NCBI RefSeq assembly: GCF_000379665.1
Contig: NZ_KB903360.1
Location: 126,175-190,174 of the forward strand
Length of the DNA stretch: 64,000 bases
From: Butyricimonas synergistica DSM 23225
GTDB lineage: Bacteria; Bacteroidota; Bacteroidia; Bacteroidales; Marinifilaceae
Direction: 5' to 3'
Position numbers and translations under genes: made by a program. How positions within the stretch are numbered: the stretch's first letter is position 1; every line of letters starts with the position of its first letter. Below, in pieces: positions 1 through 64,000 of the stretch. The notes beneath the pieces were generated by a model. The model did not search any database, was not told the DNA's origin, and was given only the letters and a program-made list of their open reading frames with translations.

Positions 1-3000
1 ATAAATCACCATTCTATTGTTTTTCACCATCAATCGCTCTATTCCCAAGTCAATACATCTTTGCCGTATCCGTACAACCTCCATCAAGCCACTTACCTGC
101 TCCGGAATCTCCCCAAACCGATCTCGCATCTCGACCTCGAAACGCTGCAAAGCACTTTCGTCCGTGATATTATCCAATTCCCGGTACAAACGAATTCGCT
201 CGCTCACGTTTTCCACGTAAGTGTCCGGTATCAACAAAGCAAAATCGGTATCGATCACGCAATCCGTTGTGAAAGCGGTAGGCCCATCCGTTTGCTCTTT
301 TTGCAATTCCGGGAACTCCTCATCCCGCAACTCGAGCAATGCCTCATTCAAAATACGTTGATAAGCCTCGTACCCAATTTCCGCAATAAAGCCCGATTGC
401 TCTCCCCCCAGGATATTCCCGGCTCCGCGAATATCCAAATCCTGCATAGCGATGTTGAAACCACTACCCAGTCCGCTAAAATCTTCGATTGCCTTCAACC
501 GCCGCCGGGCATCCGAATTTACTAACTCCAAGGGAGGAGCCAACAAATAACAGAAAGCCTTTCGGTTGGAGCGTCCCACTCGTCCTCGCAACTGATGCAA
601 ATCACTCAGCCCGTAGTTTTGTGCTTGATTTATAATAATGGTATTGGCATTCGGAATATCCAACCCGGACTCCACAATAGTCGTGGCAATCAACACATCA
701 TAATCCCCCCGGATGAAATCATGCATAACGGTTTCCAATTCCTCCCCGCTCATTTGCCCGTGCCCCACGCAACTTTTTATTCCCGGCACCAAACGATGTA
801 TCATGTACTGGATATCCCGGATATTATCTACCCGGTTGTGAATAAAGAAGATTTGTCCACCACGACTCACTTCATATGTAATCGCATCTTTAATGATTTT
901 CTCGTCAAACCGGTGTAACTCTGTCACAATCGGATACCGGTTAGGCGGCGGCGTCCGGATAATCGACATATCACGTGCCCCCATCAACGAGAACTGCAAT
1001 GTACGCGGAATCGGTGTTGCCGTCATGGTGATCGTATCCACGTTCAGCTTCAAACGCTTCAATTTTTCCTTTACAGCCACCCCGAATTTCTGTTCCTCAT
1101 CCACGACCAGCAACCCGAGGTCTTTAAACTTCACGTCACTGCTTGTCAGGCGATGTGTACCTATAATAATATCTACTTTCCCCTCTTCCAGATCTTTTAG
1201 AACTCGTTTGATATCCGCACTTTTCTTCATCCGGCTGATATATTCTACCCGGCAAGGCATCCCCTCCAAACGCTTTTTGAAAGTATTGTAATGCTGATAA
1301 GCCAATACAGTTGTCGGAACAAGTACAGCCACCTGCTTACTATCCGCCACGGCTTTAAACGCTGCCCGAATAGCAACCTCCGTCTTCCCGAAGCCGACAT
1401 CTCCACACACCAAACGATCCATCACGTGAGGTTTCTCCATATCCTCTTTCACCGCCTGAATAGCCTTCATCTGGTCGGGCGTCTCCTCATACATGAAAGA
1501 AGCCTCCAACTCATCCTGCAAGAAACTGTCTTTCGAAAATGCATAAGCCTCCTCACGACGGCGTTTGGCATACAAGGCAATTAACTCTCTGGCAATATCC
1601 TTCACCCGGGATTTCGTTCGCTGCTTCAACTTATTCCATGCCTCGCCTCCTAACTTGCTCACGGCTGGAGGCTCCCCTTCCTTTCCCTTGTATTTGGATA
1701 TCTTATGCAAGGAATGCAAACTCACGTACAATTCGGCATTATTTTTATAGACCAAACGTATCGCCTCTTGCACCCGACCGTCATTACTTATCTTTGTCAA
1801 TCCCCCGAAACGCCCGATACCGTGATCGATATGCACCACGTAATCGCCGGGATGCAAGTTCTGCAATTCACTAATCGTGATAGACTCTCGCCCCTTGCGT
1901 ATTTGAGTCGTCTTCAAACGGTACTTCTGGTAACGGTCAAAAATCTGGTGTTCCGTGTACACGCATATTTTAACATCCGCATCACTAAATCCCTCATGCA
2001 CCGTCCCTTCCACCGGGACAAAATTAACCGAGTGCCCTTTGTCCGAAAATATATCCCTCAAACGCTGCAATTGCATATCATTTGTCGAACAAAGATATAT
2101 CGTATAACCATCTTGCTGTTTATCCAACAAATGTTCCGCCAACAAATCGAATTGCTTGTTGACAGCGGACTGCACTTCAGCCTCCAGACGAAGCACATCC
2201 CCCCGGAAATAAAGTTCCGGTCCCCACTCGATCACGCTATTTTTCTCAATCGATAGAAATAGTTCCTCCGCCCCTATCAACAATTCTCCGGCATCTTCCT
2301 CTTTCAACGTCTTGATTCGATCATGAATCAACAACGAATTCTTCAACCACCACGTCGTTTCTTTCCCCAAAAACTCTGTCAATCCCACGTTTGACTCTTT
2401 TCTCGTTGCTTCGCTCAAATCGGGGACAATAACCACTCGTTCAATTAACTGCTCGGACAATTGCGTTTCCACGTCAAAATAACGAATGCTTTCTACTTCA
2501 TCCCCGAAAAAGTCTATTCGCACGGGGCGCTCTTCTGCAAACGAATAAACATCAACGATACTACCCCGAATAGAGAATTGCCCGGGTTCATACACGAAAT
2601 CACTACGCTCGAACCCGTACTCGGAAAGCAAAGATTCCAGAAAAGAGATAGATAACTTTTCGCCTTTAGCCACGGGCATCGACATATCTGCAAGCACGGC
2701 TTTACTGACTACTTTCTCGGCTAAAGCCTCCGTGTAAGTCACCACCATTCCCACTTGTTTCGCGGTCAAAGCATTCAACACCTCCGTGCGCACCAGTATC
2801 GAATCGTTATCCTTATCCTCGAAATTACCAGCCCGGCGATAAGAAGAAGGCAAGAACCGCACATTTTCTTCGTCAAAAAAAGTCAACAGATCATTATAGA
2901 AATAAGCAGCTTCCTCCTTATCGTTCATCACGAACAATTGAAGACTCCCCATCTCCTGCCCGACATTAGCACCGACAAACGAAACTATCGACCCGATCCC

Positions 3001-3105
3001 ATTTTCCAGCTTTACCTTTATTCCCGGACGTTCTCTCAAACGCCGAGTGATTTTCTGGACAACAGGATGAGCCTGAAATAATTTCAATAATTCCTTTGCT
3101 TCCAA
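1..3105 (-). CDS. mfd: transcription-repair coupling factor Mfd (partial, C-terminus outside window)
   Basis: DNA translocase that removes RNA polymerase stalled at lesions and recruits the UvrABC repair machinery. About 1035 residues are present; roughly the last 90 expected for the family lie beyond base 1. The RecG-like motor is visible in translation: Walker A GDVGFGKTE near 1390-1420 and the DEEQ Walker B box near 1090-1115. The N-terminal UvrB-like part precedes them. No ATG or GTG exists at the 5' end: an in-frame TAA lies five codons upstream and the first usable codon is TTG at 3105, preceded by AGAGGA at suitable spacing. The gene follows the queA terminator, so it is probably transcribed separately. 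Family assignment is very secure; the TTG start is an inference. Confidence 0.95.
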   Translation of the reverse strand, partial: MEAKELLKLFQAHPVVQKITRRLRERPGIKVKLENGIGSIVSFVGANVGQEMGSLQLFVMNDKEEAAYFYNDLLTFFDEENVRFLPSSYRRAGNFEDKDNDSILVRTEVLNALTAKQVGMVVTYTEALAEKVVSKAVLADMSMPVAKGEKLSISFLESLLSEYGFERSDFVYEPGQFSIRGSIVDVYSFAEERPVRIDFFGDEVESIRYFDVETQLSEQLIERVVIVPDLSEATRKESNVGLTEFLGKETTWWLKNSLLIHDRIKTLKEEDAGELLIGAEELFLSIEKNSVIEWGPELYFRGDVLRLEAEVQSAVNKQFDLLAEHLLDKQQDGYTIYLCSTNDMQLQRLRDIFSDKGHSVNFVPVEGTVHEGFSDADVKICVYTEHQIFDRYQKYRLKTTQIRKGRESITISELQNLHPGDYVVHIDHGIGRFGGLTKISNDGRVQEAIRLVYKNNAELYVSLHSLHKISKYKGKEGEPPAVSKLGGEAWNKLKQRTKSRVKDIARELIALYAKRRREEAYAFSKDSFLQDELEASFMYEETPDQMKAIQAVKEDMEKPHVMDRLVCGDVGFGKTEVAIRAAFKAVADSKQVAVLVPTTVLAYQHYNTFKKRLEGMPCRVEYISRMKKSADIKRVLKDLEEGKVDIIIGTHRLTSSDVKFKDLGLLVVDEEQKFGVAVKEKLKRLKLNVDTITMTATPIPRTLQFSLMGARDMSIIRTPPPNRYPIVTELHRFDEKIIKDAITYEVSRGGQIFFIHNRVDNIRDIQYMIHRLVPGIKSCVGHGQMSGEELETVMHDFIRGDYDVLIATTIVESGLDIPNANTIIINQAQNYGLSDLHQLRGRVGRSNRKAFCYLLAPPLELVNSDARRRLKAIEDFSGLGSGFNIAMQDLDIRGAGNILGGEQSGFIAEIGYEAYQRILNEALLELRDEEFPELQKEQTDGPTAFTTDCVIDTDFALLIPDTYVENVSERIRLYRELDNITDESALQRFEVEMRDRFGEIPEQVSGLMEVVRIRQRCIDLGIERLMVKNNRMVIY

Positions 3106-3121
3106 ATTATATCCTCTTTAT

Positions 3122-3152
3122 CAAAAAAACGGCACACCTTTCAGCATACCGT
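3122..3152 (-). terminator. terminator downstream of queA
   Basis: On the minus strand ACGGTATGC and GTGTGCCGT form a stem with G-T wobbles around a six-base loop, followed directly by a run of seven T. It lies between the queA stop and the mfd start and would end the ftsX-queA transcript. Confidence 0.7.
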
Positions 3153-3178
3153 CTATCTATATTTTTAAATAAGCCCAA

Positions 3179-4228
3179 TCATATGATTAGCATAGCATCC
3201 CCATAAGTTCCGAATCTATACTTTTCTTTGACAGCAACATCATAAGCCTCCATCACGTAATCATATCCCCCGAAAGCGGCAACCATCATCAATAAAGTAG
3301 AATAAGGCAAATGGAAATTGGAAATAAATGCATCCGGCACACTGAAATCATAAGGAGGGAATATGAATTTATTCGTCCATCCATCAAATTCCGTCAAACG
3401 TCCTTTTGTTGTTACACAACTTTCCAGCGTACGTACAACAGTTGTCCCCACGGCACATATCTTACGCTTTTCATCTTTCGCATCATTCACGATTTTCACA
3501 GTTTCCGACCCCACGATAATCTGTTCCGAATCCATCTTATGCTTGGTCAAATCCTCAACATCCACTTCCCGGAAATTACCCAAACCGACGTGCAACGTGA
3601 CAAACGCAAAATCAATACCCTTGATTTCCATACGTTTCATTAGCTCCCGGCTAAAATGCATTCCGGCAGTCGGGGCTGCAACAGCTCCCTCGTTTTTGGC
3701 AAAAATAGTCTGGTAATTTTCGGCATCCTCCGGCTCTACCTTCCGGTTAATAAAGCGCGGTAGCGGAGTTTCTCCCAAGGCGTACAATTCTTTTTTAAAT
3801 TCTTCGTATTCCCCGTCATACAAGAAACGTAAGGTTCTTCCCCGGGAAGTCGTATTATCGATCACCTCAGCCACCATACTGTCGTCTTCCCCGAAGTACA
3901 ACTTGTTACCGATACGAATCTTCCGAGCCGGATCAACCAACACGTCCCAAATACGCAATTCCGGATTTAACTCTCTCAACAAGAATACCTCAATCTCCGC
4001 TCCGGTCTTTTCTTTGTTTCCATATAGCCGAGCCGGAAATACCTTGGAGTCATTAAATACGAACACATCCTTTTCTCCAAAATAATCAATTACATCCTTG
4101 AATACCTTGTGTTCAATCTTTCCGGTCTTCCGATCCAATACCATTAAACGAGCTTCATCCCGATTCGGCGTCGGGTGCAAAGCGATTAACTCCGGCGGCA
4201 ACTTATATTTAAACTTTGATAGTTTCAT
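3179..4228 (-). CDS. queA: S-adenosylmethionine:tRNA ribosyltransferase-isomerase QueA
   Basis: Transfers and isomerises the ribosyl group of S-adenosylmethionine onto 7-aminomethyl-7-deazaguanine in tRNA, giving epoxyqueuosine. The 349-residue product has the family's typical length and pattern: N-terminal [43 protein letters not shown] and the C-terminal [16 protein letters not shown] block. A TTG three codons earlier (4237) also opens the frame, but ATG at 4228 is preferred because homologues start with MKLS. It is the last gene of the ftsX-DUF3098-uppP-truB-queA cluster, 37 bases after truB, and is followed by a terminator. Confidence 0.96.
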
Positions 4229-4265
4229 GTTGAACAATTTTATATATTAACCAAATCTTGCTAAA

Positions 4266-4982
4266 TTACAAATTTTCTCCTAAAATCCCAATAATTTCAT
4301 CTATTTTAAATCCATACTCCACTCGAAAGTCCCCTACTCGAGTCCTTCTCAACGCAGAAAGATGCGAACCGCTCCCGCAAGCTTTTCCCAAATCATGCGC
4401 CAAAGAACGAATATACGTTCCCTTGCTGCAAACAATTCGAAGTTCCACTACCGGAAACTCTGCTTTCAATATTTCAATCTCCTTCACCATCACTTTCCGG
4501 CTCTTCATTTCAACCTCATCTCCCCGGCGTGCCATCTCGTAAGCACGAACGCCATCCACCCGAACCGCCGAATAAGTAGGCGGGAATTGCTCTATCTCCC
4601 CGACAAACTGCCGAACAGCTTGTTCCAATCGCTCCCGATCAACATGTGTATACGGGAATTCGGCATCAAAAGATGTTTCCAAATCAAAAGAAGGTGTCGT
4701 ATGCCCGAAAGTAATCTCTGCCACGTATTCCTTCTCCTGTCCCATGTACTCCTCTATATTTTTCGTTTCTTTCCCCACGCAAACAATCACGACTCCTGTC
4801 GCTAACGGGTCTAACGTTCCCGCGTGCCCCACCTTGATTTTCCCGTATCCCTTCCTTAGGCAAATACGAATCTTGTTTACCACATCGAAAGACGTCCAAC
4901 GCAATGGTTTATCCACCACGAGAACAGCCCCCGCACGAAAATCATCTCCTTCCCGAAAACGTATATTCCCCCAGTCTTTCAT
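4266..4982 (-). CDS. truB: tRNA pseudouridine(55) synthase TruB
   Basis: Makes pseudouridine at position 55 in the T loop of tRNAs. The 238-residue protein has VDKPLRWTSFDVV near the N-terminus, then the catalytic box GHAGTLDPLATGV with its aspartate nucleophile, the RVDGVRAYEMAR segment and the KGTYIRSLAHDLG block. The frame opens upstream at 5036, but the ATG at 4982 overlaps the uppP stop as TAATG and gives the expected N-terminus (MKDWG), so translation is probably coupled to uppP. Confidence 0.95.
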   Translation of the reverse strand: MKDWGNIRFREGDDFRAGAVLVVDKPLRWTSFDVVNKIRICLRKGYGKIKVGHAGTLDPLATGVVIVCVGKETKNIEEYMGQEKEYVAEITFGHTTPSFDLETSFDAEFPYTHVDRERLEQAVRQFVGEIEQFPPTYSAVRVDGVRAYEMARRGDEVEMKSRKVMVKEIEILKAEFPVVELRIVCSKGTYIRSLAHDLGKACGSGSHLSALRRTRVGDFRVEYGFKIDEIIGILGENL

Positions 4983-5770
4983 TATCCCAACACAATCGTC
5001 AATATACCGGCTATCGCACAATAAAGTGCGAACCAAATCAATTTTCCCTTCTTCACGATATTAATCATCCAACGGCAAGCTATACATCCCGACACGAAAG
5101 CCGCAACAAACCCTACAAGCAAAGAAACCGCAGAGATTCCGCTCTCGGCAGGACTAAAACCACCTTTCATCAAATCGAGAAATGCTTCTCCCAATATCGG
5201 GATCAATACCATCAGGAACGAGAATTTAGCCACCGCTTCTTTTTTATTTCCCAATAAAATACCTGTCGCTATCGTCGATCCGGAACGGGACAACCCCGGC
5301 AAGACCGCACAAGCCTGCGCCAAACCAATCACCAAAGCATCCCAATAGGATATTTTCTCTTTCACCCGTGGCTTGGCATAATAAGCAAACGCAAGCAACA
5401 GAGCCGTCACCAACAACATACACCCCACGACCAGCAACCCAGAACCAAATAACTCTTCCACGTAATCCTTAAAACAGAATCCCACGATAGCTACCGGAAT
5501 CATAGAAAGGAATATCTTCAACACGTAAGCCATCTCGTCATTGTACTTGAACGTAAAGAATCCCTTGAAAAGTACCGAAACCTCTTTCCACAATATCACG
5601 ATCGTGCTACAAACCGTCGCCGCATGCACTGCCACGGCAAACGTCAGATTTTCTTCCCCCTGTATACCGAATAAAGCACTAAATATCTGCAAATGACCGG
5701 AACTACTTACCGGTAAAAACTCAGTCAATCCTTGGATTATGCCAAGAACCAATGCTTGAAACCACTCCAT
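4982..5770 (-). CDS. uppP: undecaprenyl-diphosphatase UppP (BacA)
   Basis: Integral membrane phosphatase that recycles undecaprenyl diphosphate to the monophosphate carrier for peptidoglycan and other envelope polymers; it confers bacitracin tolerance in known systems. The 262-residue product is polytopic and has both family signatures: [14 protein letters not shown] at residues 14-27 and PGLSRSGST in the middle. Its stop overlaps the truB start by one base. Placement after ftsX and the DUF3098 gene is a recurrent Bacteroidetes arrangement. Confidence 0.96.
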
Positions 5771-5775
5771 CTATT

Positions 5776-5806
5776 AATTGAAAATTGAAAATTGAAAATT
5801 GAAAAT
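5776..5806. repeat. ATTGAAA heptamer tandem repeat
   Basis: Just over four tandem copies of ATTGAAA lie between the DUF3098 and uppP genes. A shorter copy of the same unit lies at 60290-60306. No function is visible. Confidence 0.85.
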
Positions 5807-5838
5807 GCACGCACACCAATATTCAATTACATTAATAT

Positions 5839-6099
5839 TTATTTTTCTTCTTCTTTCTCTTTAGGCTTTCTCATGATGCCCCAGAACACGAAACCGAAGC
5901 CAAACAACACGACGATCGGGGCTAACGTGATTCTTCTGAAACTGAAAATATCATAATTAAACGTTTCGGGGGAATCTGCCCCACCACCCATCATTAACAG
6001 GAATCCGATTACAACAATCCCGAAACCGATAAGAATCATCTTGTAATTATCTTTCGGTATAGGAAATCCGTCTTTTTTTTCGTTTAAAATTCTTGCCAT
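5839..6099 (-). CDS. DUF3098 small membrane protein
   Basis: An 86-residue protein with two hydrophobic segments (about residues 20-40 and 58-74), a short periplasmic or loop region between them and a charged lysine/glutamate tail. This matches DUF3098, a Bacteroidetes family of unknown function usually found between ftsX and uppP, exactly as here (11 bases after ftsX). The context suggests an envelope or cell-division role, which is inference only. Confidence 0.85.
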   Translation of the reverse strand: MARILNEKKDGFPIPKDNYKMILIGFGIVVIGFLLMMGGGADSPETFNYDIFSFRRITLAPIVVLFGFGFVFWGIMRKPKEKEEEK

Positions 6100-6109
6100 A
6101 TATTTCTAT

Positions 6110-6976
6110 TTACGCGTATATTTCATTCAAATCCTTGTTCAAATACATCCGTACAGAGAACCACGCCGAGAAAAACGACAACAGCACCCCGGAAAGCATC
6201 ACGAACCCGACCATCATCACAATAACATCCATATGCATGATATTAATCACCTTACCAATATTCTCCTGTGCAAAGAATATCGCACCCAACAGAATCAGAT
6301 TAGCGATCAACGCACCAAAAAATCCCCGCCACATACTTCCATACACGAAAGGTTTACAAATAAAAAACGGTGTTGCCCCAACCAATTGCATCGTCTTAAT
6401 TAATAGACGCTGGGAATACACCGCCAAATGAATCGTGTTACGAATCAACGTGAACGAGATCAATACCAACACTGCCCCCACGATCAGGAACAATAAAGTA
6501 ATACGATGAATATTCTCGTTTATACTCTCTATCATGGATTTCTGGTAATACACCTCCTGAATAATATCAAACCGGGCTAACCCTTTCTCGATAACCGCCA
6601 GGGAATCGTTATTCGCATACTCCGGATTCAAACGAATCTCGATCGACGGCAACAATGGATTTCCACCCAGTATCGCCTCGAAATCTTCTCCCATCTCCTT
6701 TTTAAAAGAGCGAGCCGCTTGTTCTTTCGTGATATAAGTCGAAGAATAAACAAAAGGACGGGTATCCAGAATCTTCTGCACCCGCTTGATTTCCGCCTCA
6801 TTCGTGTTATCCTTCACGATCACCGCAAAACCGATATTCCTTCTCACGTGATCCGATACCACCCGGGCATTCAATAAAATAAACACAAGCATACCCACCA
6901 CGATCAACACCAGAGAAATACTGATCGTGGAAACAAAATATGAACTTTTTCCTCTTTTGCTTCCTGTACTCGACAT
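6110..6976 (-). CDS. ftsX: cell division protein FtsX (permease)
   Basis: Transmembrane partner of the FtsE ATPase, a complex that in characterised bacteria activates peptidoglycan hydrolases at the septum. The 288-residue product has an N-terminal transmembrane helix (about 17-38), an extracytoplasmic domain containing ARFDIIQEVYYQKSMIE, and three more helices in the C-terminal half, the normal FtsX topology. ftsE is not next to it, which is common in Bacteroidetes. The ATG at 6976 follows a good promoter. It starts a tight minus-strand cluster with the DUF3098 gene, uppP, truB and queA. Confidence 0.93.
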   Translation of the reverse strand: MSSTGSKRGKSSYFVSTISISLVLIVVGMLVFILLNARVVSDHVRRNIGFAVIVKDNTNEAEIKRVQKILDTRPFVYSSTYITKEQAARSFKKEMGEDFEAILGGNPLLPSIEIRLNPEYANNDSLAVIEKGLARFDIIQEVYYQKSMIESINENIHRITLLFLIVGAVLVLISFTLIRNTIHLAVYSQRLLIKTMQLVGATPFFICKPFVYGSMWRGFFGALIANLILLGAIFFAQENIGKVINIMHMDVIVMMVGFVMLSGVLLSFFSAWFSVRMYLNKDLNEIYA

Positions 6977-6998
6977 TTTCTTGTCTTAAAAAACTTGA

Positions 6999-7029
6999 CA
7001 AATATAATCATTCTGCTCCCGAGAACAAT
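6999..7029 (-). promoter_or_regulatory. promoter for ftsX cluster
   Basis: On the minus strand TATATTTG (7006-6999) is a perfect TAnnTTTG -7 element, with ATTG 19 bases upstream (7029-7026) as a -33 element. The start codon of ftsX is 22 bases downstream. Confidence 0.7.
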
Positions 7030-7141
7030 CAATTCAGGAAAAAAATCCTAAAAACTCTTCATCAGCCCCTCAAATAACTACATGAATAACAGATTTTAAG
7101 AAATAGAACGAAAAAATCTACCGTTTTTTCTTCCCAAACCC

Positions 7142-7172
7142 TTTGCACGTATTAAAAATTGCTCTATATTTG
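7142..7172 (+). promoter_or_regulatory. promoter for the tRNA-Gly/tRNA-Leu pair
   Basis: TTTG at 7142-7145 and TATATTTG at 7165-7172 are separated by 19 bases, a textbook Bacteroidetes primary-sigma promoter about 50 bases before the tRNA-Gly gene. Confidence 0.8.
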
Positions 7173-7222
7173 CAATCGCAAAAAATGGAAAGCGTTCCTG
7201 TTCAAGTTTTGCAAGCAATCAT

Positions 7223-7298
7223 GCGAAAATAGCTCAGTTGGTAGAGCATAACCTTGCCAAGGTTAGGGTCGCGGGTTCGAGTCCCGTTTTTCGCTCCA
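7223..7298 (+). tRNA. tRNA-Gly (GCC)
   Basis: A cloverleaf can be folded: acceptor GCGAAAA pairs with TTTTCGC, the D arm is TAGCTCAGTTGGTAGAGCA, the anticodon stem TAACC/GGTTA frames loop TTGCCAA (anticodon GCC), and the T arm contains GGTTCGAGTCC. A CCA follows the discriminator base and appears genome-encoded. Confidence 0.96.
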
Positions 7299-7302
7299 AG
7301 TT

Positions 7303-7387
7303 GCTCGAGTGGTGGAATCGGTAGACACGCGGGACTTAAAATCCCGTGGCCATTGCGGCTGTGCGGGTTCAAGTCCCGCCTCGAGTA
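7303..7387 (+). tRNA. tRNA-Leu (TAA)
   Basis: Class II tRNA of 85 bases with acceptor GCTCGAG/CTCGAGT, anticodon stem CGGGA/TCCCG around CTTAAAA (anticodon TAA), a variable arm and the T loop GGTTCAAGTCC. It lies four bases after tRNA-Gly and is presumably cotranscribed. Confidence 0.96.
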
Positions 7388-7400
7388 CAGACATTTTAGA

Positions 7401-7430
7401 GAGTTAGCATTAATTGCTAACTCTTTTTTA
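7401..7430 (+). terminator. terminator after the tRNA pair
   Basis: GAGTTAGCA and TGCTAACTC form a perfect nine-base-pair stem around TTAAT, followed by a run of T: a strong intrinsic terminator on the plus strand. Confidence 0.85.
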
Positions 7431-7491
7431 TTAGTATTCTCTATCCTAATTTCTTATTCGAACAAAAGCAATTTCTACCCCCAAAAATAGC

Positions 7492-7741
7492 TTAATCAAA
7501 TTCTCGCAAATCAGTGGAAACATTTTCTAATTCGTCGGTTACAACCGACGAATTAACCCTATAACCAACAGAAATAACCATATCCAAATTATAATATGTG
7601 ATAAGATATGATTCTCTTAACTATTCTCCAACCTTCTTCTTGAACTTGTGCATTTTTCACATAAGTTGCATCTTCATATAGCTCTTCTATATTGTAAATA
7701 TTTCAGATATGATTAACTATTACGGTTATTACGCTCAATCT
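7492..7741 (-). pseudogene. decayed RhuM-family gene fragment
   Basis: Minus-strand translation gives a mosaic of RhuM (virulence RhuM/Fic-associated) motifs: SVITVIVNHI, an in-frame stop, NIEELYEDATYVKNAQVQ EEGWRIVKRIISYH, then after a frameshift near 7590 NLDMVISVGYRVNS and a short unrelated tail ending at a TAA. In intact RhuM proteins these blocks follow each other in one frame. The fragment lacks the N-terminus and the C-terminal half. A 12-bp inverted repeat at 7529-7554 falls at the point where homology ends. Identity rests on remembered family motifs, mainly the NLDMIISVGYRVNS signature. Confidence 0.6.
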
Positions 7742-7819
7742 ACATGAATAGATATTAGCAAAACTACCTAGAATATCAGAAAAACAAATGATTAACACCA
7801 TTTTCTTCGCCAACGATTC

Positions 7820-7857
7820 GAGCAAACAAAAGCCTGCAGCCATCAGGCTACAGGCTT
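7820..7857 (-). terminator. terminator downstream of clpB
   Basis: On the minus strand AAGCCTGTAGCC and GGCTGCAGGCTT form a twelve-base-pair stem with one G-T pair around a four-base loop, followed by TTTGTTTGC. It starts about 20 bases after the clpB stop codon. Confidence 0.8.
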
Positions 7858-7878
7858 CTACATTACATGTATAATAAT

Positions 7879-10470
7879 TTACTTGTTCTCGAAAACAATC
7901 TTATCATCCTTCACGTCCACCACGATACGGCTATCCCGGGATACTTCCTCCGCCAATATCTGCTTAGACAAATCATTCAGTAAAGTACGCTGGATCACTC
8001 GTTTCACGGGACGTGCACCAAATTGCGGGTCATACCCGGCTTCGGCAAGCCATTCCACCGCTTTATCAGTAATCTCAATTGCGATACCGTTGTTCCCCAA
8101 CATCTTCTTGACACCATTGAATTGCAAGCGCACGATGTCCACGATCTCGGACTTCTTCAACGGTGCAAACATGATGATCTCGTCGATACGGTTCAGAAAC
8201 TCGGGACGAATCGTCTGTTTCAACATCTCGTAAACTTCCAGATTCGTCTTCTCCAACACCTCATCCCGGTTATTCTCGTCGATACCTTTCAGTTTATCCT
8301 GAATAATATGCGCACCGATATTCGAGGTCATAATGATAATCGTGTTTTTGAAATCGACCACCCGACCTTTATTATCAGTCAAACGCCCGTCATCCAAGAC
8401 TTGCAACAAGATATTGAACACGTCCGGATGCGCCTTCTCGATCTCGTCCAACAACACCACGGAATACGGTTTCCGCCGGACGGCTTCCGTCAACTGACCG
8501 CCCTCGTCGTATCCCACGTATCCCGGAGGCGCCCCGATCAATCGGGACACGGAATGCCGCTCCTGGTATTCGGACATATCGATACGAGTCATCAGCGATT
8601 CGTCATCAAACAGAAATTCCGCCAACGCCTTCGCCAACTCGGTCTTACCGACTCCCGTCGTTCCCAAGAAGATAAATGAACCGATCGGTCGCTTGGCATC
8701 CTGCAACCCGGCACGATTCCGCCGCACGGCGTCAGCCAAAGCCGTGATCGCCATTTCCTGACCGACCACCCGCTTGTGCAACTCGTCCTCCAAATGCAAC
8801 AACTTCTGCCGCTCGCTCTGCATCATCCGGCTAACAGGAATCCCCGTCCACCGGGAAACCACGGCGGCAATATCATCCTCCGTCACCTCTTCCCGGATCA
8901 ACGACTCCCCGTGCTTCATATCGGCAAGTTTCGCCTTCACCTCTTCAATCCGTTGCTCCGCTTGCTTAATTTTACCGTATCGCAACTCGGCGACCTTACC
9001 GTAATCTCCCTCGCGTTCAGCCCGGTCTGCCTCGAACCGGTATTGCTCGATCGCATCTTTGTTCTTCTGAATCTCGTCTATCAAAGAACGCTCGGATTCC
9101 CATTGGGCACGCAACTTCGTGCGCTCCTGGTTCAAATCAGCCAATTCTTTTTGTATCTCATCCAGTTTCTTACTTTTCCCTTCCCGCTTGATTGCCTCTT
9201 TCTCGATCTCCAACTGCTTGATCTTACGATCCAACTCGTCAATCTCTTCCGGCACGGAATTCATTTCCAACCGCAGACGGGCAGCAGCCTCGTCCACCAG
9301 GTCAATCGCTTTATCCGGCAAGAAACGATCGGAAATATACCTGTGTGACAACTCCACGGAAGCAATAATCGCATCATCCGTGATTCTCACTTTATGGTGA
9401 TTCTCGTAACGTTCCTTCAAACCACGCATGATACTGATCGCACTCATCACGTCCGGCTCGTTAATCATCACCTTCTGGAACCGGCGTTCCAATGCCTTGT
9501 CCTGCTCGAAATACTTTTGGTACTCGTTCAAGGTCGTCGCACCAATAGCACGCAAATCACCTCTTGCCAATGCGGGTTTCAAGATATTCGCCGCATCCAT
9601 GGCTCCGTCAGACTTCCCGGCTCCAACCAACGTGTGGATCTCATCGATAAACAAAATGATCTCCCCTTCCGAAGACAACACCTCGTTCACCACGGCTTTC
9701 AAACGTTCCTCGAACTCGCCCTTGTATTTCGCTCCCGCAATCAGGGCTCCCATATCCAAGGAATAAATATTCTTGGATGCTAAATTCGAGGGCACGTCCC
9801 CATTCACGATACGTTGAGCCAATCCCTCTGCAATCGCCGTCTTACCCACACCCGGCTCTCCTATCAGTATCGGGTTATTCTTCGTCCTCCGTGACAATAT
9901 CTGCAACACCCTACGGATTTCATCATCCCGCCCGATCACCGGGTCGAGTTTCCCGTTACGGGCACGTTCATTCAAATTGATCGCATACCTTCCCAAGGCG
10001 TCATAATTATCCTCCGCTGATGGGGAATTTACCTTCGACCCCTTCCGCAATTCATTAATTGCTTCACGGGTTTCTTTCTCGGTCATTCCCGCGTCTTTCA
10101 ACATCGCGGATACCGGATCTTTCACCGACAACAATCCCAAAAGAATATGTTCTAATGAAACATACTGGTCTCCCATCTCTCCCGCCAGTTTCGTGGCTTT
10201 CTCCAACACCTTGTTCGCCTCATCGGACAAATAGGGAGAACCTCCCGACACCTTCGGGTAAGCATCCACGATACGATCCAATGCCGCGACAACATTCCGG
10301 CTATTAATACCCAACTTGTTAAAAATAAAAGTGGTGATATTCTCACCTTTCTCCATTATTCCCTTCAACAAATGACCCGTCTCGATCGCTTGTTGACCTT
10401 TTTCCTGCGCCAGCTGCACTGCTGCCTGCACCGCCTCTTGCGACTTAATTGTATAATTATTCATATTCAT
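7879..10470 (-). CDS. clpB: ATP-dependent chaperone ClpB
   Basis: Hexameric AAA+ disaggregase that works with DnaK to rescue aggregated proteins. The 863-residue product has the N-terminal Clp repeat domain (about 1-145), first AAA+ domain with Walker [10 protein letters not shown] and Walker B ILFIDEIH, the long middle coiled coil (about 400-520, rich in E/K/R), and second AAA+ domain with GTTGVGKTE, ending in the small D2 domain ([13 protein letters not shown]). A GTG at 10482 opens the frame earlier, but ATG at 10470 gives the usual [14 protein letters not shown] start and has AAAGGAG 11 bases upstream. The 210 bases before it probably hold its promoter. Confidence 0.98.
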
Positions 10471-10680
10471 AGTCTCAATCACTCCTTTCTGCCTTGGAAA
10501 TTACAAAGTATATACCGAAAGTTCCACCCAAAAGTTTCACGATTGAAAAACGAAATAAACAATCACACGATCTTCCTGTTAAACAAGCAGGAAAAGACCC
10601 GTCGAGAACCCATTCCTCAAAAAGAAAAAATTCCCGGCACATCTAATCATCTGTCATTTTGTCTTTAAATATACAATTAT

Positions 10681-11754
10681 TTATGTCAAAATGTCTTTCA
10701 TTTTCCATTCCCGCAACGTTTCCTCAAACGGGGGATAAGCTATCCCCTTTTCCGTGATAATAGCCGTGATCAAATCGGCAGAAGTCACGTCGAAAGCCGG
10801 GTTATAAACGTTCACTCTTTCCGGTGCCATTCGCCGGGTATACCATTTTTCCGTCACCTCCTCATGCGCCCGCTCCTCAATCTGAATCTGTTCCCCGGCA
10901 GGACATCCCAAATCAATCGTGGAAATAGGTCCCAGCACGTAAAACGGGATTCCGTAATATTTCGCCAACACCGCGACACCTGACGTCCCGATCTTGTTTG
11001 CCGTATCCCCGTTAGCCGCCACCCGGTCACACCCCACCAGCACGGCTTGCACCCGTCCTTGTTTCATGACCGACGATGCCATATTATCACAAATCAAAGT
11101 AACATCCACACCCGCCTTTTGCAGTTCGAAAGCTGTCAGACGCGCCCCCTGTAACAAAGGACGAGTCTCGTCAGCAAACACCGAGAAACCATACCCCCTC
11201 TCCTGCCCGAGATAAATCGGCGCTAACGCCGTCCCGTACTCGGACACCGCCAAATGTCCCGCATTGCAATGCGTGAGCAATCCCATTCCCGGTTTCAATA
11301 ACGACAACCCCCATTCACCAATACGACGGCAAGCCCCAGCATCTTCCGCACGAATAGCCTCAGCTTCCTCCCGTAACGCCTGTTTCCAAGCCTTCACATC
11401 CTCCTTCTGATGCCGCAATAGCCGAACCTCCATGCGATCCAGCGCCATGAACAAATTCACCGCCGTCGGACGAGAAGACGCCAAATACGCTTTTATTTTT
11501 ACAAACTTCCGGTAAAATTCCTCGAAACCAGCCACTACCACCTTCTGCATACACACCGAAATTCCGTAAGCGGCAGCAACCCCGATAGCCGGGGCTCCTC
11601 GCACTTTCAACGAATAAATCGCTTCCCAAATCTCCTCTGCCGTCTTCAACGCCAAATACACCTCCTGATTCGGCAATTGCGTCTGATCCAAAATTACCAA
11701 CGCCCCCTGCTCATAATCGGCACGAACGGTCACCATCGTAAACAAATTTCCCAT
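10681..11754 (-). CDS. mtnA: S-methyl-5-thioribose-1-phosphate isomerase MtnA
   Basis: Converts 5-methylthioribose-1-phosphate to the ribulose form in methionine salvage. Family motifs are clear: KVRGAPAIGVAAAYG near the N-terminus, SSRPTAVNLFMALDRM, LLTHCNAGHLA with the catalytic cysteine region, VFADETRPLLQGARLTAFEL, VLVGCDRVAANGDTANKIGT and NPAFDVTSADLI near the end. The frame opens at 11853 and would overlap the upstream gene; ATG at 11754 (357 residues) or 11736 better fits the family. No other methionine-salvage gene is adjacent. Confidence 0.93.
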   Translation of the reverse strand: MGNLFTMVTVRADYEQGALVILDQTQLPNQEVYLALKTAEEIWEAIYSLKVRGAPAIGVAAAYGISVCMQKVVVAGFEEFYRKFVKIKAYLASSRPTAVNLFMALDRMEVRLLRHQKEDVKAWKQALREEAEAIRAEDAGACRRIGEWGLSLLKPGMGLLTHCNAGHLAVSEYGTALAPIYLGQERGYGFSVFADETRPLLQGARLTAFELQKAGVDVTLICDNMASSVMKQGRVQAVLVGCDRVAANGDTANKIGTSGVAVLAKYYGIPFYVLGPISTIDLGCPAGEQIQIEERAHEEVTEKWYTRRMAPERVNVYNPAFDVTSADLITAIITEKGIAYPPFEETLREWKMKDILT

Positions 11755-11827
11755 GCTAAAAATAGTTTTCCGCGATATTAATAAAAAATGCCCGGCATCC
11801 CGTTCTAACCGACTTGAAATAATCTCA

Positions 11828-12895
11828 TCATCCCTCATTTTCAGCCATGGCATACTGCATCTTCAGCACGGCGATAACCTCTCTGACATTACTTATTTTT
11901 TGAGCCAAATGAGCATTTATTCCCGCAAAAGCATATCCCCTTTTCATATTTCCTTTAGCCGCGTTGAACAATGCTTTCATTATACAGTAAGGACTTTTAG
12001 AATAATCACAGGTCTTAATACAATGTTCAGGACAATTCTTCGGCACCTCCAACCCGGCTGCAACCCGATCGAGAAATTCACTTTTAATCGCCCGCCCCGG
12101 CATTCCCACCGGACTATTGATTATCTGAAGATCACCCTCTTGTGCAGCCAGATAAACCTGCTTAAAGGCATCCGACGCATCACATTCCTCCGTAGTAACA
12201 AAGAGAGTTCCCATCTGCACGCCGGACGCCCCCAACTCGAAAAAATGATATATATCCCTTCCGGAAGAAATTCCTCCTGCCGCAATAACCGGTATCACTT
12301 TCATTTTCCGGTATGAGGCTACAGTTTTTACGACTTCCGGAATTATTTTTTCCAAAGAATACGCTTCATCAAATATCTGCTCCCTCTTGAATCCCAGATG
12401 CCCTCCGGCTTTCGGTCCTTCCACGACGATAGCATCCGGCAGGTAATTATAATTATTGTGCCACTTGTCACAAATAATCTTTGCCGCACGTGCCGACGAA
12501 ACAATCGGCACCAACTTCGTTTTACTACCGGGAATCAGATACGAGGGCAAGTCCAACGGGAGCCCCGCCCCTGAAAAAATAATATCCACTTCTTCCTCCA
12601 TCGCCGTGCGAACCATATCCGCAAAGTTGGTTAAAGCCACCATAATATTAACACCCACAACACCCTTCGTCCTCTCTCTGGCTAAACGGAATTCCTCCTT
12701 TAACCCCCAAATACAATTTTGGAAAAAATTACCGTGTCCCGTGTAAATAAGCCCTAAGCCCGCACATGATATTACACCGATCCCGCCTTCATTTGCAACG
12801 GCTGAAGCCAGCCCCGAAAGGGATATCCCGACACCCATGCCACCTTGAATAATAGGCAGTTTTATCTCCATGCCTCCGATAAATAAAGATTTCAT
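11828..12895 (-). CDS. nitronate monooxygenase / FabK-like flavoprotein
   Basis: FMN-dependent TIM-barrel protein of the 2-nitropropane dioxygenase family, which includes nitronate monooxygenases and enoyl-ACP reductase FabK; the substrate here cannot be told. Visible motifs: PIIQGGMGVGIS and GGIGVIS at the N-terminus, FSGAGLPLDLP, VEGPKAGGHLGF (flavin and catalytic region), IPVIAAGGI and GASGVQMGTLFV (phosphate binding). A cysteine-rich segment CPEHCIKTCDYSKSPYC near residue 310 is also seen in Bacteroidetes and clostridial members. The frame opens at 12958; the ATG pair at 12898/12895 gives the normal N-terminus. It lies 73 bases before mtnA on the same strand. Confidence 0.88.
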   Translation of the reverse strand: MKSLFIGGMEIKLPIIQGGMGVGISLSGLASAVANEGGIGVISCAGLGLIYTGHGNFFQNCIWGLKEEFRLARERTKGVVGVNIMVALTNFADMVRTAMEEEVDIIFSGAGLPLDLPSYLIPGSKTKLVPIVSSARAAKIICDKWHNNYNYLPDAIVVEGPKAGGHLGFKREQIFDEAYSLEKIIPEVVKTVASYRKMKVIPVIAAGGISSGRDIYHFFELGASGVQMGTLFVTTEECDASDAFKQVYLAAQEGDLQIINSPVGMPGRAIKSEFLDRVAAGLEVPKNCPEHCIKTCDYSKSPYCIMKALFNAAKGNMKRGYAFAGINAHLAQKISNVREVIAVLKMQYAMAENEG

Positions 12896-13015
12896 CATAT
12901 TTGTAAAACAAGTTAATACTTTAAACAAATAAGCCGGTCTTGAAGTCGATTTTGACAATGGAGATATCCGTTAAGCCACGGCGGAACAAAGCATTGAGAA
13001 GAAAGATACAATATA

Positions 13016-13033
13016 AACTTGATTGCTCAAGTT
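13016..13033. promoter_or_regulatory. perfect 7-bp inverted repeat upstream of the flavoprotein gene
   Basis: AACTTGA-TTGC-TCAAGTT lies about 120 bases before the flavoprotein start. It may be an operator; no other evidence supports this. Confidence 0.3.
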
Positions 13034-13071
13034 GTAAATATACAGAATAAAATTGACCGTTTATCAAATTC

Positions 13072-13100
13072 TTATAATTATTCTTCAAAGAATATTATAA
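13072..13100 (-). terminator. candidate hairpin downstream of the toroid gene
   Basis: TTATAA, TATTCTT, loop CA, AAGAATA, TTATAA form a thirteen-base-pair stem with one bulged T, starting 26 bases after the toroid stop. There is no clear U-tract, so termination is uncertain. Confidence 0.4.
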
Positions 13101-13125
13101 TACCTGAAAACAGCATTTATCGCAA

Positions 13126-14178
13126 TTACAAATTTTCGGGCATACAAAGCCTTGCCATCAGGTAAGAAACCGTTGATTCCGCCCCCTGGTTTAAATTTAT
13201 ATTGCATTCTTCCAAGCCATCATAACATCCCCCGGTGGAAGGATTATAGACAATCTGGTGAAGATGGTTATTCCCCAAGAACCAGTTGAAAGCGATTCTC
13301 CGTTTCATCAAAAACTCCTTATCCCCGAACACGGAATAAAAAGTAGACAGTGCGATCACGGTACCGGCAATATCCACGGGTTGTTCACCATAGGTTTTCC
13401 CGCGAACCGATTTTTGAAGCCATCCCTGGTTAGAAACAACTTTTATCTGTTCCCCCTCAAATAAAATATCAAGTAAAAAATGGAACGACTCTTCGGCAAC
13501 ATCCTTGTACGTTTCGCTCTTAATGACCCGATACGCGTACAACAGGCTTTCCGGAAGCACGTTATTATCATACGTCAGGTAAGCTTCGAACCATCTCCAA
13601 TCCTCCTCACGACTTTGCCGGTAACAACGGATCAACCTATCAGCCAGAACCGTGATAAGCCCGACCACTTCTTTCGAGGGAAACGTCTGTTGGAAACAAG
13701 ACAACCCCTTGATGGCGAATGCCATACTTCTCGGCGATCGCATCTTCAGGATCATATCAAATGTCTGCTCGAAAATCTCGATCGCGTCTTCCGTCCACAC
13801 GACCGGAAACTTACCCCCGTGCGAAACAAAATATCCCAACGCATATATAGCCCGGGCATTACTGTCTTCCAGTCCGACCTCATCATTCTGGGAAGTAAAC
13901 GCGAGGTCTTTATCCGTGTAATTCAGAAAAGAACCGTCCGGTTGTTGGCAATACCTGATAAAATCAAGATATTTCTTTATATATGTTTCACACGACATAT
14001 CCTTCATTTCAACATATACCCGGCACAAGGCTATCAACGCGCGGGCGTTATCATCCAAGGTATAGCCCGAACGAATATCCGGGCGGTTTCCCCTCGAAAA
14101 TTGAATCATCGCGAAAGAACGAGTCATTCTTTTTACATGATCCGTCTTGACCGGAGGCAAAGAATAAATCAATTCCAC
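13126..14178 (-). CDS. alpha/alpha-toroid domain, probable 3' half of a split glycosyltransferase gene
   Basis: A 350-residue helical, repeat-like protein with SGYTLDDNARALIALCR, the QPDGSFLNY block, LEDSNARAIYALGY, DWRWFEAYLTYDNNVLPESLLYA and QPVDIAGTVIALSTFY, typical of the alpha/alpha-toroid domains that accompany Bacteroidetes GT4 glycosyltransferases and GH130 enzymes. No ATG begins it: the frame is closed by a TGA six codons upstream, and GTG at 14178 is the only initiation codon there. That GTG lies in mobile-element DNA. Removing the element (14175-22832) joins this frame directly to the GT4 protein (…AEKLI-YSLPPVK…). I therefore read it as the C-terminal half of one original protein of about 735 residues. 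Whether it is still translated is unknown. Confidence 0.75.
   Translation of the reverse strand: MELIYSLPPVKTDHVKRMTRSFAMIQFSRGNRPDIRSGYTLDDNARALIALCRVYVEMKDMSCETYIKKYLDFIRYCQQPDGSFLNYTDKDLAFTSQNDEVGLEDSNARAIYALGYFVSHGGKFPVVWTEDAIEIFEQTFDMILKMRSPRSMAFAIKGLSCFQQTFPSKEVVGLITVLADRLIRCYRQSREEDWRWFEAYLTYDNNVLPESLLYAYRVIKSETYKDVAEESFHFLLDILFEGEQIKVVSNQGWLQKSVRGKTYGEQPVDIAGTVIALSTFYSVFGDKEFLMKRRIAFNWFLGNNHLHQIVYNPSTGGCYDGLEECNINLNQGAESTVSYLMARLCMPENL
14166..14174. repeat. left attachment-site core (attL)
   Basis: AAATCAATT, repeated identically at 22824-22832. Outside sequence on this side (toroid gene) and on the other side (GT4 gene) join in frame when one copy and the intervening DNA are removed. 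Confidence 0.7.
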
Positions 14179-14304
14179 ATGAAGATTCGGAGGTCAAAAC
14201 GACGGCAAACGGAAGCAAAAGTTAGCGTTATAAAATACTGATTTACAGGATATAATTTTTAACAAACCGAAATTTTGGCTATTGGCGAATCGTCCTTTTT
14301 GGAG

Positions 14305-14312
14305 TAATTTTG
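14305..14312 (+). promoter_or_regulatory. promoter -7 element for the element's first gene
   Basis: TAATTTTG is a perfect TAnnTTTG; ATTG 20 bases upstream (near 14281) can serve as the -33 element. It lies about 98 bases before the HTH gene. Confidence 0.5.
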
Positions 14313-14393
14313 TACCGCCATTGTACCACGTGAGAGGGGTCGCACGGCACGACATCCTTTCAACAGCGTGCAACAATGTTCAACAGTGTGCAA
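14311..14393 (+). repeat. paired direct repeats at the left end of the element
   Basis: TGTACCGC (14311) and TGTACCAC (14322) are spaced 11 bases apart; TTCAACAGCGTGCAA (14359) and TTCAACAGTGTGCAA (14379) are spaced 20 bases apart. Their position between attL and the integrase suggests arm-type sites for integrase or excisionase. Confidence 0.5.
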
Positions 14394-14409
14394 ATAAATT
14401 TCTTCGATT

Positions 14410-15231
14410 ATGGACCGTCATATTAAACAGAATTTAACGGGTCAGTCCCATTCAGAATGGGATATGCCAAGCAAGCCGTTCCTCACCATTGGAGAGGTGG
14501 CGAACCTTCTGCAAGTGAGCAACAGAACCGTGTACAACTTGATATACAAGGGTACACTCAGAGCTTGCAAGATAACGTATCACATTACGCTAATCACCAA
14601 AGAGGATTTCTTCTTGATGATTAAGGAAACAACCTACTGCAAGCGCAATACTTCGATATTCGCCAAGCAGATAAAAAAGAATAAAGAGAAGATGAAAGCA
14701 GACATACAGAATACAGACAAGGTTTCTTCTTTTCAACAAGAGGGAAAGAAGAAAACAAAGAGCAACCCCACAAAACGGCAGCTCATACCATCGACCAACT
14801 ACAAACAATCCGTGCGTGACACATTCACGGAAGATAAAAATGTCGGTGGAGACCTTTATACAATGGCTGAGATTTGCCAAAAGTTCAATTATACCTATGG
14901 GCGGTTTTACAACCTCCGTATGCGTTACTCTATCCCTTGTGTCAAAGCCAATTCAACCAAGTGCTTCCCCAAAGCGGAAGTGGACAAGGCTATGGCAGAA
15001 GAAAGTGAACGGCTGGGCACTAATCTGACCGAGCATTGGTATTCCTGTTTCGACATTATGCGTCTGTTCGGTTTGGGAAAGACCCAAGTCCGCAGGTTCG
15101 CCCTCACTCATGGGGTCAGAACCAAGCGCATACACGGCAACCGCCTGTACTATCTCAAAGCGGATTGGGATGCCGCCCGAAAGGTATCAGAGCGGAAAAG
15201 CGCAAGCACGAAAGCCAAACGTGAAGTATAG
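14410..15231 (+). CDS. multi-HTH DNA-binding protein of mobile element
   Basis: A 273-residue protein with an N-terminal MerR/excisionase-type helix-turn-helix (about residues 25-60, TIGEVANLLQVSNRTVYNLI), a lysine-rich linker (85-125), and two further HTH-like segments (YTMAEICQKFNYTYGRFYNLR near 147 and SCFDIMRLFGLGKTQVRRFA near 215). Such proteins precede the integrase gene in Bacteroidetes mobilizable elements and probably act in excision or its regulation. It ends 39 bases before the integrase gene. The number of separate HTH units is my reading of the pattern. Confidence 0.7.
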   Translation: MDRHIKQNLTGQSHSEWDMPSKPFLTIGEVANLLQVSNRTVYNLIYKGTLRACKITYHITLITKEDFFLMIKETTYCKRNTSIFAKQIKKNKEKMKADIQNTDKVSSFQQEGKKKTKSNPTKRQLIPSTNYKQSVRDTFTEDKNVGGDLYTMAEICQKFNYTYGRFYNLRMRYSIPCVKANSTKCFPKAEVDKAMAEESERLGTNLTEHWYSCFDIMRLFGLGKTQVRRFALTHGVRTKRIHGNRLYYLKADWDAARKVSERKSASTKAKREV

Positions 15232-15270
15232 CATCCCCTTAACAAGAGCAATAATCAAAACATCAAAGAT

Positions 15271-16377
15271 ATGACAAACATTTGTACAAAGGTAACGGTC
15301 AGAAAACGACCTATCAAGAATGGGCAGGTGTCGCTTTATTTGGATTTCTACCCACCTATCAGACACCCTAAGACAGGCAAACCGACAAGACGTGAATATC
15401 TCGGCATCTACATCTATGCCAACCCGTCAGAGAAATTTGAGGTGGAGTTCAACAAGACCATGCTCCGCAATGCGGAACTAATCAAGTGCAAGAGAACCGA
15501 AGCCATCATCAATGAGGAGTTTGGCTTTCTTGACCACAACAGGGGCAAGGAGAGTTTCTTGGAATACTTCCGCTCAAAGATGGCGGACGATGATAATTTC
15601 AGAAATTGGAATACCGCCTACAAGCACTTTGAGAAGTATTGCGGTGGCAGTTGCACGTTCAATGACCTATCAGTGGACTTCTGTCAAGGCTACCTCACTT
15701 ATATGCTCTCACTCACCACACAGAACAAGAGCAAGATGATGGCTTCCACCGCCAACAACAATCTGAACAAGTTGAAATGCGTGTTGCGCCAGGCATACGA
15801 GGAAAGATGTATCAAGGAAAATATCGCCCCACGGCTGAAACACGCCAAAGAAGCCAATACAAAGCGTGAGTTCCTGACCCTTGACGAGGTGAAAATGCTT
15901 GCGAACACTCCTTGTGAGAAACCTGTTATAAGGTCGGCTGCTCTCTTTTCTTGCCTTACTGGGTTGCGCATAAGTGACATCATCCGTTTGCAGTGGGAGA
16001 ACATCATCAAGGGTGCTGATGGTGGCTGGTGTATGCACATTGTAACCAAGAAAACGAGGACGGAAGCCGTGCTGCCATTGTCTGAAGAAGCCCTTGCCCT
16101 GTGTGGTGAACGCACAGAGGGACAAGTATTCAAGGGACTGACACAAACCATTCTCCCTTTATATCTCAAAGATTGGATTAAGTCGGCTGGGATTACGAAA
16201 CACATTACTTTTCACGGGTTTAGACACACCTATGCCACCTTGCAACTGGCTGCCGGTACCGACTTGTACACCATATCAAAGATGCTTACTCATAGCAATG
16301 TCGGAACGACACAGGTTTATGCCGATGTGGTGAACGACTTGAAGCGCAAGGCTTCCGAACAGATAACACTCAAATAG
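15271..16377 (+). CDS. tyrosine recombinase/integrase
   Basis: Site-specific recombinase of the Bacteroidetes phage/transposon integrase type, 368 residues. It has an N-terminal arm-binding region (TVRKRPIKNGQVSLYLDFYPP), a SAM-like core-binding domain (about 95-190) and a catalytic domain with R233 (TGLRISD), K260/261, H315-x-x-R318 (HGFRHTYATL), H341 (LTHSNVG) and nucleophile Y350. All expected catalytic residues are present, so the enzyme looks functional. It is the best candidate for the recombination between AAATCAATT sites that placed the element here. Confidence 0.93.
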   Translation: MTNICTKVTVRKRPIKNGQVSLYLDFYPPIRHPKTGKPTRREYLGIYIYANPSEKFEVEFNKTMLRNAELIKCKRTEAIINEEFGFLDHNRGKESFLEYFRSKMADDDNFRNWNTAYKHFEKYCGGSCTFNDLSVDFCQGYLTYMLSLTTQNKSKMMASTANNNLNKLKCVLRQAYEERCIKENIAPRLKHAKEANTKREFLTLDEVKMLANTPCEKPVIRSAALFSCLTGLRISDIIRLQWENIIKGADGGWCMHIVTKKTRTEAVLPLSEEALALCGERTEGQVFKGLTQTILPLYLKDWIKSAGITKHITFHGFRHTYATLQLAAGTDLYTISKMLTHSNVGTTQVYADVVNDLKRKASEQITLK

Positions 16378-16396
16378 TAACACAAAACATAGATAT

Positions 16397-16783
16397 ATGG
16401 ACAACATCACATTTGAACAGTTACCGCAGGCGGTATCTCTTTTGATTGAACGTGTCGGACAGCTTACAAGCAAAGTGGAGGAAGCATTGGGCAAGAATGA
16501 CAATCCACAGAGCAGAAAACACAAGTTGCTGACATTGGATGAGGTGGCTGTATTGCTCAACAAATCCGCATCCACCATTTATACAATGACTTCAGAGAAG
16601 CGCATACCATACCATAAACAAGGAAACAAACTCTATTTCTTTGAAGATGAAATCATCCATTGGATTGAGCAGGGCGGAACATCGGGAACAGGTTGCGAGG
16701 AGGATTTCAACAAACGGCTTGAATCCTTGCGGAGTGGCAAGAAGCGCAAGCCGAGTTCTCTGAAAACTGAAACGAACAATTAA
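16397..16783 (+). CDS. excisionase-like HTH protein
   Basis: A 128-residue protein with an N-terminal coiled-coil-like stretch (LIERVGQLTSKVEEALGK) and a MerR/HTH_17 excisionase domain at about residues 50-95 (LTLDEVAVLLNKSASTIYTMT, then RIPYHKQGNKLYFFEDEI). It starts 20 bases after the integrase stop, in the place where recombination directionality factors usually sit. Role in excision is inferred from family and context. Confidence 0.8.
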   Translation: MDNITFEQLPQAVSLLIERVGQLTSKVEEALGKNDNPQSRKHKLLTLDEVAVLLNKSASTIYTMTSEKRIPYHKQGNKLYFFEDEIIHWIEQGGTSGTGCEEDFNKRLESLRSGKKRKPSSLKTETNN

Positions 16784-16797
16784 ATGCAGGAGGAAAT

Positions 16798-17145
16798 ATG
16801 AACAAGGACACTTTAATAGCCATCATCACAAATCAAGACCCCAAACTGGCACAGGCGGTCAGCAAAATGGTTGATTATATCCAAGACAGATGGGCAGCAC
16901 CATATCCCAGCAAGGAACAGACGGAAGCGGTCAATGACTACCTCCGTTCTGTCCATGCGGACAAAGGCGGTGCATTGAATGAAACCGACATCGCCCACCG
17001 CAAGATAGCATCACAAAAAATAACCATCAATGCCATCCGTTTGCTTGACCATGACCAGCTCGACCGTCTGCAAGACGTACTGAACCACATAGCAGAGGAC
17101 AGGGAGTATTATATGCCCGAAAGGAGATACGGCATGGGCAGATAG
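16798..17145 (+). CDS. uncharacterised mobile-element protein
   Basis: A 115-residue soluble, probably helical protein that I cannot assign. It has no signal peptide or membrane segment; the second half is charged (ETDIAHRKIASQKITINAIRLLDHDQLDRLQDVL). It follows the excisionase-like gene by 14 bases and has an unusually strong Shine-Dalgarno sequence, AGGAGGAAAT, immediately before the ATG, atypical for Bacteroidetes and suggestive of high translation or foreign origin. Confidence 0.75.
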   Translation: MNKDTLIAIITNQDPKLAQAVSKMVDYIQDRWAAPYPSKEQTEAVNDYLRSVHADKGGALNETDIAHRKIASQKITINAIRLLDHDQLDRLQDVLNHIAEDREYYMPERRYGMGR

Positions 17146-17177
17146 CAGACCATTGTAACACCATCATATCATTGATT

Positions 17178-17876
17178 ATGGACACCAAGAAACAGAACAT
17201 ACATTACTGCACCATCCTGTCATCCGAACAATGGATTTTTCTTTTGGAAAGCAAATCATCCGTGAACCGATACAAGTGCCTGTACAGGCTGATGTCCGAA
17301 GCCGTGCGGACAAAGACCGTTTATAGCATCAAAGGAATAAAGATTGCTTTGGAGGTGGGACAGGTCGCAACCTCCGATGTGGAGTTAGCCGAATACTTGG
17401 GCTGTAACCGCAAGACCATCGGCAAACTCATAGACAGTTTTAACAGGCTCGGTATGCTGACCACCCGAACCAACAATCGAACTTCCGTTCATACCTTGCA
17501 TTTCCTCACAGGCTGGTATGTCGATGGCGTTCTTCTGACCAATCCCCATTATGTCAGACCTTCGGCTACCGCCAAAGGACAGACAGGCGATATACGGACA
17601 CCTGCCACCGACACATCTTTTTCTTTTGGTGGGCAATGTAATGACCAACGGCATGAACAGGAAGCGGACAGCACAAAGTGCGATACATTCCCTCTTTCTT
17701 CTTCCCTTTGTTCGTCTGAAACTCCCGACCTGCCACCTCCGAACTTTTTTGATGAGGAAGAAACGGACAATCCCCATATCATTGACTATGGGGATAGACC
17801 GTTAGACAGCATCCCCACGGAGAGCCATAAAAAGGCGCAGGACGGCACGAATGACGGCGAGGCTATCCCGACATAG
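17178..17876 (+). CDS. winged-helix/HTH accessory protein of mobile element
   Basis: About 232 residues. The N-terminal half has a replication- or regulation-type winged helix: RYKCLYRLMSEAV, then SDVELAEYLGCNRKTIGKLIDSFNRLGMLTT at about 70-100. The C-terminal half is low-complexity, polar and proline-rich and probably disordered. ATG at 17178 is preferred over TTG at 17172. It is the last gene before the hairpin region and the relaxase, so a role in element regulation or transfer is plausible but unproven. Confidence 0.65.
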   Translation: MDTKKQNIHYCTILSSEQWIFLLESKSSVNRYKCLYRLMSEAVRTKTVYSIKGIKIALEVGQVATSDVELAEYLGCNRKTIGKLIDSFNRLGMLTTRTNNRTSVHTLHFLTGWYVDGVLLTNPHYVRPSATAKGQTGDIRTPATDTSFSFGGQCNDQRHEQEADSTKCDTFPLSSSLCSSETPDLPPPNFFDEEETDNPHIIDYGDRPLDSIPTESHKKAQDGTNDGEAIPT

Positions 17877-17942
17877 ATGCAAGTGAAGACGGGCGCAAAA
17901 AGCGGAATTTCAAGCGGTACTCCGTTGTCGTGGAGTGACTGA

Positions 17943-18200
17943 CTGGACTTGTCCAGATATAGCCCACTATAACTACACGCTTCGCTTCCGTAGTTGTGGG
18001 CTCTCCCGAGGGGCTGGGCTTTGCCCCGTCCCACTTATGGCTCTGCCCTAAGAACCCGGTCGGAGGCTGTCAGCCCCCAACACCCCTGACCAAAGAGTGA
18101 CCCTCTCTTTGGAATCTCCGCTCAGAGGTCTCGACCCCTGAGAACCCCGAGCAGGAAGTGACCCTCTCCCTGCACCCTCCGATTAAGGCTCCGCCCTAAT
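17943..18200 (+). other. presumptive oriT: cluster of hairpins upstream of MobV
   Basis: The 359 bases between the HTH gene and mobV hold no gene but at least seven hairpins: CTGGAC/GTCCAG (17943-17956); AGCCCAC...AACTAC/GTAGTT-GTGGGCT (17961-18002); GGGGC/GCCCC (18010-18027); CCAAAGAG/CTCTTTGG (18090-18112); CTCAGAGG/CCCCTGAG (18121-18142); GCAGG/CCTGC (18151-18173); ATTAAGGC/GCCCTAAT (18182-18200). Two of them carry AGTGACCCTCTC in the loop. MobV relaxases nick sites with inverted repeats just upstream of their own genes, so this is the likely oriT; the nick position cannot be read off. Confidence 0.55.
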
Positions 18201-18235
18201 GACCCTTTCCCTATTGTAAATCTGTAAACATCATC

Positions 18236-19792
18236 ATGCCTATGGCACAGAAGACATCAATCAACATCAAGCCCTGCAACATCGGAAGCAGCGAGGCGCA
18301 CAACAGGCGGACAGCGGAATACCTCGCTCATATCGGCAAGGAAAAGTTCTATGTCCGCACCGACCTCATGGCGGCAAACGAGACATGGGTAGCACCTGAT
18401 TTCGGCGGCACTTCGCTGTCGGAACGCTACAATCAGATAGCCGCGATGGTAAAGGAAAAGACAGGTCGCGCCATGCAGACCAAAGACCGAGAACGCGTGA
18501 ACAAGAAGACCGGGAAGGTGACCGTCGTGCGCGGCAGCACTCCGCTCAAAGAGGGTGTCGTGGTAATCAAGGATGATACCACGCTGGAGCAGTTGCAGCA
18601 TTTCTGCGAGGTGTGCAAGGAGCGTTGGGGAATCACGGCACTGCAAATCTTCATCCACCGTGACGAGGGGCATTACGGCATCCCCGGAGATACCGACACA
18701 TGGAAGCCCAACCTTCATGCCCATATCGTATGGGACTGGATGAACCACGACACCGGGAAATCCTGCAAGCTGGACGAGAAAGCCATGAGCGACATGCAGA
18801 CCCTCTTGGCTGAGTGTCTTGACATGGAAAGGGGCAGCTCAAAGGAGCAGACGGGACAGGAGCATCTTGAACGCGCTGATTTCATCATCGCCAAGCAGAA
18901 GCAGGAAGCCGAACAGGTAAAGGCGGAAAAGGAAGCAGCCGAAGCCGACAGGGATGCCGCGATCCGTGAAACGGACAATGCCAAATCCGAACATGAAAAG
19001 CTACAAATCGGGAACGAGGAGAAGCAGCGTCGCAGCGAGGAACTTGACAGCGAAATCGCCGAAAAGGAAGAACGTGCGCGAGAGGTTGACAGGGAGAACA
19101 CGGACAGCATAAAGTCCGGCATCGCCAACCTTTTCGGTAAGGGCAAGTACGCAGCCATCGAGCAGGAGAACGAGAAGCTGAAAGCCGAGAACGAGCATAT
19201 CAAAGAGTCTTTCCCCGATGCCGTCAGGAAAGAGGTGGAGAAACGGACTAAGGAGCTGACCGAGGCGAAGCGGACGGTCGAACTGGAGCGCGACAGTGCT
19301 ATGGCAATCGCTGACACTTATGAATCCGAGAGGGACACGGCTCTGCGGCAGCTTCGGGAGCAGAAGAGCGGGGAGCAGCACCGCATCAGCATGGCGGTGA
19401 GCCGGGCAACGGCGGAGAAGGACAAGACCATAGAGCGGTTGCAGGGTGCGCTGAAATCGAGCCGGGATATCCTGAATATCATCGCCGATATTCTCTACAA
19501 GGCAAGCGAGGTGTTCAGGCGAGCCGTTGAAGCGATTATCCATTTCGCCACGGAACGGCACAAGTCAATCTTCTCTCCCTCCGAAGCCGCCGACATCAAG
19601 AGCGTTATGCAGAGCTACGGCGAGACCACCGAACAGCAGAAAGCGGTCGGCGCATGGCTCTGTGATTATGCGGAACACCGACAGCCCTTTGATGAAATCA
19701 AACATCGCCATACACTCAATGAGGTTGGCGATGTCGCGGAAGGTCGGTATGACTGGAAGATTGAGAGAGGGCGAGGTGGAATCAGTCTGTAA
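18236..19792 (+). CDS. MobV-family relaxase (plasmid recombination/mobilisation protein)
   Basis: Relaxase that nicks oriT and pilots DNA through a helper conjugation system. The 518-residue protein has the MobV N-terminal motif (QKTSINIKPCNIGSSEAHNRR) and the metal and catalytic box H141-R-D-E144-G-H146 with H161-A-H163 (PNLHAHIVWDW). Residues about 205-420 are a long E/K/R-rich coiled coil, as in other Bacteroides MobV proteins; the C-terminus is helical. GC content and codon use are clearly higher than in the following cargo genes. ATG at 18236 or 18242 may start it. Confidence 0.92.
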   Translation: MPMAQKTSINIKPCNIGSSEAHNRRTAEYLAHIGKEKFYVRTDLMAANETWVAPDFGGTSLSERYNQIAAMVKEKTGRAMQTKDRERVNKKTGKVTVVRGSTPLKEGVVVIKDDTTLEQLQHFCEVCKERWGITALQIFIHRDEGHYGIPGDTDTWKPNLHAHIVWDWMNHDTGKSCKLDEKAMSDMQTLLAECLDMERGSSKEQTGQEHLERADFIIAKQKQEAEQVKAEKEAAEADRDAAIRETDNAKSEHEKLQIGNEEKQRRSEELDSEIAEKEERAREVDRENTDSIKSGIANLFGKGKYAAIEQENEKLKAENEHIKESFPDAVRKEVEKRTKELTEAKRTVELERDSAMAIADTYESERDTALRQLREQKSGEQHRISMAVSRATAEKDKTIERLQGALKSSRDILNIIADILYKASEVFRRAVEAIIHFATERHKSIFSPSEAADIKSVMQSYGETTEQQKAVGAWLCDYAEHRQPFDEIKHRHTLNEVGDVAEGRYDWKIERGRGGISL

Positions 19793-19814
19793 TCCCTTTA
19801 TAACTCTCACATAG

Positions 19815-19840
19815 CCAAAATCGGTTATCCGTCAACTTCA
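19815..19840 (-). repeat. immunity-array repeat, 5' part, copy 1
   Basis: Minus strand encodes TTG-start MKLTDNRFW, related to copies at 20209-20238 and 21132-21164. It overlaps the stop of the preceding immunity-like gene (TTGA). The short ORF continues to a TGA within the mobV 3' end, antisense. Confidence 0.7.
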
Positions 19841-20206
19841 ATCTATGATGTAGGCTTCGGATGTTAAAATATCTACGATGTGTTCGGTTGTCTTTATTGC
19901 ATAGTGCTTTACGTTTAGAGAAGTTCCATACAACGCTCTCATCCCAGTTGCCATGATTTCTCCCAGATAAGAGGAATTTTCCACTTCGTATAAGGGGCTG
20001 GAAGTCAATCCCACCATAACCTCAGTCATTCTAAAGTGTTCAAGAGTTACACGATAAGCAAATACATTCCTAAATCGAATGGCAATCGTTCCTCTGTTGT
20101 CGAAACGATCAAGCATAATTTTAAGGTCGGTAGCGTCATAATCTATTGAATTGATTGAACATTCGCAATCAATTACATTTATCTGATGGTATATCTCACT
20201 TTCCAT
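19838..20206 (-). CDS. putative orphan immunity-type protein
   Basis: A 122-residue cytosolic protein without signal peptide or membrane segment; I do not recognise its family. ATG at 20206 is preferred over a TTG two codons earlier. It is flanked on both sides by copies of the array repeat, like the Imm-type genes next to it, and its size and acidic composition suit a cytoplasmic immunity protein. The function is inferred from context alone. Confidence 0.6.
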   Translation of the reverse strand: MESEIYHQINVIDCECSINSIDYDATDLKIMLDRFDNRGTIAIRFRNVFAYRVTLEHFRMTEVMVGLTSSPLYEVENSSYLGEIMATGMRALYGTSLNVKHYAIKTTEHIVDILTSEAYIID

Positions 20207-20208
20207 AC

Positions 20209-20238
20209 CCAAAAAATCGTTTATCTGTCAGTTTCATT
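20209..20238 (-). repeat. immunity-array repeat, 5' part, copy 2
   Basis: Minus strand reads ATG AAA CTG ACA GAT AAA then CGATTTTTTGGG, encoding MKLTDKRF. It stands directly before the ATG of the downstream immunity-type gene and differs from the other copies by two extra T. Confidence 0.7.
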
Positions 20239-20307
20239 ATTTTCCGTTGCTATTCGTGGTCTCTTGTATTTTGTTTAAAGGTCGTTTTGGATTTGCATTT
20301 CGCAGTT

Positions 20308-20973
20308 TTAGACAAAATCTATTTCTTCATAAAAATATCCACCTTTAACAAGGTTATATCCAACAATGTTTTCGCGTTGCATAGCATTAACTATTCGTTC
20401 TGAGAAAAAGAAGCCGCCTCCTTGAGGATACAATAAATCATAATCTCTATAGGTGTCCTTTAATACCACTTTTTTCAAACAATAATCATTAGGGTCATTA
20501 TAATATTCTGTGCGATTATTGAATGTCTTAATGTTTCCATTATCAAACATATCCTTAAATATACATTTGGGATAGACAAACTCAGTATCTGGTATTATAG
20601 GGATAAATAAAAGATAGAACTCCTCTGCATAATCTTTGATAGATATTTTCTTGAATACATACTCGTCTTTTGAAACATTCAAATGCTCAAAAATTTGTTT
20701 TATTTTATAGCTAACTACTGCAACCAAACTTAAGCAAGAAGGCGTAAAATCCATAAAGTCTATCACGCCATTTCGTTTAATTAGTTTACCTCGAAGATTA
20801 TCCGGCATTTCTTCGTACAAGTTCTTTCTATTTTCAAAATACATTGAGATAGTTTTATTATTATCTAAGATGTATTTTAGAAAATTAGGTGTGTCTATAC
20901 TAATAGTATGAGGCATTTCATAATTACCTCTTATACTCTTTTCTAAAGTAAATGACAATTGATAGTATTTCAT
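20308..20973 (-). CDS. Imm43-like orphan immunity protein
   Basis: A 221-residue soluble, AT-rich-coded protein. MKYYQLSFTLEKS is taken as the start (ATG at 20973) because the longer frame from 21027 runs into the upstream repeat. The pattern, including DYDLLYPQGGGFFFSERIVNAM near the C-terminus (ligand-like YPQGG and FFFSERIV), resembles Imm43-type immunity proteins of polymorphic-toxin systems. No toxin gene is present, so it would be an orphan. A repeat-borne -7 element TAACTTTG lies 25 bases upstream. The exact Imm family is a moderate-confidence call. Confidence 0.6.
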   Translation of the reverse strand: MKYYQLSFTLEKSIRGNYEMPHTISIDTPNFLKYILDNNKTISMYFENRKNLYEEMPDNLRGKLIKRNGVIDFMDFTPSCLSLVAVVSYKIKQIFEHLNVSKDEYVFKKISIKDYAEEFYLLFIPIIPDTEFVYPKCIFKDMFDNGNIKTFNNRTEYYNDPNDYCLKKVVLKDTYRDYDLLYPQGGGFFFSERIVNAMQRENIVGYNLVKGGYFYEEIDFV

Positions 20974-20996
20974 ATGTCTATACTTATTATACCAAA

Positions 20997-21080
20997 ACAA
21001 AGTTAATACAATTCTCGCTAAAACCATAACATCACTATGCGTAAAGTGCTTGAGCTGAATGGAAAAACTGAAATCTTATC
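20997..21080 (-). repeat. 84-bp immunity-array repeat, copy A (carries a promoter)
   Basis: Matches 21488-21571 over 84 bases except for a central ten-base or so variable block and a few single substitutions. On the minus strand it ends in TAACTTTG (21005-20998), a perfect -7 element, placed just before the Imm43-like gene. Confidence 0.85.
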
Positions 21081-21158
21081 AATCCCGAATATCAGCATGA
21101 AACCGAAAAACAACATTATTTTCTTAAATATCCAAAATCGTTTATCAGTCAATTTCAT
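21018..21158 (-). CDS. 46-residue predicted small membrane peptide in the immunity array
   Basis: Starts at ATG 21158, overlapping the Imm32-like stop as ATGA, and encodes MKLTDKRFWIFKKIMLFF followed by a hydrophobic stretch and the segment ISVFPFSSSTLR. Its first nine residues are shared with the repeat copies at 19815 and 20209; its last part lies in the 84-bp repeat. It is the only complete copy of the repeated unit. It could be a translated membrane peptide, a leader, or only a remnant. Confidence 0.45.
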   Translation of the reverse strand: MKLTDKRFWIFKKIMLFFGFMLIFGIDKISVFPFSSSTLRIVMLWF

Positions 21159-21164
21159 ATTTTC
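21132..21164 (-). repeat. immunity-array repeat, 5' part, copy 3
   Basis: Minus strand encodes MKLTDKRFW; compare 19815-19840 and 20209-20238. It overlaps the end of the Imm32-like gene. Confidence 0.75.
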
Positions 21165-21412
21165 TCAATGATTAAATCTAATGAGCCATCTTCCAATGAA
21201 TTGTATTCGTCCAAATGTATATGTGTGCCACAAGACACTTCTGTCTGTGCCAAATTTAGCAAATGATTGGCCAACGAAAGCAACCCCTCTCGATTAGCTG
21301 AGATAATGACCTCATTATCATTCGTAGAAATTTTGATGGAATAACCATCGCTCCAGCAAAGCCGAAGTCCCGTGTTTACGTTATATTCAGGTACAACTAT
21401 TTCCATATCCAT
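21155..21412 (-). CDS. Imm32-like orphan immunity protein
   Basis: An 85-residue protein matching the Imm32 pattern: short N-terminal strands, then VIISANREGLLSLANHLLNLAQ, GTHIHLDEYNSLEDGSLDLIIEKI. Imm32 proteins neutralise toxins of polymorphic systems; no cognate toxin is nearby. Its stop codon overlaps the next small ORF (ATGA). Its own upstream region carries the 84-bp repeat copy B with a TAATTTTG -7 element about 77 bases before the ATG. Confidence 0.7.
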   Translation of the reverse strand: MDMEIVVPEYNVNTGLRLCWSDGYSIKISTNDNEVIISANREGLLSLANHLLNLAQTEVSCGTHIHLDEYNSLEDGSLDLIIEKI

Positions 21413-21487
21413 AACAAATAATCGACATTCGATGTGACAAATGTCCCATTAGAGCATGAAAGTTCAAACGAGATTATTGTCCATGCT

Positions 21488-21571
21488 ACAAAATTAATAC
21501 AATTCTCGCTAAAACCATTATGTTAGCCTGCGTAAAGTGTTTGAACTGAACGGAAAAACTGAAATATTATC
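21488..21571 (-). repeat. 84-bp immunity-array repeat, copy B (carries a promoter)
   Basis: Second copy of the repeat at 20997-21080. The minus strand ends in TAATTTTG (21496-21489), a perfect -7 element, upstream of the Imm32-like gene. The peptide segment ISVFPFSS is conserved between both copies. Confidence 0.85.
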
Positions 21572-21647
21572 CTTATTGGGCGTGATTCTGCTGTTTCGAC
21601 CTCATTTCCCTGTCTTTCCCTTCTGTTTTGGCTACTAATTAACGTAG

Positions 21648-21818
21648 GTTGTACCTCGCTTGTTTCTTGAATCGGATATAGCGTTGATTTTCAGCAGTGG
21701 TGAGCAATTCCTTGACAATTATGTTACGTCCGGAGCCACGATGATCTCGATGCGCGAGCTCCTTCTTCCACTCGGTTACAACCTCGTGTTCTTCACAGGC
21801 ATAAACAACAAGGCGTAA
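21648..21818 (+). pseudogene. C-terminal gene remnant with a phosphoribosyltransferase-like motif
   Basis: A 56-codon open stretch closed upstream by TAG and ending at TAA 21816-21818, without a start codon. It contains FLDNYVTSGATMISMRELL and ends in FFTGINNKA. LDNYVTSGAT resembles the PRPP-binding loop of type I phosphoribosyltransferases. It looks like the leftover end of a larger gene disrupted when the cargo was assembled. Confidence 0.4.
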
Positions 21819-22559
21819 TTATGCTATCCAAGTATTATGTTTGCCTGAAACACGTTCAAACTTACCATCTTTCTTAATATACCATATTTCATAGCCGGTA
21901 TAATACCCATCTCTTACAGACAATACTATAAAATCATTTGTCGCTCGTACATAATAGACATAAGGAAAATTGTTAAAAATCACACCTCCGTTGAAATCTC
22001 CATTGTAACGCCAAAGGTATTTCTTTAATTCCTTAATATTCTTTTTAAGATATTTAGCCGGTCTTTCATGTGCTACACTCTTACCTGCTAAAAATTCCAT
22101 TAGGCGGTCATCTATATTCGATGTAAGGTATAACTCGTTAGGTCGCAACCGAGGTGTTATGGTGTATTCAACCATTTTATCAAGATGCATTTGATAATAT
22201 CCCCAAGAGAAGAATAGCGTGTCGTTGGGTGTCGGTGAAATAGGATAGTATTCAACCGGAATATTTTGAGGAATAATTCCAAATTCTTTACTTTTCGACC
22301 TCTTTACATAGTGAGAAACGCAGCTCTGCAATTCTCTGGTAACATGAAAACACGAATCAAATTCAGCATTTACAGCATTGCATATATCTGAATGACAATT
22401 TACTGTACCTGCTACTGAATCAGAATAGGCTTGCCAATCCTCGAAAAATTCAGGCAAATTCTTCTTCGTCAACTTCGGATATTTGCCAAGAAAAGACTGA
22501 CCGCTACAAAAAAGCGCGGTTAGTAACAGTACGAATATTGTGCTAATATATTTGTGCAT
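21819..22559 (-). CDS. secreted protein of unknown function
   Basis: A 246-residue protein with a clear signal peptide (MHKYISTIFVLLLTALFCSG, then a likely cleavage before the mature region; a C in the hydrophobic core may instead mark a lipoprotein). The mature part is unassigned, with four to five cysteines (CHSDICNAV, FDSCF, LQSCVSHY) and an aromatic C-terminal strand region. ATG at 22559 is chosen because it starts the signal peptide; the frame opens at 22616. It is the last gene before attR and is therefore cargo. Its own promoter lies just upstream. Confidence 0.7.
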   Translation of the reverse strand: MHKYISTIFVLLLTALFCSGQSFLGKYPKLTKKNLPEFFEDWQAYSDSVAGTVNCHSDICNAVNAEFDSCFHVTRELQSCVSHYVKRSKSKEFGIIPQNIPVEYYPISPTPNDTLFFSWGYYQMHLDKMVEYTITPRLRPNELYLTSNIDDRLMEFLAGKSVAHERPAKYLKKNIKELKKYLWRYNGDFNGGVIFNNFPYVYYVRATNDFIVLSVRDGYYTGYEIWYIKKDGKFERVSGKHNTWIA

Positions 22560-22577
22560 GGCATTGGTCTTTATCTG

Positions 22578-22585
22578 CAAAGATA
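22578..22585 (-). promoter_or_regulatory. -7 element for the secreted cargo protein
   Basis: TATCTTTG on the minus strand, 18 bases before the ATG; no clear -33 element. Confidence 0.5.
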
Positions 22586-22803
22586 CACATTTTCGCTGAC
22601 ATACAGCGTATTCCATTGAACTTTAGTGTCTCTTTACGTACAATCCTAAATCATAAAAATATCTATCAATCGTTAAGATTTAGTTAAATCTTCCACTTAA
22701 AACACATGACTTTTCTAATCCTTTCACTCCCTGAAAGCAACTTTTTCATTCCCTCTTTCCCTTAACGGATAGTTGTACCGTTATTATCTTATATGGTTGA
22801 TTT

Positions 22804-23979
22804 TCAGCGATAAAAGTCATTAAAAATCAATTTTTCCGCGTACCCCAATTGCTTGTTAAACAAATGCACGTAGGCGATTGCCGTGTTTTCCCATGCCGTG
22901 GCAGCCATTTTTTGCAACCCGGCGATCCTCATTCTCGAACGCAACTTCTCACTCCCGAGCAACTTGTTGGTGGCTTTCGCTAATTGACCGGAATCCCTGA
23001 AATCAAAAATCACTCCCGAATTATCCCTCAAAAGTTCCACCGCGTGCGGTATAGGCGTGGCGATGATAGGACACCCGCAGCTTAACGCGTACACGAAAGT
23101 TCCGCTTACAGCCTGGTTGGGATCTGCCGAAGTGAACAAATAAACATCCGTAAGTTGCAAATACTCCAGGATGACAGGAAGATCCAAATACAAATTTACA
23201 AACCTCACCGAGTCCGCCAACCCCAATTCAACGATTTTGGCTTTCAGCATCTCACGATACGTTTCGCCCTCGGTCTTGAGCACCGTCGGGTGCGTCTTGC
23301 CGATAATCAGGAACAAAACCGCCGGGTTGTCTTTTACAATAGCCGGCAATGCCTCCAGGGTAGTCTCGATACTCTTGCCCGGGCTCAACAAGCCAAAGGT
23401 AGAAAGTATACGACGTCCGGCAACCCCGTACTTTTCTTTCAACTTTTTTTTGTCTTTATGTGCCACCAAATGAGTTCCATGCGGAATGACATTCAATTTT
23501 TCCCGCTCGATACCGTATTCCTTTTCAAGAATCTCTGCCGACGTCCGGGTCATAACGACCACCGCGGAACAGTATTGGCTCAATTGCCCGAGATACTCTT
23601 TTTGTTTCAACGACGGATGGGGCAACACCGTGTGAAAAACAATAATAACAGCTTTCGACAGCAAACGCGTAAACGCCAGGAACTCATTCTCGTGTTCGCC
23701 GAACAAGCCGAACTCATGCTGGATAAGCACCAGTTTTATTTTCGGGTCTTCATTCATCTCCCGCGCTATCCCCGGGAACTCATCAGCCTCCGACGTATTC
23801 AACACATACTTAACCTTATCGTCATAAACATACTGCTCGCTTCGCGCTTCCAAAGCACACACCTTCACGGTAAAAGAATACCCGAACTTCATCTCGATTG
23901 CGCGAATCAGATCGTCCGAGAAAGTGGCTATGCCACATTCCCGGGGCGGATAAGTCGTCACGCATATTATTTCTTTCAT
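22804..23979 (-). CDS. GT4-family glycosyltransferase, probable 5' part of a split gene
   Basis: GT-B fold glycosyltransferase of 391 residues. N-terminal TYPPRECGIATFSDDL is typical of GT4 enzymes with a nucleotide-sugar acceptor loop; LIQHEFGLFGEHENEFLAF and VPHGTH-like IPHGTHLVA mark the domain boundary; the donor site is in LSTFGLLSPGKSIETTLEALP and AVSGTFVYALSCGCPIIATP. ATG overlaps the GH130 stop (ATGA). The last residues (FNDFYR and the stop) are encoded by mobile-element DNA; before insertion the frame would have run on into the toroid domain at 14178. The GT domain is complete and could still work. Acceptor and product are unknown; with GH130, mannose-containing glycans are likely. 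Confidence 0.85.
   Translation of the reverse strand: MKEIICVTTYPPRECGIATFSDDLIRAIEMKFGYSFTVKVCALEARSEQYVYDDKVKYVLNTSEADEFPGIAREMNEDPKIKLVLIQHEFGLFGEHENEFLAFTRLLSKAVIIVFHTVLPHPSLKQKEYLGQLSQYCSAVVVMTRTSAEILEKEYGIEREKLNVIPHGTHLVAHKDKKKLKEKYGVAGRRILSTFGLLSPGKSIETTLEALPAIVKDNPAVLFLIIGKTHPTVLKTEGETYREMLKAKIVELGLADSVRFVNLYLDLPVILEYLQLTDVYLFTSADPNQAVSGTFVYALSCGCPIIATPIPHAVELLRDNSGVIFDFRDSGQLAKATNKLLGSEKLRSRMRIAGLQKMAATAWENTAIAYVHLFNKQLGYAEKLIFNDFYR
22824..22832. repeat. right attachment-site core (attR)
   Basis: AAATCAATT, identical to 14166-14174. It lies inside the 3' end of the GT4 frame. Confidence 0.7.
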
Positions 23980-25007
23980 TTTTTATAAGACATTAATTCA
24001 TTTACCAACTCGTCCAACCCAACCGACACGCAAGCGATACACTTGTCTGCCGCCCCGTAATAAATATACAGCCTGCCGTCAAATACAGCCGCTCCGGTAG
24101 GAAAACACACTTTATTCACGACCCCGTTCAATTCATAATCCGTTTCGGGACGGAATAGCGGGTACGGCAACCTCGCGATCTCGACTTGGGGATTTTCCAA
24201 ATCCAGCAATGCCGCCGACGCCGTGTAAACATACCCTTCCGGCGTATCGCACACGCTGTGGTAAATCATCAACCAACCTTCCGGCACCTCTATCGGCGGG
24301 CATCCGGCACCGATATAACTGGACTCGTGGTCGTACCGGGGTTCAAACATGATATGGTTGGAAAAATCCAGGAAATAATTTATCCAAAAGTCATACGTCA
24401 ACTCTTCGAGGCTATCGACACTCACCAACTGGATATCCGGCTTAATCCGATGCATAAAACACAACTTCCCGTTTATCCTGCGCGGGAAGAACACCAGATT
24501 CTTGTCCGTCAAATAAACCGGCTTGCCTGACCCCGTCTGGGACTCTCGCTTGTTGTAACTCCTGAAATACTTACCGGTATGCCTGCCATCCGATGGAATC
24601 AAATCTTCGAATTGGGCATAGGTAAATCGAGAAACAATAATCCCCTTTCTCGTGAAATGCTTCAAATCGGATGACACGGCTAATGCCCCGATAGCATTTA
24701 TCCCGTTATAGGCGGTATAAGTCATATAATACAGACCATCTATTTTCACGATCCGGGGATCTTCAACGCCTTGGCTCTCGTATTCAAACTCCGGATGCAA
24801 AAAAGATTCCTTACCGCGATAAACCATCTTCAACGGTCCTTCCAGACGGCAATAGCCTATCGTGGAATGATTTCCTTCACGCACGGCGCGATAAAAAAGA
24901 TGGACGGTCTGCCCCTCGGCAATGACAGCCGGGTTCATCACGCCCTCATTTTCAAAACACGCATCCGTCTTTTCAAGAATAATACCCTCCCGCTTTACAT
25001 CTATCAT
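23976..25007 (-). CDS. GH130 family glycoside phosphorylase/hydrolase
   Basis: Five-bladed propeller enzyme of GH130, whose known members phosphorolyse beta-mannosides such as mannosyl-glucose or mannobiose. The 343-residue protein has NPAVIAEGQTVHLFYRAV, the acid-containing GVEDPRIVKIDGLYYMTYTAYNG, FFPRRINGKLCFMHR, and SSYIGAGCPPIEVPEGWLMIYH, then VCFPTGAAVFDGRLYIYYGAADKCI. The signature EDPRI includes the predicted proton donor. It lacks a signal peptide, so it acts in the cytoplasm. The ATG overlaps the stop of the small lysine-rich ORF, and its own stop overlaps the GT4 start, indicating translational coupling. Confidence 0.92.
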   Translation of the reverse strand: MIDVKREGIILEKTDACFENEGVMNPAVIAEGQTVHLFYRAVREGNHSTIGYCRLEGPLKMVYRGKESFLHPEFEYESQGVEDPRIVKIDGLYYMTYTAYNGINAIGALAVSSDLKHFTRKGIIVSRFTYAQFEDLIPSDGRHTGKYFRSYNKRESQTGSGKPVYLTDKNLVFFPRRINGKLCFMHRIKPDIQLVSVDSLEELTYDFWINYFLDFSNHIMFEPRYDHESSYIGAGCPPIEVPEGWLMIYHSVCDTPEGYVYTASAALLDLENPQVEIARLPYPLFRPETDYELNGVVNKVCFPTGAAVFDGRLYIYYGAADKCIACVSVGLDELVNELMSYKK

Positions 25008-25129
25008 TTCGCGACCGGGTTTATATCCTGTTTACTCAACTTGGCTTTCTGGTATTCCGTCAAAACTTTCGCTTTTCCGTCCGTCGCCTTTTCTTTTTTC
25101 TTTTCCTTTTTCTTCTCTTTTCCCTTCAT
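25004..25129 (-). CDS. 41-residue lysine-rich small protein
   Basis: A short ORF beginning MKGKEKKKEKKKEKATDG and ending VLTEYQKAKLSKQDINPVAK, followed by a stop that overlaps the GH130 start as ATGA. The lysine-rich head and amphipathic tail are unusual. The overlap and a promoter immediately upstream make translation likely; the function is unknown. A second, shifted frame beginning at the ATG near 25146 also runs 37 codons, so proteomic support is lacking. Confidence 0.5.
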   Translation of the reverse strand: MKGKEKKKEKKKEKATDGKAKVLTEYQKAKLSKQDINPVAK

Positions 25130-25150
25130 ATTCTCTATATTTCATGATTA

Positions 25151-25166
25151 TGTACAAACAAAGGTA
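25151..25166 (-). promoter_or_regulatory. promoter/regulatory motif before the GH130 operon
   Basis: TACCTTTG (25166-25159) is a perfect -7 element 30 bases before the small ORF. It overlaps the 14-base CCTTTGTTTGTACA motif (25164-25151) that recurs upstream of the AraC gene. Confidence 0.5.
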
Positions 25167-25202
25167 GAGCCAGAAAGATCGTTTCATGTAGGACTTTCCC
25201 GC

Positions 25203-26003
25203 TTATTTCCGGTACTTTCCTAAAAAAACAGAAGGGGACAAGGTAGTTTTCTTCTTAAATATTCGTGCGAAATAAGATGCGTCCTCGAAACCTAACCGGT
25301 AAGCGATAGCACTGACATTCAGCCGGCTATAAATCAACAAGCGTTTCGCCTCCACGATCTTGATATCAAGCAGGAACTGCTTGGCAGAACTCCCGGCAAA
25401 GCTCTGGCATATGCCATTCAGGGAAGCAAGCGACACGTGCAGGGAATCGGCATACTGGTCCATCGACTGGATTTTCTGGTCATTGGTAAGAATCAACTCC
25501 TTAAACTCCCTGAAAAGCGTGTTCATTCCCCCGAGATCAAAATTCTCGTCAACCATCTCATCTGCAACGAGGGAATAAAAATACAACAAATCGATCTCGA
25601 TATTCGCCTCCGTTTTTTTATTCATCGCATTCTCGACAACCGACTTTAACAACGGGACACGGTCTGCCGCAATATCCGCGTAAGGCGATATAAAATCAAT
25701 CCCCAACTGGGCAGCCACCACTTTATCAAACACCAGCATATAGCCGCCGGCATCACTCTCGTAAAACCAATTATGTATTTGTTCCGGCGAGATCAGAAAC
25801 AATCTATTGGGAATAATTGCGTATTCGGTGAAATCAATCACGTTAAAACCATACCCCTCCGTGAACCAAATAATAGAATAAAAATCACATTTATGAGGCC
25901 ATACCAAGCATGATATATCTATTTTCCGGAATGAATAAATATAGTATGAAGCCTCCAGGGAAAGCATCGGAAATATATCCGGGATAGAGTATTCATGCAA
26001 CAT
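25203..26003 (-). CDS. AraC-family transcriptional regulator
   Basis: A 266-residue regulator (if begun at ATG 26003, giving MLHEYSIPDIFPML) with an N-terminal cupin-like sensor (IWFTEGYGFNVIDFTEYAIIPNRLFLISPEQIHNW) and a C-terminal AraC double HTH: SLHVSLASLNGICQSFAG, SAKQFLLDIKIVEAKRLL, then NVSAIAYRLGFEDASYFARIFKKKTTLSPSVF. The frame is open to 26120 but the extra residues look hydrophobic and atypical. It lies 73 bases before the small ORF/GH130/GT4 operon in the same direction and probably controls it. Confidence 0.9.
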   Translation of the reverse strand: MLHEYSIPDIFPMLSLEASYYIYSFRKIDISCLVWPHKCDFYSIIWFTEGYGFNVIDFTEYAIIPNRLFLISPEQIHNWFYESDAGGYMLVFDKVVAAQLGIDFISPYADIAADRVPLLKSVVENAMNKKTEANIEIDLLYFYSLVADEMVDENFDLGGMNTLFREFKELILTNDQKIQSMDQYADSLHVSLASLNGICQSFAGSSAKQFLLDIKIVEAKRLLIYSRLNVSAIAYRLGFEDASYFARIFKKKTTLSPSVFLGKYRK

Positions 26004-26174
26004 GCTTGTAAGATACGAATAAATTCGAGAAACAAGCAATCCCCCGGCATAAAAACCACACCCACCCAAGATCCACTGTAAACACACTGAAGACCCAAAG
26101 TAAACCTCTTCCATGGACATTTTGTGCCTGTTCCCGCTATATCCTTCCTATATCAAAGATTATAGCGGCTTAAC

Positions 26175-26188
26175 TGTACAAACAAAGG
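26175..26188 (-). promoter_or_regulatory. CCTTTGTTTGTACA motif upstream of the AraC gene
   Basis: Identical to 25151-25164 in the same orientation. Sharing of a 14-mer by the two promoters suggests a common binding site, perhaps for the AraC protein, or common ancestry of the leaders. The rest of 26004-26435 contains no credible gene. Confidence 0.4.
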
Positions 26189-26310
26189 AAGGGTATTATT
26201 ACCCCAAATTATCAGTGTTCCTTCACCGAATCCTCTCCCTATTTACACATTCCTCACCACTCTCCACCAACAGGTCATTTCAAACAAAACACACGAGAAT
26301 AAGAAGAGCA

Positions 26311-26342
26311 AAAGAGGATGTGCCGTGAGACACACCCTCTTT
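26311..26342 (-). terminator. terminator candidate after the first SusCD locus
   Basis: AAAGAGG and CCTCTTT enclose TGTG/CACA, forming a bulged stem. It lies about 95 bases beyond the last lipoprotein gene of the minus-strand SusCD locus; the T-rich stretch following on that strand supports termination. Confidence 0.5.
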
Positions 26343-26435
26343 ATCCAATTAGTCAATAATCTACTGTCTAACTTTTTGAGATTTAACAGCTAGCCAGTCT
26401 CTAAAACGCACCAAAATAATTCTTGTTTTTAACCC

Positions 26436-26873
26436 CTATTCCACCACGATAAACGTAAAACAATCTTCCACGACCTTACTATAGCCAGGGTTAGTTAATC
26501 GTACAGACACCGTGTAGCGACCGGCCGGAACACTTGTTCCCTGCGGATAAACCAACGCTCCGGCTCCACGAATTGTCAAATGTTTTATAAATTCTGCAGC
26601 CCCCTTCTCATTATCGACAGAAGTCACAGATTCAATTGAAAAAATAATCGGTTCTGTACCAAGATACCCCTCCATCTTAAGAGATACCCACGGAGCCCCG
26701 TTTTCAATACGAATAGCATCTTTTTCCGGATCCAAGGTCTTTCGCACTATTAATGAATCTTCTGGAGTATAGGCAGCTTTACTTATTTCCAAAAAGCCCT
26801 CGGTAATGTCATGGCATCCCCAACATGTACCTAGAAATAATATACTTGCAATGACAAAAATATATATTTTCAT
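26436..26873 (-). CDS. small surface/periplasmic lipoprotein of SusCD locus
   Basis: A 145-residue lipoprotein: signal sequence with lipobox FLGTCWGC, then a beta-rich domain (ISKAAYTPEDSLIVRKTLD, WVSLKMEGYLGTEPIIFSIESV, SVPAGRYTVSVRLTNPGYSKVVEDCFTFIVVE). The end resembles an Ig-like or PKD-type fold. I do not recognise a named family. It is the last gene of the operon, 22 bases after the fasciclin-like gene. Confidence 0.7.
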   Translation of the reverse strand: MKIYIFVIASILFLGTCWGCHDITEGFLEISKAAYTPEDSLIVRKTLDPEKDAIRIENGAPWVSLKMEGYLGTEPIIFSIESVTSVDNEKGAAEFIKHLTIRGAGALVYPQGTSVPAGRYTVSVRLTNPGYSKVVEDCFTFIVVE

Positions 26874-26895
26874 AAAACAAATTATTTACACATTA

Positions 26896-27546
26896 TCACT
26901 TCAAACTCTCTCCCGATTTCAAAAAATCGCTAATGGTAATTTTATACTCTAAAGCGTGTACCACGCAATTATTCGGTTCAATATCAGCGGACGCCACCTC
27001 GAATGCTTTCCTAGAATCCAAAATTGCACCGTAAAGGGTCACAGAACCCAGATTAGGAACTCCCTGGTAATCCTCAGCAAAAGAGTACACCCAAAGGGTT
27101 GTTCCTCCAAGTGTAGTAAAACTTTCCCCTCCTTCACCGATGACATTATAAGAACCGCCTTTCTTTCCTCTCGGGACATCATCCCGATAGATTTTACCCT
27201 CCACGATACAACGTAACAAAACCTCGCGGCAAACCTCTGGTTTCATGTCCGTTACCCGATTCAAGGAATTTTGCAACAAGTAACGACGAATGGAATGGTT
27301 TGTCACACCAAAAAAAGTAATTCCATCATAATGTTTTCCGTTCCATTCACTTTTCTCGAAAAGAGCTTCCAACCCGGCATGACGAACCATAATTACCGTG
27401 GAATCCCAATCATAAGGATGCCTTTTCATATATTCTAACAAGCTACAATCATGTCGACCATTACTCACACCTGTATTGATAAAATTATCCTTAGTACAAG
27501 AAATAGCACATAACAGCATTAACAATTTAAATATTCTCATTCTCAT
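26896..27546 (-). CDS. fasciclin (FAS1)-like lipoprotein
   Basis: About 216 residues with a signal peptide and lipobox (LLMLLCAISC), followed by a FAS1-like pattern: DGITFFGVTNHSIRRYL resembles the conserved H1 box (TVFAPTNEAF) and EVLLRCIVEGKIYRDDV the H2 box region. Such lipoproteins often accompany SusC/SusD pairs in Bacteroidetes, where they may bind ligand at the cell surface. ATG at 27546 lies three bases after the susD stop; the frame opens earlier at 27570. The FAS1 call rests on motif memory. Confidence 0.6.
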   Translation of the reverse strand: MRMRIFKLLMLLCAISCTKDNFINTGVSNGRHDCSLLEYMKRHPYDWDSTVIMVRHAGLEALFEKSEWNGKHYDGITFFGVTNHSIRRYLLQNSLNRVTDMKPEVCREVLLRCIVEGKIYRDDVPRGKKGGSYNVIGEGGESFTTLGGTTLWVYSFAEDYQGVPNLGSVTLYGAILDSRKAFEVASADIEPNNCVVHALEYKITISDFLKSGESLK

Positions 27547-27548
27547 AA

Positions 27549-29267
27549 CTATTGTCTTTTCTTTTTCCAATAAGCATTTTGTTTCATTAATTCATTATTC
27601 GTGAATGCCAAGCGACCAACTTCATGGTACAATGCACCATCTTCGATATCCTGGTCCGTTAACCTAGCTATCCCCGGCGAGAGTTCATTACGCACGTAAT
27701 CGTAACCATATTGTCCCCATCCATTACGTACGGCATCATAAAAACGGCAATCTTCAAACATCAACTCCTTCTCCCGTTCCCTAAAAATGGCTAATTGCAA
27801 ATCAGCGGTCAAATTCTTTTCGATATCATCCTCACAGGGATAATCAAATTTTCTATTACCGTACGCTCTCTCTCTGATTCTATTCAAATCAGCAATAGCT
27901 CCATCCCTGTCATTTTGATGTACACGACATTCCGCACGCAGAAGAATAATGTCTGCCAAACGCCAAATCACTTTATTTACATCATAACAATCAAAGGATG
28001 GTTCGCTTTCCCAATCATACCTTTTCACATAATAAGGGTAACGATGCTTTATTACATAAGCCCTTTCATGATCTTTTGTCGCATAGCCTCCCCCCTCAAT
28101 AATCGAATCCCCCTCGGACAAAAAATATTCTAACTCTACAGGACAATTATTCCCATTATCATATTTCGTGAATACTTTCCTGTCACCATTTTCATCATAC
28201 TCAACAGCAATAGCGTTGGCCTTGCCAGAAACTTTATTATACACGACAAATAGAGAATCAGCATCCGTCCCCCAAAAATAGGCATTTCGACGACGGTCTT
28301 CTTTATGAAATAACTTATTCACCGTACTACGATAAATCTCGACAGAATAAGCCCAATAATAATTTGTATTGGGCAAAAAATTACTTTCCGTCCGCACGGG
28401 GAATCCGATATAGTCTGCATCACCCCAAATATTACCGGTTCCATATACTTCATTCGGTTCGTAATACAATTCCCAGATCGTCTCTTGTCCGTTCCGATGC
28501 ATCTCATTCAGACAAAGATCTTCAGGAGTATTCGCTAAAACATAATTGCCGGCTTTCCCATCGATAATCATCGAGCAATATTTCTCGGCCTCAGCCCAAT
28601 ATTCAGGCTTGTTTTCAATTGTGGCACGCCAAGCGTACAAATGCCCCAATAAAGCGCAAACAGCACCCTTCCCCGCAAATTGTTTCACGGTACGGGACGA
28701 ACCGTTGCCATCTTTCAACTCTTCGAAATTTGGGAGATCAAGAGCTAACAAAGCATACTTGGTTGCCTCTTCCAATACATCGTGCACGGAACTTTTAGGC
28801 AGGGGACTATAATCCGAATGATCTTCTCCCCGAATAGGAGCTTCACCCCACTTCCGAGCCAATTCAAAATATGTAACACCTTTCGCGAAATAAGCTTGCA
28901 ACACGTAGGGCTTTATATCCACGCTATTCGGGAAACGACGAGCATTATCGATAATCACATCAGCCTTGTTCAACGTCGTGTAATACGATTGCCAATTCAT
29001 TGCCATAGTCTGTTCCAATTCCCGGTAAGGAGCATAAGTTTCATTAACATGATCAGCGATCCAACCGTAATAACCATGATGTCCCTGGTTGGCAGCACTC
29101 GATCTCAAACATTCTTCCATGGTTGACAACAAAGCTTCAGCATCCTGCTCTGTATTGAAATAGCTATAAAATGTCACATCACTTTCAGGTGTCATATCTA
29201 TCAAATCCGTGCATCCCACACTTCCCAACATGAACACGGTTACGATTTCTCTTACAAATCTTTTCAT
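27549..29267 (-). CDS. RagB/SusD family nutrient-uptake lipoprotein
   Basis: Surface lipoprotein that caps the SusC pore and binds the imported ligand. The 572-residue product has a lipobox (FMLGSVGC), an N-terminal TPR-rich SusD domain (LNKADVIIDNARRFP, LQAYFAKGVTYFELARKWGEAPI) and the C-terminal RagB/SusD domain with WRLADIILLRAECRVHQNDRDGAIADLNRIRERA and FREREKELMFEDCRFYDAVRNG. It follows susC by five bases. Ligand is unknown; no glycan-degrading enzyme is in this operon. Confidence 0.95.
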   Translation of the reverse strand: MKRFVREIVTVFMLGSVGCTDLIDMTPESDVTFYSYFNTEQDAEALLSTMEECLRSSAANQGHHGYYGWIADHVNETYAPYRELEQTMAMNWQSYYTTLNKADVIIDNARRFPNSVDIKPYVLQAYFAKGVTYFELARKWGEAPIRGEDHSDYSPLPKSSVHDVLEEATKYALLALDLPNFEELKDGNGSSRTVKQFAGKGAVCALLGHLYAWRATIENKPEYWAEAEKYCSMIIDGKAGNYVLANTPEDLCLNEMHRNGQETIWELYYEPNEVYGTGNIWGDADYIGFPVRTESNFLPNTNYYWAYSVEIYRSTVNKLFHKEDRRRNAYFWGTDADSLFVVYNKVSGKANAIAVEYDENGDRKVFTKYDNGNNCPVELEYFLSEGDSIIEGGGYATKDHERAYVIKHRYPYYVKRYDWESEPSFDCYDVNKVIWRLADIILLRAECRVHQNDRDGAIADLNRIRERAYGNRKFDYPCEDDIEKNLTADLQLAIFREREKELMFEDCRFYDAVRNGWGQYGYDYVRNELSPGIARLTDQDIEDGALYHEVGRLAFTNNELMKQNAYWKKKRQ

Positions 29268-29272
29268 ATCAA

Positions 29273-32200
29273 TTAAAATTTAACGGTTAAACCTAAGGTC
29301 CATTTCCGCGGTAACGGGTAAGCATTTCCACTATCCAAACCCGTGTACACATTCACGACTTCCGGATTCAACCCAGAATAATTACTCAAATAAAACAAAT
29401 CCTCTCCCGTGGCAAACAGTCGCACCTCTTTGAAAAAAGTCTTCTGCAACAAATTCTTCGGCAGATCATATCCCAAGGTTAATTGTTTTAAACTCACGGA
29501 ACTAACATTTTCAATATTGGAACGTACCATCACTTCATACTTAGAGCCCATGCGAACAAAATTATAATCGTTTCGAATTCCATCCCAAAATTTATAATCC
29601 CTCAAATCGCCAAGCAAAAGACCGGTAGAAGCAATACTTCCTTTAGCAGTATTAATCATATGACGCCCAATCGTGTAATTAAATAACATATTCAAACTAA
29701 ATCCTTTCCAAGTCACCTCGTTCACCCAACCGCCATGAGCCACCGGAAGAGGAGAAGCAGCCGGGTAGCTGTCACCATTTACGGTAATTTGTCCATCCCC
29801 ATTTAAATCACGAATTTTTTGAGTACCAATCAAACCGCTATAATTATTATTTTTAGATACTCCTTGCAAATAGACCTCAGATCCGTCCAACTTGTTATAC
29901 ACGGGAACTTCATCTTCAGAAGTATAATACCCATGATCCTCATACACGTATATTTGATACATGGGACGTCCAATTACATACGATCCCTTATCTTGTCCAT
30001 CATACGATTTCTTAAAACGATTCCAATTCTTGGAAATATTAAATTTTGTCCGCCACTTCACTGCCGTCGTTCTCAACACATCGTAATTCAATTCCAATTC
30101 TAGACCTTCATTCGTAACTTCCATCGCATTATCAATATGCACATCATAACCATATACATCCCCAGGCATTGGTATCGGATATATCAAAGATTTTGAAAGT
30201 TTATAGTAATAATCCAATTTCATATTCAAACGATAATCCAACATATCCAAATCCAATCCCAAATCCCATTGTTCAGATTTCTCCCAAGTCAGATTAGGAC
30301 TAACAGGCGTCTCTACCATCATACCGGTCTGTCCAATAAACATTCTTTTGGTTGCGCTCAACACTCCATACGCTAAATATTCGTTACCGAATATCTGTCC
30401 AGAAGTTCCATAACTAACACGAAATTTTCCCCAATCTAACCAGTGTCCCAAATAATCCTTGATTAATTTTTCTTCAGAGAATGCCCAACCGAGAGCAATG
30501 GACGGAAAATTTGCCCATTTATTGTTTTCACCAAAGGTAGATGAACCATCTCTACGGAAAGAAAATTCCATCAAATAACGCTTTTTGTAATTGTATCCTA
30601 AACGACCAAAGAAACTAACCAATGATTTCTCCGTGAAAGAAGAAGCATAACTCGTGGTTGATTGAATTCTTGAGTAAGAACCTGTTCCATAATCATAAAT
30701 AGCTGGAGCCTTAGAAGGATCATAATAATAGATCTGGTCGCTTGGACTGCGTTTCCCATACCCTCCTATTGAAAATACCTGCGATTTATTTGCCGTGTAC
30801 CCCAACAGGAAATCAATGTTATGCTCCTCTTTAAAAGATTTCTTATAATTCAATAACTCTTCCGTATTTAATGACACATTTCGAGCCACTGTCCCTGACG
30901 ATCTATTCTCTTTCGTTGATTTATTCAAATAACTCGGCTCAAACTTATTCAAATTGGCTTGTGAAAAATCCAAATTAGCAGAAGCAGACAACGACAAGCC
31001 ATCAATAATATTATATGTAAGCACAAGATTTGCCATTGCCCTATAATCATCACTTCTCACCACTGTTCCATTGATCAACTTTAACCACTCGTCAGACACA
31101 ACCCCGTTAGCCATTTCCAAAGTCGACGTATTCCTGGGATCCACCGTAAGACCTTCAAATCTACCATTATTCATTCCCGAATTCACACTACGGTCCATAT
31201 AAGCCCCATAAATACGGGTATCAATCTTAAATTGCTTCACGGGCTGGGAAGTTAAATTTGCGATCAAATTCACTCTAGAATACTGACTGTTAATCATTAT
31301 ACCCTTTTCATCATAATAACCGACTCCAAGCATATACTGGAATTTATCCGTTCCACCCGTCGTTTGAATATTAGCATTAAGCACTTTTCCCGCACGGAAC
31401 ATATACTTCCACCAGTTCGTGGCATTGTTGTAGAATGGATTCAAACTATCCTGTAATTTTCTATTCACGTTGACATTAGGCGACCCACTACCCCAGAATA
31501 AATCATATTTTCCATAAGTTCCGTAAGCTTCATTACAAGATAACGGATAATAAGTATTAGAGGTACTCCTATGAGGCTCTATCGTATTTCGCATCCACAA
31601 AATACTTCTCCAACGTTCAACACGTCCACCTGTTTGCTCCGGATATTCCATTAATCGAGAGATAGAATAAGACACGTTAGCCGCAAACGAAGAAACACCC
31701 GCACGCCCTTTTTTCGTCGTGATCAAAATTACTCCATTAGCCGCCCGAGAACCATAAATAGAAGCAGCCGCCGCATCTTTTAAAACTTCCACAGACTCTA
31801 TTGTCGAAGGATCCAAATCTGCCAACGTATTCGTTCCAGTAACAGGCGACACGAAAGAATGCATCGGTATTCCATCCACGACATAAAGCGGAGAACCTGT
31901 ATTTCCTGCGGCATCTTTTATTCCCGTATCACCACCAGTTCCAGATAGTAACGAATTAAATCCTCGAACTGCCACAACAGATGCACTCCCCGGAGCACCC
32001 GATTGATTTACCACTCCTAAACCTGCCATTCGCCCCTGTAATAACGTGGCAATACTAGCAGCTGGAATCTCTTTTATCTCCTCTGATGTTATGCGAGATA
32101 TTGCAGAAACTACTTCCCGTTTATTCTGCGTTCCGTAAGCCCGGACAATCACCTCGTCTAAAGAAGAAACCTCTTCCTCTAAGGTAATATGTAATGTATC

Positions 32201-32782
32201 GTTTGCCGTTTTTTCTGAAAAATCCACGATACGCTTTTTAAATCCAATAAAAGAAAATTCCAGTTTTCCTTTCACAAGAGGCAACTGCAAACGAAAGAAA
32301 CCTTTGGAATCCGTCACAGTCCCCACGGAAGTACCGACCAACACGACAGTTACCCCGGGCATAACATTCCCCGAAACATCAGTTACAACACCTCGTACTA
32401 AATTTCGCTCCAGCTTCTTTTGAACCTTCCGAATTAAAATTGATTGCGCCTCAAAACGATATTCAAAAGAAGTACCCCTAAACAGGCGGCATAAGACAGA
32501 ATCAACACTTACATTCTGCACATCCAATGTAACATTTGCCATTGAAGCCAATTGATCCGGATCATACACGAAATTCAATCGCGTCTGTTCCTTGATCTGC
32601 CGGAAAACCACCGACACGTCCACATTTTCCACCTTAATCGACACTTTCTGTTGTTGCGCAAAAGCCCCAAAAGAGAATCCCAAACACATCATCACCGCAA
32701 ATACCCAACGGAGAATCCGGAAATTTGCTTTTCTCCGTCTAAAAAATTGGAGAAAAACAAAACTCATCTTGTTTTTTTTCAT
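29273..32782 (-). CDS. SusC/RagA TonB-dependent transporter with STN domain
   Basis: Outer-membrane TonB-dependent pore of about 1169 residues. After the signal peptide (…CLGFSFGAFAQQ) come a secretin/TonB short N-terminal (STN) domain (about 50-100, VSVVFRQIKEQTRLNFVYD), a carboxypeptidase-regulatory-like domain (VRGVVTDVSGNVMPGVTVVLVGTS), the plug (IPAASIATLLQGRMAGLGV, YVVDGIP, IESVEVLKDAAAASIYGSRAANGVILITT) and the beta-barrel ending in WTLGLTVKF. The STN domain is the mark of receptors that signal through FecR/ECF sigma, which are encoded just upstream. ATG at 32782 is preferred over 32800. Confidence 0.96.
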   Translation of the reverse strand: MKKNKMSFVFLQFFRRRKANFRILRWVFAVMMCLGFSFGAFAQQQKVSIKVENVDVSVVFRQIKEQTRLNFVYDPDQLASMANVTLDVQNVSVDSVLCRLFRGTSFEYRFEAQSILIRKVQKKLERNLVRGVVTDVSGNVMPGVTVVLVGTSVGTVTDSKGFFRLQLPLVKGKLEFSFIGFKKRIVDFSEKTANDTLHITLEEEVSSLDEVIVRAYGTQNKREVVSAISRITSEEIKEIPAASIATLLQGRMAGLGVVNQSGAPGSASVVAVRGFNSLLSGTGGDTGIKDAAGNTGSPLYVVDGIPMHSFVSPVTGTNTLADLDPSTIESVEVLKDAAAASIYGSRAANGVILITTKKGRAGVSSFAANVSYSISRLMEYPEQTGGRVERWRSILWMRNTIEPHRSTSNTYYPLSCNEAYGTYGKYDLFWGSGSPNVNVNRKLQDSLNPFYNNATNWWKYMFRAGKVLNANIQTTGGTDKFQYMLGVGYYDEKGIMINSQYSRVNLIANLTSQPVKQFKIDTRIYGAYMDRSVNSGMNNGRFEGLTVDPRNTSTLEMANGVVSDEWLKLINGTVVRSDDYRAMANLVLTYNIIDGLSLSASANLDFSQANLNKFEPSYLNKSTKENRSSGTVARNVSLNTEELLNYKKSFKEEHNIDFLLGYTANKSQVFSIGGYGKRSPSDQIYYYDPSKAPAIYDYGTGSYSRIQSTTSYASSFTEKSLVSFFGRLGYNYKKRYLMEFSFRRDGSSTFGENNKWANFPSIALGWAFSEEKLIKDYLGHWLDWGKFRVSYGTSGQIFGNEYLAYGVLSATKRMFIGQTGMMVETPVSPNLTWEKSEQWDLGLDLDMLDYRLNMKLDYYYKLSKSLIYPIPMPGDVYGYDVHIDNAMEVTNEGLELELNYDVLRTTAVKWRTKFNISKNWNRFKKSYDGQDKGSYVIGRPMYQIYVYEDHGYYTSEDEVPVYNKLDGSEVYLQGVSKNNNYSGLIGTQKIRDLNGDGQITVNGDSYPAASPLPVAHGGWVNEVTWKGFSLNMLFNYTIGRHMINTAKGSIASTGLLLGDLRDYKFWDGIRNDYNFVRMGSKYEVMVRSNIENVSSVSLKQLTLGYDLPKNLLQKTFFKEVRLFATGEDLFYLSNYSGLNPEVVNVYTGLDSGNAYPLPRKWTLGLTVKF

Positions 32783-32833
32783 AATTTTGTAAATTAACAA
32801 TTTAAACTAACGGATGCTCTAACATCCTAAATT

Positions 32834-32866
32834 AAACCGTAAGCGTGTTGACGCACCTTACGGTTT
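32834..32866. promoter_or_regulatory. hairpin between fecR and susC
   Basis: AAACCGTAA-GCG and CGC-ACC-TTACGGTTT form a bulged twelve-base-pair stem. A T-rich run follows on the plus strand only, so on the operon strand it may act as a processing or attenuation structure rather than a full terminator. Confidence 0.45.
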
Positions 32867-32876
32867 TTTATTTTGC

Positions 32877-34046
32877 TTAATAACTATCACTAGCATCTCT
32901 GATTGTCACCACGTTGTCCTCCACCTCGAAACGCAGAGTTGCCGGTCCCTCGATCAGACGCAACACTTGCTCTATATCCTCATATCGACTGATCACCCCG
33001 GTAAACCGCTTTCGCTTCAACGACTCGTTCTCATAGGAAACTTTCACGTCAAACCATCTACTTAATCGTTCCATAATCTCCTCTATTGTTTCCCGTTCGA
33101 AAACGAATTCTCCGTCTCTCCACGCAATATACCTATACGGATCCACCTCTTCCACCCGAACCGTTCCTGTCTTTTCCTCATACTCTGCTATCTGTCCGGG
33201 AGCCAACATTACTTCTTTTCCCGTGTCATCTACCCGAATCCCCACCTTGCCTTTCACTAACACGGTTTGTACCATATTTTCCCGGTACGTATTCATGTTG
33301 AACTCCGTCCCGTAGACCTTTACTTCCATCCCTTTCTCCGTCTCCACGATAAACGGATATTTCGAATCATGAGCCACTTCGAAATAAGCCTCTCCTGTCA
33401 AGTAGACCCTCCTCTCCTCTCCCGTAAAAGTAACCGGGAAACGAAGCTCCGTCATCGAATTCAACCAAACCTTACTTCCATCCGACAAAGCCAACTGATA
33501 AAATTCTCCCACCGGTACACGCATCGTATTATAAATGATCTCTTCTCCCTGTACCTTTGCAGCTGTATAATCCAATCCGCTCACCGAATCATTTTGAATT
33601 CCCGTTTCATTCATTCCTTCGATCAATGCACTTTGCTGATCCAAAATCACTCGTTCCCCCGTACTCAAAATCAACTCGACCTTCACTCCCGGCACAATTC
33701 GTTCTGTCTCAGCCAACAATCGCAATTCATCCGAATCACTCCATTCATTAACCATGCGTCCCACAAACAAACCGATCAACAAAATAATAGAAGCTGCTAC
33801 CGACCAACGCAATGTCATCCGTCGACTCTTCCTTTCTTGAATCGTATTCTCCAACCGGGCAAATTCTTCCTTCTTATATCGATTAAAATCCATATTCACC
33901 CGTCTTTGATAAAATGCGGCAAATTCCTTCAACAACATCACGTGTTCCGGATCTTCCATCCACGCCCCTACCTTCGCATCATCCAGATTTTTCCGATCCG
34001 TCAGTATCAAATTTGCAAATTCAATATCTTCATCCGTGTATCTCAT
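32877..34046 (-). CDS. FecR-family anti-sigma factor
   Basis: Membrane anti-sigma factor that relays receptor occupancy to its ECF sigma factor. The 389-residue protein has a cytoplasmic N-terminus (DEDIEFANLILTDRKNLDD), one transmembrane helix at about 82-98 (SVAASIILLIGLFVGRM), then the FecR domain (RVPVGEFYQLALSDGSKVWLNSMTELRFPVTFTGEERRVYLTGEAYFEVAHD) and a C-terminal STN-like DUF4974 domain (YRYIAWRDGEFVFERETIEEIMERLSRWFDVKVSYEN). It lies between the sigma and susC genes on the same strand. Confidence 0.95.
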   Translation of the reverse strand: MRYTDEDIEFANLILTDRKNLDDAKVGAWMEDPEHVMLLKEFAAFYQRRVNMDFNRYKKEEFARLENTIQERKSRRMTLRWSVAASIILLIGLFVGRMVNEWSDSDELRLLAETERIVPGVKVELILSTGERVILDQQSALIEGMNETGIQNDSVSGLDYTAAKVQGEEIIYNTMRVPVGEFYQLALSDGSKVWLNSMTELRFPVTFTGEERRVYLTGEAYFEVAHDSKYPFIVETEKGMEVKVYGTEFNMNTYRENMVQTVLVKGKVGIRVDDTGKEVMLAPGQIAEYEEKTGTVRVEEVDPYRYIAWRDGEFVFERETIEEIMERLSRWFDVKVSYENESLKRKRFTGVISRYEDIEQVLRLIEGPATLRFEVEDNVVTIRDASDSY

Positions 34047-34065
34047 AGATTTATTTTTTTACATC

Positions 34066-34095
34066 TATCACACGCACCGTTCAAAAAAGGGTGAC
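34066..34095 (-). promoter_or_regulatory. candidate ECF-sigma promoter before fecR
   Basis: Minus-strand GTCACCC (34095-34089) and GTGATA (34071-34066) have the same spacing, 30 bases end to end, as the sites at 39688-39717 and 40342-40371. Confidence 0.5.
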
Positions 34096-34139
34096 AAAAA
34101 AGATATTTTTTTACGAAAAAAATAAAAGGGGAAAGCCAA

Positions 34140-34673
34140 TCACTTATCACACAATAGGAAAAGCAGGATAGTCTCATCCTGCAACTCATCCCGTAAAAAC
34201 TTCAACGCCCGAGCCATATGCTTCTTGACCGTGTTAATACTCACCTTCAATTCATCAGCTACTTCCTGATATTTTTTCTCCTCCACCACACATTTCAAAA
34301 AAACCTCCCGTTGCTTATCCGGCAACTGGACTAACTTTTTCTCCACCCGGGCAATACGTTCATCATACTCTACCAGCTCGTCAGAAGCTGATTCCAGCAG
34401 CTCGGTTACCTCCCGTTCATTCACTTCCACTACCCGCAAATGCCTCAAATAATTCAAAGCGTAATTCTGGGCCAACGTGAACAAATAAGATTTCGCAGAA
34501 TAAGATAAATCCAAACGTTTCCGGTTATTCCAAAAAGTAAGAAAGGTATCATGAACAATATCTTTAGCCACCTCTTCATCCCTCACGTAGCCATACACGC
34601 AACCCACCAGATTCCCGTAATGCAAATCAAACAATTCCTCAAAAACCTTGTGCTCCAAAAAATCCTTCGACAT
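34140..34673 (-). CDS. ECF RNA polymerase sigma factor
   Basis: A 177-residue sigma-70 family ECF factor. Region 2 contains LVGCVYGYVRDEEVAKDIVHDTFLTFWNNR and region 4 contains LPDKQREVFLKCVVEEKKYQEVADELKVSINTVKKHMARALKFLRD. ATG at 34673 is preferred to GTG at 34688. It lies 93 bases before fecR and is expected to drive the fecR-susCD operon when its anti-sigma factor releases it. Confidence 0.93.
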   Translation of the reverse strand: MSKDFLEHKVFEELFDLHYGNLVGCVYGYVRDEEVAKDIVHDTFLTFWNNRKRLDLSYSAKSYLFTLAQNYALNYLRHLRVVEVNEREVTELLESASDELVEYDERIARVEKKLVQLPDKQREVFLKCVVEEKKYQEVADELKVSINTVKKHMARALKFLRDELQDETILLFLLCDK

Positions 34674-34744
34674 AGTATCTTTATTCACGACATCTTATCT
34701 GCAAAAATAGGCTATTTGTCGTATTATACAATTACCCTTGAAAA

Positions 34745-34764
34745 TATTTAACACAAGTTAAATA
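34745..34764. promoter_or_regulatory. 8-bp inverted repeat upstream of the ECF sigma gene
   Basis: TATTTAAC-ACAA-GTTAAATA, perfect, 72 bases before the sigma start codon. It may be a regulator binding site. Otherwise 34674-34850 shows no gene. Confidence 0.35.
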
Positions 34765-34849
34765 TAGAAACTCAAATATTTGCCTGAATATTAGAAACAT
34801 AACGATAAAAACACGGTTCAATTGCCCCCCTTCGGGTAGCCACAAAATC

Positions 34850-34881
34850 AAAATCCCCTCAAAATCAACTGATTAAGAGGG
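34850..34881 (-). terminator. terminator of tRNA-Leu(CAA)
   Basis: On the minus strand CCCTC-TT-AATCA-GT-TGATT-TT-GAGGG forms an interrupted stem and is followed by GATTTTGATTTT. Confidence 0.65.
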
Positions 34882-34889
34882 AATTCTTG

Positions 34890-34974
34890 TACCCAGGGCG
34901 GGAATCGAACCCGCACGTCTTTAAAGGACACTGGATTTTGAGTCCAGCGCGTCTACCAATTCCGCCACCTGGGC
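34890..34974 (-). tRNA. tRNA-Leu (CAA)
   Basis: Class II tRNA of 85 bases on the minus strand: acceptor GCCCAGG/CCTGGGT, D arm GGCGGAATTGGTAGACGC, anticodon stem CTGGA/TCCAG around CTCAAAA (anticodon CAA), a variable arm and T loop GGTTCGATTCC. Confidence 0.95.
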
Positions 34975-35134
34975 TTGAAGACGGGGACAAAAGTAGTGCT
35001 TTTCTTGCAATCTGCAAATAATATGACATTTTTTTTACGAAAAAAGTCATATTATTTTTCAACACAACGAGAAGGAATGGATCACTTTTCATTGAAAACA
35101 GGGCAAGACATAGCATAAGTAGATGTATTTTAAT

Positions 35135-35142
35135 TACATTTG
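35135..35142 (+). promoter_or_regulatory. -7 element of the TonB receptor gene
   Basis: TACATTTG, a perfect TAnnTTTG, 20 bases before the ATG of the receptor gene. The -33 element is weak. Confidence 0.45.
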
Positions 35143-35162
35143 CGATACCGATACTTAAACAG

Positions 35163-37571
35163 ATGAAAGCAATAATTCTATCCGCTCTTGCCCTATTATT
35201 CCTTGTCCCGATTGTGGCACTTGCGCAACAAAAGGGAGTCGTGAAAGGGCGTGTATTTGACAGTAAAAACAATGAACCGGTGCCGTTTGCCAATGTGGTG
35301 ATCTGGAAAACCACGATTGGGACGGCAACTGACGAGAACGGGTACTTCCGGATAGAGAACGTGCCGTTGGGATTCAACCGTCTGGAAGTAAGCAGTGTCG
35401 GGTACAACACGAAGTTATCGGAAGAGTTTATGGTCAACACGGCATCCGAACGCACAGTGGACGTGGGGTTAGAGGAAAACACCGTTGCCCTGGAACAGGT
35501 GACCGTGAAAGCCGACCCGTTTCGTAAAACGGCAGTCAGTCCGATGTCCTTACAACGCATAGGCATTGCCGAGATCGAGAAAAACCCCGGAGGGAACCGC
35601 GATATATCGAAAGTGCTGCAATCCATGCCGGGCGTACTTTCTTCCCCGGCATTCCGGAACGATTTTATCGTGCGGGGCGGCGGTCCCAGCGAAAACCGCT
35701 TTTACCTAGACGACGTGGAATTGCCGAATCTCAATCATTTTGCCACGCAAGGGTCTTCTGGAGGCGTGGTGAGCATCGTGAATGTCGATTTCGTGAAAGA
35801 AGTAAACTTTTATTCCGGAGCCTTTCCCGCGAACCGGGGCAACCTGATGAGTTCCCTGCTCGACTTCCGGCAAATATCGGGAAACCCGGACAAAATAAAA
35901 GTAAGGGGAACTTTCGGGGCTACCGATTTCGGGCTCTCGCTGGACGGTCCGCTTGCCCCGAAAACGACGTTTATCATGTCCGCCCGAAGGAGTTATCTCA
36001 AGTTTCTGTTCGATATGATCGGATTGCCTTTTCTTCCGGTGTACAACGACTTGCAATTCAAGACGGTAACCAATTTTTCGTCCAAGAGCGAATTGACGAT
36101 ACTGGGTATCGGGGCATACGACGTGAATAACCTCAATAAAAACATGGAAGACCCCGACGATGACCAAAAATATATGCTGAATTACCTGCCCGAGAGCGTG
36201 CAATGGAGTTATACCCTAGGGGCAACATACAAGTATTACGGGAAACGATGGAACCACCTTTTCGTGATTAGCCGGAGTACCCTGCATAACGAGATAGAAA
36301 AATACAGTCGGAACGACAAGAGCCAACCTAAACTGGTAGACTATACCTCGGGGGAAACGGAAAACAAGTTCCGTTTCGAGCACAACCGCCTGACCCGGAA
36401 AAACATAAAGCTAAATCTCGGAGCGGGCATAGAGTATGCCACGTACAAGAACAAGACACAACGGGAACTGTACACGGGAGGAACGCTGAACGACATCCGC
36501 TATAACCGGCATTTTGATTTCTTCCAATGGTCAGTATTCGGACAGGTCAGTAAAAGTTTTTTCCTGGAACGCCTCTCCTTGTCATTCGGCGCCCGGGTAG
36601 ACGGGAATAGCTACACGTCGGGGATGAACAATCCGCTGAAACAATTCTCACCCCGTCTTTCCCTATCCTACTCGCTCACGCCGGAATGGTTTATCAATGC
36701 CAGCACGGGGCGTTATTACCAGTTACCATCCTACACGACCATGGGATATGCTGATGCCAACGGTGCACTCGTCAACAAACGCAACGGAATAAAATACATC
36801 GCCACGAACCAGTATGCCGCCGGGATAGAATACCGCCCCGGCAGCCGGACCCAGATCACGCTGGAAGGGTTCTACAAGACCTACGATAAATACCCCGTAT
36901 CGTTACAAGACAGCATCGTGCTTGCCAACAAGGGCACGGATTATGTCGCTGTCGGGGATGAACCCGTCAAGTCGCTTGGCGAGGGACGGGCATACGGGAT
37001 GGAATTGATGGTTCGCACGCAAGAGTTCTTCGGCATCGTGGCATCCGCCGCCTACACGTATTTCTATTCCGAGTTCAAGCAAATGGATCATAATTTACGC
37101 CCGACATCCGAGTATATCCCTAGCAGCTGGGATAACCGACATATCTTTTCTCTCACGGCAACCCGCAAACTGGGACTTTGGGATATCGGCATGAAATGGC
37201 GGTACACGAACGGGGCTCCCTTTACCCCCTACGACCGGGAAACGAGTTCCCTGATTGTCGCTTGGGAAGCTAAAAAGCAACCTTATCTCGACTATTCCCG
37301 TTTCAACAGTGAACGGGCATCCTCGTTCCACCAACTGGATATTCGGGTTGACCGGAGTTTTTATTTCAAGAAATGGTCGCTGATCCTGTATGCCGACATA
37401 CAAAATATATACAACCATAAAACAAAAAGCCCCGATCGCCTTGTCCCGGAAGAGGATGCGAACGGAAATTACCGGGTAGACCCCGATCGTCCGGGGCATT
37501 ACCTAATGCGGTATATTAAAAACGACACGGGGACGCTACTTCCCTCTGTCGGTATAATAATTGATTTTTAA
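35163..37571 (+). CDS. stand-alone TonB-dependent receptor
   Basis: An 802-residue outer-membrane receptor without STN domain and without a SusD partner. The signal peptide (LALLFLVPIVALA) is followed by a carboxypeptidase-regulatory-like domain (VVKGRVFDSKNNEPVPFANVVIWKTTIGTATDENGYFRI), a plug (NRDISKVLQSMPGVLSSPAFRNDFIVRGGGPSENRFYLDDVELP) and a barrel ending LLPSVGIIIDF. Such receptors usually take up metals, cofactors or small siderophore-like ligands; the substrate here cannot be told. It has its own promoter and ends 25 bases before the HAD gene. Confidence 0.92.
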   Translation: MKAIILSALALLFLVPIVALAQQKGVVKGRVFDSKNNEPVPFANVVIWKTTIGTATDENGYFRIENVPLGFNRLEVSSVGYNTKLSEEFMVNTASERTVDVGLEENTVALEQVTVKADPFRKTAVSPMSLQRIGIAEIEKNPGGNRDISKVLQSMPGVLSSPAFRNDFIVRGGGPSENRFYLDDVELPNLNHFATQGSSGGVVSIVNVDFVKEVNFYSGAFPANRGNLMSSLLDFRQISGNPDKIKVRGTFGATDFGLSLDGPLAPKTTFIMSARRSYLKFLFDMIGLPFLPVYNDLQFKTVTNFSSKSELTILGIGAYDVNNLNKNMEDPDDDQKYMLNYLPESVQWSYTLGATYKYYGKRWNHLFVISRSTLHNEIEKYSRNDKSQPKLVDYTSGETENKFRFEHNRLTRKNIKLNLGAGIEYATYKNKTQRELYTGGTLNDIRYNRHFDFFQWSVFGQVSKSFFLERLSLSFGARVDGNSYTSGMNNPLKQFSPRLSLSYSLTPEWFINASTGRYYQLPSYTTMGYADANGALVNKRNGIKYIATNQYAAGIEYRPGSRTQITLEGFYKTYDKYPVSLQDSIVLANKGTDYVAVGDEPVKSLGEGRAYGMELMVRTQEFFGIVASAAYTYFYSEFKQMDHNLRPTSEYIPSSWDNRHIFSLTATRKLGLWDIGMKWRYTNGAPFTPYDRETSSLIVAWEAKKQPYLDYSRFNSERASSFHQLDIRVDRSFYFKKWSLILYADIQNIYNHKTKSPDRLVPEEDANGNYRVDPDRPGHYLMRYIKNDTGTLLPSVGIIIDF

Positions 37572-37596
37572 AGCAAAACATAAATAGACGCCGATT

Positions 37597-38211
37597 ATGA
37601 AAAATATTATTTTTGACCTGGGAGGAGTTGTTGTCGAGTGGAACGGGGAACGAGTAATCAACTCATTTGAAGGAGATCCCACGCTAATCATGTATATCAA
37701 AAGCAATGGATTTTTCAAAGATTACTGGACGGCTTTCGACAAAGGGATGCTCGAGCGGGAAGAACTCGTGAACAAAGTGGCTCTCCTCACGGGAATACCC
37801 GCCGAAGAATGTGACGCATTCGTGGAACACGTGAAACTCTCCCTGAAGCCCATTCCCGAAACGGAAGCGTTGATTAAGGAACTGTCGGCCAAAGGGTATA
37901 AATTATACTGTTTATCCAATATGTCTCTCGATTTTTACGATTATCTTAAAACGCGGGAAGTTTTCAAGTATTTCGACGGACAGGTTATTTCGGCAATCGA
38001 GCATATGGTGAAACCGGATCGGGAAATTTACGATCTAATACTTCAACGCTATCAGCTGAAGCCGAAAGAATCGTTGTTTATTGACGATCTTGAGGCGAAT
38101 ATCAAGGCGGCACAAGCACTCGGGATTAATACGGTACACTTCTCGGATAAGCAAAAAGGGAATAAGGAGGTAAAGGAAAGATTGGGGATTAAAGTTTCAT
38201 TCCAACTTTAA
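37597..38211 (+). CDS. HAD-superfamily phosphatase (YihX-like)
   Basis: A 204-residue HAD subfamily IA hydrolase. Motif I is FDLGGVVVEWN, in which the usual second aspartate is replaced by glycine as in YihX-type sugar phosphatases; motif II is CLSNMS; motif III lysine lies in MVKPDREIYDLIL; motif IV is LFIDDLEANIKAAQALG. It is probably a cytoplasmic sugar-phosphate phosphatase. Its stop overlaps that of the convergent MATE gene by four bases. Confidence 0.9.
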   Translation: MKNIIFDLGGVVVEWNGERVINSFEGDPTLIMYIKSNGFFKDYWTAFDKGMLEREELVNKVALLTGIPAEECDAFVEHVKLSLKPIPETEALIKELSAKGYKLYCLSNMSLDFYDYLKTREVFKYFDGQVISAIEHMVKPDREIYDLILQRYQLKPKESLFIDDLEANIKAAQALGINTVHFSDKQKGNKEVKERLGIKVSFQL

Positions 38212-39563
38212 ACCCCAAACTTTTTTTGTTTTCGCAGGAAGTAATAGAAACGCCAGCATAGCATGGCTCCGGTCAGGGTCAGCCCGAGAGGGTAACCTAC
38301 CCAAACGCCTTCAATGCCCCAATTTAAGACAAAACCACAGATATAGGAAACGGGCAAGGCAATCACGAAATACCCGATAAAGGAAATGACCGCCATGGAA
38401 GTTACGTCCGACACGCCTCGCAGGGCATTGGCAAAAATGATCTGCAAACTATCGCCGAATTGGTAGAAGACAAGAATCACCATCAGCACGGCAACCAAGT
38501 CCACGACTTCCCCGGAAGAAGTATAAACCAAGCCAATACGTTCCCTTACCAGTAAAAAGAAAATGGAAACACTTATCGCCAGCAATGCCAACAGGTGAAC
38601 GCCTGCCGTGGTCGCTTGCCTGACACCCACGATATCTCCCCGCCCGTAAAAATTGCTCACCCGTATAGAAACGGCAGCCCCCACGCCATAATACACCATA
38701 TATCCCAACGTAGAAATAGAAGCCACTACTTGGTGTGCAGCAAGGGGAATGGTTCCCAACCACCCGATCATTACCCCGCTGATGCTGAACAAAGCGGTTT
38801 CCATACCCATTTGCAACCCTACCATGACGCCCATCCGGTTCAACACTTTCAAATCGACGGAATTATAAGCCGTCCGACGGTACCCGACCCGATAACGACG
38901 GTACGACAAGCGCCGAAAAAAAAGAAAGGCGAAAGCAACGAACATAAATATCCGGGAAACCAACGTGGAAATTCCCGCACCCGTCACCCCGAGTGCCGGA
39001 AGCCCGAAAGCCCCGTATATCAGAACCGCATTCCCGATAATATTCAACACGTTGGCGGAAAGCATTATCCACATGGAAGTTTTCGTGTCCGTGATACCGT
39101 CGGCAAATTGCTTGAAACTATTGAACATCATCACGAACACCAGCGAACTCAATTGCAACAGGAAATAGGGACGTATCAGCGGCAACAATTCTTCCGGTTG
39201 CCCCATTTTATGCACGTTCAAATATAGAATACCCATAGCCACGGACAACACGATACCGATCAACAGGTTCGCCAACAAACTATTCCTTAGCAAACCTCCC
39301 ACCCGGAATTTGTCCCCCCGCCCGAAAAACTGCCCGATCAACGGGGTTAACCCGTAAGAAAACCCCAACCCGAAAAGAATCGGGATATTAAACACGCTGT
39401 TCACGAATGAAGAAGCCGCCAAATCGGACGTATTGAAATGCCCCACCATGATATTATCCACCAAACCGACAACCACCACACCCAATTGCCCCAACACGAT
39501 GGGGACCCCGATCCTGATCGTATCGGTGTAATGCTGTTTATATCTCGAAATCCAATTGTTCAT
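38208..39563 (-). CDS. MATE-family efflux transporter
   Basis: Inner-membrane multidrug/toxin exporter of about 451 residues with twelve predicted transmembrane helices and the internal duplication of the family (IGVPIVLGQLGVVVVGLVDNIMVGHFNTSDLAASSF in the first half; MGVMVGLQMGMETALFSISGVMIGWLGTIPLAAHQV in the second). ATG at 39563 (MNNWISRY) is chosen over 39584. Exported compound is unknown. It converges on the HAD gene. Confidence 0.93.
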   Translation of the reverse strand: MNNWISRYKQHYTDTIRIGVPIVLGQLGVVVVGLVDNIMVGHFNTSDLAASSFVNSVFNIPILFGLGFSYGLTPLIGQFFGRGDKFRVGGLLRNSLLANLLIGIVLSVAMGILYLNVHKMGQPEELLPLIRPYFLLQLSSLVFVMMFNSFKQFADGITDTKTSMWIMLSANVLNIIGNAVLIYGAFGLPALGVTGAGISTLVSRIFMFVAFAFLFFRRLSYRRYRVGYRRTAYNSVDLKVLNRMGVMVGLQMGMETALFSISGVMIGWLGTIPLAAHQVVASISTLGYMVYYGVGAAVSIRVSNFYGRGDIVGVRQATTAGVHLLALLAISVSIFFLLVRERIGLVYTSSGEVVDLVAVLMVILVFYQFGDSLQIIFANALRGVSDVTSMAVISFIGYFVIALPVSYICGFVLNWGIEGVWVGYPLGLTLTGAMLCWRFYYFLRKQKKFGV

Positions 39564-39687
39564 ACTGTCCGTTTGAGAGCACAAAAATAGAGATATATCC
39601 CAAAATATTCTAACTTTGCCTTGAATGATTGTTCACGGGCGCCATTTGAGGCTCTAGCAAGTAATTTTGAAAAAAATCGTAACCTAT

Positions 39688-39717
39688 GTCACCCGCAGTG
39701 TTATATTATTTGTCTTA
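39688..39717 (+). promoter_or_regulatory. candidate ECF-sigma promoter before the second sigma gene
   Basis: GTCACCCGC then 15 bases then GTCTTA, 45 bases before the ATG of the sigma gene. The same boxes and spacing occur before fecR (40342-40371), which points to autoregulation. Confidence 0.6.
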
Positions 39718-39761
39718 CATTTAGGGGTAATACGTTAATAATTTGACTAAAAGACAAAAAT

Positions 39762-40319
39762 ATGGAAGAAGAGATTAACATACACTTATTCTCAACGGAT
39801 GAATACGGCAAACAATTGTTTACCACATTTTATCCTCCCTTATGTCTTTTTGCCAACCGCATTTTGAATAATATTGACGAAGCGGAGGACATCGTTCAGA
39901 ATGTGTTTATCACGTTATTGCAAAAAAACGCAAAAATAAACCGGGTGACATCGCTCAAAGCCTATCTTTACAGTTCGGTACATAACGCCTGTATCAATCA
40001 CCTGAAACACCAGGCATACATTACCGAAAAAATGAAAGACTTCGAACAAGAGGTCTATGAAGAAAATAGTTACCTACTCCAACGCATCGAAAGCGAGATT
40101 ATGGATGAAATCTTCCGGGCAATCGACCAGCTCCCGGAGGAATGCCGGAAAGTATTCAAATTAAGTTATATTGACGGCATGGAGGTTTGCAAAGTTGCCG
40201 AAACCCTGCACATATCCGAAAACACGGTTAAAACTCAACGCCTGAGAGCGCGCAAGTTCCTGAAAGAAAATCTAAAGGATTTATTCCCCGTGGCAGCTTT
40301 CATTTTCCACATTATTTGA
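39762..40319 (+). CDS. ECF RNA polymerase sigma factor
   Basis: A 185-residue ECF factor of the FecI type: region 2 has PPLCLFANRILNNIDEAEDIVQNVFITLLQK, region 4 has LPEECRKVFKLSYIDGMEVCKVAETLHISENTVKTQRLRARKFLKE. It is followed by fecR, 73 bases later, and probably controls the downstream protease/SusCD genes. Confidence 0.94.
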   Translation: MEEEINIHLFSTDEYGKQLFTTFYPPLCLFANRILNNIDEAEDIVQNVFITLLQKNAKINRVTSLKAYLYSSVHNACINHLKHQAYITEKMKDFEQEVYEENSYLLQRIESEIMDEIFRAIDQLPEECRKVFKLSYIDGMEVCKVAETLHISENTVKTQRLRARKFLKENLKDLFPVAAFIFHII

Positions 40320-40341
40320 AATATAAAAAATAATCCCCTTT

Positions 40342-40371
40342 GTCACCCGCGGTATTGATTCTTTTGTCTTA
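40342..40371 (+). promoter_or_regulatory. candidate ECF-sigma promoter before second fecR
   Basis: GTCACCCGC, 15 bases, GTCTTA, with the same layout as 39688-39717; the ATG of fecR starts 21 bases after the second box. Confidence 0.6.
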
Positions 40372-40392
40372 AAGATAAAAGACAATATCACC

Positions 40393-41562
40393 ATGAGAAA
40401 AGAATCTGACATACAGAAAATTTCTGACCTCATCTTAAAAGATATAAGGCAGGAAATCACAGAAGAAGAAAAACTCTTTCTCGACAATTGGTTGAAGCAA
40501 TCGGATAAAAACCAAGAATTATACCATCGTATGTACGATGAAAAATACATTCTCGAGCAATATCGACTGAAGCAAACCATCGACACGAACAAGGCATGGA
40601 AACAGGTCGTTACCTCTTCCCGAAGACACTTTATAATCCGTTATTTCAAATATGCCGCCGCCATCCTTCTTTTGCTCGGGGCATTCTTTATTTACAAGTA
40701 TGAAATAACAAGAGAATCCGAAAAAAAGAATACAGTTGTCGCCATGAACACGATTCAACCGGGGGAAGGCAGAGCAACTCTCATCGTGTCCAACCGGCAG
40801 GAAATACAACTACACAAGAATTGCCAGCTTGAATTAAAAGACAATTCCGGGACAAAATACCGAAACGACTCGTCCACTCTATATTACCAAGCCGCAACAC
40901 AAGCGGACACGATCGCACAAGCAGAAAGTATCCACACGCTCGTTATCGGCAGAGGGGGAGAATATAGCGTGAAACTGGCAGACGGGACAAAAGTACACCT
41001 AAATTCCGAATCCAAACTCAGGTATCCCGTGACCTTCCGCCAGGCCGAACGCCGGGTATACCTGGAAGGAGAGGCTTATTTCGAAGTAAGCCGTGACGAG
41101 CAACACCCGTTTATCGTGGAAGGAAAAGATTTCGCGGTGCAGGTGCTCGGTACAAGTTTCAACGTGTCCAACTACAAGGATGACGACGTTTCGCGGGTCG
41201 TGTTGCTGGAAGGCAGCGTGGAAGTGAAAAAAGCAAACAAGAATTACAAACTGGAACCGGACGAGTCGCTTGAAATAGATGGGGATAATATCCGTATCAA
41301 GAAGATAAACGCCAACAATGCCATTTCATGGAAAAATGATAATTTTTATTTTTCCAACGAACAACTGGAAGTCGTCATGACGAAACTCGCCCGATGGTAT
41401 GACGTGAATCTATTTTACACGAACCAATCTATTAAAGATTACCACTTTACCGGTTTTATACCTAAATACACCGATATCACGAAAGCATTCAATATTTTGG
41501 AATTAACCGCAGATATTAAATTCAAGGTGCAAGACCGGACAGTGGTCATCATGAGGATGTAA
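40393..41562 (+). CDS. FecR-family anti-sigma factor
   Basis: A 389-residue anti-sigma factor: cytoplasmic N-terminus (ISDLILKDIRQEITEEEKLFLDNWLKQ), one transmembrane helix at about 83-97 (YAAAILLLLGAFFIY), FecR domain (IGRGGEYSVKLADGTKVHLNSESKLRYPVTFRQAERRVYLEGEAYFEVSRDEQHPF) and DUF4974 domain (ISWKNDNFYFSNEQLEVVMTKLARWYDV). It should pair with the sigma factor at 39762 and with the STN domain of the SusC at 46939. Confidence 0.95.
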   Translation: MRKESDIQKISDLILKDIRQEITEEEKLFLDNWLKQSDKNQELYHRMYDEKYILEQYRLKQTIDTNKAWKQVVTSSRRHFIIRYFKYAAAILLLLGAFFIYKYEITRESEKKNTVVAMNTIQPGEGRATLIVSNRQEIQLHKNCQLELKDNSGTKYRNDSSTLYYQAATQADTIAQAESIHTLVIGRGGEYSVKLADGTKVHLNSESKLRYPVTFRQAERRVYLEGEAYFEVSRDEQHPFIVEGKDFAVQVLGTSFNVSNYKDDDVSRVVLLEGSVEVKKANKNYKLEPDESLEIDGDNIRIKKINANNAISWKNDNFYFSNEQLEVVMTKLARWYDVNLFYTNQSIKDYHFTGFIPKYTDITKAFNILELTADIKFKVQDRTVVIMRM

Positions 41563-41629
41563 CAATATAAACAAATCAATAAAAGGTGTGCGTACCAGAC
41601 GCATGTATGTAAAACAAATAACATTTACT

Positions 41630-44236
41630 ATGAAACACAAATTGTATGTACTCATTTGTATTTTATCCGTTACTCTTTTCTCGGATATTACCGCAGCTGA
41701 AAGAAAAAAGAAAAAAGACGAAGAAAAAACTTCCGCTAAAAAGGAAAATGCCTATGACAAACTCTTCGACAAAAAAAGCCATATAAAAGCAGAAGGACTT
41801 ATTACCCTTCACAAAGTAGACGGAAAATTATATTTTGAATTTCCCCTCAATCTACTAAACAAGGATATGCTTATCGCTTCCACAATCACGGAAACAAGTG
41901 ACAATGGAGACGGTTTAGTTGGTCAAAAACCGATGAATCCCATTCACGTGCAATTTACCAAAACAGACAGCACGATCCAATTGCGTCTAATTGACGGGCT
42001 CTCCATCACGACAAAAGAAGGCAACGACAACATTGAACGCGCGTTAGCTAAATCAAACATCGGTTCGATACTAGGGAATTACAAGGTTTTGGCTTACAAC
42101 GCGGACAGTAGCGCTGTTGTATTCGAAACAACTGAATTCTTTGCAGGAGACAATAAGCAATTAGACGTAATCGACCCTTACGGGGCTAATACCTACGGGG
42201 GATACTTGAACCGTCAAAGTACCTTCCAATCTGATAAATCTTTCTTGGAAGGTATCAAAGCTTTTAAAGATAATGTCGCCATACGGAGCGTACTTTCTTA
42301 CAAATGTACCATCATATACGGCAGATCTTACATAGAATACGAAAAACCACTAACCATCTTAGCAACACGCAGTATTATCTTGTTGCCGGGAACTCCGGCA
42401 CGTCCCCGTATCGCAGACCCGCGTATCGGTATTTTCCCGACAGGAAAAATCAAATACACGAACAAAGACAATCGGGCAAAAGTGGTTTATTTCTCTAACA
42501 GATGGAAACTGGAACCATCAGATGAAGCGACCTTCAAGGCTGGCAAACTCGTGGAGCCTAAAAAACCCATCGTGTTCTATATTGACAACAATTTCCCCGA
42601 AATGTGGAAAAAATACATCAGCATGGGTATCGAGGATTGGAATTTAGCTTTCGAAAAAATCGGGTTCAAAAATGCAGTTCAAACCCGTCCTTTCCCAACA
42701 GACGACCCGGAATTTGATCCTGACAATATCAAATATTCCTGCGTCCGTTACGCACCTACCCCCATGGCAAATGCCATGGGTCCCTCTTGGACAGATCCGC
42801 GTTCGGGAGAAATTATCAATGCTTCAGTATATATTTACCATAATTTGATCAACCTACTTTACAGCTGGAGATTCATTCACACGGCAGCCGCAGACCCGGA
42901 TGTGCGCGTAAAAATTTTACCGGAAAGCATCATGGGTGACGCTATCCGTTATGTAGCCCGTCATGAAGTGGGACACTGTTTGGGATTCATGCACAATATG
43001 GCAGCCTCAGACGCCTATCCCGTTGAAAAATTGAGAGATCCTGAATTCACTCAAGCTAACGGGACCACGCCTTCCATCATGGACTACGCTCGTTTTAACT
43101 ATGTAGCACAACCCGGTGACAAAGAAAAAGGTGTAAAATTAACTCCTCCTATTTTAGGAGCATACGACTACTATCTGGTAAAATGGAACTATTCCTATTT
43201 ACCGGAAACAAAAACGGCCGAAGAAGAGTCTGAAATTTTAACCCGCTGGATCAGTGAAAAGGCAGGAGATCCCATCTACCGTTACGGGAAACAACAACTT
43301 TCACTTATTCTGGATCCGACATCCCTATCCGAAGCCCTGGGTGACGACGCCGTAAAAGCATCTGAATACGGTATCAAAAACTTGAAATACATTCTTTCAA
43401 ACCTGAACACATGGTTTGATGCCAACGACAAGGACTACACGCACCGCGGGATGCTATACAATGAAATTTTGCAGCAATACGGTCGTTATTTGAACCACGT
43501 GTTCTTCAATATCGGGGGTATTTACCTGAATGAAAAATACGTGGGAGACCCTCGCCCGAGTTACCAGTCTGTGCCGAAAGAAAAACAAAAACAAGCACTA
43601 AAATTCTTGATGACACAAGCCAAAGAAATAGAATGGGTCGAAAACAAAGAATTGCTCAAGAACTTCCCGCTTATCGGAAGCCCGGCATACGACATTCAAT
43701 CCTCTCTCGTAAGCCAGATCATTAACTCGGGAAGTGGCAGAATTCCATTATGCGTCACCAAATCTACCCCGGAAGAAGCTTACACGACCAAGGAATATTT
43801 GAATGACGTGTATAATTACGTTTGGGAGAACACGCTCAAGAATAAATCATTGTCGGTTTCTGACAGGAAATTACAAATCGCATTCGTGGACGCCGTTGTA
43901 AACAAGGGGACAAGTACCCAATCAAAAAATTCCATCATGATAGGTATTACTGACAACTCCATTCAAATGCCCGATTACGTGCAACAAAAAAGCATCGAGG
44001 ACTTCGGATATAACACTCAATATGCTTTTGAACGCCTGCAATCACCGGAAGAAGTAAGCGGCTTCGGCTTCTTGTTTAACGTCAATTTCAACAATGCACC
44101 TGAGCAATATCATGTTTATTACGGGATATTGATGAAAACGAAAGATTTACTTCAAAAGAATTATAATCATCCAAATATCGAGACCCGCAACCATTACAGA
44201 TTACTGCTCCGTCAAATAGAAAAGGCTCTGAAATAA
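41630..44236 (+). CDS. secreted zinc metalloprotease (DUF5118/DUF5117/DUF4953 type), first copy
   Basis: A protein of 868 residues with a signal peptide (LYVLICILSVTLFSDITAA), a lysine-rich linker, then regions like DUF5118 (YDKLFDKK...), DUF5117 and the C-terminal DUF4953 protease domain. The active site HEVGHCLGFMH (H445 onwards) fits the metzincin motif HExxHxxGxxH. A nearby PSIMDYARFNY supplies the methionine-turn-like segment. ATG at 41630 is chosen because it starts the signal peptide; the frame opens at 41588. Its paralogue follows 25 bases later. Role: extracellular or periplasmic proteolysis feeding the SusCD pair downstream. Confidence 0.9.
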   Translation: MKHKLYVLICILSVTLFSDITAAERKKKKDEEKTSAKKENAYDKLFDKKSHIKAEGLITLHKVDGKLYFEFPLNLLNKDMLIASTITETSDNGDGLVGQKPMNPIHVQFTKTDSTIQLRLIDGLSITTKEGNDNIERALAKSNIGSILGNYKVLAYNADSSAVVFETTEFFAGDNKQLDVIDPYGANTYGGYLNRQSTFQSDKSFLEGIKAFKDNVAIRSVLSYKCTIIYGRSYIEYEKPLTILATRSIILLPGTPARPRIADPRIGIFPTGKIKYTNKDNRAKVVYFSNRWKLEPSDEATFKAGKLVEPKKPIVFYIDNNFPEMWKKYISMGIEDWNLAFEKIGFKNAVQTRPFPTDDPEFDPDNIKYSCVRYAPTPMANAMGPSWTDPRSGEIINASVYIYHNLINLLYSWRFIHTAAADPDVRVKILPESIMGDAIRYVARHEVGHCLGFMHNMAASDAYPVEKLRDPEFTQANGTTPSIMDYARFNYVAQPGDKEKGVKLTPPILGAYDYYLVKWNYSYLPETKTAEEESEILTRWISEKAGDPIYRYGKQQLSLILDPTSLSEALGDDAVKASEYGIKNLKYILSNLNTWFDANDKDYTHRGMLYNEILQQYGRYLNHVFFNIGGIYLNEKYVGDPRPSYQSVPKEKQKQALKFLMTQAKEIEWVENKELLKNFPLIGSPAYDIQSSLVSQIINSGSGRIPLCVTKSTPEEAYTTKEYLNDVYNYVWENTLKNKSLSVSDRKLQIAFVDAVVNKGTSTQSKNSIMIGITDNSIQMPDYVQQKSIEDFGYNTQYAFERLQSPEEVSGFGFLFNVNFNNAPEQYHVYYGILMKTKDLLQKNYNHPNIETRNHYRLLLRQIEKALK

Positions 44237-44261
44237 ACAGATGTGGAACATTAAATCAAAA

Positions 44262-46865
44262 ATGAAAATGAATAAAATAACCATACTTTTCTTTCTTTGT
44301 TTTCTAATTCCTGCCATAGGTTTACAAGCAGGCACAAAGAAAAAGAAGGACCAAAAGGAAAAGACCGAAACAAAAGCAAAAACGGAATACGATAAACTAT
44401 TCGCTACCCCGGATTGCCAGACCGAGAAAGGGATGATCACCCTGCACAAAAAAGATGGGAAAATATATTTTGAATTTCCCCTCGCCCTCTTTGAACGAGA
44501 AATGCTACTCGGTTCAACAATCAAGGAAACGGCGAGCAATGACGAAGGACTTGTCGGTCAAAAACCTCACGACCCGTTGCATATCTACTTTACCAAAGGG
44601 GATTCCACTGTACAATTACGCTATGTATTCAACTACTCGATAACAAACGCGGAAGACCAAAACATTCAAAATGCGATAGACGAATCAAACGTGGGAGCTA
44701 TCATCGAAAACTTCGACATCAAGTGTTGGAACAACGACAAAACAGCCGTTGTATTTGACGTGACGGACTTCTTCGTGAGCGACCGATACGAAATTGACCC
44801 CTTCGACCCGTATAGCGCAAGTACCTATTACGGTTGGATGTTGCGTATCACAAAATTCAAAAAGGAACGTTCCTTCGTGGGGGACATCAAAGCATTTGAT
44901 GACAACATCTCCATCAACAGCCACCTTTCGTTTACCATCACCATGCGAGCTTTAGGCATGTTTGAATACCAAACAGACAAACCTTTCACCGCGGAAGTAA
45001 CCCGTTCTCTAGTATTGCTACCGGAAAAACCCATGCGTCCCCGTTTCAGCGATCCCCGCATAGGCGTCTTCTACACGGGAAAAATGAAATACGCGAATGA
45101 CGACCATGGAGTAAAAGTCATTTATTATGCCAACCGTTGGAGACTGGAGCCAAAAGACACGGCAGCATTCAAGAGCGGAAAACTCGTGGAACCCATCAAA
45201 CCGATAGTTTACTACATTGATCCCGAATTTCCGGAAATGTGGAAACAGAGCATCACCCAAGGTATCGAGGACTGGAATTTAGCTTTCGAGAAAATCGGGT
45301 TCAAGAATGCCGTACAAGTACGTCCGTTCCCGACTGATGACCCAGAATTTGACCCGAATAACATCAAATACTCTTGCGTCATTTACGCGCCTAATATGGT
45401 AGAGAACGCCATGGGTCCCTCTTGGGTTGACCCAAGAAGCGGGGAAATCCTGAACGCTTCCGTGTACATGAACCACAACCTCGTTAGCCTACTATACAAT
45501 TGGCGGATGGTACAAACGGCAGCCGTTGACCCGCGAGTACGTACCCTGAACTTGCCGGAAGACATCTTAAGCGATGCTATCCGCTATGTAAGCCGCCATG
45601 AAGTGGGACACACCTTAGGGTTAATGCACAACATGGCAGCCTCGAACGCCTTCCCCACGGACTCTTTGCGCTCCGCATCTTTCACTCAAAAATACGGAAC
45701 GACTCCCTCCATCATGGACTATGCCCGCTTCAACTACGTGGCACAACCTGGAGACCTGGAAAAAGGAGTAAAACTCACGCCTCCTATCCTTGGGCAATAT
45801 GACTACTACGCTATCAACTGGATTTACTCCCCTATCCTCGAGGCAAAAACGGCCGAAGAAGAAATACCCGTCTTAGACCGTTGGATCAGTGAAAAAGCAG
45901 GGGATCCTATCTACCGTTACGGGAAGCAACAAATTTACATGCATTATGACCCCAGCGCCATGGAGGAAGATTTAGGAGATGACCCCATCAAATCAGCCAC
46001 TTATGGTATTAAAAACTTGAAATACGTCGTTGCGAATATCGACAATTGGCTGGACAAAGACGACAAAGACTACTCGTTCAGGGATTATTTCTACTACACG
46101 ACATTAAATCAATTGCAACTTTACCTGCGCCATGTAGACGTACTAATCGGGGGAATTTACCTGAACGAAAGATATGTAGGCGACCCACGCCCATCTTACC
46201 AATCGGTTCCTAAAGCGAAACAGAAAGAAGCCGTACAATTCTTGTTAAAAGCCCAAGAAGACATGGCATGGTTAGACAATGAAACCTATTTCAAAAACAT
46301 CTCCATCGTAGGCTCAATTGCCAACCACATGCAAGTCTACACCATGGCGAACTTAATCAACGGGACCAAACGGCTGGCACTTTGCGCGGACAAATCAGAC
46401 GATCCTTACACGGAAAAAGAGTATCTGCAAGACATCTATGATTACGTTTGGAAATCAACGATCAAAAGACGCAATTTGACCGAGGCAGAAATCGTGGCAC
46501 AACGGGAATTCGTGAACAGCATGATCGCGAAATCCAACGTAGAAACAGGGCAACAGGCTGACCGCGTATCAGGATGGGGAATTGCAAATCAACCGTCCGT
46601 CGAGGAATGGCTGGCTATACAGATGTACCAAAAGTTCGGTTATAGATCACCCTTCGGACAACCGGAAGGACAACAACCCGTTGCCAGTGTCGGCTTCCAA
46701 CGCATGGTAGACGGTCACTTTTCAAGTATGGCTCCCACATTCTACTTCTTCCTCGAGAAATGCCAAACACTGCTCGAGCAAGCCAAGAACACGGGAGACG
46801 AAAACACACGCTCACACTATGCTTTAATGTTACAGACGATAAAAAAAGCACTAACAATAAAATAA
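44262..46865 (+). CDS. secreted zinc metalloprotease (DUF5118/DUF5117/DUF4953 type), second copy
   Basis: Paralogue of the preceding gene, 867 residues, with the same order: signal peptide (ITILFFLCFLIPAIGLQAG), lysine-rich linker, TEYDKLFATPDC, DUF5117-like middle and DUF4953 catalytic domain with HEVGHTLGLMH near residue 446 and PSIMDYARFNY. Long blocks are shared (EFPEMWK, ITQGIEDWNLAFEKIGFKNAVQ), so it arose by tandem duplication, but loops and the C-terminus differ, suggesting different substrates. The true start may be ATG 44262 or 44268. Confidence 0.9.
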   Translation: MKMNKITILFFLCFLIPAIGLQAGTKKKKDQKEKTETKAKTEYDKLFATPDCQTEKGMITLHKKDGKIYFEFPLALFEREMLLGSTIKETASNDEGLVGQKPHDPLHIYFTKGDSTVQLRYVFNYSITNAEDQNIQNAIDESNVGAIIENFDIKCWNNDKTAVVFDVTDFFVSDRYEIDPFDPYSASTYYGWMLRITKFKKERSFVGDIKAFDDNISINSHLSFTITMRALGMFEYQTDKPFTAEVTRSLVLLPEKPMRPRFSDPRIGVFYTGKMKYANDDHGVKVIYYANRWRLEPKDTAAFKSGKLVEPIKPIVYYIDPEFPEMWKQSITQGIEDWNLAFEKIGFKNAVQVRPFPTDDPEFDPNNIKYSCVIYAPNMVENAMGPSWVDPRSGEILNASVYMNHNLVSLLYNWRMVQTAAVDPRVRTLNLPEDILSDAIRYVSRHEVGHTLGLMHNMAASNAFPTDSLRSASFTQKYGTTPSIMDYARFNYVAQPGDLEKGVKLTPPILGQYDYYAINWIYSPILEAKTAEEEIPVLDRWISEKAGDPIYRYGKQQIYMHYDPSAMEEDLGDDPIKSATYGIKNLKYVVANIDNWLDKDDKDYSFRDYFYYTTLNQLQLYLRHVDVLIGGIYLNERYVGDPRPSYQSVPKAKQKEAVQFLLKAQEDMAWLDNETYFKNISIVGSIANHMQVYTMANLINGTKRLALCADKSDDPYTEKEYLQDIYDYVWKSTIKRRNLTEAEIVAQREFVNSMIAKSNVETGQQADRVSGWGIANQPSVEEWLAIQMYQKFGYRSPFGQPEGQQPVASVGFQRMVDGHFSSMAPTFYFFLEKCQTLLEQAKNTGDENTRSHYALMLQTIKKALTIK

Positions 46866-46874
46866 CCAATTCAC

Positions 46875-46910
46875 GGGCAGGTGAAAGAAGCGAAACTCTT
46901 TCACCCGCCC
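46875..46910 (+). promoter_or_regulatory. hairpin between protease and susC genes
   Basis: GGGC-A-GGTGAAAGA and TCTTTCACC-C-GCCC form a strong stem with one A-C mismatch. It is not followed by a U-tract, so it may protect or process the transcript or act as partial terminator. Confidence 0.55.
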
Positions 46911-46938
46911 ACATCAAATAACCTAAAGCAATTTAATT

Positions 46939-49900
46939 ATGAGGAAAAAAAAGTCGGTCTGCAAACTATTGTATGGAGGAAGCCTATTCCTTTTCCTGCA
47001 ATTTTTCTTAGCAATTTCCACGTTAGGAAGTACGCTATACGCACAACAGAACAGAATTATTTCCGTAAACTTAAAACAAACCACATTATCGAACGTCCTC
47101 GAACATCTGACCAACGTCATGGGATGCAAGATTTTGTACAATCACGAACAAGTCAAATCCCAACGTCAATTTGATTTAAAGATGCAAGAGAAGCCCTTGG
47201 AAGAGGTCATTAAAAAATGTCTCGAAAACACAAACCTAGTCTACAAAATTGTTGACGATGTATTTGTTATTACACCGAAATCAACCACATCAAAGGAAGA
47301 CGAGAAAAAAGCCAAAGAAATCACCGGTGTCGTTGTCGATGTCAAGGGAGACTCCATACCGGGAGTAACCGTGACCATCAAGGGGACCACCATCGGGACC
47401 AGTACCGACGCCAACGGGTTATTCAAAATGACTATCCCCGCCAACCTAAAAGAAGTTTCTTTAGTATTTTCTTTCATCGGAATGGAATCGCAAGAGATAA
47501 AAATCGGACAAGAAACAAAATTCCGGATTGTCATGAAAGAAAAACAAGAAGACCTGGAAGAAGTTGTGGTAACAGGTATCTCCAAAATCAACCAGAAAAG
47601 CTTCTCCGGAAGTAGCGTCACCGTAAAACGCGAAGAGCTGCTCAAAGCATCCAAGAGCAACGTACTGACCGCCTTGGAAGCATTTGCCCCTTCCTTTAGA
47701 ATCGAACGCGACAACCGATTCGGATCCGACCCGAACCACATGCCGGAAATGTACATCTCCGGACGTACCGGTATCGGCGTGAGAGATTTGGACAAGAACA
47801 ATTTGAATTCCAATCCAAACCTGCCGACCTTTATACTGGACGGTATCGAAGTAAGTGCGGAAAAAATATATGACATGGACCCGAACCGTATCGAGAGCAT
47901 CACCATGCTGAAAGACGCCGCCGCCACCGCTATGTACGGTTCCCGCGCTTCCAACGGCGTGATCGTCGTTACGACTGTGGCTCCCCGTCCCGGTAAAATC
48001 AACGTGACCTACAACTTGCTCGGAACGGTATCCATGCCTTCATTAAAAGATTACAACATGATGAACGGCTCCGAACTTCTAGAAGCGGAACGCCTTACCG
48101 GCCTTTACGATGGTATTGGAGCCCCAATGGGTGAAGATGATTATTACAAACGGTTAGGATGGATCAAAGAGGGGGTAGAAACCGATTGGCTGGCACAGCC
48201 GCTACGCAATGCCGTAAACCACAAGCATAGTTTACACTTGGACGGGGGTGCCGAAAATTTTCGTTTCGGATTGGACTTCGGATACAACCAAAACAACGGT
48301 GTCATGAAAGATTCCTACCGCAAGAATGTCACCCTCGGCTTGAAATTAGACTATCGCATAGGCAGCATATTGCAGGTAGTGAACAACACGACTTACGAAT
48401 GCATGAATTCCCAAGAGTCACCTTACGGCACATTCTCGGACTACACCTCCCAACGTCCTTATAACAGGTTAAAGGATGAATACGGGAACTACCTTCAAAC
48501 ATTACCCAACTCCGGAGGCTCTAGCAGCAAGAATCCACTTTACGAAGCTAGCTTAAAGAGTTACAACCGCTCCAATTACGAGGAGTTGAGCAACACGACG
48601 AGAGTCATGTGGTACATTGTCGACGGATTGAAAGCAGACGTTGCCCTGACCGCTACCAAAAAATGGGACGACGGCAAGCGTTTTATTGACCCGAAATCCC
48701 AATCCGATGAAAACCAAAACACAAATGATGATTTCAACCAATTACGAGGTAAATTAAGGATAAACTCCGGAACCGACATCGATTGGCAATTCTCCGCCTC
48801 GCTGCAATACGTCAAAAATATCAAGAAGCACAGCATCAACGCCACGTTGCGCTACGACCTGATGACGGGTGAAAGAACCACTAGAAACGAAGAATACCGA
48901 GGATTTCCGTCCAGCGATTTGGATTCCCCGCATTACGCTTCCGAAATATCCAATAAACCCTCGTTCTATAGCGCCAAAGACCGTTCCATCGGTATCACGG
49001 CAACGGGGAATTACATGTACAATAACATCTATTTTGCCGACCTTTCCATACGTTGCGATGCCTCTTCCAAATTCGGCGAGAACAATCGGATGGCGCCTTT
49101 TGCCTCCATCGGTGCCGGTATCAACATCCACAACTACAATGGTGTACAGGATGCTTTCCCTTGGTTGACGGAGTTGCGCGTGCGCAGCAGTTACGGGCAA
49201 ACAGGACAAAGTTCCGGATTCCAGGCTTCCATGTCAACCTCCATCTACCAGAACAACACGGATTATTGGTACAGTAGCGGTTATGGCGCCGTATTGTCAG
49301 CCATGGGAAATCCCGATTTGAAATGGCAAAAGGCAAATACCTGGAGCATCGGTGTGGATTTAAACTTGTTCCAAGATAAATTTTACCTCAAAGCAGAGTA
49401 TTTCACCAAGACGACCGTGGATATGATTACCGACGTGACCATCCCCTCCTCTTCCGGTTTTACGACTTACTACGACAACCAAGGTAAGAATGAAAACAAA
49501 GAGCTCACCTTGGATTTCCGTAGCGTGCTACTCCGGAACGATAACTGGTACGTGAGCATCGCCGCCAACCTCTCCTCCCAGAAAGGAAAAATGAAGAAAA
49601 TATCCGAATCCTTAAAGGCTTACAATGACTTGGTAGATGAATATTTATCCGATGCCACGAACAAAGCTGAATGGTCAAAACCGCTTAGCAAATATGAAGA
49701 AGGACAATCCTTAACCGCCATCTGGGGTATGCGCTCGTTGGGTATCGACCCGGCAAACGGGAAAGAGCTTTTCCTGAACCGCGACGGCAACATCAGCTAC
49801 GATTGGACAGCCTTGAATACCCAAGTGATCGGTGATAAAGAACCGAAAGCCAGAGGAACCATTTCCTTGAACTTAAGCTACAAGGGACTCTCCGTCTATG

Positions 49901-50304
49901 CCGGATTCCGCTATGAGTTCGGCGGTGACGAGTACAACCAAACCCTGGTGGACAAAGTGGAAGATGCCAACCTAAAATTCACGAATGCCGATAAACGGGT
50001 ATTTACCGACCGCTGGCGCGAGGTAGGTCAGGTTGCGCGTTTCAAAGCTTTGAAAGACACTTTCGATGACCCGACCCGCTCCACTTCTCGCTTCGTGCAA
50101 AAAAACAATTTCATGGAGCTCGCCTCTTTAGACATTGAATACGACTTCAGTAACCACGCTTGGATGAAAAAGACATTCCTGTCCACCTTCCAAATCGGGG
50201 TTAGCATGGCTGATATCTGGCGTGTTTCCTCCATCAAACAGGAACGAGGACTTAACTATCCATTTGCCAATCAGGTGAACTTCACTTTACGTTTAGGATT
50301 CTAA
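46939..50304 (+). CDS. SusC/RagA TonB-dependent transporter with STN domain
   Basis: Outer-membrane importer of 1121 residues. Signal peptide (LFLFLQFFLAISTLGSTLYA), STN domain (about 45-105, LSNVLEHLTNVMGCKILYNHEQV), carboxypeptidase-regulatory-like domain (ITGVVVDVKGDSIPGVTVTIKGTTIGTSTDANGLF), plug (FILDGIEVSAEKIYDMDPNRIESITMLKDAAATAMYGSRASNGVIVVTT) and a barrel ending in QVNFTLRLGF. The STN domain links it to the FecR/sigma pair upstream. With proteases next to it, oligopeptides are a reasonable ligand guess, as for RagA. Confidence 0.95.
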   Translation: MRKKKSVCKLLYGGSLFLFLQFFLAISTLGSTLYAQQNRIISVNLKQTTLSNVLEHLTNVMGCKILYNHEQVKSQRQFDLKMQEKPLEEVIKKCLENTNLVYKIVDDVFVITPKSTTSKEDEKKAKEITGVVVDVKGDSIPGVTVTIKGTTIGTSTDANGLFKMTIPANLKEVSLVFSFIGMESQEIKIGQETKFRIVMKEKQEDLEEVVVTGISKINQKSFSGSSVTVKREELLKASKSNVLTALEAFAPSFRIERDNRFGSDPNHMPEMYISGRTGIGVRDLDKNNLNSNPNLPTFILDGIEVSAEKIYDMDPNRIESITMLKDAAATAMYGSRASNGVIVVTTVAPRPGKINVTYNLLGTVSMPSLKDYNMMNGSELLEAERLTGLYDGIGAPMGEDDYYKRLGWIKEGVETDWLAQPLRNAVNHKHSLHLDGGAENFRFGLDFGYNQNNGVMKDSYRKNVTLGLKLDYRIGSILQVVNNTTYECMNSQESPYGTFSDYTSQRPYNRLKDEYGNYLQTLPNSGGSSSKNPLYEASLKSYNRSNYEELSNTTRVMWYIVDGLKADVALTATKKWDDGKRFIDPKSQSDENQNTNDDFNQLRGKLRINSGTDIDWQFSASLQYVKNIKKHSINATLRYDLMTGERTTRNEEYRGFPSSDLDSPHYASEISNKPSFYSAKDRSIGITATGNYMYNNIYFADLSIRCDASSKFGENNRMAPFASIGAGINIHNYNGVQDAFPWLTELRVRSSYGQTGQSSGFQASMSTSIYQNNTDYWYSSGYGAVLSAMGNPDLKWQKANTWSIGVDLNLFQDKFYLKAEYFTKTTVDMITDVTIPSSSGFTTYYDNQGKNENKELTLDFRSVLLRNDNWYVSIAANLSSQKGKMKKISESLKAYNDLVDEYLSDATNKAEWSKPLSKYEEGQSLTAIWGMRSLGIDPANGKELFLNRDGNISYDWTALNTQVIGDKEPKARGTISLNLSYKGLSVYAGFRYEFGGDEYNQTLVDKVEDANLKFTNADKRVFTDRWREVGQVARFKALKDTFDDPTRSTSRFVQKNNFMELASLDIEYDFSNHAWMKKTFLSTFQIGVSMADIWRVSSIKQERGLNYPFANQVNFTLRLGF

Positions 50305-50315
50305 AATAATTGATT

Positions 50316-51785
50316 ATGAAAAAATACATACTATTATTCACTATACTCACCGCCGGCATCCTCTCTTCTTGCAAAGATTGGTTGACCGTCTACCCTGACG
50401 ATGAAATCGCATCCGGCGACTTATACAAAGACGGCGAAGGATTCCGGACTGCATTGAACGGAATATACCAGCAACTTTCCGGCAAGGATCTCTACGGGCA
50501 GAACCTAACCTATGGCGTGGTGGAAGCGATGGGACAAATGTACGACAATGCGTACTTGAATTCAGGTATTAACAACCCTGTATACTATGCTTCAGACTTG
50601 GACTACAAGCGTTTCTCAACCACGATCAATAATGTTTGGTCAAAAATGTATAACTCCATTGCCAATTGCAACAACTTGATTCAAGAAATCGAGAAAGTGG
50701 ATTCCAACATTTTCGAGTACAAGAACCAAGAAAAAATCATGATCACGGGAGAGGCATACGCATTACGCGGCTTCATGCACTTTGACCTGTTGCGACTTTT
50801 CGCCCCCTCCGTGGCAGAGGATAACGGACAAAAATACATCCCTTACTCTTCTACTTACCCCTCCATCATGAGCGAACGGAAAAGCGTACAGGATGTTTTA
50901 GAACTCGTTGTGAAAGATCTGCTCACCGCCCGCGAATTGGCAGCACAAGATACACTACCCGAAAATGTACAAGCAATTAACACGGAATATAATAGAATCG
51001 GAAACGGAGGCTGGGGTAATGGCAACAGAGGCACCTTCTGGAGAATGCGGGGGACCCACATGAATTACCATAATATCACTGCACTTTTGGCAAGGGTGTA
51101 CCTCTATGCCGGAAATCTTGAAAAGGCGTATGAATACGCCAGCGAAGTACTGGCATTCCCAGGCACTAACTCTTGGACTCCCGCTTACAAGTATCCTTCC
51201 TCTTGGGAGTTCTCGGGAAACCGCAAAAGTAAAGGAGATATTCTACTTGCCTTCTTCAACGGGCAAGTAACAGATTATCACAACGACTTCTTCAACGATA
51301 TTTCATACGGATTTTTGGCGATTCGCCACCATGATTTACTCTTCTCGGATAAAACCGACTACCGTTATTCACAAATGTCATCATCACCCAAAACAGGAAT
51401 GCGGATATCCATAAAATATCAAAAGGAAGAGACTGAAAGCAACGAACGAGTGAACGGACCGTTAATCCCAGTCATGCGTATGGGAGAAATGGTCTACATC
51501 GTGAGCGAATACATGGCAAGGAAGGGCGATATCGAAGGCGCAAGCGATTTCATTCACACGAATTTACGCCAAAAGCGAGGCTGTATCAACCCGCTTCCCC
51601 CGGTTTCCGAGCTTAACGACTTCCTCACGGAAATGGCTCTTGATGCCCGTCGCGAATTGGTAGAGGAAGGGCAAATGTTCTTCATGTACAAACGCTTGAA
51701 CACTCCTATTTGGGATGGAGAGAGAAATAAAATTAACATGGCAGGCAAATGGGTATGGGACATCCCGAGCAGTGAAAACCTTTAA
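50316..51785 (+). CDS. SusD/RagB-family lipoprotein
   Basis: A 489-residue lipoprotein partner of the preceding SusC: lipobox LTAGILSSC, SusD N-terminal domain (YKDGEGFRTALNGIYQQLSG, NNLIQEIEKVD, ITGEAYALRGFMHFDLLRLFAPS) and C-terminal region with YMARKGDIEGASDFIHTNLRQKRG and DARRELVEEGQMFFMYKRL. ATG at 50316 starts the signal peptide. It follows susC by 11 bases. Confidence 0.93.
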   Translation: MKKYILLFTILTAGILSSCKDWLTVYPDDEIASGDLYKDGEGFRTALNGIYQQLSGKDLYGQNLTYGVVEAMGQMYDNAYLNSGINNPVYYASDLDYKRFSTTINNVWSKMYNSIANCNNLIQEIEKVDSNIFEYKNQEKIMITGEAYALRGFMHFDLLRLFAPSVAEDNGQKYIPYSSTYPSIMSERKSVQDVLELVVKDLLTARELAAQDTLPENVQAINTEYNRIGNGGWGNGNRGTFWRMRGTHMNYHNITALLARVYLYAGNLEKAYEYASEVLAFPGTNSWTPAYKYPSSWEFSGNRKSKGDILLAFFNGQVTDYHNDFFNDISYGFLAIRHHDLLFSDKTDYRYSQMSSSPKTGMRISIKYQKEETESNERVNGPLIPVMRMGEMVYIVSEYMARKGDIEGASDFIHTNLRQKRGCINPLPPVSELNDFLTEMALDARRELVEEGQMFFMYKRLNTPIWDGERNKINMAGKWVWDIPSSENL

Positions 51786-51790
51786 TTAAT

Positions 51791-52489
51791 ATGATTATGA
51801 AAAGAATATACCTGTATTTATTCATCTTTACCGGTATCCTGTTCACGGCTTGTGACAAAGAGGATACCACGATCTACGGCGGGAACACGCACTTGACCTT
51901 TAGTACGGATATCAGCACGGACAGCTTGGAAATATCTTTCTATTTCTACCCGGGAGAAGAAACATTGGAAATCCCCGTACCGCTTTCTTTACAAGGAATG
52001 CCCTTCATGGAAGATACTCCGGTCAAGTTAATCGTGGACACCGTCTCCACGGCAAAGGAGACCAATTACGCCTTGCCTAAAAATCCCGTGTTCCATGCCA
52101 ACGTGGTAGCAGACACGCTTTGGATGGAACTCAAGAAAACAGACGAATTGGAAAGCAAAAGTTATACATTGGTGTTGACGCTGGAAGCAACGAGAGACTA
52201 CCAATTGGGACCGAAAGCACTCCGTTACAACAAAACCATCTTCAGTGCCATTCCGACCCGTCCCGAATGGTGGAACAACACGATAACAAATGTCTATTTA
52301 GGAAAATACTCACGAAAAAAATTCGAACTATTCATGCAAGAAACTGGAGTAGGAGACATCACGGGTCTCTCCGCCAGCGAGATCCGAGCCTTGGCTTTAA
52401 AATTCAAACGCTATTTGAAAGCCCAGAATCCACCTATCTATGATGAAGATAATGAAGAAGATATGACTGTAACAGTTATCGGCGAGTAA
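51791..52489 (+). CDS. DUF4843 domain lipoprotein
   Basis: A 232-residue lipoprotein with lipobox FTGILFTAC and a beta-rich domain (TLEIPVPLSLQGMPFMEDTPVKLIVDTVSTAKETNYALP; SYTLVLTLEATRDYQLGP) typical of DUF4843, a family encoded after SusC/SusD in Bacteroidetes. It probably forms an accessory surface component. ATG at 51791 or 51797 may be used; susD ends six bases upstream. Confidence 0.85.
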   Translation: MIMKRIYLYLFIFTGILFTACDKEDTTIYGGNTHLTFSTDISTDSLEISFYFYPGEETLEIPVPLSLQGMPFMEDTPVKLIVDTVSTAKETNYALPKNPVFHANVVADTLWMELKKTDELESKSYTLVLTLEATRDYQLGPKALRYNKTIFSAIPTRPEWWNNTITNVYLGKYSRKKFELFMQETGVGDITGLSASEIRALALKFKRYLKAQNPPIYDEDNEEDMTVTVIGE

Positions 52490-52503
52490 AACAATAAAAT
52501 TCA

Positions 52504-54093
52504 ATGAATATGAAAAAAATATGTATATGGTTACTCGGCATATTCCCTTTTTTGTGGGGATGCTTCGAGGACGAGGGAAACTACAATTATAAAAAACTGA
52601 ATACCATCACGGAAGATGGTGGCATGGAATGGAAGTACACGATCCATGAAGGGGACGGGCTAAAAATTGAACCCAAACTCCATTTCAAATACGATAGTGT
52701 AAACGTGAATTTAAAATACGAATGGCTCATCGGGGACACCATCATTGAATCAGAAATTTTAGATGTTCCGGTTTATCCCGGTCCTCTTGGATATAAAATA
52801 TGCAATTTGAAAGTGACAGACTTGGATATTGATCTACCCTATTTCTTTCCTTTCGCCGTTGAAGTCTACGCTAAATACCAAACTTGCTGGTTGCTTCTTT
52901 CCGAAAAGGACGGGAAATCCAATCTTTCCCTGGTAAGAGAAAAGCACGAGGAAGGTGCTGACGGAAAAATCACCACGACCTACTTCGAAGAATTTGACGT
53001 CTACAAAAACGTAAACGGAAGAGAATTGGGAAGCGAACCGGTAAAATTAATCGAGCATTTCACTGGAAAAACAATGGGAAGCGAATTGGCTGAAGTATGG
53101 GTACTACAAAATGGAGAGAAAGGTACGGTTCTATTAAACGGAGCCTCTTTAAAGCATGAAAGTTACCTTGCCGAAGAGTTTATCGGGGATCAATTGCCGG
53201 CAAATTTCCGTATCAAAGACGCCATGTTTTTCTGCAACACACATTGGGTATTAAGCGAAGACGGGAAAATGTACAGTCGTTTAAGTGACGACCAAGCGCT
53301 TTTCCATGCTGGGCGTTTTGACCCGGAACCCGTGGGAGGAAAGAGGTATCATGTTAGCTTACTGCTCCCCTCTTGTTTCTACACGCTTTATGGCGGTCTT
53401 TTCTTTGAAAAAAATTCAAAACAATATATGTTTATCTACGATGGTCCATGGTATCCCGAAGAATCCGGAGAGATACGTCTCATCAATTGGAATAAATATG
53501 GAGACAATTTCACCCCCCTAAATGAAATGGGTGATCGGGAACCGATTTTTAGTGCCATCAGGGATTGCGGATATTATGCACCTGCCTATTATTACTGTAT
53601 CCTGTTCGATGAAAGCGAACAGAAATTCTATCGCCAATATTTTGAATTTGAAGCTAATTATGGTTTCGGGGTCTATCCTGTATATGAAGAAACCGTATTT
53701 CCGGGTAATGTGCTCACCAAAGAGTCAGAAGTTGCTATAGGACGAATGACCCCCTACTTGTTTTTCACAGGAGGCGCTAATCAGGAGAAATTATATTGGC
53801 TAAGCACTGAATCGTCTGATCCGAATGAATTACCCAGAAAATTTGAGTTCGATTTCAAGGGTGAGCGCATCACGTCTATCACCATCACTTCAGACGAAGA
53901 CTTGGGCGATCGGCTCGGAGTAGCCACAGAACAAGGCAAGTTCTATATCTTTAAATTCGATAACGTTATTCTAACCTCCGGGAAAACCCAAGAACCTTTA
54001 TACCAAATGCAAGGTAACCCGGGAAGTATCAAAGATGTCATTTACAAAGTAGCTGATGCCCAATCTTTCTGGGACGGAAAAGAAGGACGCTAA
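52504..54093 (+). CDS. PKD-like family lipoprotein
   Basis: A 529-residue lipoprotein (lipobox FPFLWGC) with an N-terminal Ig/PKD-like part (DGLKIEPKLHFKYDSVNVNLKYEWLIGDTIIES) and a propeller-like C-terminal half (CWLLLSEKDGKSNLSLVREK, ITSITITSDEDLGDRLGVATEQGKFYIFKFD). PKD-like lipoproteins of this type regularly close SusC-SusD-DUF4843 operons. It is followed by a strong terminator. Precise role unknown, probably ligand capture. Confidence 0.82.
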   Translation: MNMKKICIWLLGIFPFLWGCFEDEGNYNYKKLNTITEDGGMEWKYTIHEGDGLKIEPKLHFKYDSVNVNLKYEWLIGDTIIESEILDVPVYPGPLGYKICNLKVTDLDIDLPYFFPFAVEVYAKYQTCWLLLSEKDGKSNLSLVREKHEEGADGKITTTYFEEFDVYKNVNGRELGSEPVKLIEHFTGKTMGSELAEVWVLQNGEKGTVLLNGASLKHESYLAEEFIGDQLPANFRIKDAMFFCNTHWVLSEDGKMYSRLSDDQALFHAGRFDPEPVGGKRYHVSLLLPSCFYTLYGGLFFEKNSKQYMFIYDGPWYPEESGEIRLINWNKYGDNFTPLNEMGDREPIFSAIRDCGYYAPAYYYCILFDESEQKFYRQYFEFEANYGFGVYPVYEETVFPGNVLTKESEVAIGRMTPYLFFTGGANQEKLYWLSTESSDPNELPRKFEFDFKGERITSITITSDEDLGDRLGVATEQGKFYIFKFDNVILTSGKTQEPLYQMQGNPGSIKDVIYKVADAQSFWDGKEGR

Positions 54094-54126
54094 AATTCTT
54101 TGTACACGAATATTTTAATGTATTTC

Positions 54127-54157
54127 GGGCTGTCTAAAAGTAATAGACAGCCCTTTT
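54127..54157 (+). terminator. terminator of the protease/SusCD operon
   Basis: GGGCTGTCTA and TAGACAGCCC form a perfect ten-base-pair stem, followed by TTTTCTGTTT, 33 bases after the PKD-like gene. Confidence 0.9.
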
Positions 54158-54234
54158 CTGTTTATTTTAGAAAGTAATTCAAAAGTGGTTCGGAAAAACA
54201 AAATGCTGATCTGTACAACTTAGCACGAAGATAA

Positions 54235-54699
54235 TTACATATACCCCTTCTCCTTCAACATACCCTGAATCTTCATTGCTATTTGCATCCCCCATTGCTG
54301 ACCGACTTTCATGCTCTCGGTCATAATATTCGGTTGTGCGGCAGCCATTTTTTTACCCACGGGAGTTTCATAGAATTTGATAATTCCTTCCAGATCAGCC
54401 TTAGTCAAATGTTTCCAATAAATCGGGGCTAACATCCCGACTACATCATCCACGATATTTTTCATAATTTCCTCTTCCGCCGTTTTCCAGAATTCCTCGG
54501 GAACATTCGGCAATTGTTGCTTCATCATGGCGAACATCTGCGGGATAACCAGCTTGAAAGTAGCATCACCGCCAGAAACAACAATCATCTTTTTCAACGT
54601 TTCGACATACTCTTTTGAGGGTTGATCTTGAGGGGTTTTAGCTTCCGCAAAACTCAATAGACACAAGGAGAGCACGAGTAATAATAAAATTCTTTTCAT
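54235..54699 (-). CDS. DUF2059 domain secreted protein
   Basis: A 154-residue protein with a signal peptide (ILLLLVLSLCLLSFAEA) and a helical domain of the DUF2059 type (LEGIIKFYETPVGKKMAAAQPNIM, then a tail). The family is widespread, periplasmic and of unknown function. It is divergent from the peptidase gene at 54787 and has its own -7 element. Confidence 0.88.
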   Translation of the reverse strand: MKRILLLLVLSLCLLSFAEAKTPQDQPSKEYVETLKKMIVVSGGDATFKLVIPQMFAMMKQQLPNVPEEFWKTAEEEIMKNIVDDVVGMLAPIYWKHLTKADLEGIIKFYETPVGKKMAAAQPNIMTESMKVGQQWGMQIAMKIQGMLKEKGYM

Positions 54700-54725
54700 A
54701 GTCTTACAATTTTTAAATAGTGTAA

Positions 54726-54733
54726 CAAAGGTA
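54726..54733 (-). promoter_or_regulatory. -7 element for the DUF2059 gene
   Basis: TACCTTTG on the minus strand, 26 bases before the ATG; no clear -33 element. Confidence 0.5.
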
Positions 54734-54786
54734 TCTTTTTCACATAAAATTCATACCTTGCAGACTGAAAAATAAAGAACTGACCT

Positions 54787-56154
54787 ATGAAATATGTATT
54801 TACACTTGTCGTATCCCTATTATTAGCCTGCGGGACGTTGTTGGCAAACGGTCCGTTATTACAAAAATTGCAACAGATCAAGGAAATATCCGACATTCGG
54901 GAATTGAAAGTTCCCCCGTATAGCGAATATTACGAGTTTTTGTACGAACAACCGGTAGACCACGGCAATCCCTCGAAAGGAACATTCAAACAACGGGTAT
55001 TGCTCGGGCATCGCGACTTCAAGGCTCCGATGGTTGCCATCCTGGAAGGATATGGCATATATTCACCCATGCCGAGCGAATTATCACAATTATTCAACAC
55101 GAACCAACTTACCATAGAGCATCGCTTTTTCAATAACAGCAAACCTGCCGGTGAAACACCCTGGGAATACTTAACATTGAAACAAGCCGCCACAGACCAA
55201 CACGAGATCATCCAAACCCTGCGTCAAAAAGTATATCCCGACACGAGATGGATTTCCACCGGAATCAGCAAGGGAGGGCAAACCACGGTTTACCATCGTT
55301 ATTTTTACCCGGAAGACGTGGAAGTCAGCGTGCCTTACGTTGCCCCGATCAACCTCGAAAAAGTAGATCCCCGCTTGGAAAAATTCCTCTCTAAACTCGG
55401 GGATACTCCCGAGAACAAACATCTGCTGGAAGGCGGTGGCAAAGAGATCAAATGGCAAATTTTTGATTTCCAAAAGAGATGTTTTGAAAACTTGGATAAA
55501 CTCATGCCGTTCATGGAGCAATTAACTCGTACCAAAGCATATTCATTCCGTAAAGTCGGTGACGCGGAACGGGCTCTGAAACTCACAATCCTAGAATTCC
55601 CGTTTGCATTCTGGCAATGGGGAAACAACATCAACGATATGCCCCAACTGGAAGAAGAGGACTATAACGAAATATTCAACTATCTAGTAAAAGTATCCCC
55701 TCCCGATTTCTTTGATGACAAATCCATTGAAAATTTACAAGCCTTCTATTATGCCGCGCTGACCGAAACAGGTATGTACACCTATAATATCAAGCCGTTC
55801 AAAAAATTCTTCAAGGAAGAAAAAGAGAACGTGATCACGTTTGATTTCACTATGCCCAAGGGGTACGAGAATACGCCTTTCAACACGAAGCAAATGCAGG
55901 ATATAAACCATTGGTTGCAGACCAAGGCTGAAAATATGCTTTTCATCTACGGAGGAATTGACCCGTGGAGTGCGACAGCCGTGGACTTGAAAAAAAATAG
56001 CAAGTGTGTCAAATACGTGAAAGCAGACATGGACCACAAATGCCGGATCAAAAGCTTCGAGAATCTCACGCGAGACGCTATCTTGAAGACTTTGAAAGCA
56101 TGGATCAAGGGTGTCGAAGTAGAAGAGGATGTTGAAGAAGTCCTATTCTACTAA
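54787..56154 (+). CDS. S28/S37-type serine peptidase
   Basis: An alpha/beta-hydrolase peptidase of 455 residues related to the S37 prolyl tripeptidyl/tetrapeptidyl aminopeptidases (annotated S28 in some databases). The signal sequence may be a lipoprotein signal (LLLAC at 11-15) or an ordinary one cleaved near NG21. The nucleophile is S161 in GISKGGQT; the probable acid is in GGIDPWSATAV and the histidine in DMDHKCRI near the C-terminus, so the triad looks intact. Its 3' end overlaps waaA on the other strand by 12 bases. It would fit a peptide-using lifestyle. Confidence 0.85.
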   Translation: MKYVFTLVVSLLLACGTLLANGPLLQKLQQIKEISDIRELKVPPYSEYYEFLYEQPVDHGNPSKGTFKQRVLLGHRDFKAPMVAILEGYGIYSPMPSELSQLFNTNQLTIEHRFFNNSKPAGETPWEYLTLKQAATDQHEIIQTLRQKVYPDTRWISTGISKGGQTTVYHRYFYPEDVEVSVPYVAPINLEKVDPRLEKFLSKLGDTPENKHLLEGGGKEIKWQIFDFQKRCFENLDKLMPFMEQLTRTKAYSFRKVGDAERALKLTILEFPFAFWQWGNNINDMPQLEEEDYNEIFNYLVKVSPPDFFDDKSIENLQAFYYAALTETGMYTYNIKPFKKFFKEEKENVITFDFTMPKGYENTPFNTKQMQDINHWLQTKAENMLFIYGGIDPWSATAVDLKKNSKCVKYVKADMDHKCRIKSFENLTRDAILKTLKAWIKGVEVEEDVEEVLFY

Positions 56155-57366
56155 TAACTGACGCATAATCGCATCCGTGGCTCCCAACTGTTTATTGACA
56201 AACTTCAAAGCACTTTGCCCGGCTGCCTCAGCGATAGCCGGGCTATTTATTAACGAGTCGAGCAAGGAGGAGAACTGCTCTTTATCAGAAATAGAGAAAG
56301 CTCCCCCGCGGGCAATCAGATCTACCGCCTCTTTGAATTTGTGGTACTTGGGACCAAAGATCACCGGGATACCATAGATAGCGGCTTCCAACGTGTTGTG
56401 AATACCCTTTCCGAATCCCCCGCCGATGTAGGAGATCGAACCATAGCGGTATATGGATGACAATACCCCGATGGTATCTACCACGAGCACCTGACATTTC
56501 GTCACGTCGGCACTCTCGTCCGTGTAACGAGCCACAGGTTTGCGGCATTTACTCAAAATATCACGGATATGCCCTTCCCCGATCTCGTGGGGCACGATAA
56601 TCCATTTATAATTCCCTTCCTGCTTGTTGATATAATCAATGATAATCTCTTCATCCCCGGGCCAGGTACTCCCGCACACCACGGCACGGCGATCGTTACA
56701 GAATGCCTCCACCTTCTCGATTCGTTTAGCCGCATCCGCGATTTGCTTTACGCGGTCAAAACGGGTATCTCCCGTCTGTTGCACGTGGGTGATCCCGATA
56801 GACGAAAGTAATTTCACGGACTCTTCATCCTGCACGAAAAGCCGGGTAAAGAAGTGCAACATCCGGCGGTGCAATCCTCCCCATTTCTTGAAAAAAGGCT
56901 GCTCCCGGCGAAATATCGCGGAAATCAGGTAAGTAGGCACTTCACGCTCGTTCAACTCGTGAAGGTAATTGTACCAGTATTCGTACTTCACGAACACCGC
57001 GGCATCGGGATGCCACATCTTCACGAAACGGCGGGCATTCGCCGGAGTATCTGTCGGCAAGTAAAAAATATAATCCGCACCGGAATAATTCTTTCGAATC
57101 TCGTAGCCGGAAGGCGAGAAAAAAGTCAACAATACTTTCGTGTACGGTTCTTTTTCCTTCAACTTCTCGATCACCGGACGCCCTTGCTCGAACTCCCCGA
57201 GCGAAGCCGCGTGAAACCATACCAGCCGTCCTTTTCCCCGACCGGCAGCTTCCATCCGTTTCCATATACCTTTTCTGCCTTTCACCCATAAAGCCGCTTT
57301 CTCGTTAAACAGAGAAGCGACTCCGATAGCACAACGATACGCGATAATCCCGAAATTATATAACAT
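56143..57366 (-). CDS. waaA: Kdo transferase WaaA (KdtA)
   Basis: Adds 3-deoxy-D-manno-octulosonic acid to lipid A precursor in the inner membrane. The 407-residue protein has the N-terminal membrane anchor, WFHAASLGEFEQGRPVIE (contains the catalytic-base glutamate of the GEFEQ box), FVKYEYWYNYLHEL, QTGDTRFDRV, AVVCGSTWPGDEE, and the C-terminal GSISYIGGGFGKGIHNTLEAAIYGIPVIFGP. ATG at 57366 is preceded by a 243-base spacer with no gene apart from short repeats. Confidence 0.95.
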   Translation of the reverse strand: MLYNFGIIAYRCAIGVASLFNEKAALWVKGRKGIWKRMEAAGRGKGRLVWFHAASLGEFEQGRPVIEKLKEKEPYTKVLLTFFSPSGYEIRKNYSGADYIFYLPTDTPANARRFVKMWHPDAAVFVKYEYWYNYLHELNEREVPTYLISAIFRREQPFFKKWGGLHRRMLHFFTRLFVQDEESVKLLSSIGITHVQQTGDTRFDRVKQIADAAKRIEKVEAFCNDRRAVVCGSTWPGDEEIIIDYINKQEGNYKWIIVPHEIGEGHIRDILSKCRKPVARYTDESADVTKCQVLVVDTIGVLSSIYRYGSISYIGGGFGKGIHNTLEAAIYGIPVIFGPKYHKFKEAVDLIARGGAFSISDKEQFSSLLDSLINSPAIAEAAGQSALKFVNKQLGATDAIMRQLLVE

Positions 57367-57427
57367 TATTCTGTGATTTAATGATTTTAGATTCTGTGAT
57401 TACCTAGATTCAAGATCACATGATTAC

Positions 57428-57462
57428 AATCACTGAATCGCAAATCTCCGAATCACTGAATC
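57428..57462. repeat. AATCACTGAATC direct repeat
   Basis: Two exact copies (57428-57439, 57451-57462). A near copy, AATCACAGAATC, precedes the RND pump gene near 61447. They look like spacer repeats without coding content. Confidence 0.7.
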
Positions 57463-57609
57463 ATTTTCGCCGTCAAAGGTATAAAATTTCTTGCCCAATG
57501 GTATAGCTTTTGTAAATAACGTTAAGCCGGGAAGAAGGAATGAATTATTCTATTAAATTTACTGTCTGGAAAAAGTATGTGCTAGTATAACAATAAAACT
57601 TATCAGGTT

Positions 57610-58827
57610 ATGAAGATCAAAAGTCTATTAACGTGTATGGCAATAAGCCTTGTCACTCTCCTTCCGCTGCAAGCGCAGGTGGGCAAGGAGATGAAAGCAT
57701 TTCGCAACAAAGAAGGCATAACTGTAACGATGTTGACCCCGTCGCTTTACAAACTCTATAAACAAAGCGAACCGACTCTCGCGGCAGAAGAGGCTTTGAA
57801 GAAAATGAAAGAAATCAACGTGATGCAAGTCGACATAGAACGGGCGACCCCCAAAGTAGTCGAGGAGATCAACCAAAGACTATCTCCCGTCGTGGAGAAC
57901 GAATCCAAATACACTCTCGTGCGCAGCCACCGCGGAATGTACGGGCAGGAGCGTCTGTACGTCACGCAGAACAACGAACAAATCACCTCTCTGGTATTAT
58001 GGAGTGAAGAAAACGGCACGCTTTCCGTGATCGAGTTGAAAGGGGATATTGATCTGGATAATGTAGACGAGATAGCCTCGGCATTGAACGTGAAAGGACT
58101 CGACAGGCTGGCATACATAAATACCCCGGCGGAAGGAAGTTCTATCGCGGAGAGAATAGGCAACCCGATGGACTTCATCAAACGTATGGAGGAACGTTTC
58201 GGGATAAAGAGGGATTCCCTTTTCGGCGAAGATCCTTTCGGCTCTTTCCGGGAGCGACTTGACAAGATGGGCAGCATGGAAGACATGATGAAACGAGCCG
58301 AAGAGATGTTCCGCAGCATGGGTCCCCTCTTCGACGGGACAAAAGAGGACGGCATATCCGAATCCATTTCAAACGGTCTGGAAGTGATACGGGAAAACGG
58401 AAAAACCCGTATCAAGGTAAACGCTACCAACACAGAAATCGCTTATTTGATCGATGGAGTTGAAATTCCCACCGATAGCCTGAAAAACGGCTTCCCCGAG
58501 GAAATCGCCAACGTGATCATGGTAACCGAACCGGGTAACGCGAAAAAATCTTACGTGATTATTAACACGTTGAAAAAAGCCGGACAATTCATCAGCTATT
58601 CAAATGGTACATTGAAATACAAACACAAAAACCAAGAATTCACGGTGAATCCCGAGAAATTATCCGAACCGTCATTACTTGTCAACAACCGGCTCAAGAG
58701 GGCATTCAACGTCGACCCAATGCAAATCATTCAGATTCGCCCGGCAACGGACATCGAACGAAAAATACTGAATGCACCCTCCGCCCAAGTAGTTATCATC
58801 ACGGACGAAATGAATTTCGGGTTCTAA
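57610..58827 (+). CDS. DUF4252 domain protein
   Basis: A 405-residue exported protein (signal MKIKSLLTCMAISLVTLLPLQA). The N-terminal third resembles DUF4252 (GITVTMLTPSLYKLYK..., TLVRSHRGMYGQERLYV, LSVIELKGDIDLDNV), a Bacteroidetes family of unknown function. Residues about 190-240 form a methionine- and glutamate-rich, probably helical insertion (MEERFGIKRDSLFGEDPF to MKRAEEMFRSMGPLF). The C-terminal half (NTEIAYLIDGVEIPTDSL, IQIRPATDIERKI) is TonB-plug or carrier-like (…VVIITDEMNFGF). A role in signalling or surface transport is only a guess. Confidence 0.75.
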   Translation: MKIKSLLTCMAISLVTLLPLQAQVGKEMKAFRNKEGITVTMLTPSLYKLYKQSEPTLAAEEALKKMKEINVMQVDIERATPKVVEEINQRLSPVVENESKYTLVRSHRGMYGQERLYVTQNNEQITSLVLWSEENGTLSVIELKGDIDLDNVDEIASALNVKGLDRLAYINTPAEGSSIAERIGNPMDFIKRMEERFGIKRDSLFGEDPFGSFRERLDKMGSMEDMMKRAEEMFRSMGPLFDGTKEDGISESISNGLEVIRENGKTRIKVNATNTEIAYLIDGVEIPTDSLKNGFPEEIANVIMVTEPGNAKKSYVIINTLKKAGQFISYSNGTLKYKHKNQEFTVNPEKLSEPSLLVNNRLKRAFNVDPMQIIQIRPATDIERKILNAPSAQVVIITDEMNFGF

Positions 58828-58888
58828 CATTTTTCCCGCGTTCTCGTATAGCAGTTAGTAGAAAATAGACTAACACAATTTATACGCT

Positions 58889-60295
58889 ATGAGACTGGCT
58901 GCTATGACGAGGACGGGATGTATCCTGTCGTTTATCATTTTTACACTTATCACTTTGGCGGGGAAAGCTGCCCCGCCACAAGTCAACAAACCTTACAAAA
59001 GGACGAGCAACGCCCCCAACCTCCAACAGACTCTCCCCTCGAACGACGAGTGGTGGAAATTATTCAAAGATCCCATTCTCGACACCTTGATTGACAAAGC
59101 CGTTGTCAAAAACTACGATGTCCGTAATGCTATCCGCAAAATAGAAATGGCAAAAGCCAAATTACGGGTAGACCGAAGCCCTTATTACCCGACGATCTAT
59201 TTCGCGGGCAGCTATGCTCCCGAAAAGAGCAGCCTCAGTGCCGACAAGAAAAATATAATCGAACGGGTGGGAAGTGCCACGGTGAATTTAAACTGGGAAC
59301 TCGACGTTTTCGGTCGCATCCGTAAAGAAAGTTCCTCGCAGAAAGAATTTTATCTCGCCGCACAGGAAGACTACCGGGGTGTTATGGTATCGCTTGCCGC
59401 CCAACTATCCACGGCATATGTCAATCTCCGTTGTGCCCAAAAACAACTGGAAGTCACGCGAAGAAACATCGAATCCCAGAAACAAGTGATGGAACTCACG
59501 GAAACCAAGTTAAACGTGGGATTGGCTTCCCGGCTCGATGTGGCTCAGGCAAAAAGCCTCTACTTGCAAACGAAAGCATCCCTGCCGGGTATAGAGTCGA
59601 CGATCGCGCAACAAATCAACCTGATCGGGGTATTGATCGGGGAGCACGCCGAACCCATCCGGGATTCTTTATTCAAAGATCACCCGCTTCCGGAGAACCC
59701 GAGAGCGGCTGCCGTCGGGATTCCCGCCAACCTGATCCGCCAACGCCCGGACGTACGTTCTGCCGAACGAACGATTGACGGGCTTGCCGAAGCCGTCGGG
59801 GCAAGCCGTGCCGACTGGTGGCCGAAATTCCTCGTGACCGGATATATCGGTTATGCCTCCGAAAACTTCGAGCATCTCACGGACAAAGAAAATATGATTT
59901 GGCAAATTGCCCCTTCCATCAAATGGACAATATTCAGCGGGCGTAATCTCGTGGAGTCCAAGAAATCCGCCCAACTGCAATTGGACGAAGAGATCAACTC
60001 GTATAACCAAACCTTGCTCACCGCCTTGCAGGAAGTGGACAATGCCCTCGTGACTTACAACAAATCACTATCGCAGATTTCCGCCTTGAACGACGCCTAC
60101 CAGCAATCAAAGCTGACGTTGGACTTGGCGATAGAACAATATAAAAACGGCTTAACCAGCTACCAGAACGTGCTCACGTCACAACTGAGTTTATTGAATT
60201 ACGAGAATTCGCTCGTGGAAGCCCGTGCCGCATCGCTTCGCTACCTGATAGAACTCTACCAGGCTTTGGGAGGAGGATGGCCCGTGGAGAATTGA
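58889..60295 (+). CDS. outer-membrane efflux channel (TolC/OprM type)
   Basis: Channel component of an RND exporter, 468 residues. Typical motifs: WWKLFKDPILDTLIDKAVVKNYDVRNAIRKIEMAK, VNLNWELDVFGRIRKES, LAAQLSTAYVNLRCAQKQLEVTRRNIESQK, the second repeat PANLIRQRPDVRSAERTIDGLAEAVG and ALQEVDNALVTYNKSLSQ. There is no clear lipobox. The stop codon lies inside an ATTGAAA repeat. It opens a three-gene operon with the fusion protein and pump. Confidence 0.93.
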   Translation: MRLAAMTRTGCILSFIIFTLITLAGKAAPPQVNKPYKRTSNAPNLQQTLPSNDEWWKLFKDPILDTLIDKAVVKNYDVRNAIRKIEMAKAKLRVDRSPYYPTIYFAGSYAPEKSSLSADKKNIIERVGSATVNLNWELDVFGRIRKESSSQKEFYLAAQEDYRGVMVSLAAQLSTAYVNLRCAQKQLEVTRRNIESQKQVMELTETKLNVGLASRLDVAQAKSLYLQTKASLPGIESTIAQQINLIGVLIGEHAEPIRDSLFKDHPLPENPRAAAVGIPANLIRQRPDVRSAERTIDGLAEAVGASRADWWPKFLVTGYIGYASENFEHLTDKENMIWQIAPSIKWTIFSGRNLVESKKSAQLQLDEEINSYNQTLLTALQEVDNALVTYNKSLSQISALNDAYQQSKLTLDLAIEQYKNGLTSYQNVLTSQLSLLNYENSLVEARAASLRYLIELYQALGGGWPVEN

Positions 60296-60306
60296 AAATT
60301 GAAAAT
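60290..60306. repeat. short ATTGAAA repeat at the efflux-channel stop codon
   Basis: Two copies of ATTGAAA plus a partial one, the same unit as 5776-5806; the TGA of the channel gene is part of it. Confidence 0.75.
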
Positions 60307-60337
60307 GGACTTTACGGATTTAAAACTTTAAGAACTT

Positions 60338-61432
60338 ATGAACTTTAAGAACTTTATAAACTATTCTTTTGTTTTGGCTATCTTATTAGCAGGATGCGGG
60401 AAAACCAAGCAAAAGCAGGAGGCTCCGGAAGCACCTTCCGTGGAGGTGGCGCATCCCGGACTACGTACCGTGGTCTACACGTTCGAGTATCCCGGGTACA
60501 TGGAGGCAGAGCAGACGGTCAACCTGGTTGCCCGCGTATCGGGGTATCTCGATTCCTACCATTTCACACCCGGACAACGAGTGCGGGAAGGACAGACTCT
60601 TTTCGTGATTGAACCCCAACCGTACAAGGACAAAGTCGCCCAAGCCGAGGCAAACGTGGAAAGTTGCAAATCCAAACTGGCATACGCCAAGGCATCTTAC
60701 GAACGCATGAAAGAAGCGGTAAAAAACAAGGCAATCAGCGAGATTGACTATTTGCAAGCACAATCAGACTACGGAGAAGCCGTTGCCGCTTACGAGGATG
60801 CCCGGGCACAACTGAGTTCCGCGAATATCGACCTCTCCTATTGCACGGTGAAAGCGCCCTTCACGGGACGCATCTCCCGCAACATGATTGATGCCGGCAA
60901 CATGGTCGGAACCGCCGCCGACAATTCGGCACTGGCAACTATATACAAGGACAACCAGATGTACCTCTATTTCAACATGGCTTACGCCGACTTCATGCAA
61001 CTGCCCCAAGACAGTCCCTCGGCTTTGCCCGTCACGATACAAGACGTGAACAATCCCGAGAAAACGTGGATTGCTTCCCTCGATTACCGCTCGCCCAATG
61101 TAGACCTCAGCACGGGAACTATCACGGTACGGGCTATCGCCAGAAACCCGAACGGGGAATTACTGAGCGGGATGTACGTGAAAGTCGTCGTGCCTTACAA
61201 AAGTGTCCCTAAAGCGGTCGTCATTCCCGAAGCCTCCATCGGCACCAACCAGGGAGGACGCTACGTCTATCTCGTGACACCCGACAATACCGTGGAATTC
61301 CGCCAGGTAAAAGTCGGAGTCCTCACCCCCGACGGTATGCGGGAAATCATCAACGGCGCTACCACGGAAGACCGTTACGTAACCAAAGCCCTCATCAACA
61401 TCCGCCCAGGAATGAAAATCAACCCATTTTAG
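60338..61432 (+). CDS. RND periplasmic membrane fusion protein (lipoprotein)
   Basis: HlyD/AcrA-type adaptor of 364 residues linking pump and channel. Lipobox AILLAGC, beta-barrel/lipoyl segments (VARVSGYLDSYHFTPGQRVREGQTLFVIEPQPY), a helical hairpin (QAEANVESCKSKLAYAKASYERM...), the second lipoyl half LSYCTVKAPFTGRISRNMIDAGNMVG and the C-terminal barrel (GRYVYLVTPDNTVEFRQVKVG). It lies 43 bases after the channel gene. Confidence 0.94.
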   Translation: MNFKNFINYSFVLAILLAGCGKTKQKQEAPEAPSVEVAHPGLRTVVYTFEYPGYMEAEQTVNLVARVSGYLDSYHFTPGQRVREGQTLFVIEPQPYKDKVAQAEANVESCKSKLAYAKASYERMKEAVKNKAISEIDYLQAQSDYGEAVAAYEDARAQLSSANIDLSYCTVKAPFTGRISRNMIDAGNMVGTAADNSALATIYKDNQMYLYFNMAYADFMQLPQDSPSALPVTIQDVNNPEKTWIASLDYRSPNVDLSTGTITVRAIARNPNGELLSGMYVKVVVPYKSVPKAVVIPEASIGTNQGGRYVYLVTPDNTVEFRQVKVGVLTPDGMREIINGATTEDRYVTKALINIRPGMKINPF

Positions 61433-61462
61433 ATTTAATATTACTAAATCACAGAATCGATT

Positions 61463-64000
61463 ATGTCCAAGTTTTTCATCAATCGCCCTATATTCGCAAC
61501 CGTCCTTTCCATCCTTATCGTGGTGGCAGGAGTAATCTCGTTGAGATCATTGCCCGTGGAGCAATATCCCACGATCACGCCTCCCACGGTTGTCGTGGAA
61601 GCACAATACCCGGGAGCGAACGCTACCACCATTGCCCAAATGGTGGCTACCCCCATCGAGCAACAAGTCAACGGGGTAGAAGGAATGCTTTATATGTCGT
61701 CCACCTCATCCAGCGCAGGAGTGTACAAACTCACGGTGACCTTCGAGGTCGGCACGGATCTAGATATGGCTACCGTTCTGGTCGAGAATCGGGTAAACAT
61801 AGCCCAAAGCGCACTCCCGCAGGAAGTCACTAAATTGGGTATTACCACCACGAAAGAATCTACCAACGTGGTCATGTTCCTTACCTTGACCTCCGACAAT
61901 CCGAACTACGACGCCCTGTACCTCTCCAATTATGCCGAACTGAACTTGGTCAACGAGTTGAGCCGTATCAAGGGAGTAGGCAGCGTCGGCTCATTCGGGG
62001 CGGGCAATTACAGTATGCGCATCTGGTTAGACCCCAACCTGCTTGCCATCCGGGACGTCAGCCCGGAAGAAATCATTACCGCCATCGAAAGCCAAAACAT
62101 ACAAGTGGCACCCGGTTCCGTCGGGGCTCCGCCTTTAGCGTCCCCCGTGGCATTCCAGTACACGCTGGAAACACAAGGATTGCTTGTCGATGAAGAAGAG
62201 TTCGGCAACATCATCATCAAAGCGCTTCCCGGCGGAAAATACCTCCGGGTAAAGGATGTTGCTACCGTGGAACTCGGCAGCCAAACATACAGTTCCAGTG
62301 CCACCTTGAAAGGAGGAGCCGTCGCCGCCATCGCCATCTACCAGCTCCCCGGAGCCAATGCAATCGACGTTTCCCAGCGAATCAAGACACGGGTAAACAC
62401 CCTCTCCTCCTACCTCCCGGAAGGGGTACATCTAAACATCACGCTTGACACCACGGAGTTTATCCATGCCTCGGTCAAAGAAATATATAAAACCCTCGGC
62501 ACAGCTTTCATTCTCGTGCTAATTGTTATATTACTATTCCTGCAAAACTGGCGAGCCATGCTGATCCCGTTGATCGCGATTCCCGTGTCACTGGTCGGGA
62601 CATTCGCATTCATGAACCTGCTCGGGTTCTCCATCAACACGCTTACCCTTTTCGGACTGGTACTCGCCATCGGGCTTGTAGTCGACGATGCCATCATCAT
62701 TGTCGAGAATAGTTACCGGCTGATCGAAACCGGGAAATACGCCAATATGCGGGAAGCTGTCACGCAAGCCATGAAAGAAGTGTCGGGCGCCATCGTCGGC
62801 ATAATCCTCGTCCTGCTCGCCGTGTTCATTCCCACCGCCTTTATCGGGGGAATCACCGGATCGCTTTACAAGCAGTTCGCCTTGACCATTGCCGCCTCTA
62901 CCATCATCAGTGGATTCAACGCCCTGACATTAAGCCCGGCATTGTGCGCCTTGTTCTTGAAACCCGCCAAACCGACCCGTTTTTTCCTCTTCCGGGGATT
63001 CAACAAGTTCTTCGAGAAGACGACGAACGGGTACATGTGGGTCGTGAGGGGCTTTATCCGGAAATCGGTACTCACCTTGTTTGTTTTCATCGTTCTGTCG
63101 GTACTTGCCTTCCTGGGTTTCATGTATCGACCGACCACCTTTGTACCCAACGAAGACCAAGGATATTTCATTGTTTCCATGCAACTCCCCGACGGGGCTT
63201 CGCTCTCCCGCACGGAAGAGGCATCCGCTAAAGCCGGGGTAATATTGAACAGCATTGACGGTGTACAAACCTATATTACCATCAACGGCTTCTCCATGAT
63301 GGACAACGCCCAGAGTTCCAATGCAGCCTCCATTTTCGTGATGCTTGAAAACTGGGATCAACGGAAAGCAAAAACTCTCGGTGTAGACGCCATCACCACC
63401 CGTTTCAATGAACTCGCCTACGCGGAAATTCCGGAAGCCCAAAGCTATGCCGTGTCGCCCCCTCCCATACCGGGGTTGGGAGAAAGCAGCGGTTTCCAGC
63501 TGATGTTGGAAGACATCAATAACTACGGTTCGGCATCCCTGCAACAGGCAACAAACCACCTCGTCAATGCCGGCAACCAATCGACCGGGCTCGCCATGCT
63601 CCGCTCCACGTTCAGCGCCAGCGTACCCCAGTATTACCTGGACATCGACCGGAACAAAGTGGAACTCATGCAAATCCCCATCGGCAATGTGTTCAGCGCC
63701 CTGTCGGCATACATCGGCTCGATCTATGTCAACAATTTCGTGAAATACGGGCGCACCTTCCAGGTCAACCTCCAGGGATTGCCTTCCAGCCGGGAAGTGA
63801 TCGACAATATATTATTCCTTAACGTGAAGAATGCACAAGGCAACATGGTACCGTTTTCGGCATTTACCACCGTGGAACAACGCCTAGGAACGGAATTACT
63901 ACCTAAATACAATACCTACGCGGCAGCCTCCATATCCGGATCAGCAGCCCCGGGATACAGTTCCGGTCAAGCCCTCGAAGCCATGGAGCAACTCGTCAAA
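61463..64000 (+). CDS. RND multidrug efflux pump, inner-membrane component (partial, 3' end outside window)
   Basis: AcrB/HAE1-family proton-driven exporter; about 846 of the roughly 1040 expected residues are present. The start MSKFFINRPIFATVLSILIV is typical; PSALPEEVxxxG is represented by QSALPQEVTKLG; the pore domains and the fourth transmembrane helix with the proton-relay GLVVDDAIIIVENSYR are present, as is the second half beginning FFEKTTNGYMWVVRGFIRKS. ATG at 61463 follows the fusion protein by 30 bases. Substrates unknown. Confidence 0.96.
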   Translation, partial: MSKFFINRPIFATVLSILIVVAGVISLRSLPVEQYPTITPPTVVVEAQYPGANATTIAQMVATPIEQQVNGVEGMLYMSSTSSSAGVYKLTVTFEVGTDLDMATVLVENRVNIAQSALPQEVTKLGITTTKESTNVVMFLTLTSDNPNYDALYLSNYAELNLVNELSRIKGVGSVGSFGAGNYSMRIWLDPNLLAIRDVSPEEIITAIESQNIQVAPGSVGAPPLASPVAFQYTLETQGLLVDEEEFGNIIIKALPGGKYLRVKDVATVELGSQTYSSSATLKGGAVAAIAIYQLPGANAIDVSQRIKTRVNTLSSYLPEGVHLNITLDTTEFIHASVKEIYKTLGTAFILVLIVILLFLQNWRAMLIPLIAIPVSLVGTFAFMNLLGFSINTLTLFGLVLAIGLVVDDAIIIVENSYRLIETGKYANMREAVTQAMKEVSGAIVGIILVLLAVFIPTAFIGGITGSLYKQFALTIAASTIISGFNALTLSPALCALFLKPAKPTRFFLFRGFNKFFEKTTNGYMWVVRGFIRKSVLTLFVFIVLSVLAFLGFMYRPTTFVPNEDQGYFIVSMQLPDGASLSRTEEASAKAGVILNSIDGVQTYITINGFSMMDNAQSSNAASIFVMLENWDQRKAKTLGVDAITTRFNELAYAEIPEAQSYAVSPPPIPGLGESSGFQLMLEDINNYGSASLQQATNHLVNAGNQSTGLAMLRSTFSASVPQYYLDIDRNKVELMQIPIGNVFSALSAYIGSIYVNNFVKYGRTFQVNLQGLPSSREVIDNILFLNVKNAQGNMVPFSAFTTVEQRLGTELLPKYNTYAAASISGSAAPGYSSGQALEAMEQLVK

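Follow-up and report, generated by a model that had tools for sequence, protein, structure and literature searches.

A probably mobilizable element of ~8.65 kb that encodes a tyrosine integrase and belongs to a family preferring traG has, on our reading (probability roughly 0.87), integrated at a secondary site in the genome of Butyricimonas synergistica DSM 23225 and disrupted a gene for a two-domain glycosyltransferase. The window analyzed, i.e., the whole stretch of DNA considered here, comprises 64,000 nt of the forward strand (GCF_000379665.1; NZ_KB903360.1, positions 126,175 to 190,174). The element occupies window positions 14173 to 22832 (plus strand), its ends being taken from comparison with relatives.

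The direct repeats AAATCAATT reported in an earlier sequence-only reading were found at both positions, 14166 to 14174 and 22824 to 22832, and the repeat identity does not extend to either side. The 8658 bases given there as intervening DNA are in fact the copy-to-copy distance, and 8649 bases lie between the copies. Removal in silico of one copy and the intervening DNA yielded a single open frame, as had been claimed, with a length of 731 codons and not 735. The GT4 half (22804 to 23979, minus strand) is 391 aa long, contains a GT4 domain recognized by Pfam (PF00534; E value, 1.5e-18), and consists of joined residues 1 to 385 followed by six new residues, FNDFYR, gained by reading across the right repeat copy into the element, as described before. 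The C-terminal half (a putative alpha/alpha toroid; 13126 to 14178, minus strand), identified as an open reading frame and from the joined frame, comprises 350 aa if counted from a candidate GTG start. It lacks an ATG at its start, also in agreement with the earlier account, and the first start codon in frame is this GTG at 14178, within the element. In the 420 bases upstream of the GTG, a search with a Bacteroidetes-type promoter motif gave no hits at the threshold, and at least one hit was obtained in 24% of shuffles, a result that is neutral with regard to expression of this half. The family profile of the toroid part matched PDB entry 7tem over positions 421 to 727 (a sequence-profile match), and a match to GH127 fell below the cut-off. 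In a model of an intact homologue the toroid part is mostly helical, at a mean pLDDT of 55.6, which denotes low confidence; for the GT4 domain the model is of too poor quality to be of use. A GH130 phosphorylase gene (23976 to 25007, minus strand; Pfam PF04041; E value, 5.1e-48) lies directly upstream of the GT4 half, and the order of these two is collinear with that in Proteiniphilum acetatigenes.

In P. acetatigenes and a Massilibacteroides MAG (L053 and L054), the frame is uninterrupted: residues 1 to 730 of the joined protein align without a break at 77 to 78% identity, and the homologue linkers match (ETLIYSLPP and ESLIYSLP), with GT4 and toroid in one frame. The GT4-toroid gene was therefore split, and the proposal that the insertion divided one enzyme was borne out. 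Judged from these homologues, the element evidently cut a one-piece gene at the linker between its two domains. The half genes would no longer be expected to yield the normal two-domain enzyme, which excision of the element would restore. Both halves are open, without internal indels relative to L053 and L054, and in both comparisons each half gave a Ka of 0.13 to 0.16 and a Ks of >1.5, which is near saturation and makes Ka/Ks a rough guide only. When 29 other genomes were searched, all six that had a GT4 match of at least ~200 bits carried one frame of 753 to 796 aa with the toroid next in the same frame; the sequence-only reading had given ~750 residues for single Bacteroidetes proteins of this kind. 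An empty site from the same species is lacking in the comparison, as no match at an E value of ≤1e-40 came from any of the five further genomes available for this genus. Could the two genes always have been separate, with the element between them and the in-frame join a coincidence? Both halves are open and domain-sized, the toroid half could use the GTG inside the element, and four genomes from the family to which the window belongs have stand-alone GT4 frames of 387 to 393 aa. However, these frames are distant (62 to 68 bits), and in the four genomes no toroid match was found within ~1.1 to 1.5 kb on each side of them; moreover, one frame spans the insertion point in L053, L054, and six other genomes, and the join restores the conserved linker. 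Separate ancestral genes are thus contradicted by the one-frame homologues, and we rejected this extremely improbable explanation.

Independent comparison with relatives places both ends of the inserted element at the AAATCAATT copies. The comparison used 13 other loci, namely those similar up to the left end of the element; distant relatives whose similarity falls short of it (e.g., G311, G982, G1013, G1097, and G1106) are outside the site count. Ten of the 13 loci begin to resemble the element at window position 14173, and the remaining three do so at 14168, 14168, and 14172. The right-hand limit of similarity falls between 22806 and 22832 for nine loci and at 22700 for a tenth (L131). The 9-mer by itself is unremarkable, with five copies in the window versus 2.5 expected from shuffles; a 9-mer is common to a random pair of window positions at a frequency of 2.65e-5, so that ~0.012 would be expected over 21 × 21 offset pairs. 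The significance of the repeat rests on its position at the element ends. The left copy (14166 to 14174) is the putative attL core, of which the first seven bases would come from the host and the TT would be common to host and element; P. acetatigenes has related coding sequence at the matching position. The right copy (22824 to 22832) is the putative attR core and comes with the element, since GAAAATCAATT stands at this end in the closest relatives, which reside in traG. Nine-base direct repeats flanking an element could also arise when a DDE transposase of the cut-and-paste type duplicates its target. However, no transposase family was detected among the scanned element proteins, a tyrosine integrase being found instead, and since the traG-inserted closest relatives also have AAATCAATT at the right end, this copy belongs to the element. 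The chance that DDE transposition produced the repeat is practically nil, and it was rejected as contradicted by the right ends of the relatives.

The left part of the element encodes, on the plus strand, a 273-aa HTH_17/excisionase-domain protein upstream of the integrase (14410 to 15231; Pfam HTH_17 E value, 1.1e-15; TIGR01764 above the cut-off), the tyrosine integrase of 368 aa (15271 to 16377; Pfam Arm-DNA-bind_5, Phage_int_SAM_5, and Phage_integrase), and an excisionase-family HTH protein of 128 aa (16397 to 16783; Pfam and NCBIfam scans). These are followed by a 115-aa protein without a family match (16798 to 17145), present in three of the nine relatives compared (L123, L124, and L126), and a 234-aa protein with weak HTH matches only (17172 to 17876), present in eight of the nine. 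A 518-aa protein (18236 to 19792, plus strand) is probably a mobilization protein (relaxase) on the basis of its similarity to plasmid proteins: residues 3 to 318 show 47% identity to such proteins, some of which are annotated as mobilization proteins, its match to the Pfam Relaxase family (E value, 0.046) is below the cut-off, and no PDB match was found. The cargo region (19838 to 22616, minus strand), defined from the ORF list and a family scan, holds ORFs of 124, 239, 85, and 265 aa, the 85-aa product being Imm32-like. Its G+C content is 0.349 versus 0.494 for the element's left part, and it has only small parts in common with relatives. PADLOC, run on six element proteins, returned nothing convincing, and a search for terminal inverted repeats matching at 12 or more of 15 bases was negative. 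Integrative and mobilizable elements (IMEs) are recognized by an integrase with direct repeats at both ends, by a relaxase or mobilization gene, by transfer through a helper conjugative element, and by lacking VirB4 or other secretion-system genes of their own; the element has the first of these, and no secretion-system genes were detected among the ORFs scanned (10 with Pfam, 8 with NCBIfam). The element, which carries an integrase and probably a mobilization gene, is probably mobilizable; the sequence-only reading had called it mobilizable.

At 9 of the 13 loci the relatives are inserted at one position in another gene, GPSGSGKS|FHM, within the Walker A codons of a TraG/VirB4-like ATPase of conjugative transposons. 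These nine copies, from five genera and three families, share the same base position. Their N-terminal pieces all match TIGR03783 up to profile position 456 to 459; the right end was recognized at six of the nine loci, at each of which the C-terminal piece also matches TIGR03783. L124, which lies in traG, is nearly identical to the window element in its integration module (HTH protein, 273/273 residues; integrase, 367/368; excisionase, 128/128). The window element therefore has the same integration module as the traG copies, and its own site is the GT4-toroid gene and not the TraG Walker A region. For a family located mostly in traG this site is unusual, a point absent from the earlier account. 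No TraG-like word was seen in the stretch examined for the other four loci (L058, L130, L131, and L133), and the traG specificity is accordingly a preference. TraG also does not follow the right ends at L059 (two), L084, and L085, and a related left part occurs in MT838055, a scaffold from a phage collection, at a site that has no TraG. A further family search in nine genomes gave no additional left end, and the 20-base traG-type right junction had no exact match in a viral contig collection. To the right of the integrase, two plasmid records match the element at 75 to 78%, and none of 21 records covered 80% of the query. The 4 of 13 left-end loci elsewhere and the several right ends not followed by TraG would suit a broad, weak specificity without a main target, with the many traG copies reflecting how widespread conjugative transposons are in Bacteroidales. 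We regard this as unlikely: the abundance of conjugative transposons alone would scatter insertions over their other sequence, whereas nine copies from five genera and three families lie at the same TraG position to the base.

The attachment core is proposed to be AAATCAATTCCACATG, deduced from the two ends of the element; it counts as inferred because empty traG sites were not observed. The usual site would lie in traG, which encodes the VirB4-like ATPase of Bacteroidales conjugative transposons, at the Walker A region, and there the right part of the core, TTCCACATG, matches the target. This TraG-type core, encoding codons F-H-M, is kept at the left end of the element (14173 to 14181, plus strand) in the window copy, which is not in traG. 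At the GT4-toroid gene, the left part of the core, AAATCAATT, would have matched the linker codons K-L-I. The traG targets thus match the right half of the inferred core and the GT4-toroid site the left half, with only TT in common, and the exchange would effectively have occurred at this TT for both target types. In L125, attL reads TTCCACATG and attR reads TTTCACATG, which places the effective exchange to the left of that C/T. The traG left flanks deviate from the core immediately left of the TT, which puts the exchange at the TT or to its right. The 9 bp would then be a stretch common to the attachment core of the element and the host and not a simple duplication, which the earlier account had not considered. 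The host genome (G000) has one TIGR03783 match (L138, on another contig), with GPSGSGKSFFTNHM and no TTCCACATG at the P-loop; the lack of the usual core in the known TraG of the host would have favored insertion at a secondary site.

Some prophages in host genes act as regulated excision switches, and excision of the element could likewise turn the GT4-toroid enzyme on. Such a switch would account for the cut between the domains, the precisely restored frame, and the lack of decay in either half, and the element encodes an integrase and two excisionase-family proteins. Against it, traG is the site at 9 of the 13 other loci, the homologues detected show no interruption, and no sign of excision control was seen among the features observed, all of which makes a regulated switch improbable. 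On the secondary-site reading, the usual and the escape sites are both resolved to the base, and the window offers a case of how a satellite element, one that probably depends on conjugation genes, may damage host metabolism. The traG preference raises the question of why such an element would disrupt a conjugation machinery at its ATPase gene; it might excise before transfer, interfere with rival elements, or make use of decayed ones. A wider reading, for which the odds seem to us about even, is that a satellite family present in at least five genera of Bacteroidales parasitizes conjugative transposons via the TraG Walker A codons. Its core would carry F-H-M, with the P-loop coding sequence kept up to the cut, and exchange at the TT between the unlike half-cores would open chromosomal genes to the same integrase, through the other half-core, wherever a susceptible TraG is lacking, breaking host enzymes such as the GT4-toroid protein.

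The literature found, including the available parts of PMC5704250, PMC5357655, and PMC6907783 and with subscription papers mostly outside its coverage, described no element of Bacteroidales that occupies the Walker A region of TraG, which is weak evidence of absence. The accessible text of PMC5357655 and PMC5704250 describes streptococcal IMEs in traG, snf2, or maff2 of Tn5252-superfamily ICEs. Like the family studied here, these are small integrase-bearing elements with fixed sites inside conserved conjugation genes, which they disrupt. However, streptococcal traG encodes a VirD4 coupling protein, whereas the Bacteroidales target is the P-loop of a TraG/VirB4-like ATPase, and the streptococcal disruptions are, in those parts, described for serine-integrase elements, whereas the window element has a tyrosine integrase. 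NBU1 and Tn4555 of Bacteroides, compared by description only, are likewise Bacteroidetes IMEs with a tyrosine integrase (PMC5704250). The Tn4555 site described in the portion of PMC5704250 available is not traG; according to the same source, deletion of a gene upstream of the Tn4555 integrase made insertion essentially random. Finally, Y-transposases of the Tn1549/Tn916 type, as presented in the sections of PMC5871717 available, resemble the family in carrying out exchange with little homology between junction and target; however, they use diverse sites, whereas the window family shows a preference, with 9 to 11 bases common with its targets.

Copies of AAATCAATT flank the insert at positions 14166 to 14174 and 22824 to 22832. 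As a word, AAATCAATT is common (five copies in the window versus 2.5 expected), so the weight of the pair lies in the position of the copies and not in their rarity. Deletion of one copy and the intervening 8,649 bases yields a single minus-strand frame of 731 amino acids. The insertion noticed in the sequence-only reading is real. The GT4 half comprises joined residues 1 to 385 plus the newly gained FNDFYR. The C-terminal half, for which the label toroid is supported only indirectly, comprises joined residues 384 to 731, and its possible GTG start sits in the element.

The GT4-toroid gene was originally one gene. When the joined protein was compared with genome contigs, four loci were matched: those of Proteiniphilum acetatigenes DSM 18083 (78% identity, joined residues 1 to 730), a Massilibacteroides MAG (77%, residues 1 to 730), a Parabacteroides MAG (75%, residues 1 to 536, where the contig stops), and Gelidibacter mesophilus (48%, residues 1 to 729). 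The P. acetatigenes and Massilibacteroides homologues are single frames of 745 and 739 amino acids, respectively, counted from ATG, and their nucleotide alignments with the joined window DNA are unbroken through the junction. The Parabacteroides copy also spans the junction and is out of frame only close to the contig end. The earlier interpretation of a gene split by insertion is sound, and the frame is uninterrupted in P. acetatigenes and the Massilibacteroides MAG. The other five genomes of the genus gave no match to the joined protein at an E value of ≤1e-40. At about 200 bits or above, GT4 was matched in 6 of 29 other genomes, in frames of 753 to 796 amino acids that all carry the toroid downstream of GT4. 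Stand-alone GT4 frames (387 to 393 amino acids; 62 to 68 bits) occur in four genomes from the window's own family; flanks of about 1.1 to 1.5 kb per side contain no match to the toroid, and we regard these genes as distant paralogues.

Compared with the intact proteins, the GT4 half in the window aligns as far as the linker and the toroid half from the linker on, and the GH130 gene upstream of the GT4 half is collinear with P. acetatigenes. Both halves lack internal indels relative to the P. acetatigenes and Massilibacteroides homologues, and Ka is 0.13 to 0.16 with Ks above 1.5; on these grounds the interruption looks recent, Ks saturation limiting its dating. The element separates the two domains at the linker, and we infer that the normal two-domain product is lost. 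No promoter was found for the toroid half, a result that is not decisive either way.

From its left end, the element encodes a 273-amino-acid HTH/excisionase-domain protein, a tyrosine integrase, a 128-amino-acid excisionase-family protein, two proteins without a family, and a probable mobilization protein, assigned from plasmid relatives, some of them annotated so (the Pfam Relaxase match is below the cutoff). Last comes cargo on the opposite strand (19838 to 22616), with a G+C content of 0.349 versus 0.494 in the left part; it recurs in relatives as fragments only (95% over 512 bases in L060 and 86% over 241 bases in L124). The cargo includes an Imm32-like immunity protein (21155 to 21412; Pfam E value, 3.9e-19), and the three remaining cargo ORFs had no Pfam match above the cutoff, so no partner was identified for it. 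Near the left end, a 15-nucleotide repeat (TTCAACAGCGTGCAA type, 73 to 100%) occurs three times at 14359 to 14393 with 10-base spacing, possibly as protein-binding sites.

The element or its left part was searched against overlapping sets of genomes, namely 393 from the order, 56 from the family, 395 from the class, 123 and 198 from two further families, and 9 more, as well as plasmid and phage collections. Each match among those listed that reached the left end (≤5 bases from 14173) was taken, giving 13 loci, of which one lies on a phage-collection scaffold and 12 lie in genomes; weaker relatives with shorter matches were left out. In nine loci (L057, L083, and L123 to L129), spanning five genera and three families, the GPSGSGKS codons of traG directly precede the left end, and in all nine the N-terminal piece fits the TIGR03783 profile (TraG family conjugative transposon ATPase) up to position 456 to 459. 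The right end was recognized in six of these, all of which go on as FHMNSVVRQL, with C-terminal pieces matching the C-terminal part of TIGR03783; no right end was recognizable within the stretch examined at L127, L128, or L129. Nine elements interrupt the Walker A codons of traG at a single position and probably inactivate the ATPase of their host conjugative transposons. No TraG-like word was present in the locus at the other four left ends (L058, L130, L131, and L133), and TraG follows neither of the two right ends at L059 nor the one at L085; that of L084 reads FHMN, in a non-TraG frame that stops 18 codons on. At L058, a right end is immediately followed by another left end, like a tandem pair of elements. 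Right ends of the family fall into two subtypes, GAAAATCAATT and CTCTCATATGAATT, both found in traG and about equally far from the shared end sequence.

Judging from the ends of the closest relatives, the attachment core would be GAAAATCAA-TT-CCACATGAAG, with which the traG target would have TTCCACATG in common and the window host site AAATCAATT; TT is the sole part common to both types of match. At L125, attL reads TTC and attR reads TTT, a mismatch in the third base that places the exchange left of it, and the traG left flanks diverge from the core directly before TT. An exchange that takes effect at TT and tolerates unlike adjoining sequence fits all these events and would be the most likely mechanism. 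A similar rule of tolerated non-homology holds for CTnDOT. The Int of Tn1549 is likewise described as tolerating non-homology (PMC5871717).

A different integrase is an unlikely reason for the difference in site, since L124 sits in traG with an integration module practically identical to that of the window. The only TraG detected in the host genome has GPSGSGKSFFTNHM at the P-loop and no TTCCACATG, and none of eight other TTCCACATGAA words in that genome is in a GSGKS context. The six genomes of the genus gave 22 TraG matches, 20 of them with a locus. Among the loci that were read, one alone has a TraG of the FHM type, that of G002, and a relative of the element occupies it.

That elements of this kind disrupt genes is ordinary; less so is a base-resolved link from a traG-preferring Bacteroidales family to an escape site in host metabolism. 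Streptococcal IMEs described as inserted in ICE conjugation genes (PMC5357655) are a known parallel to this family, and to that extent the window case is a variation on a known phenomenon.
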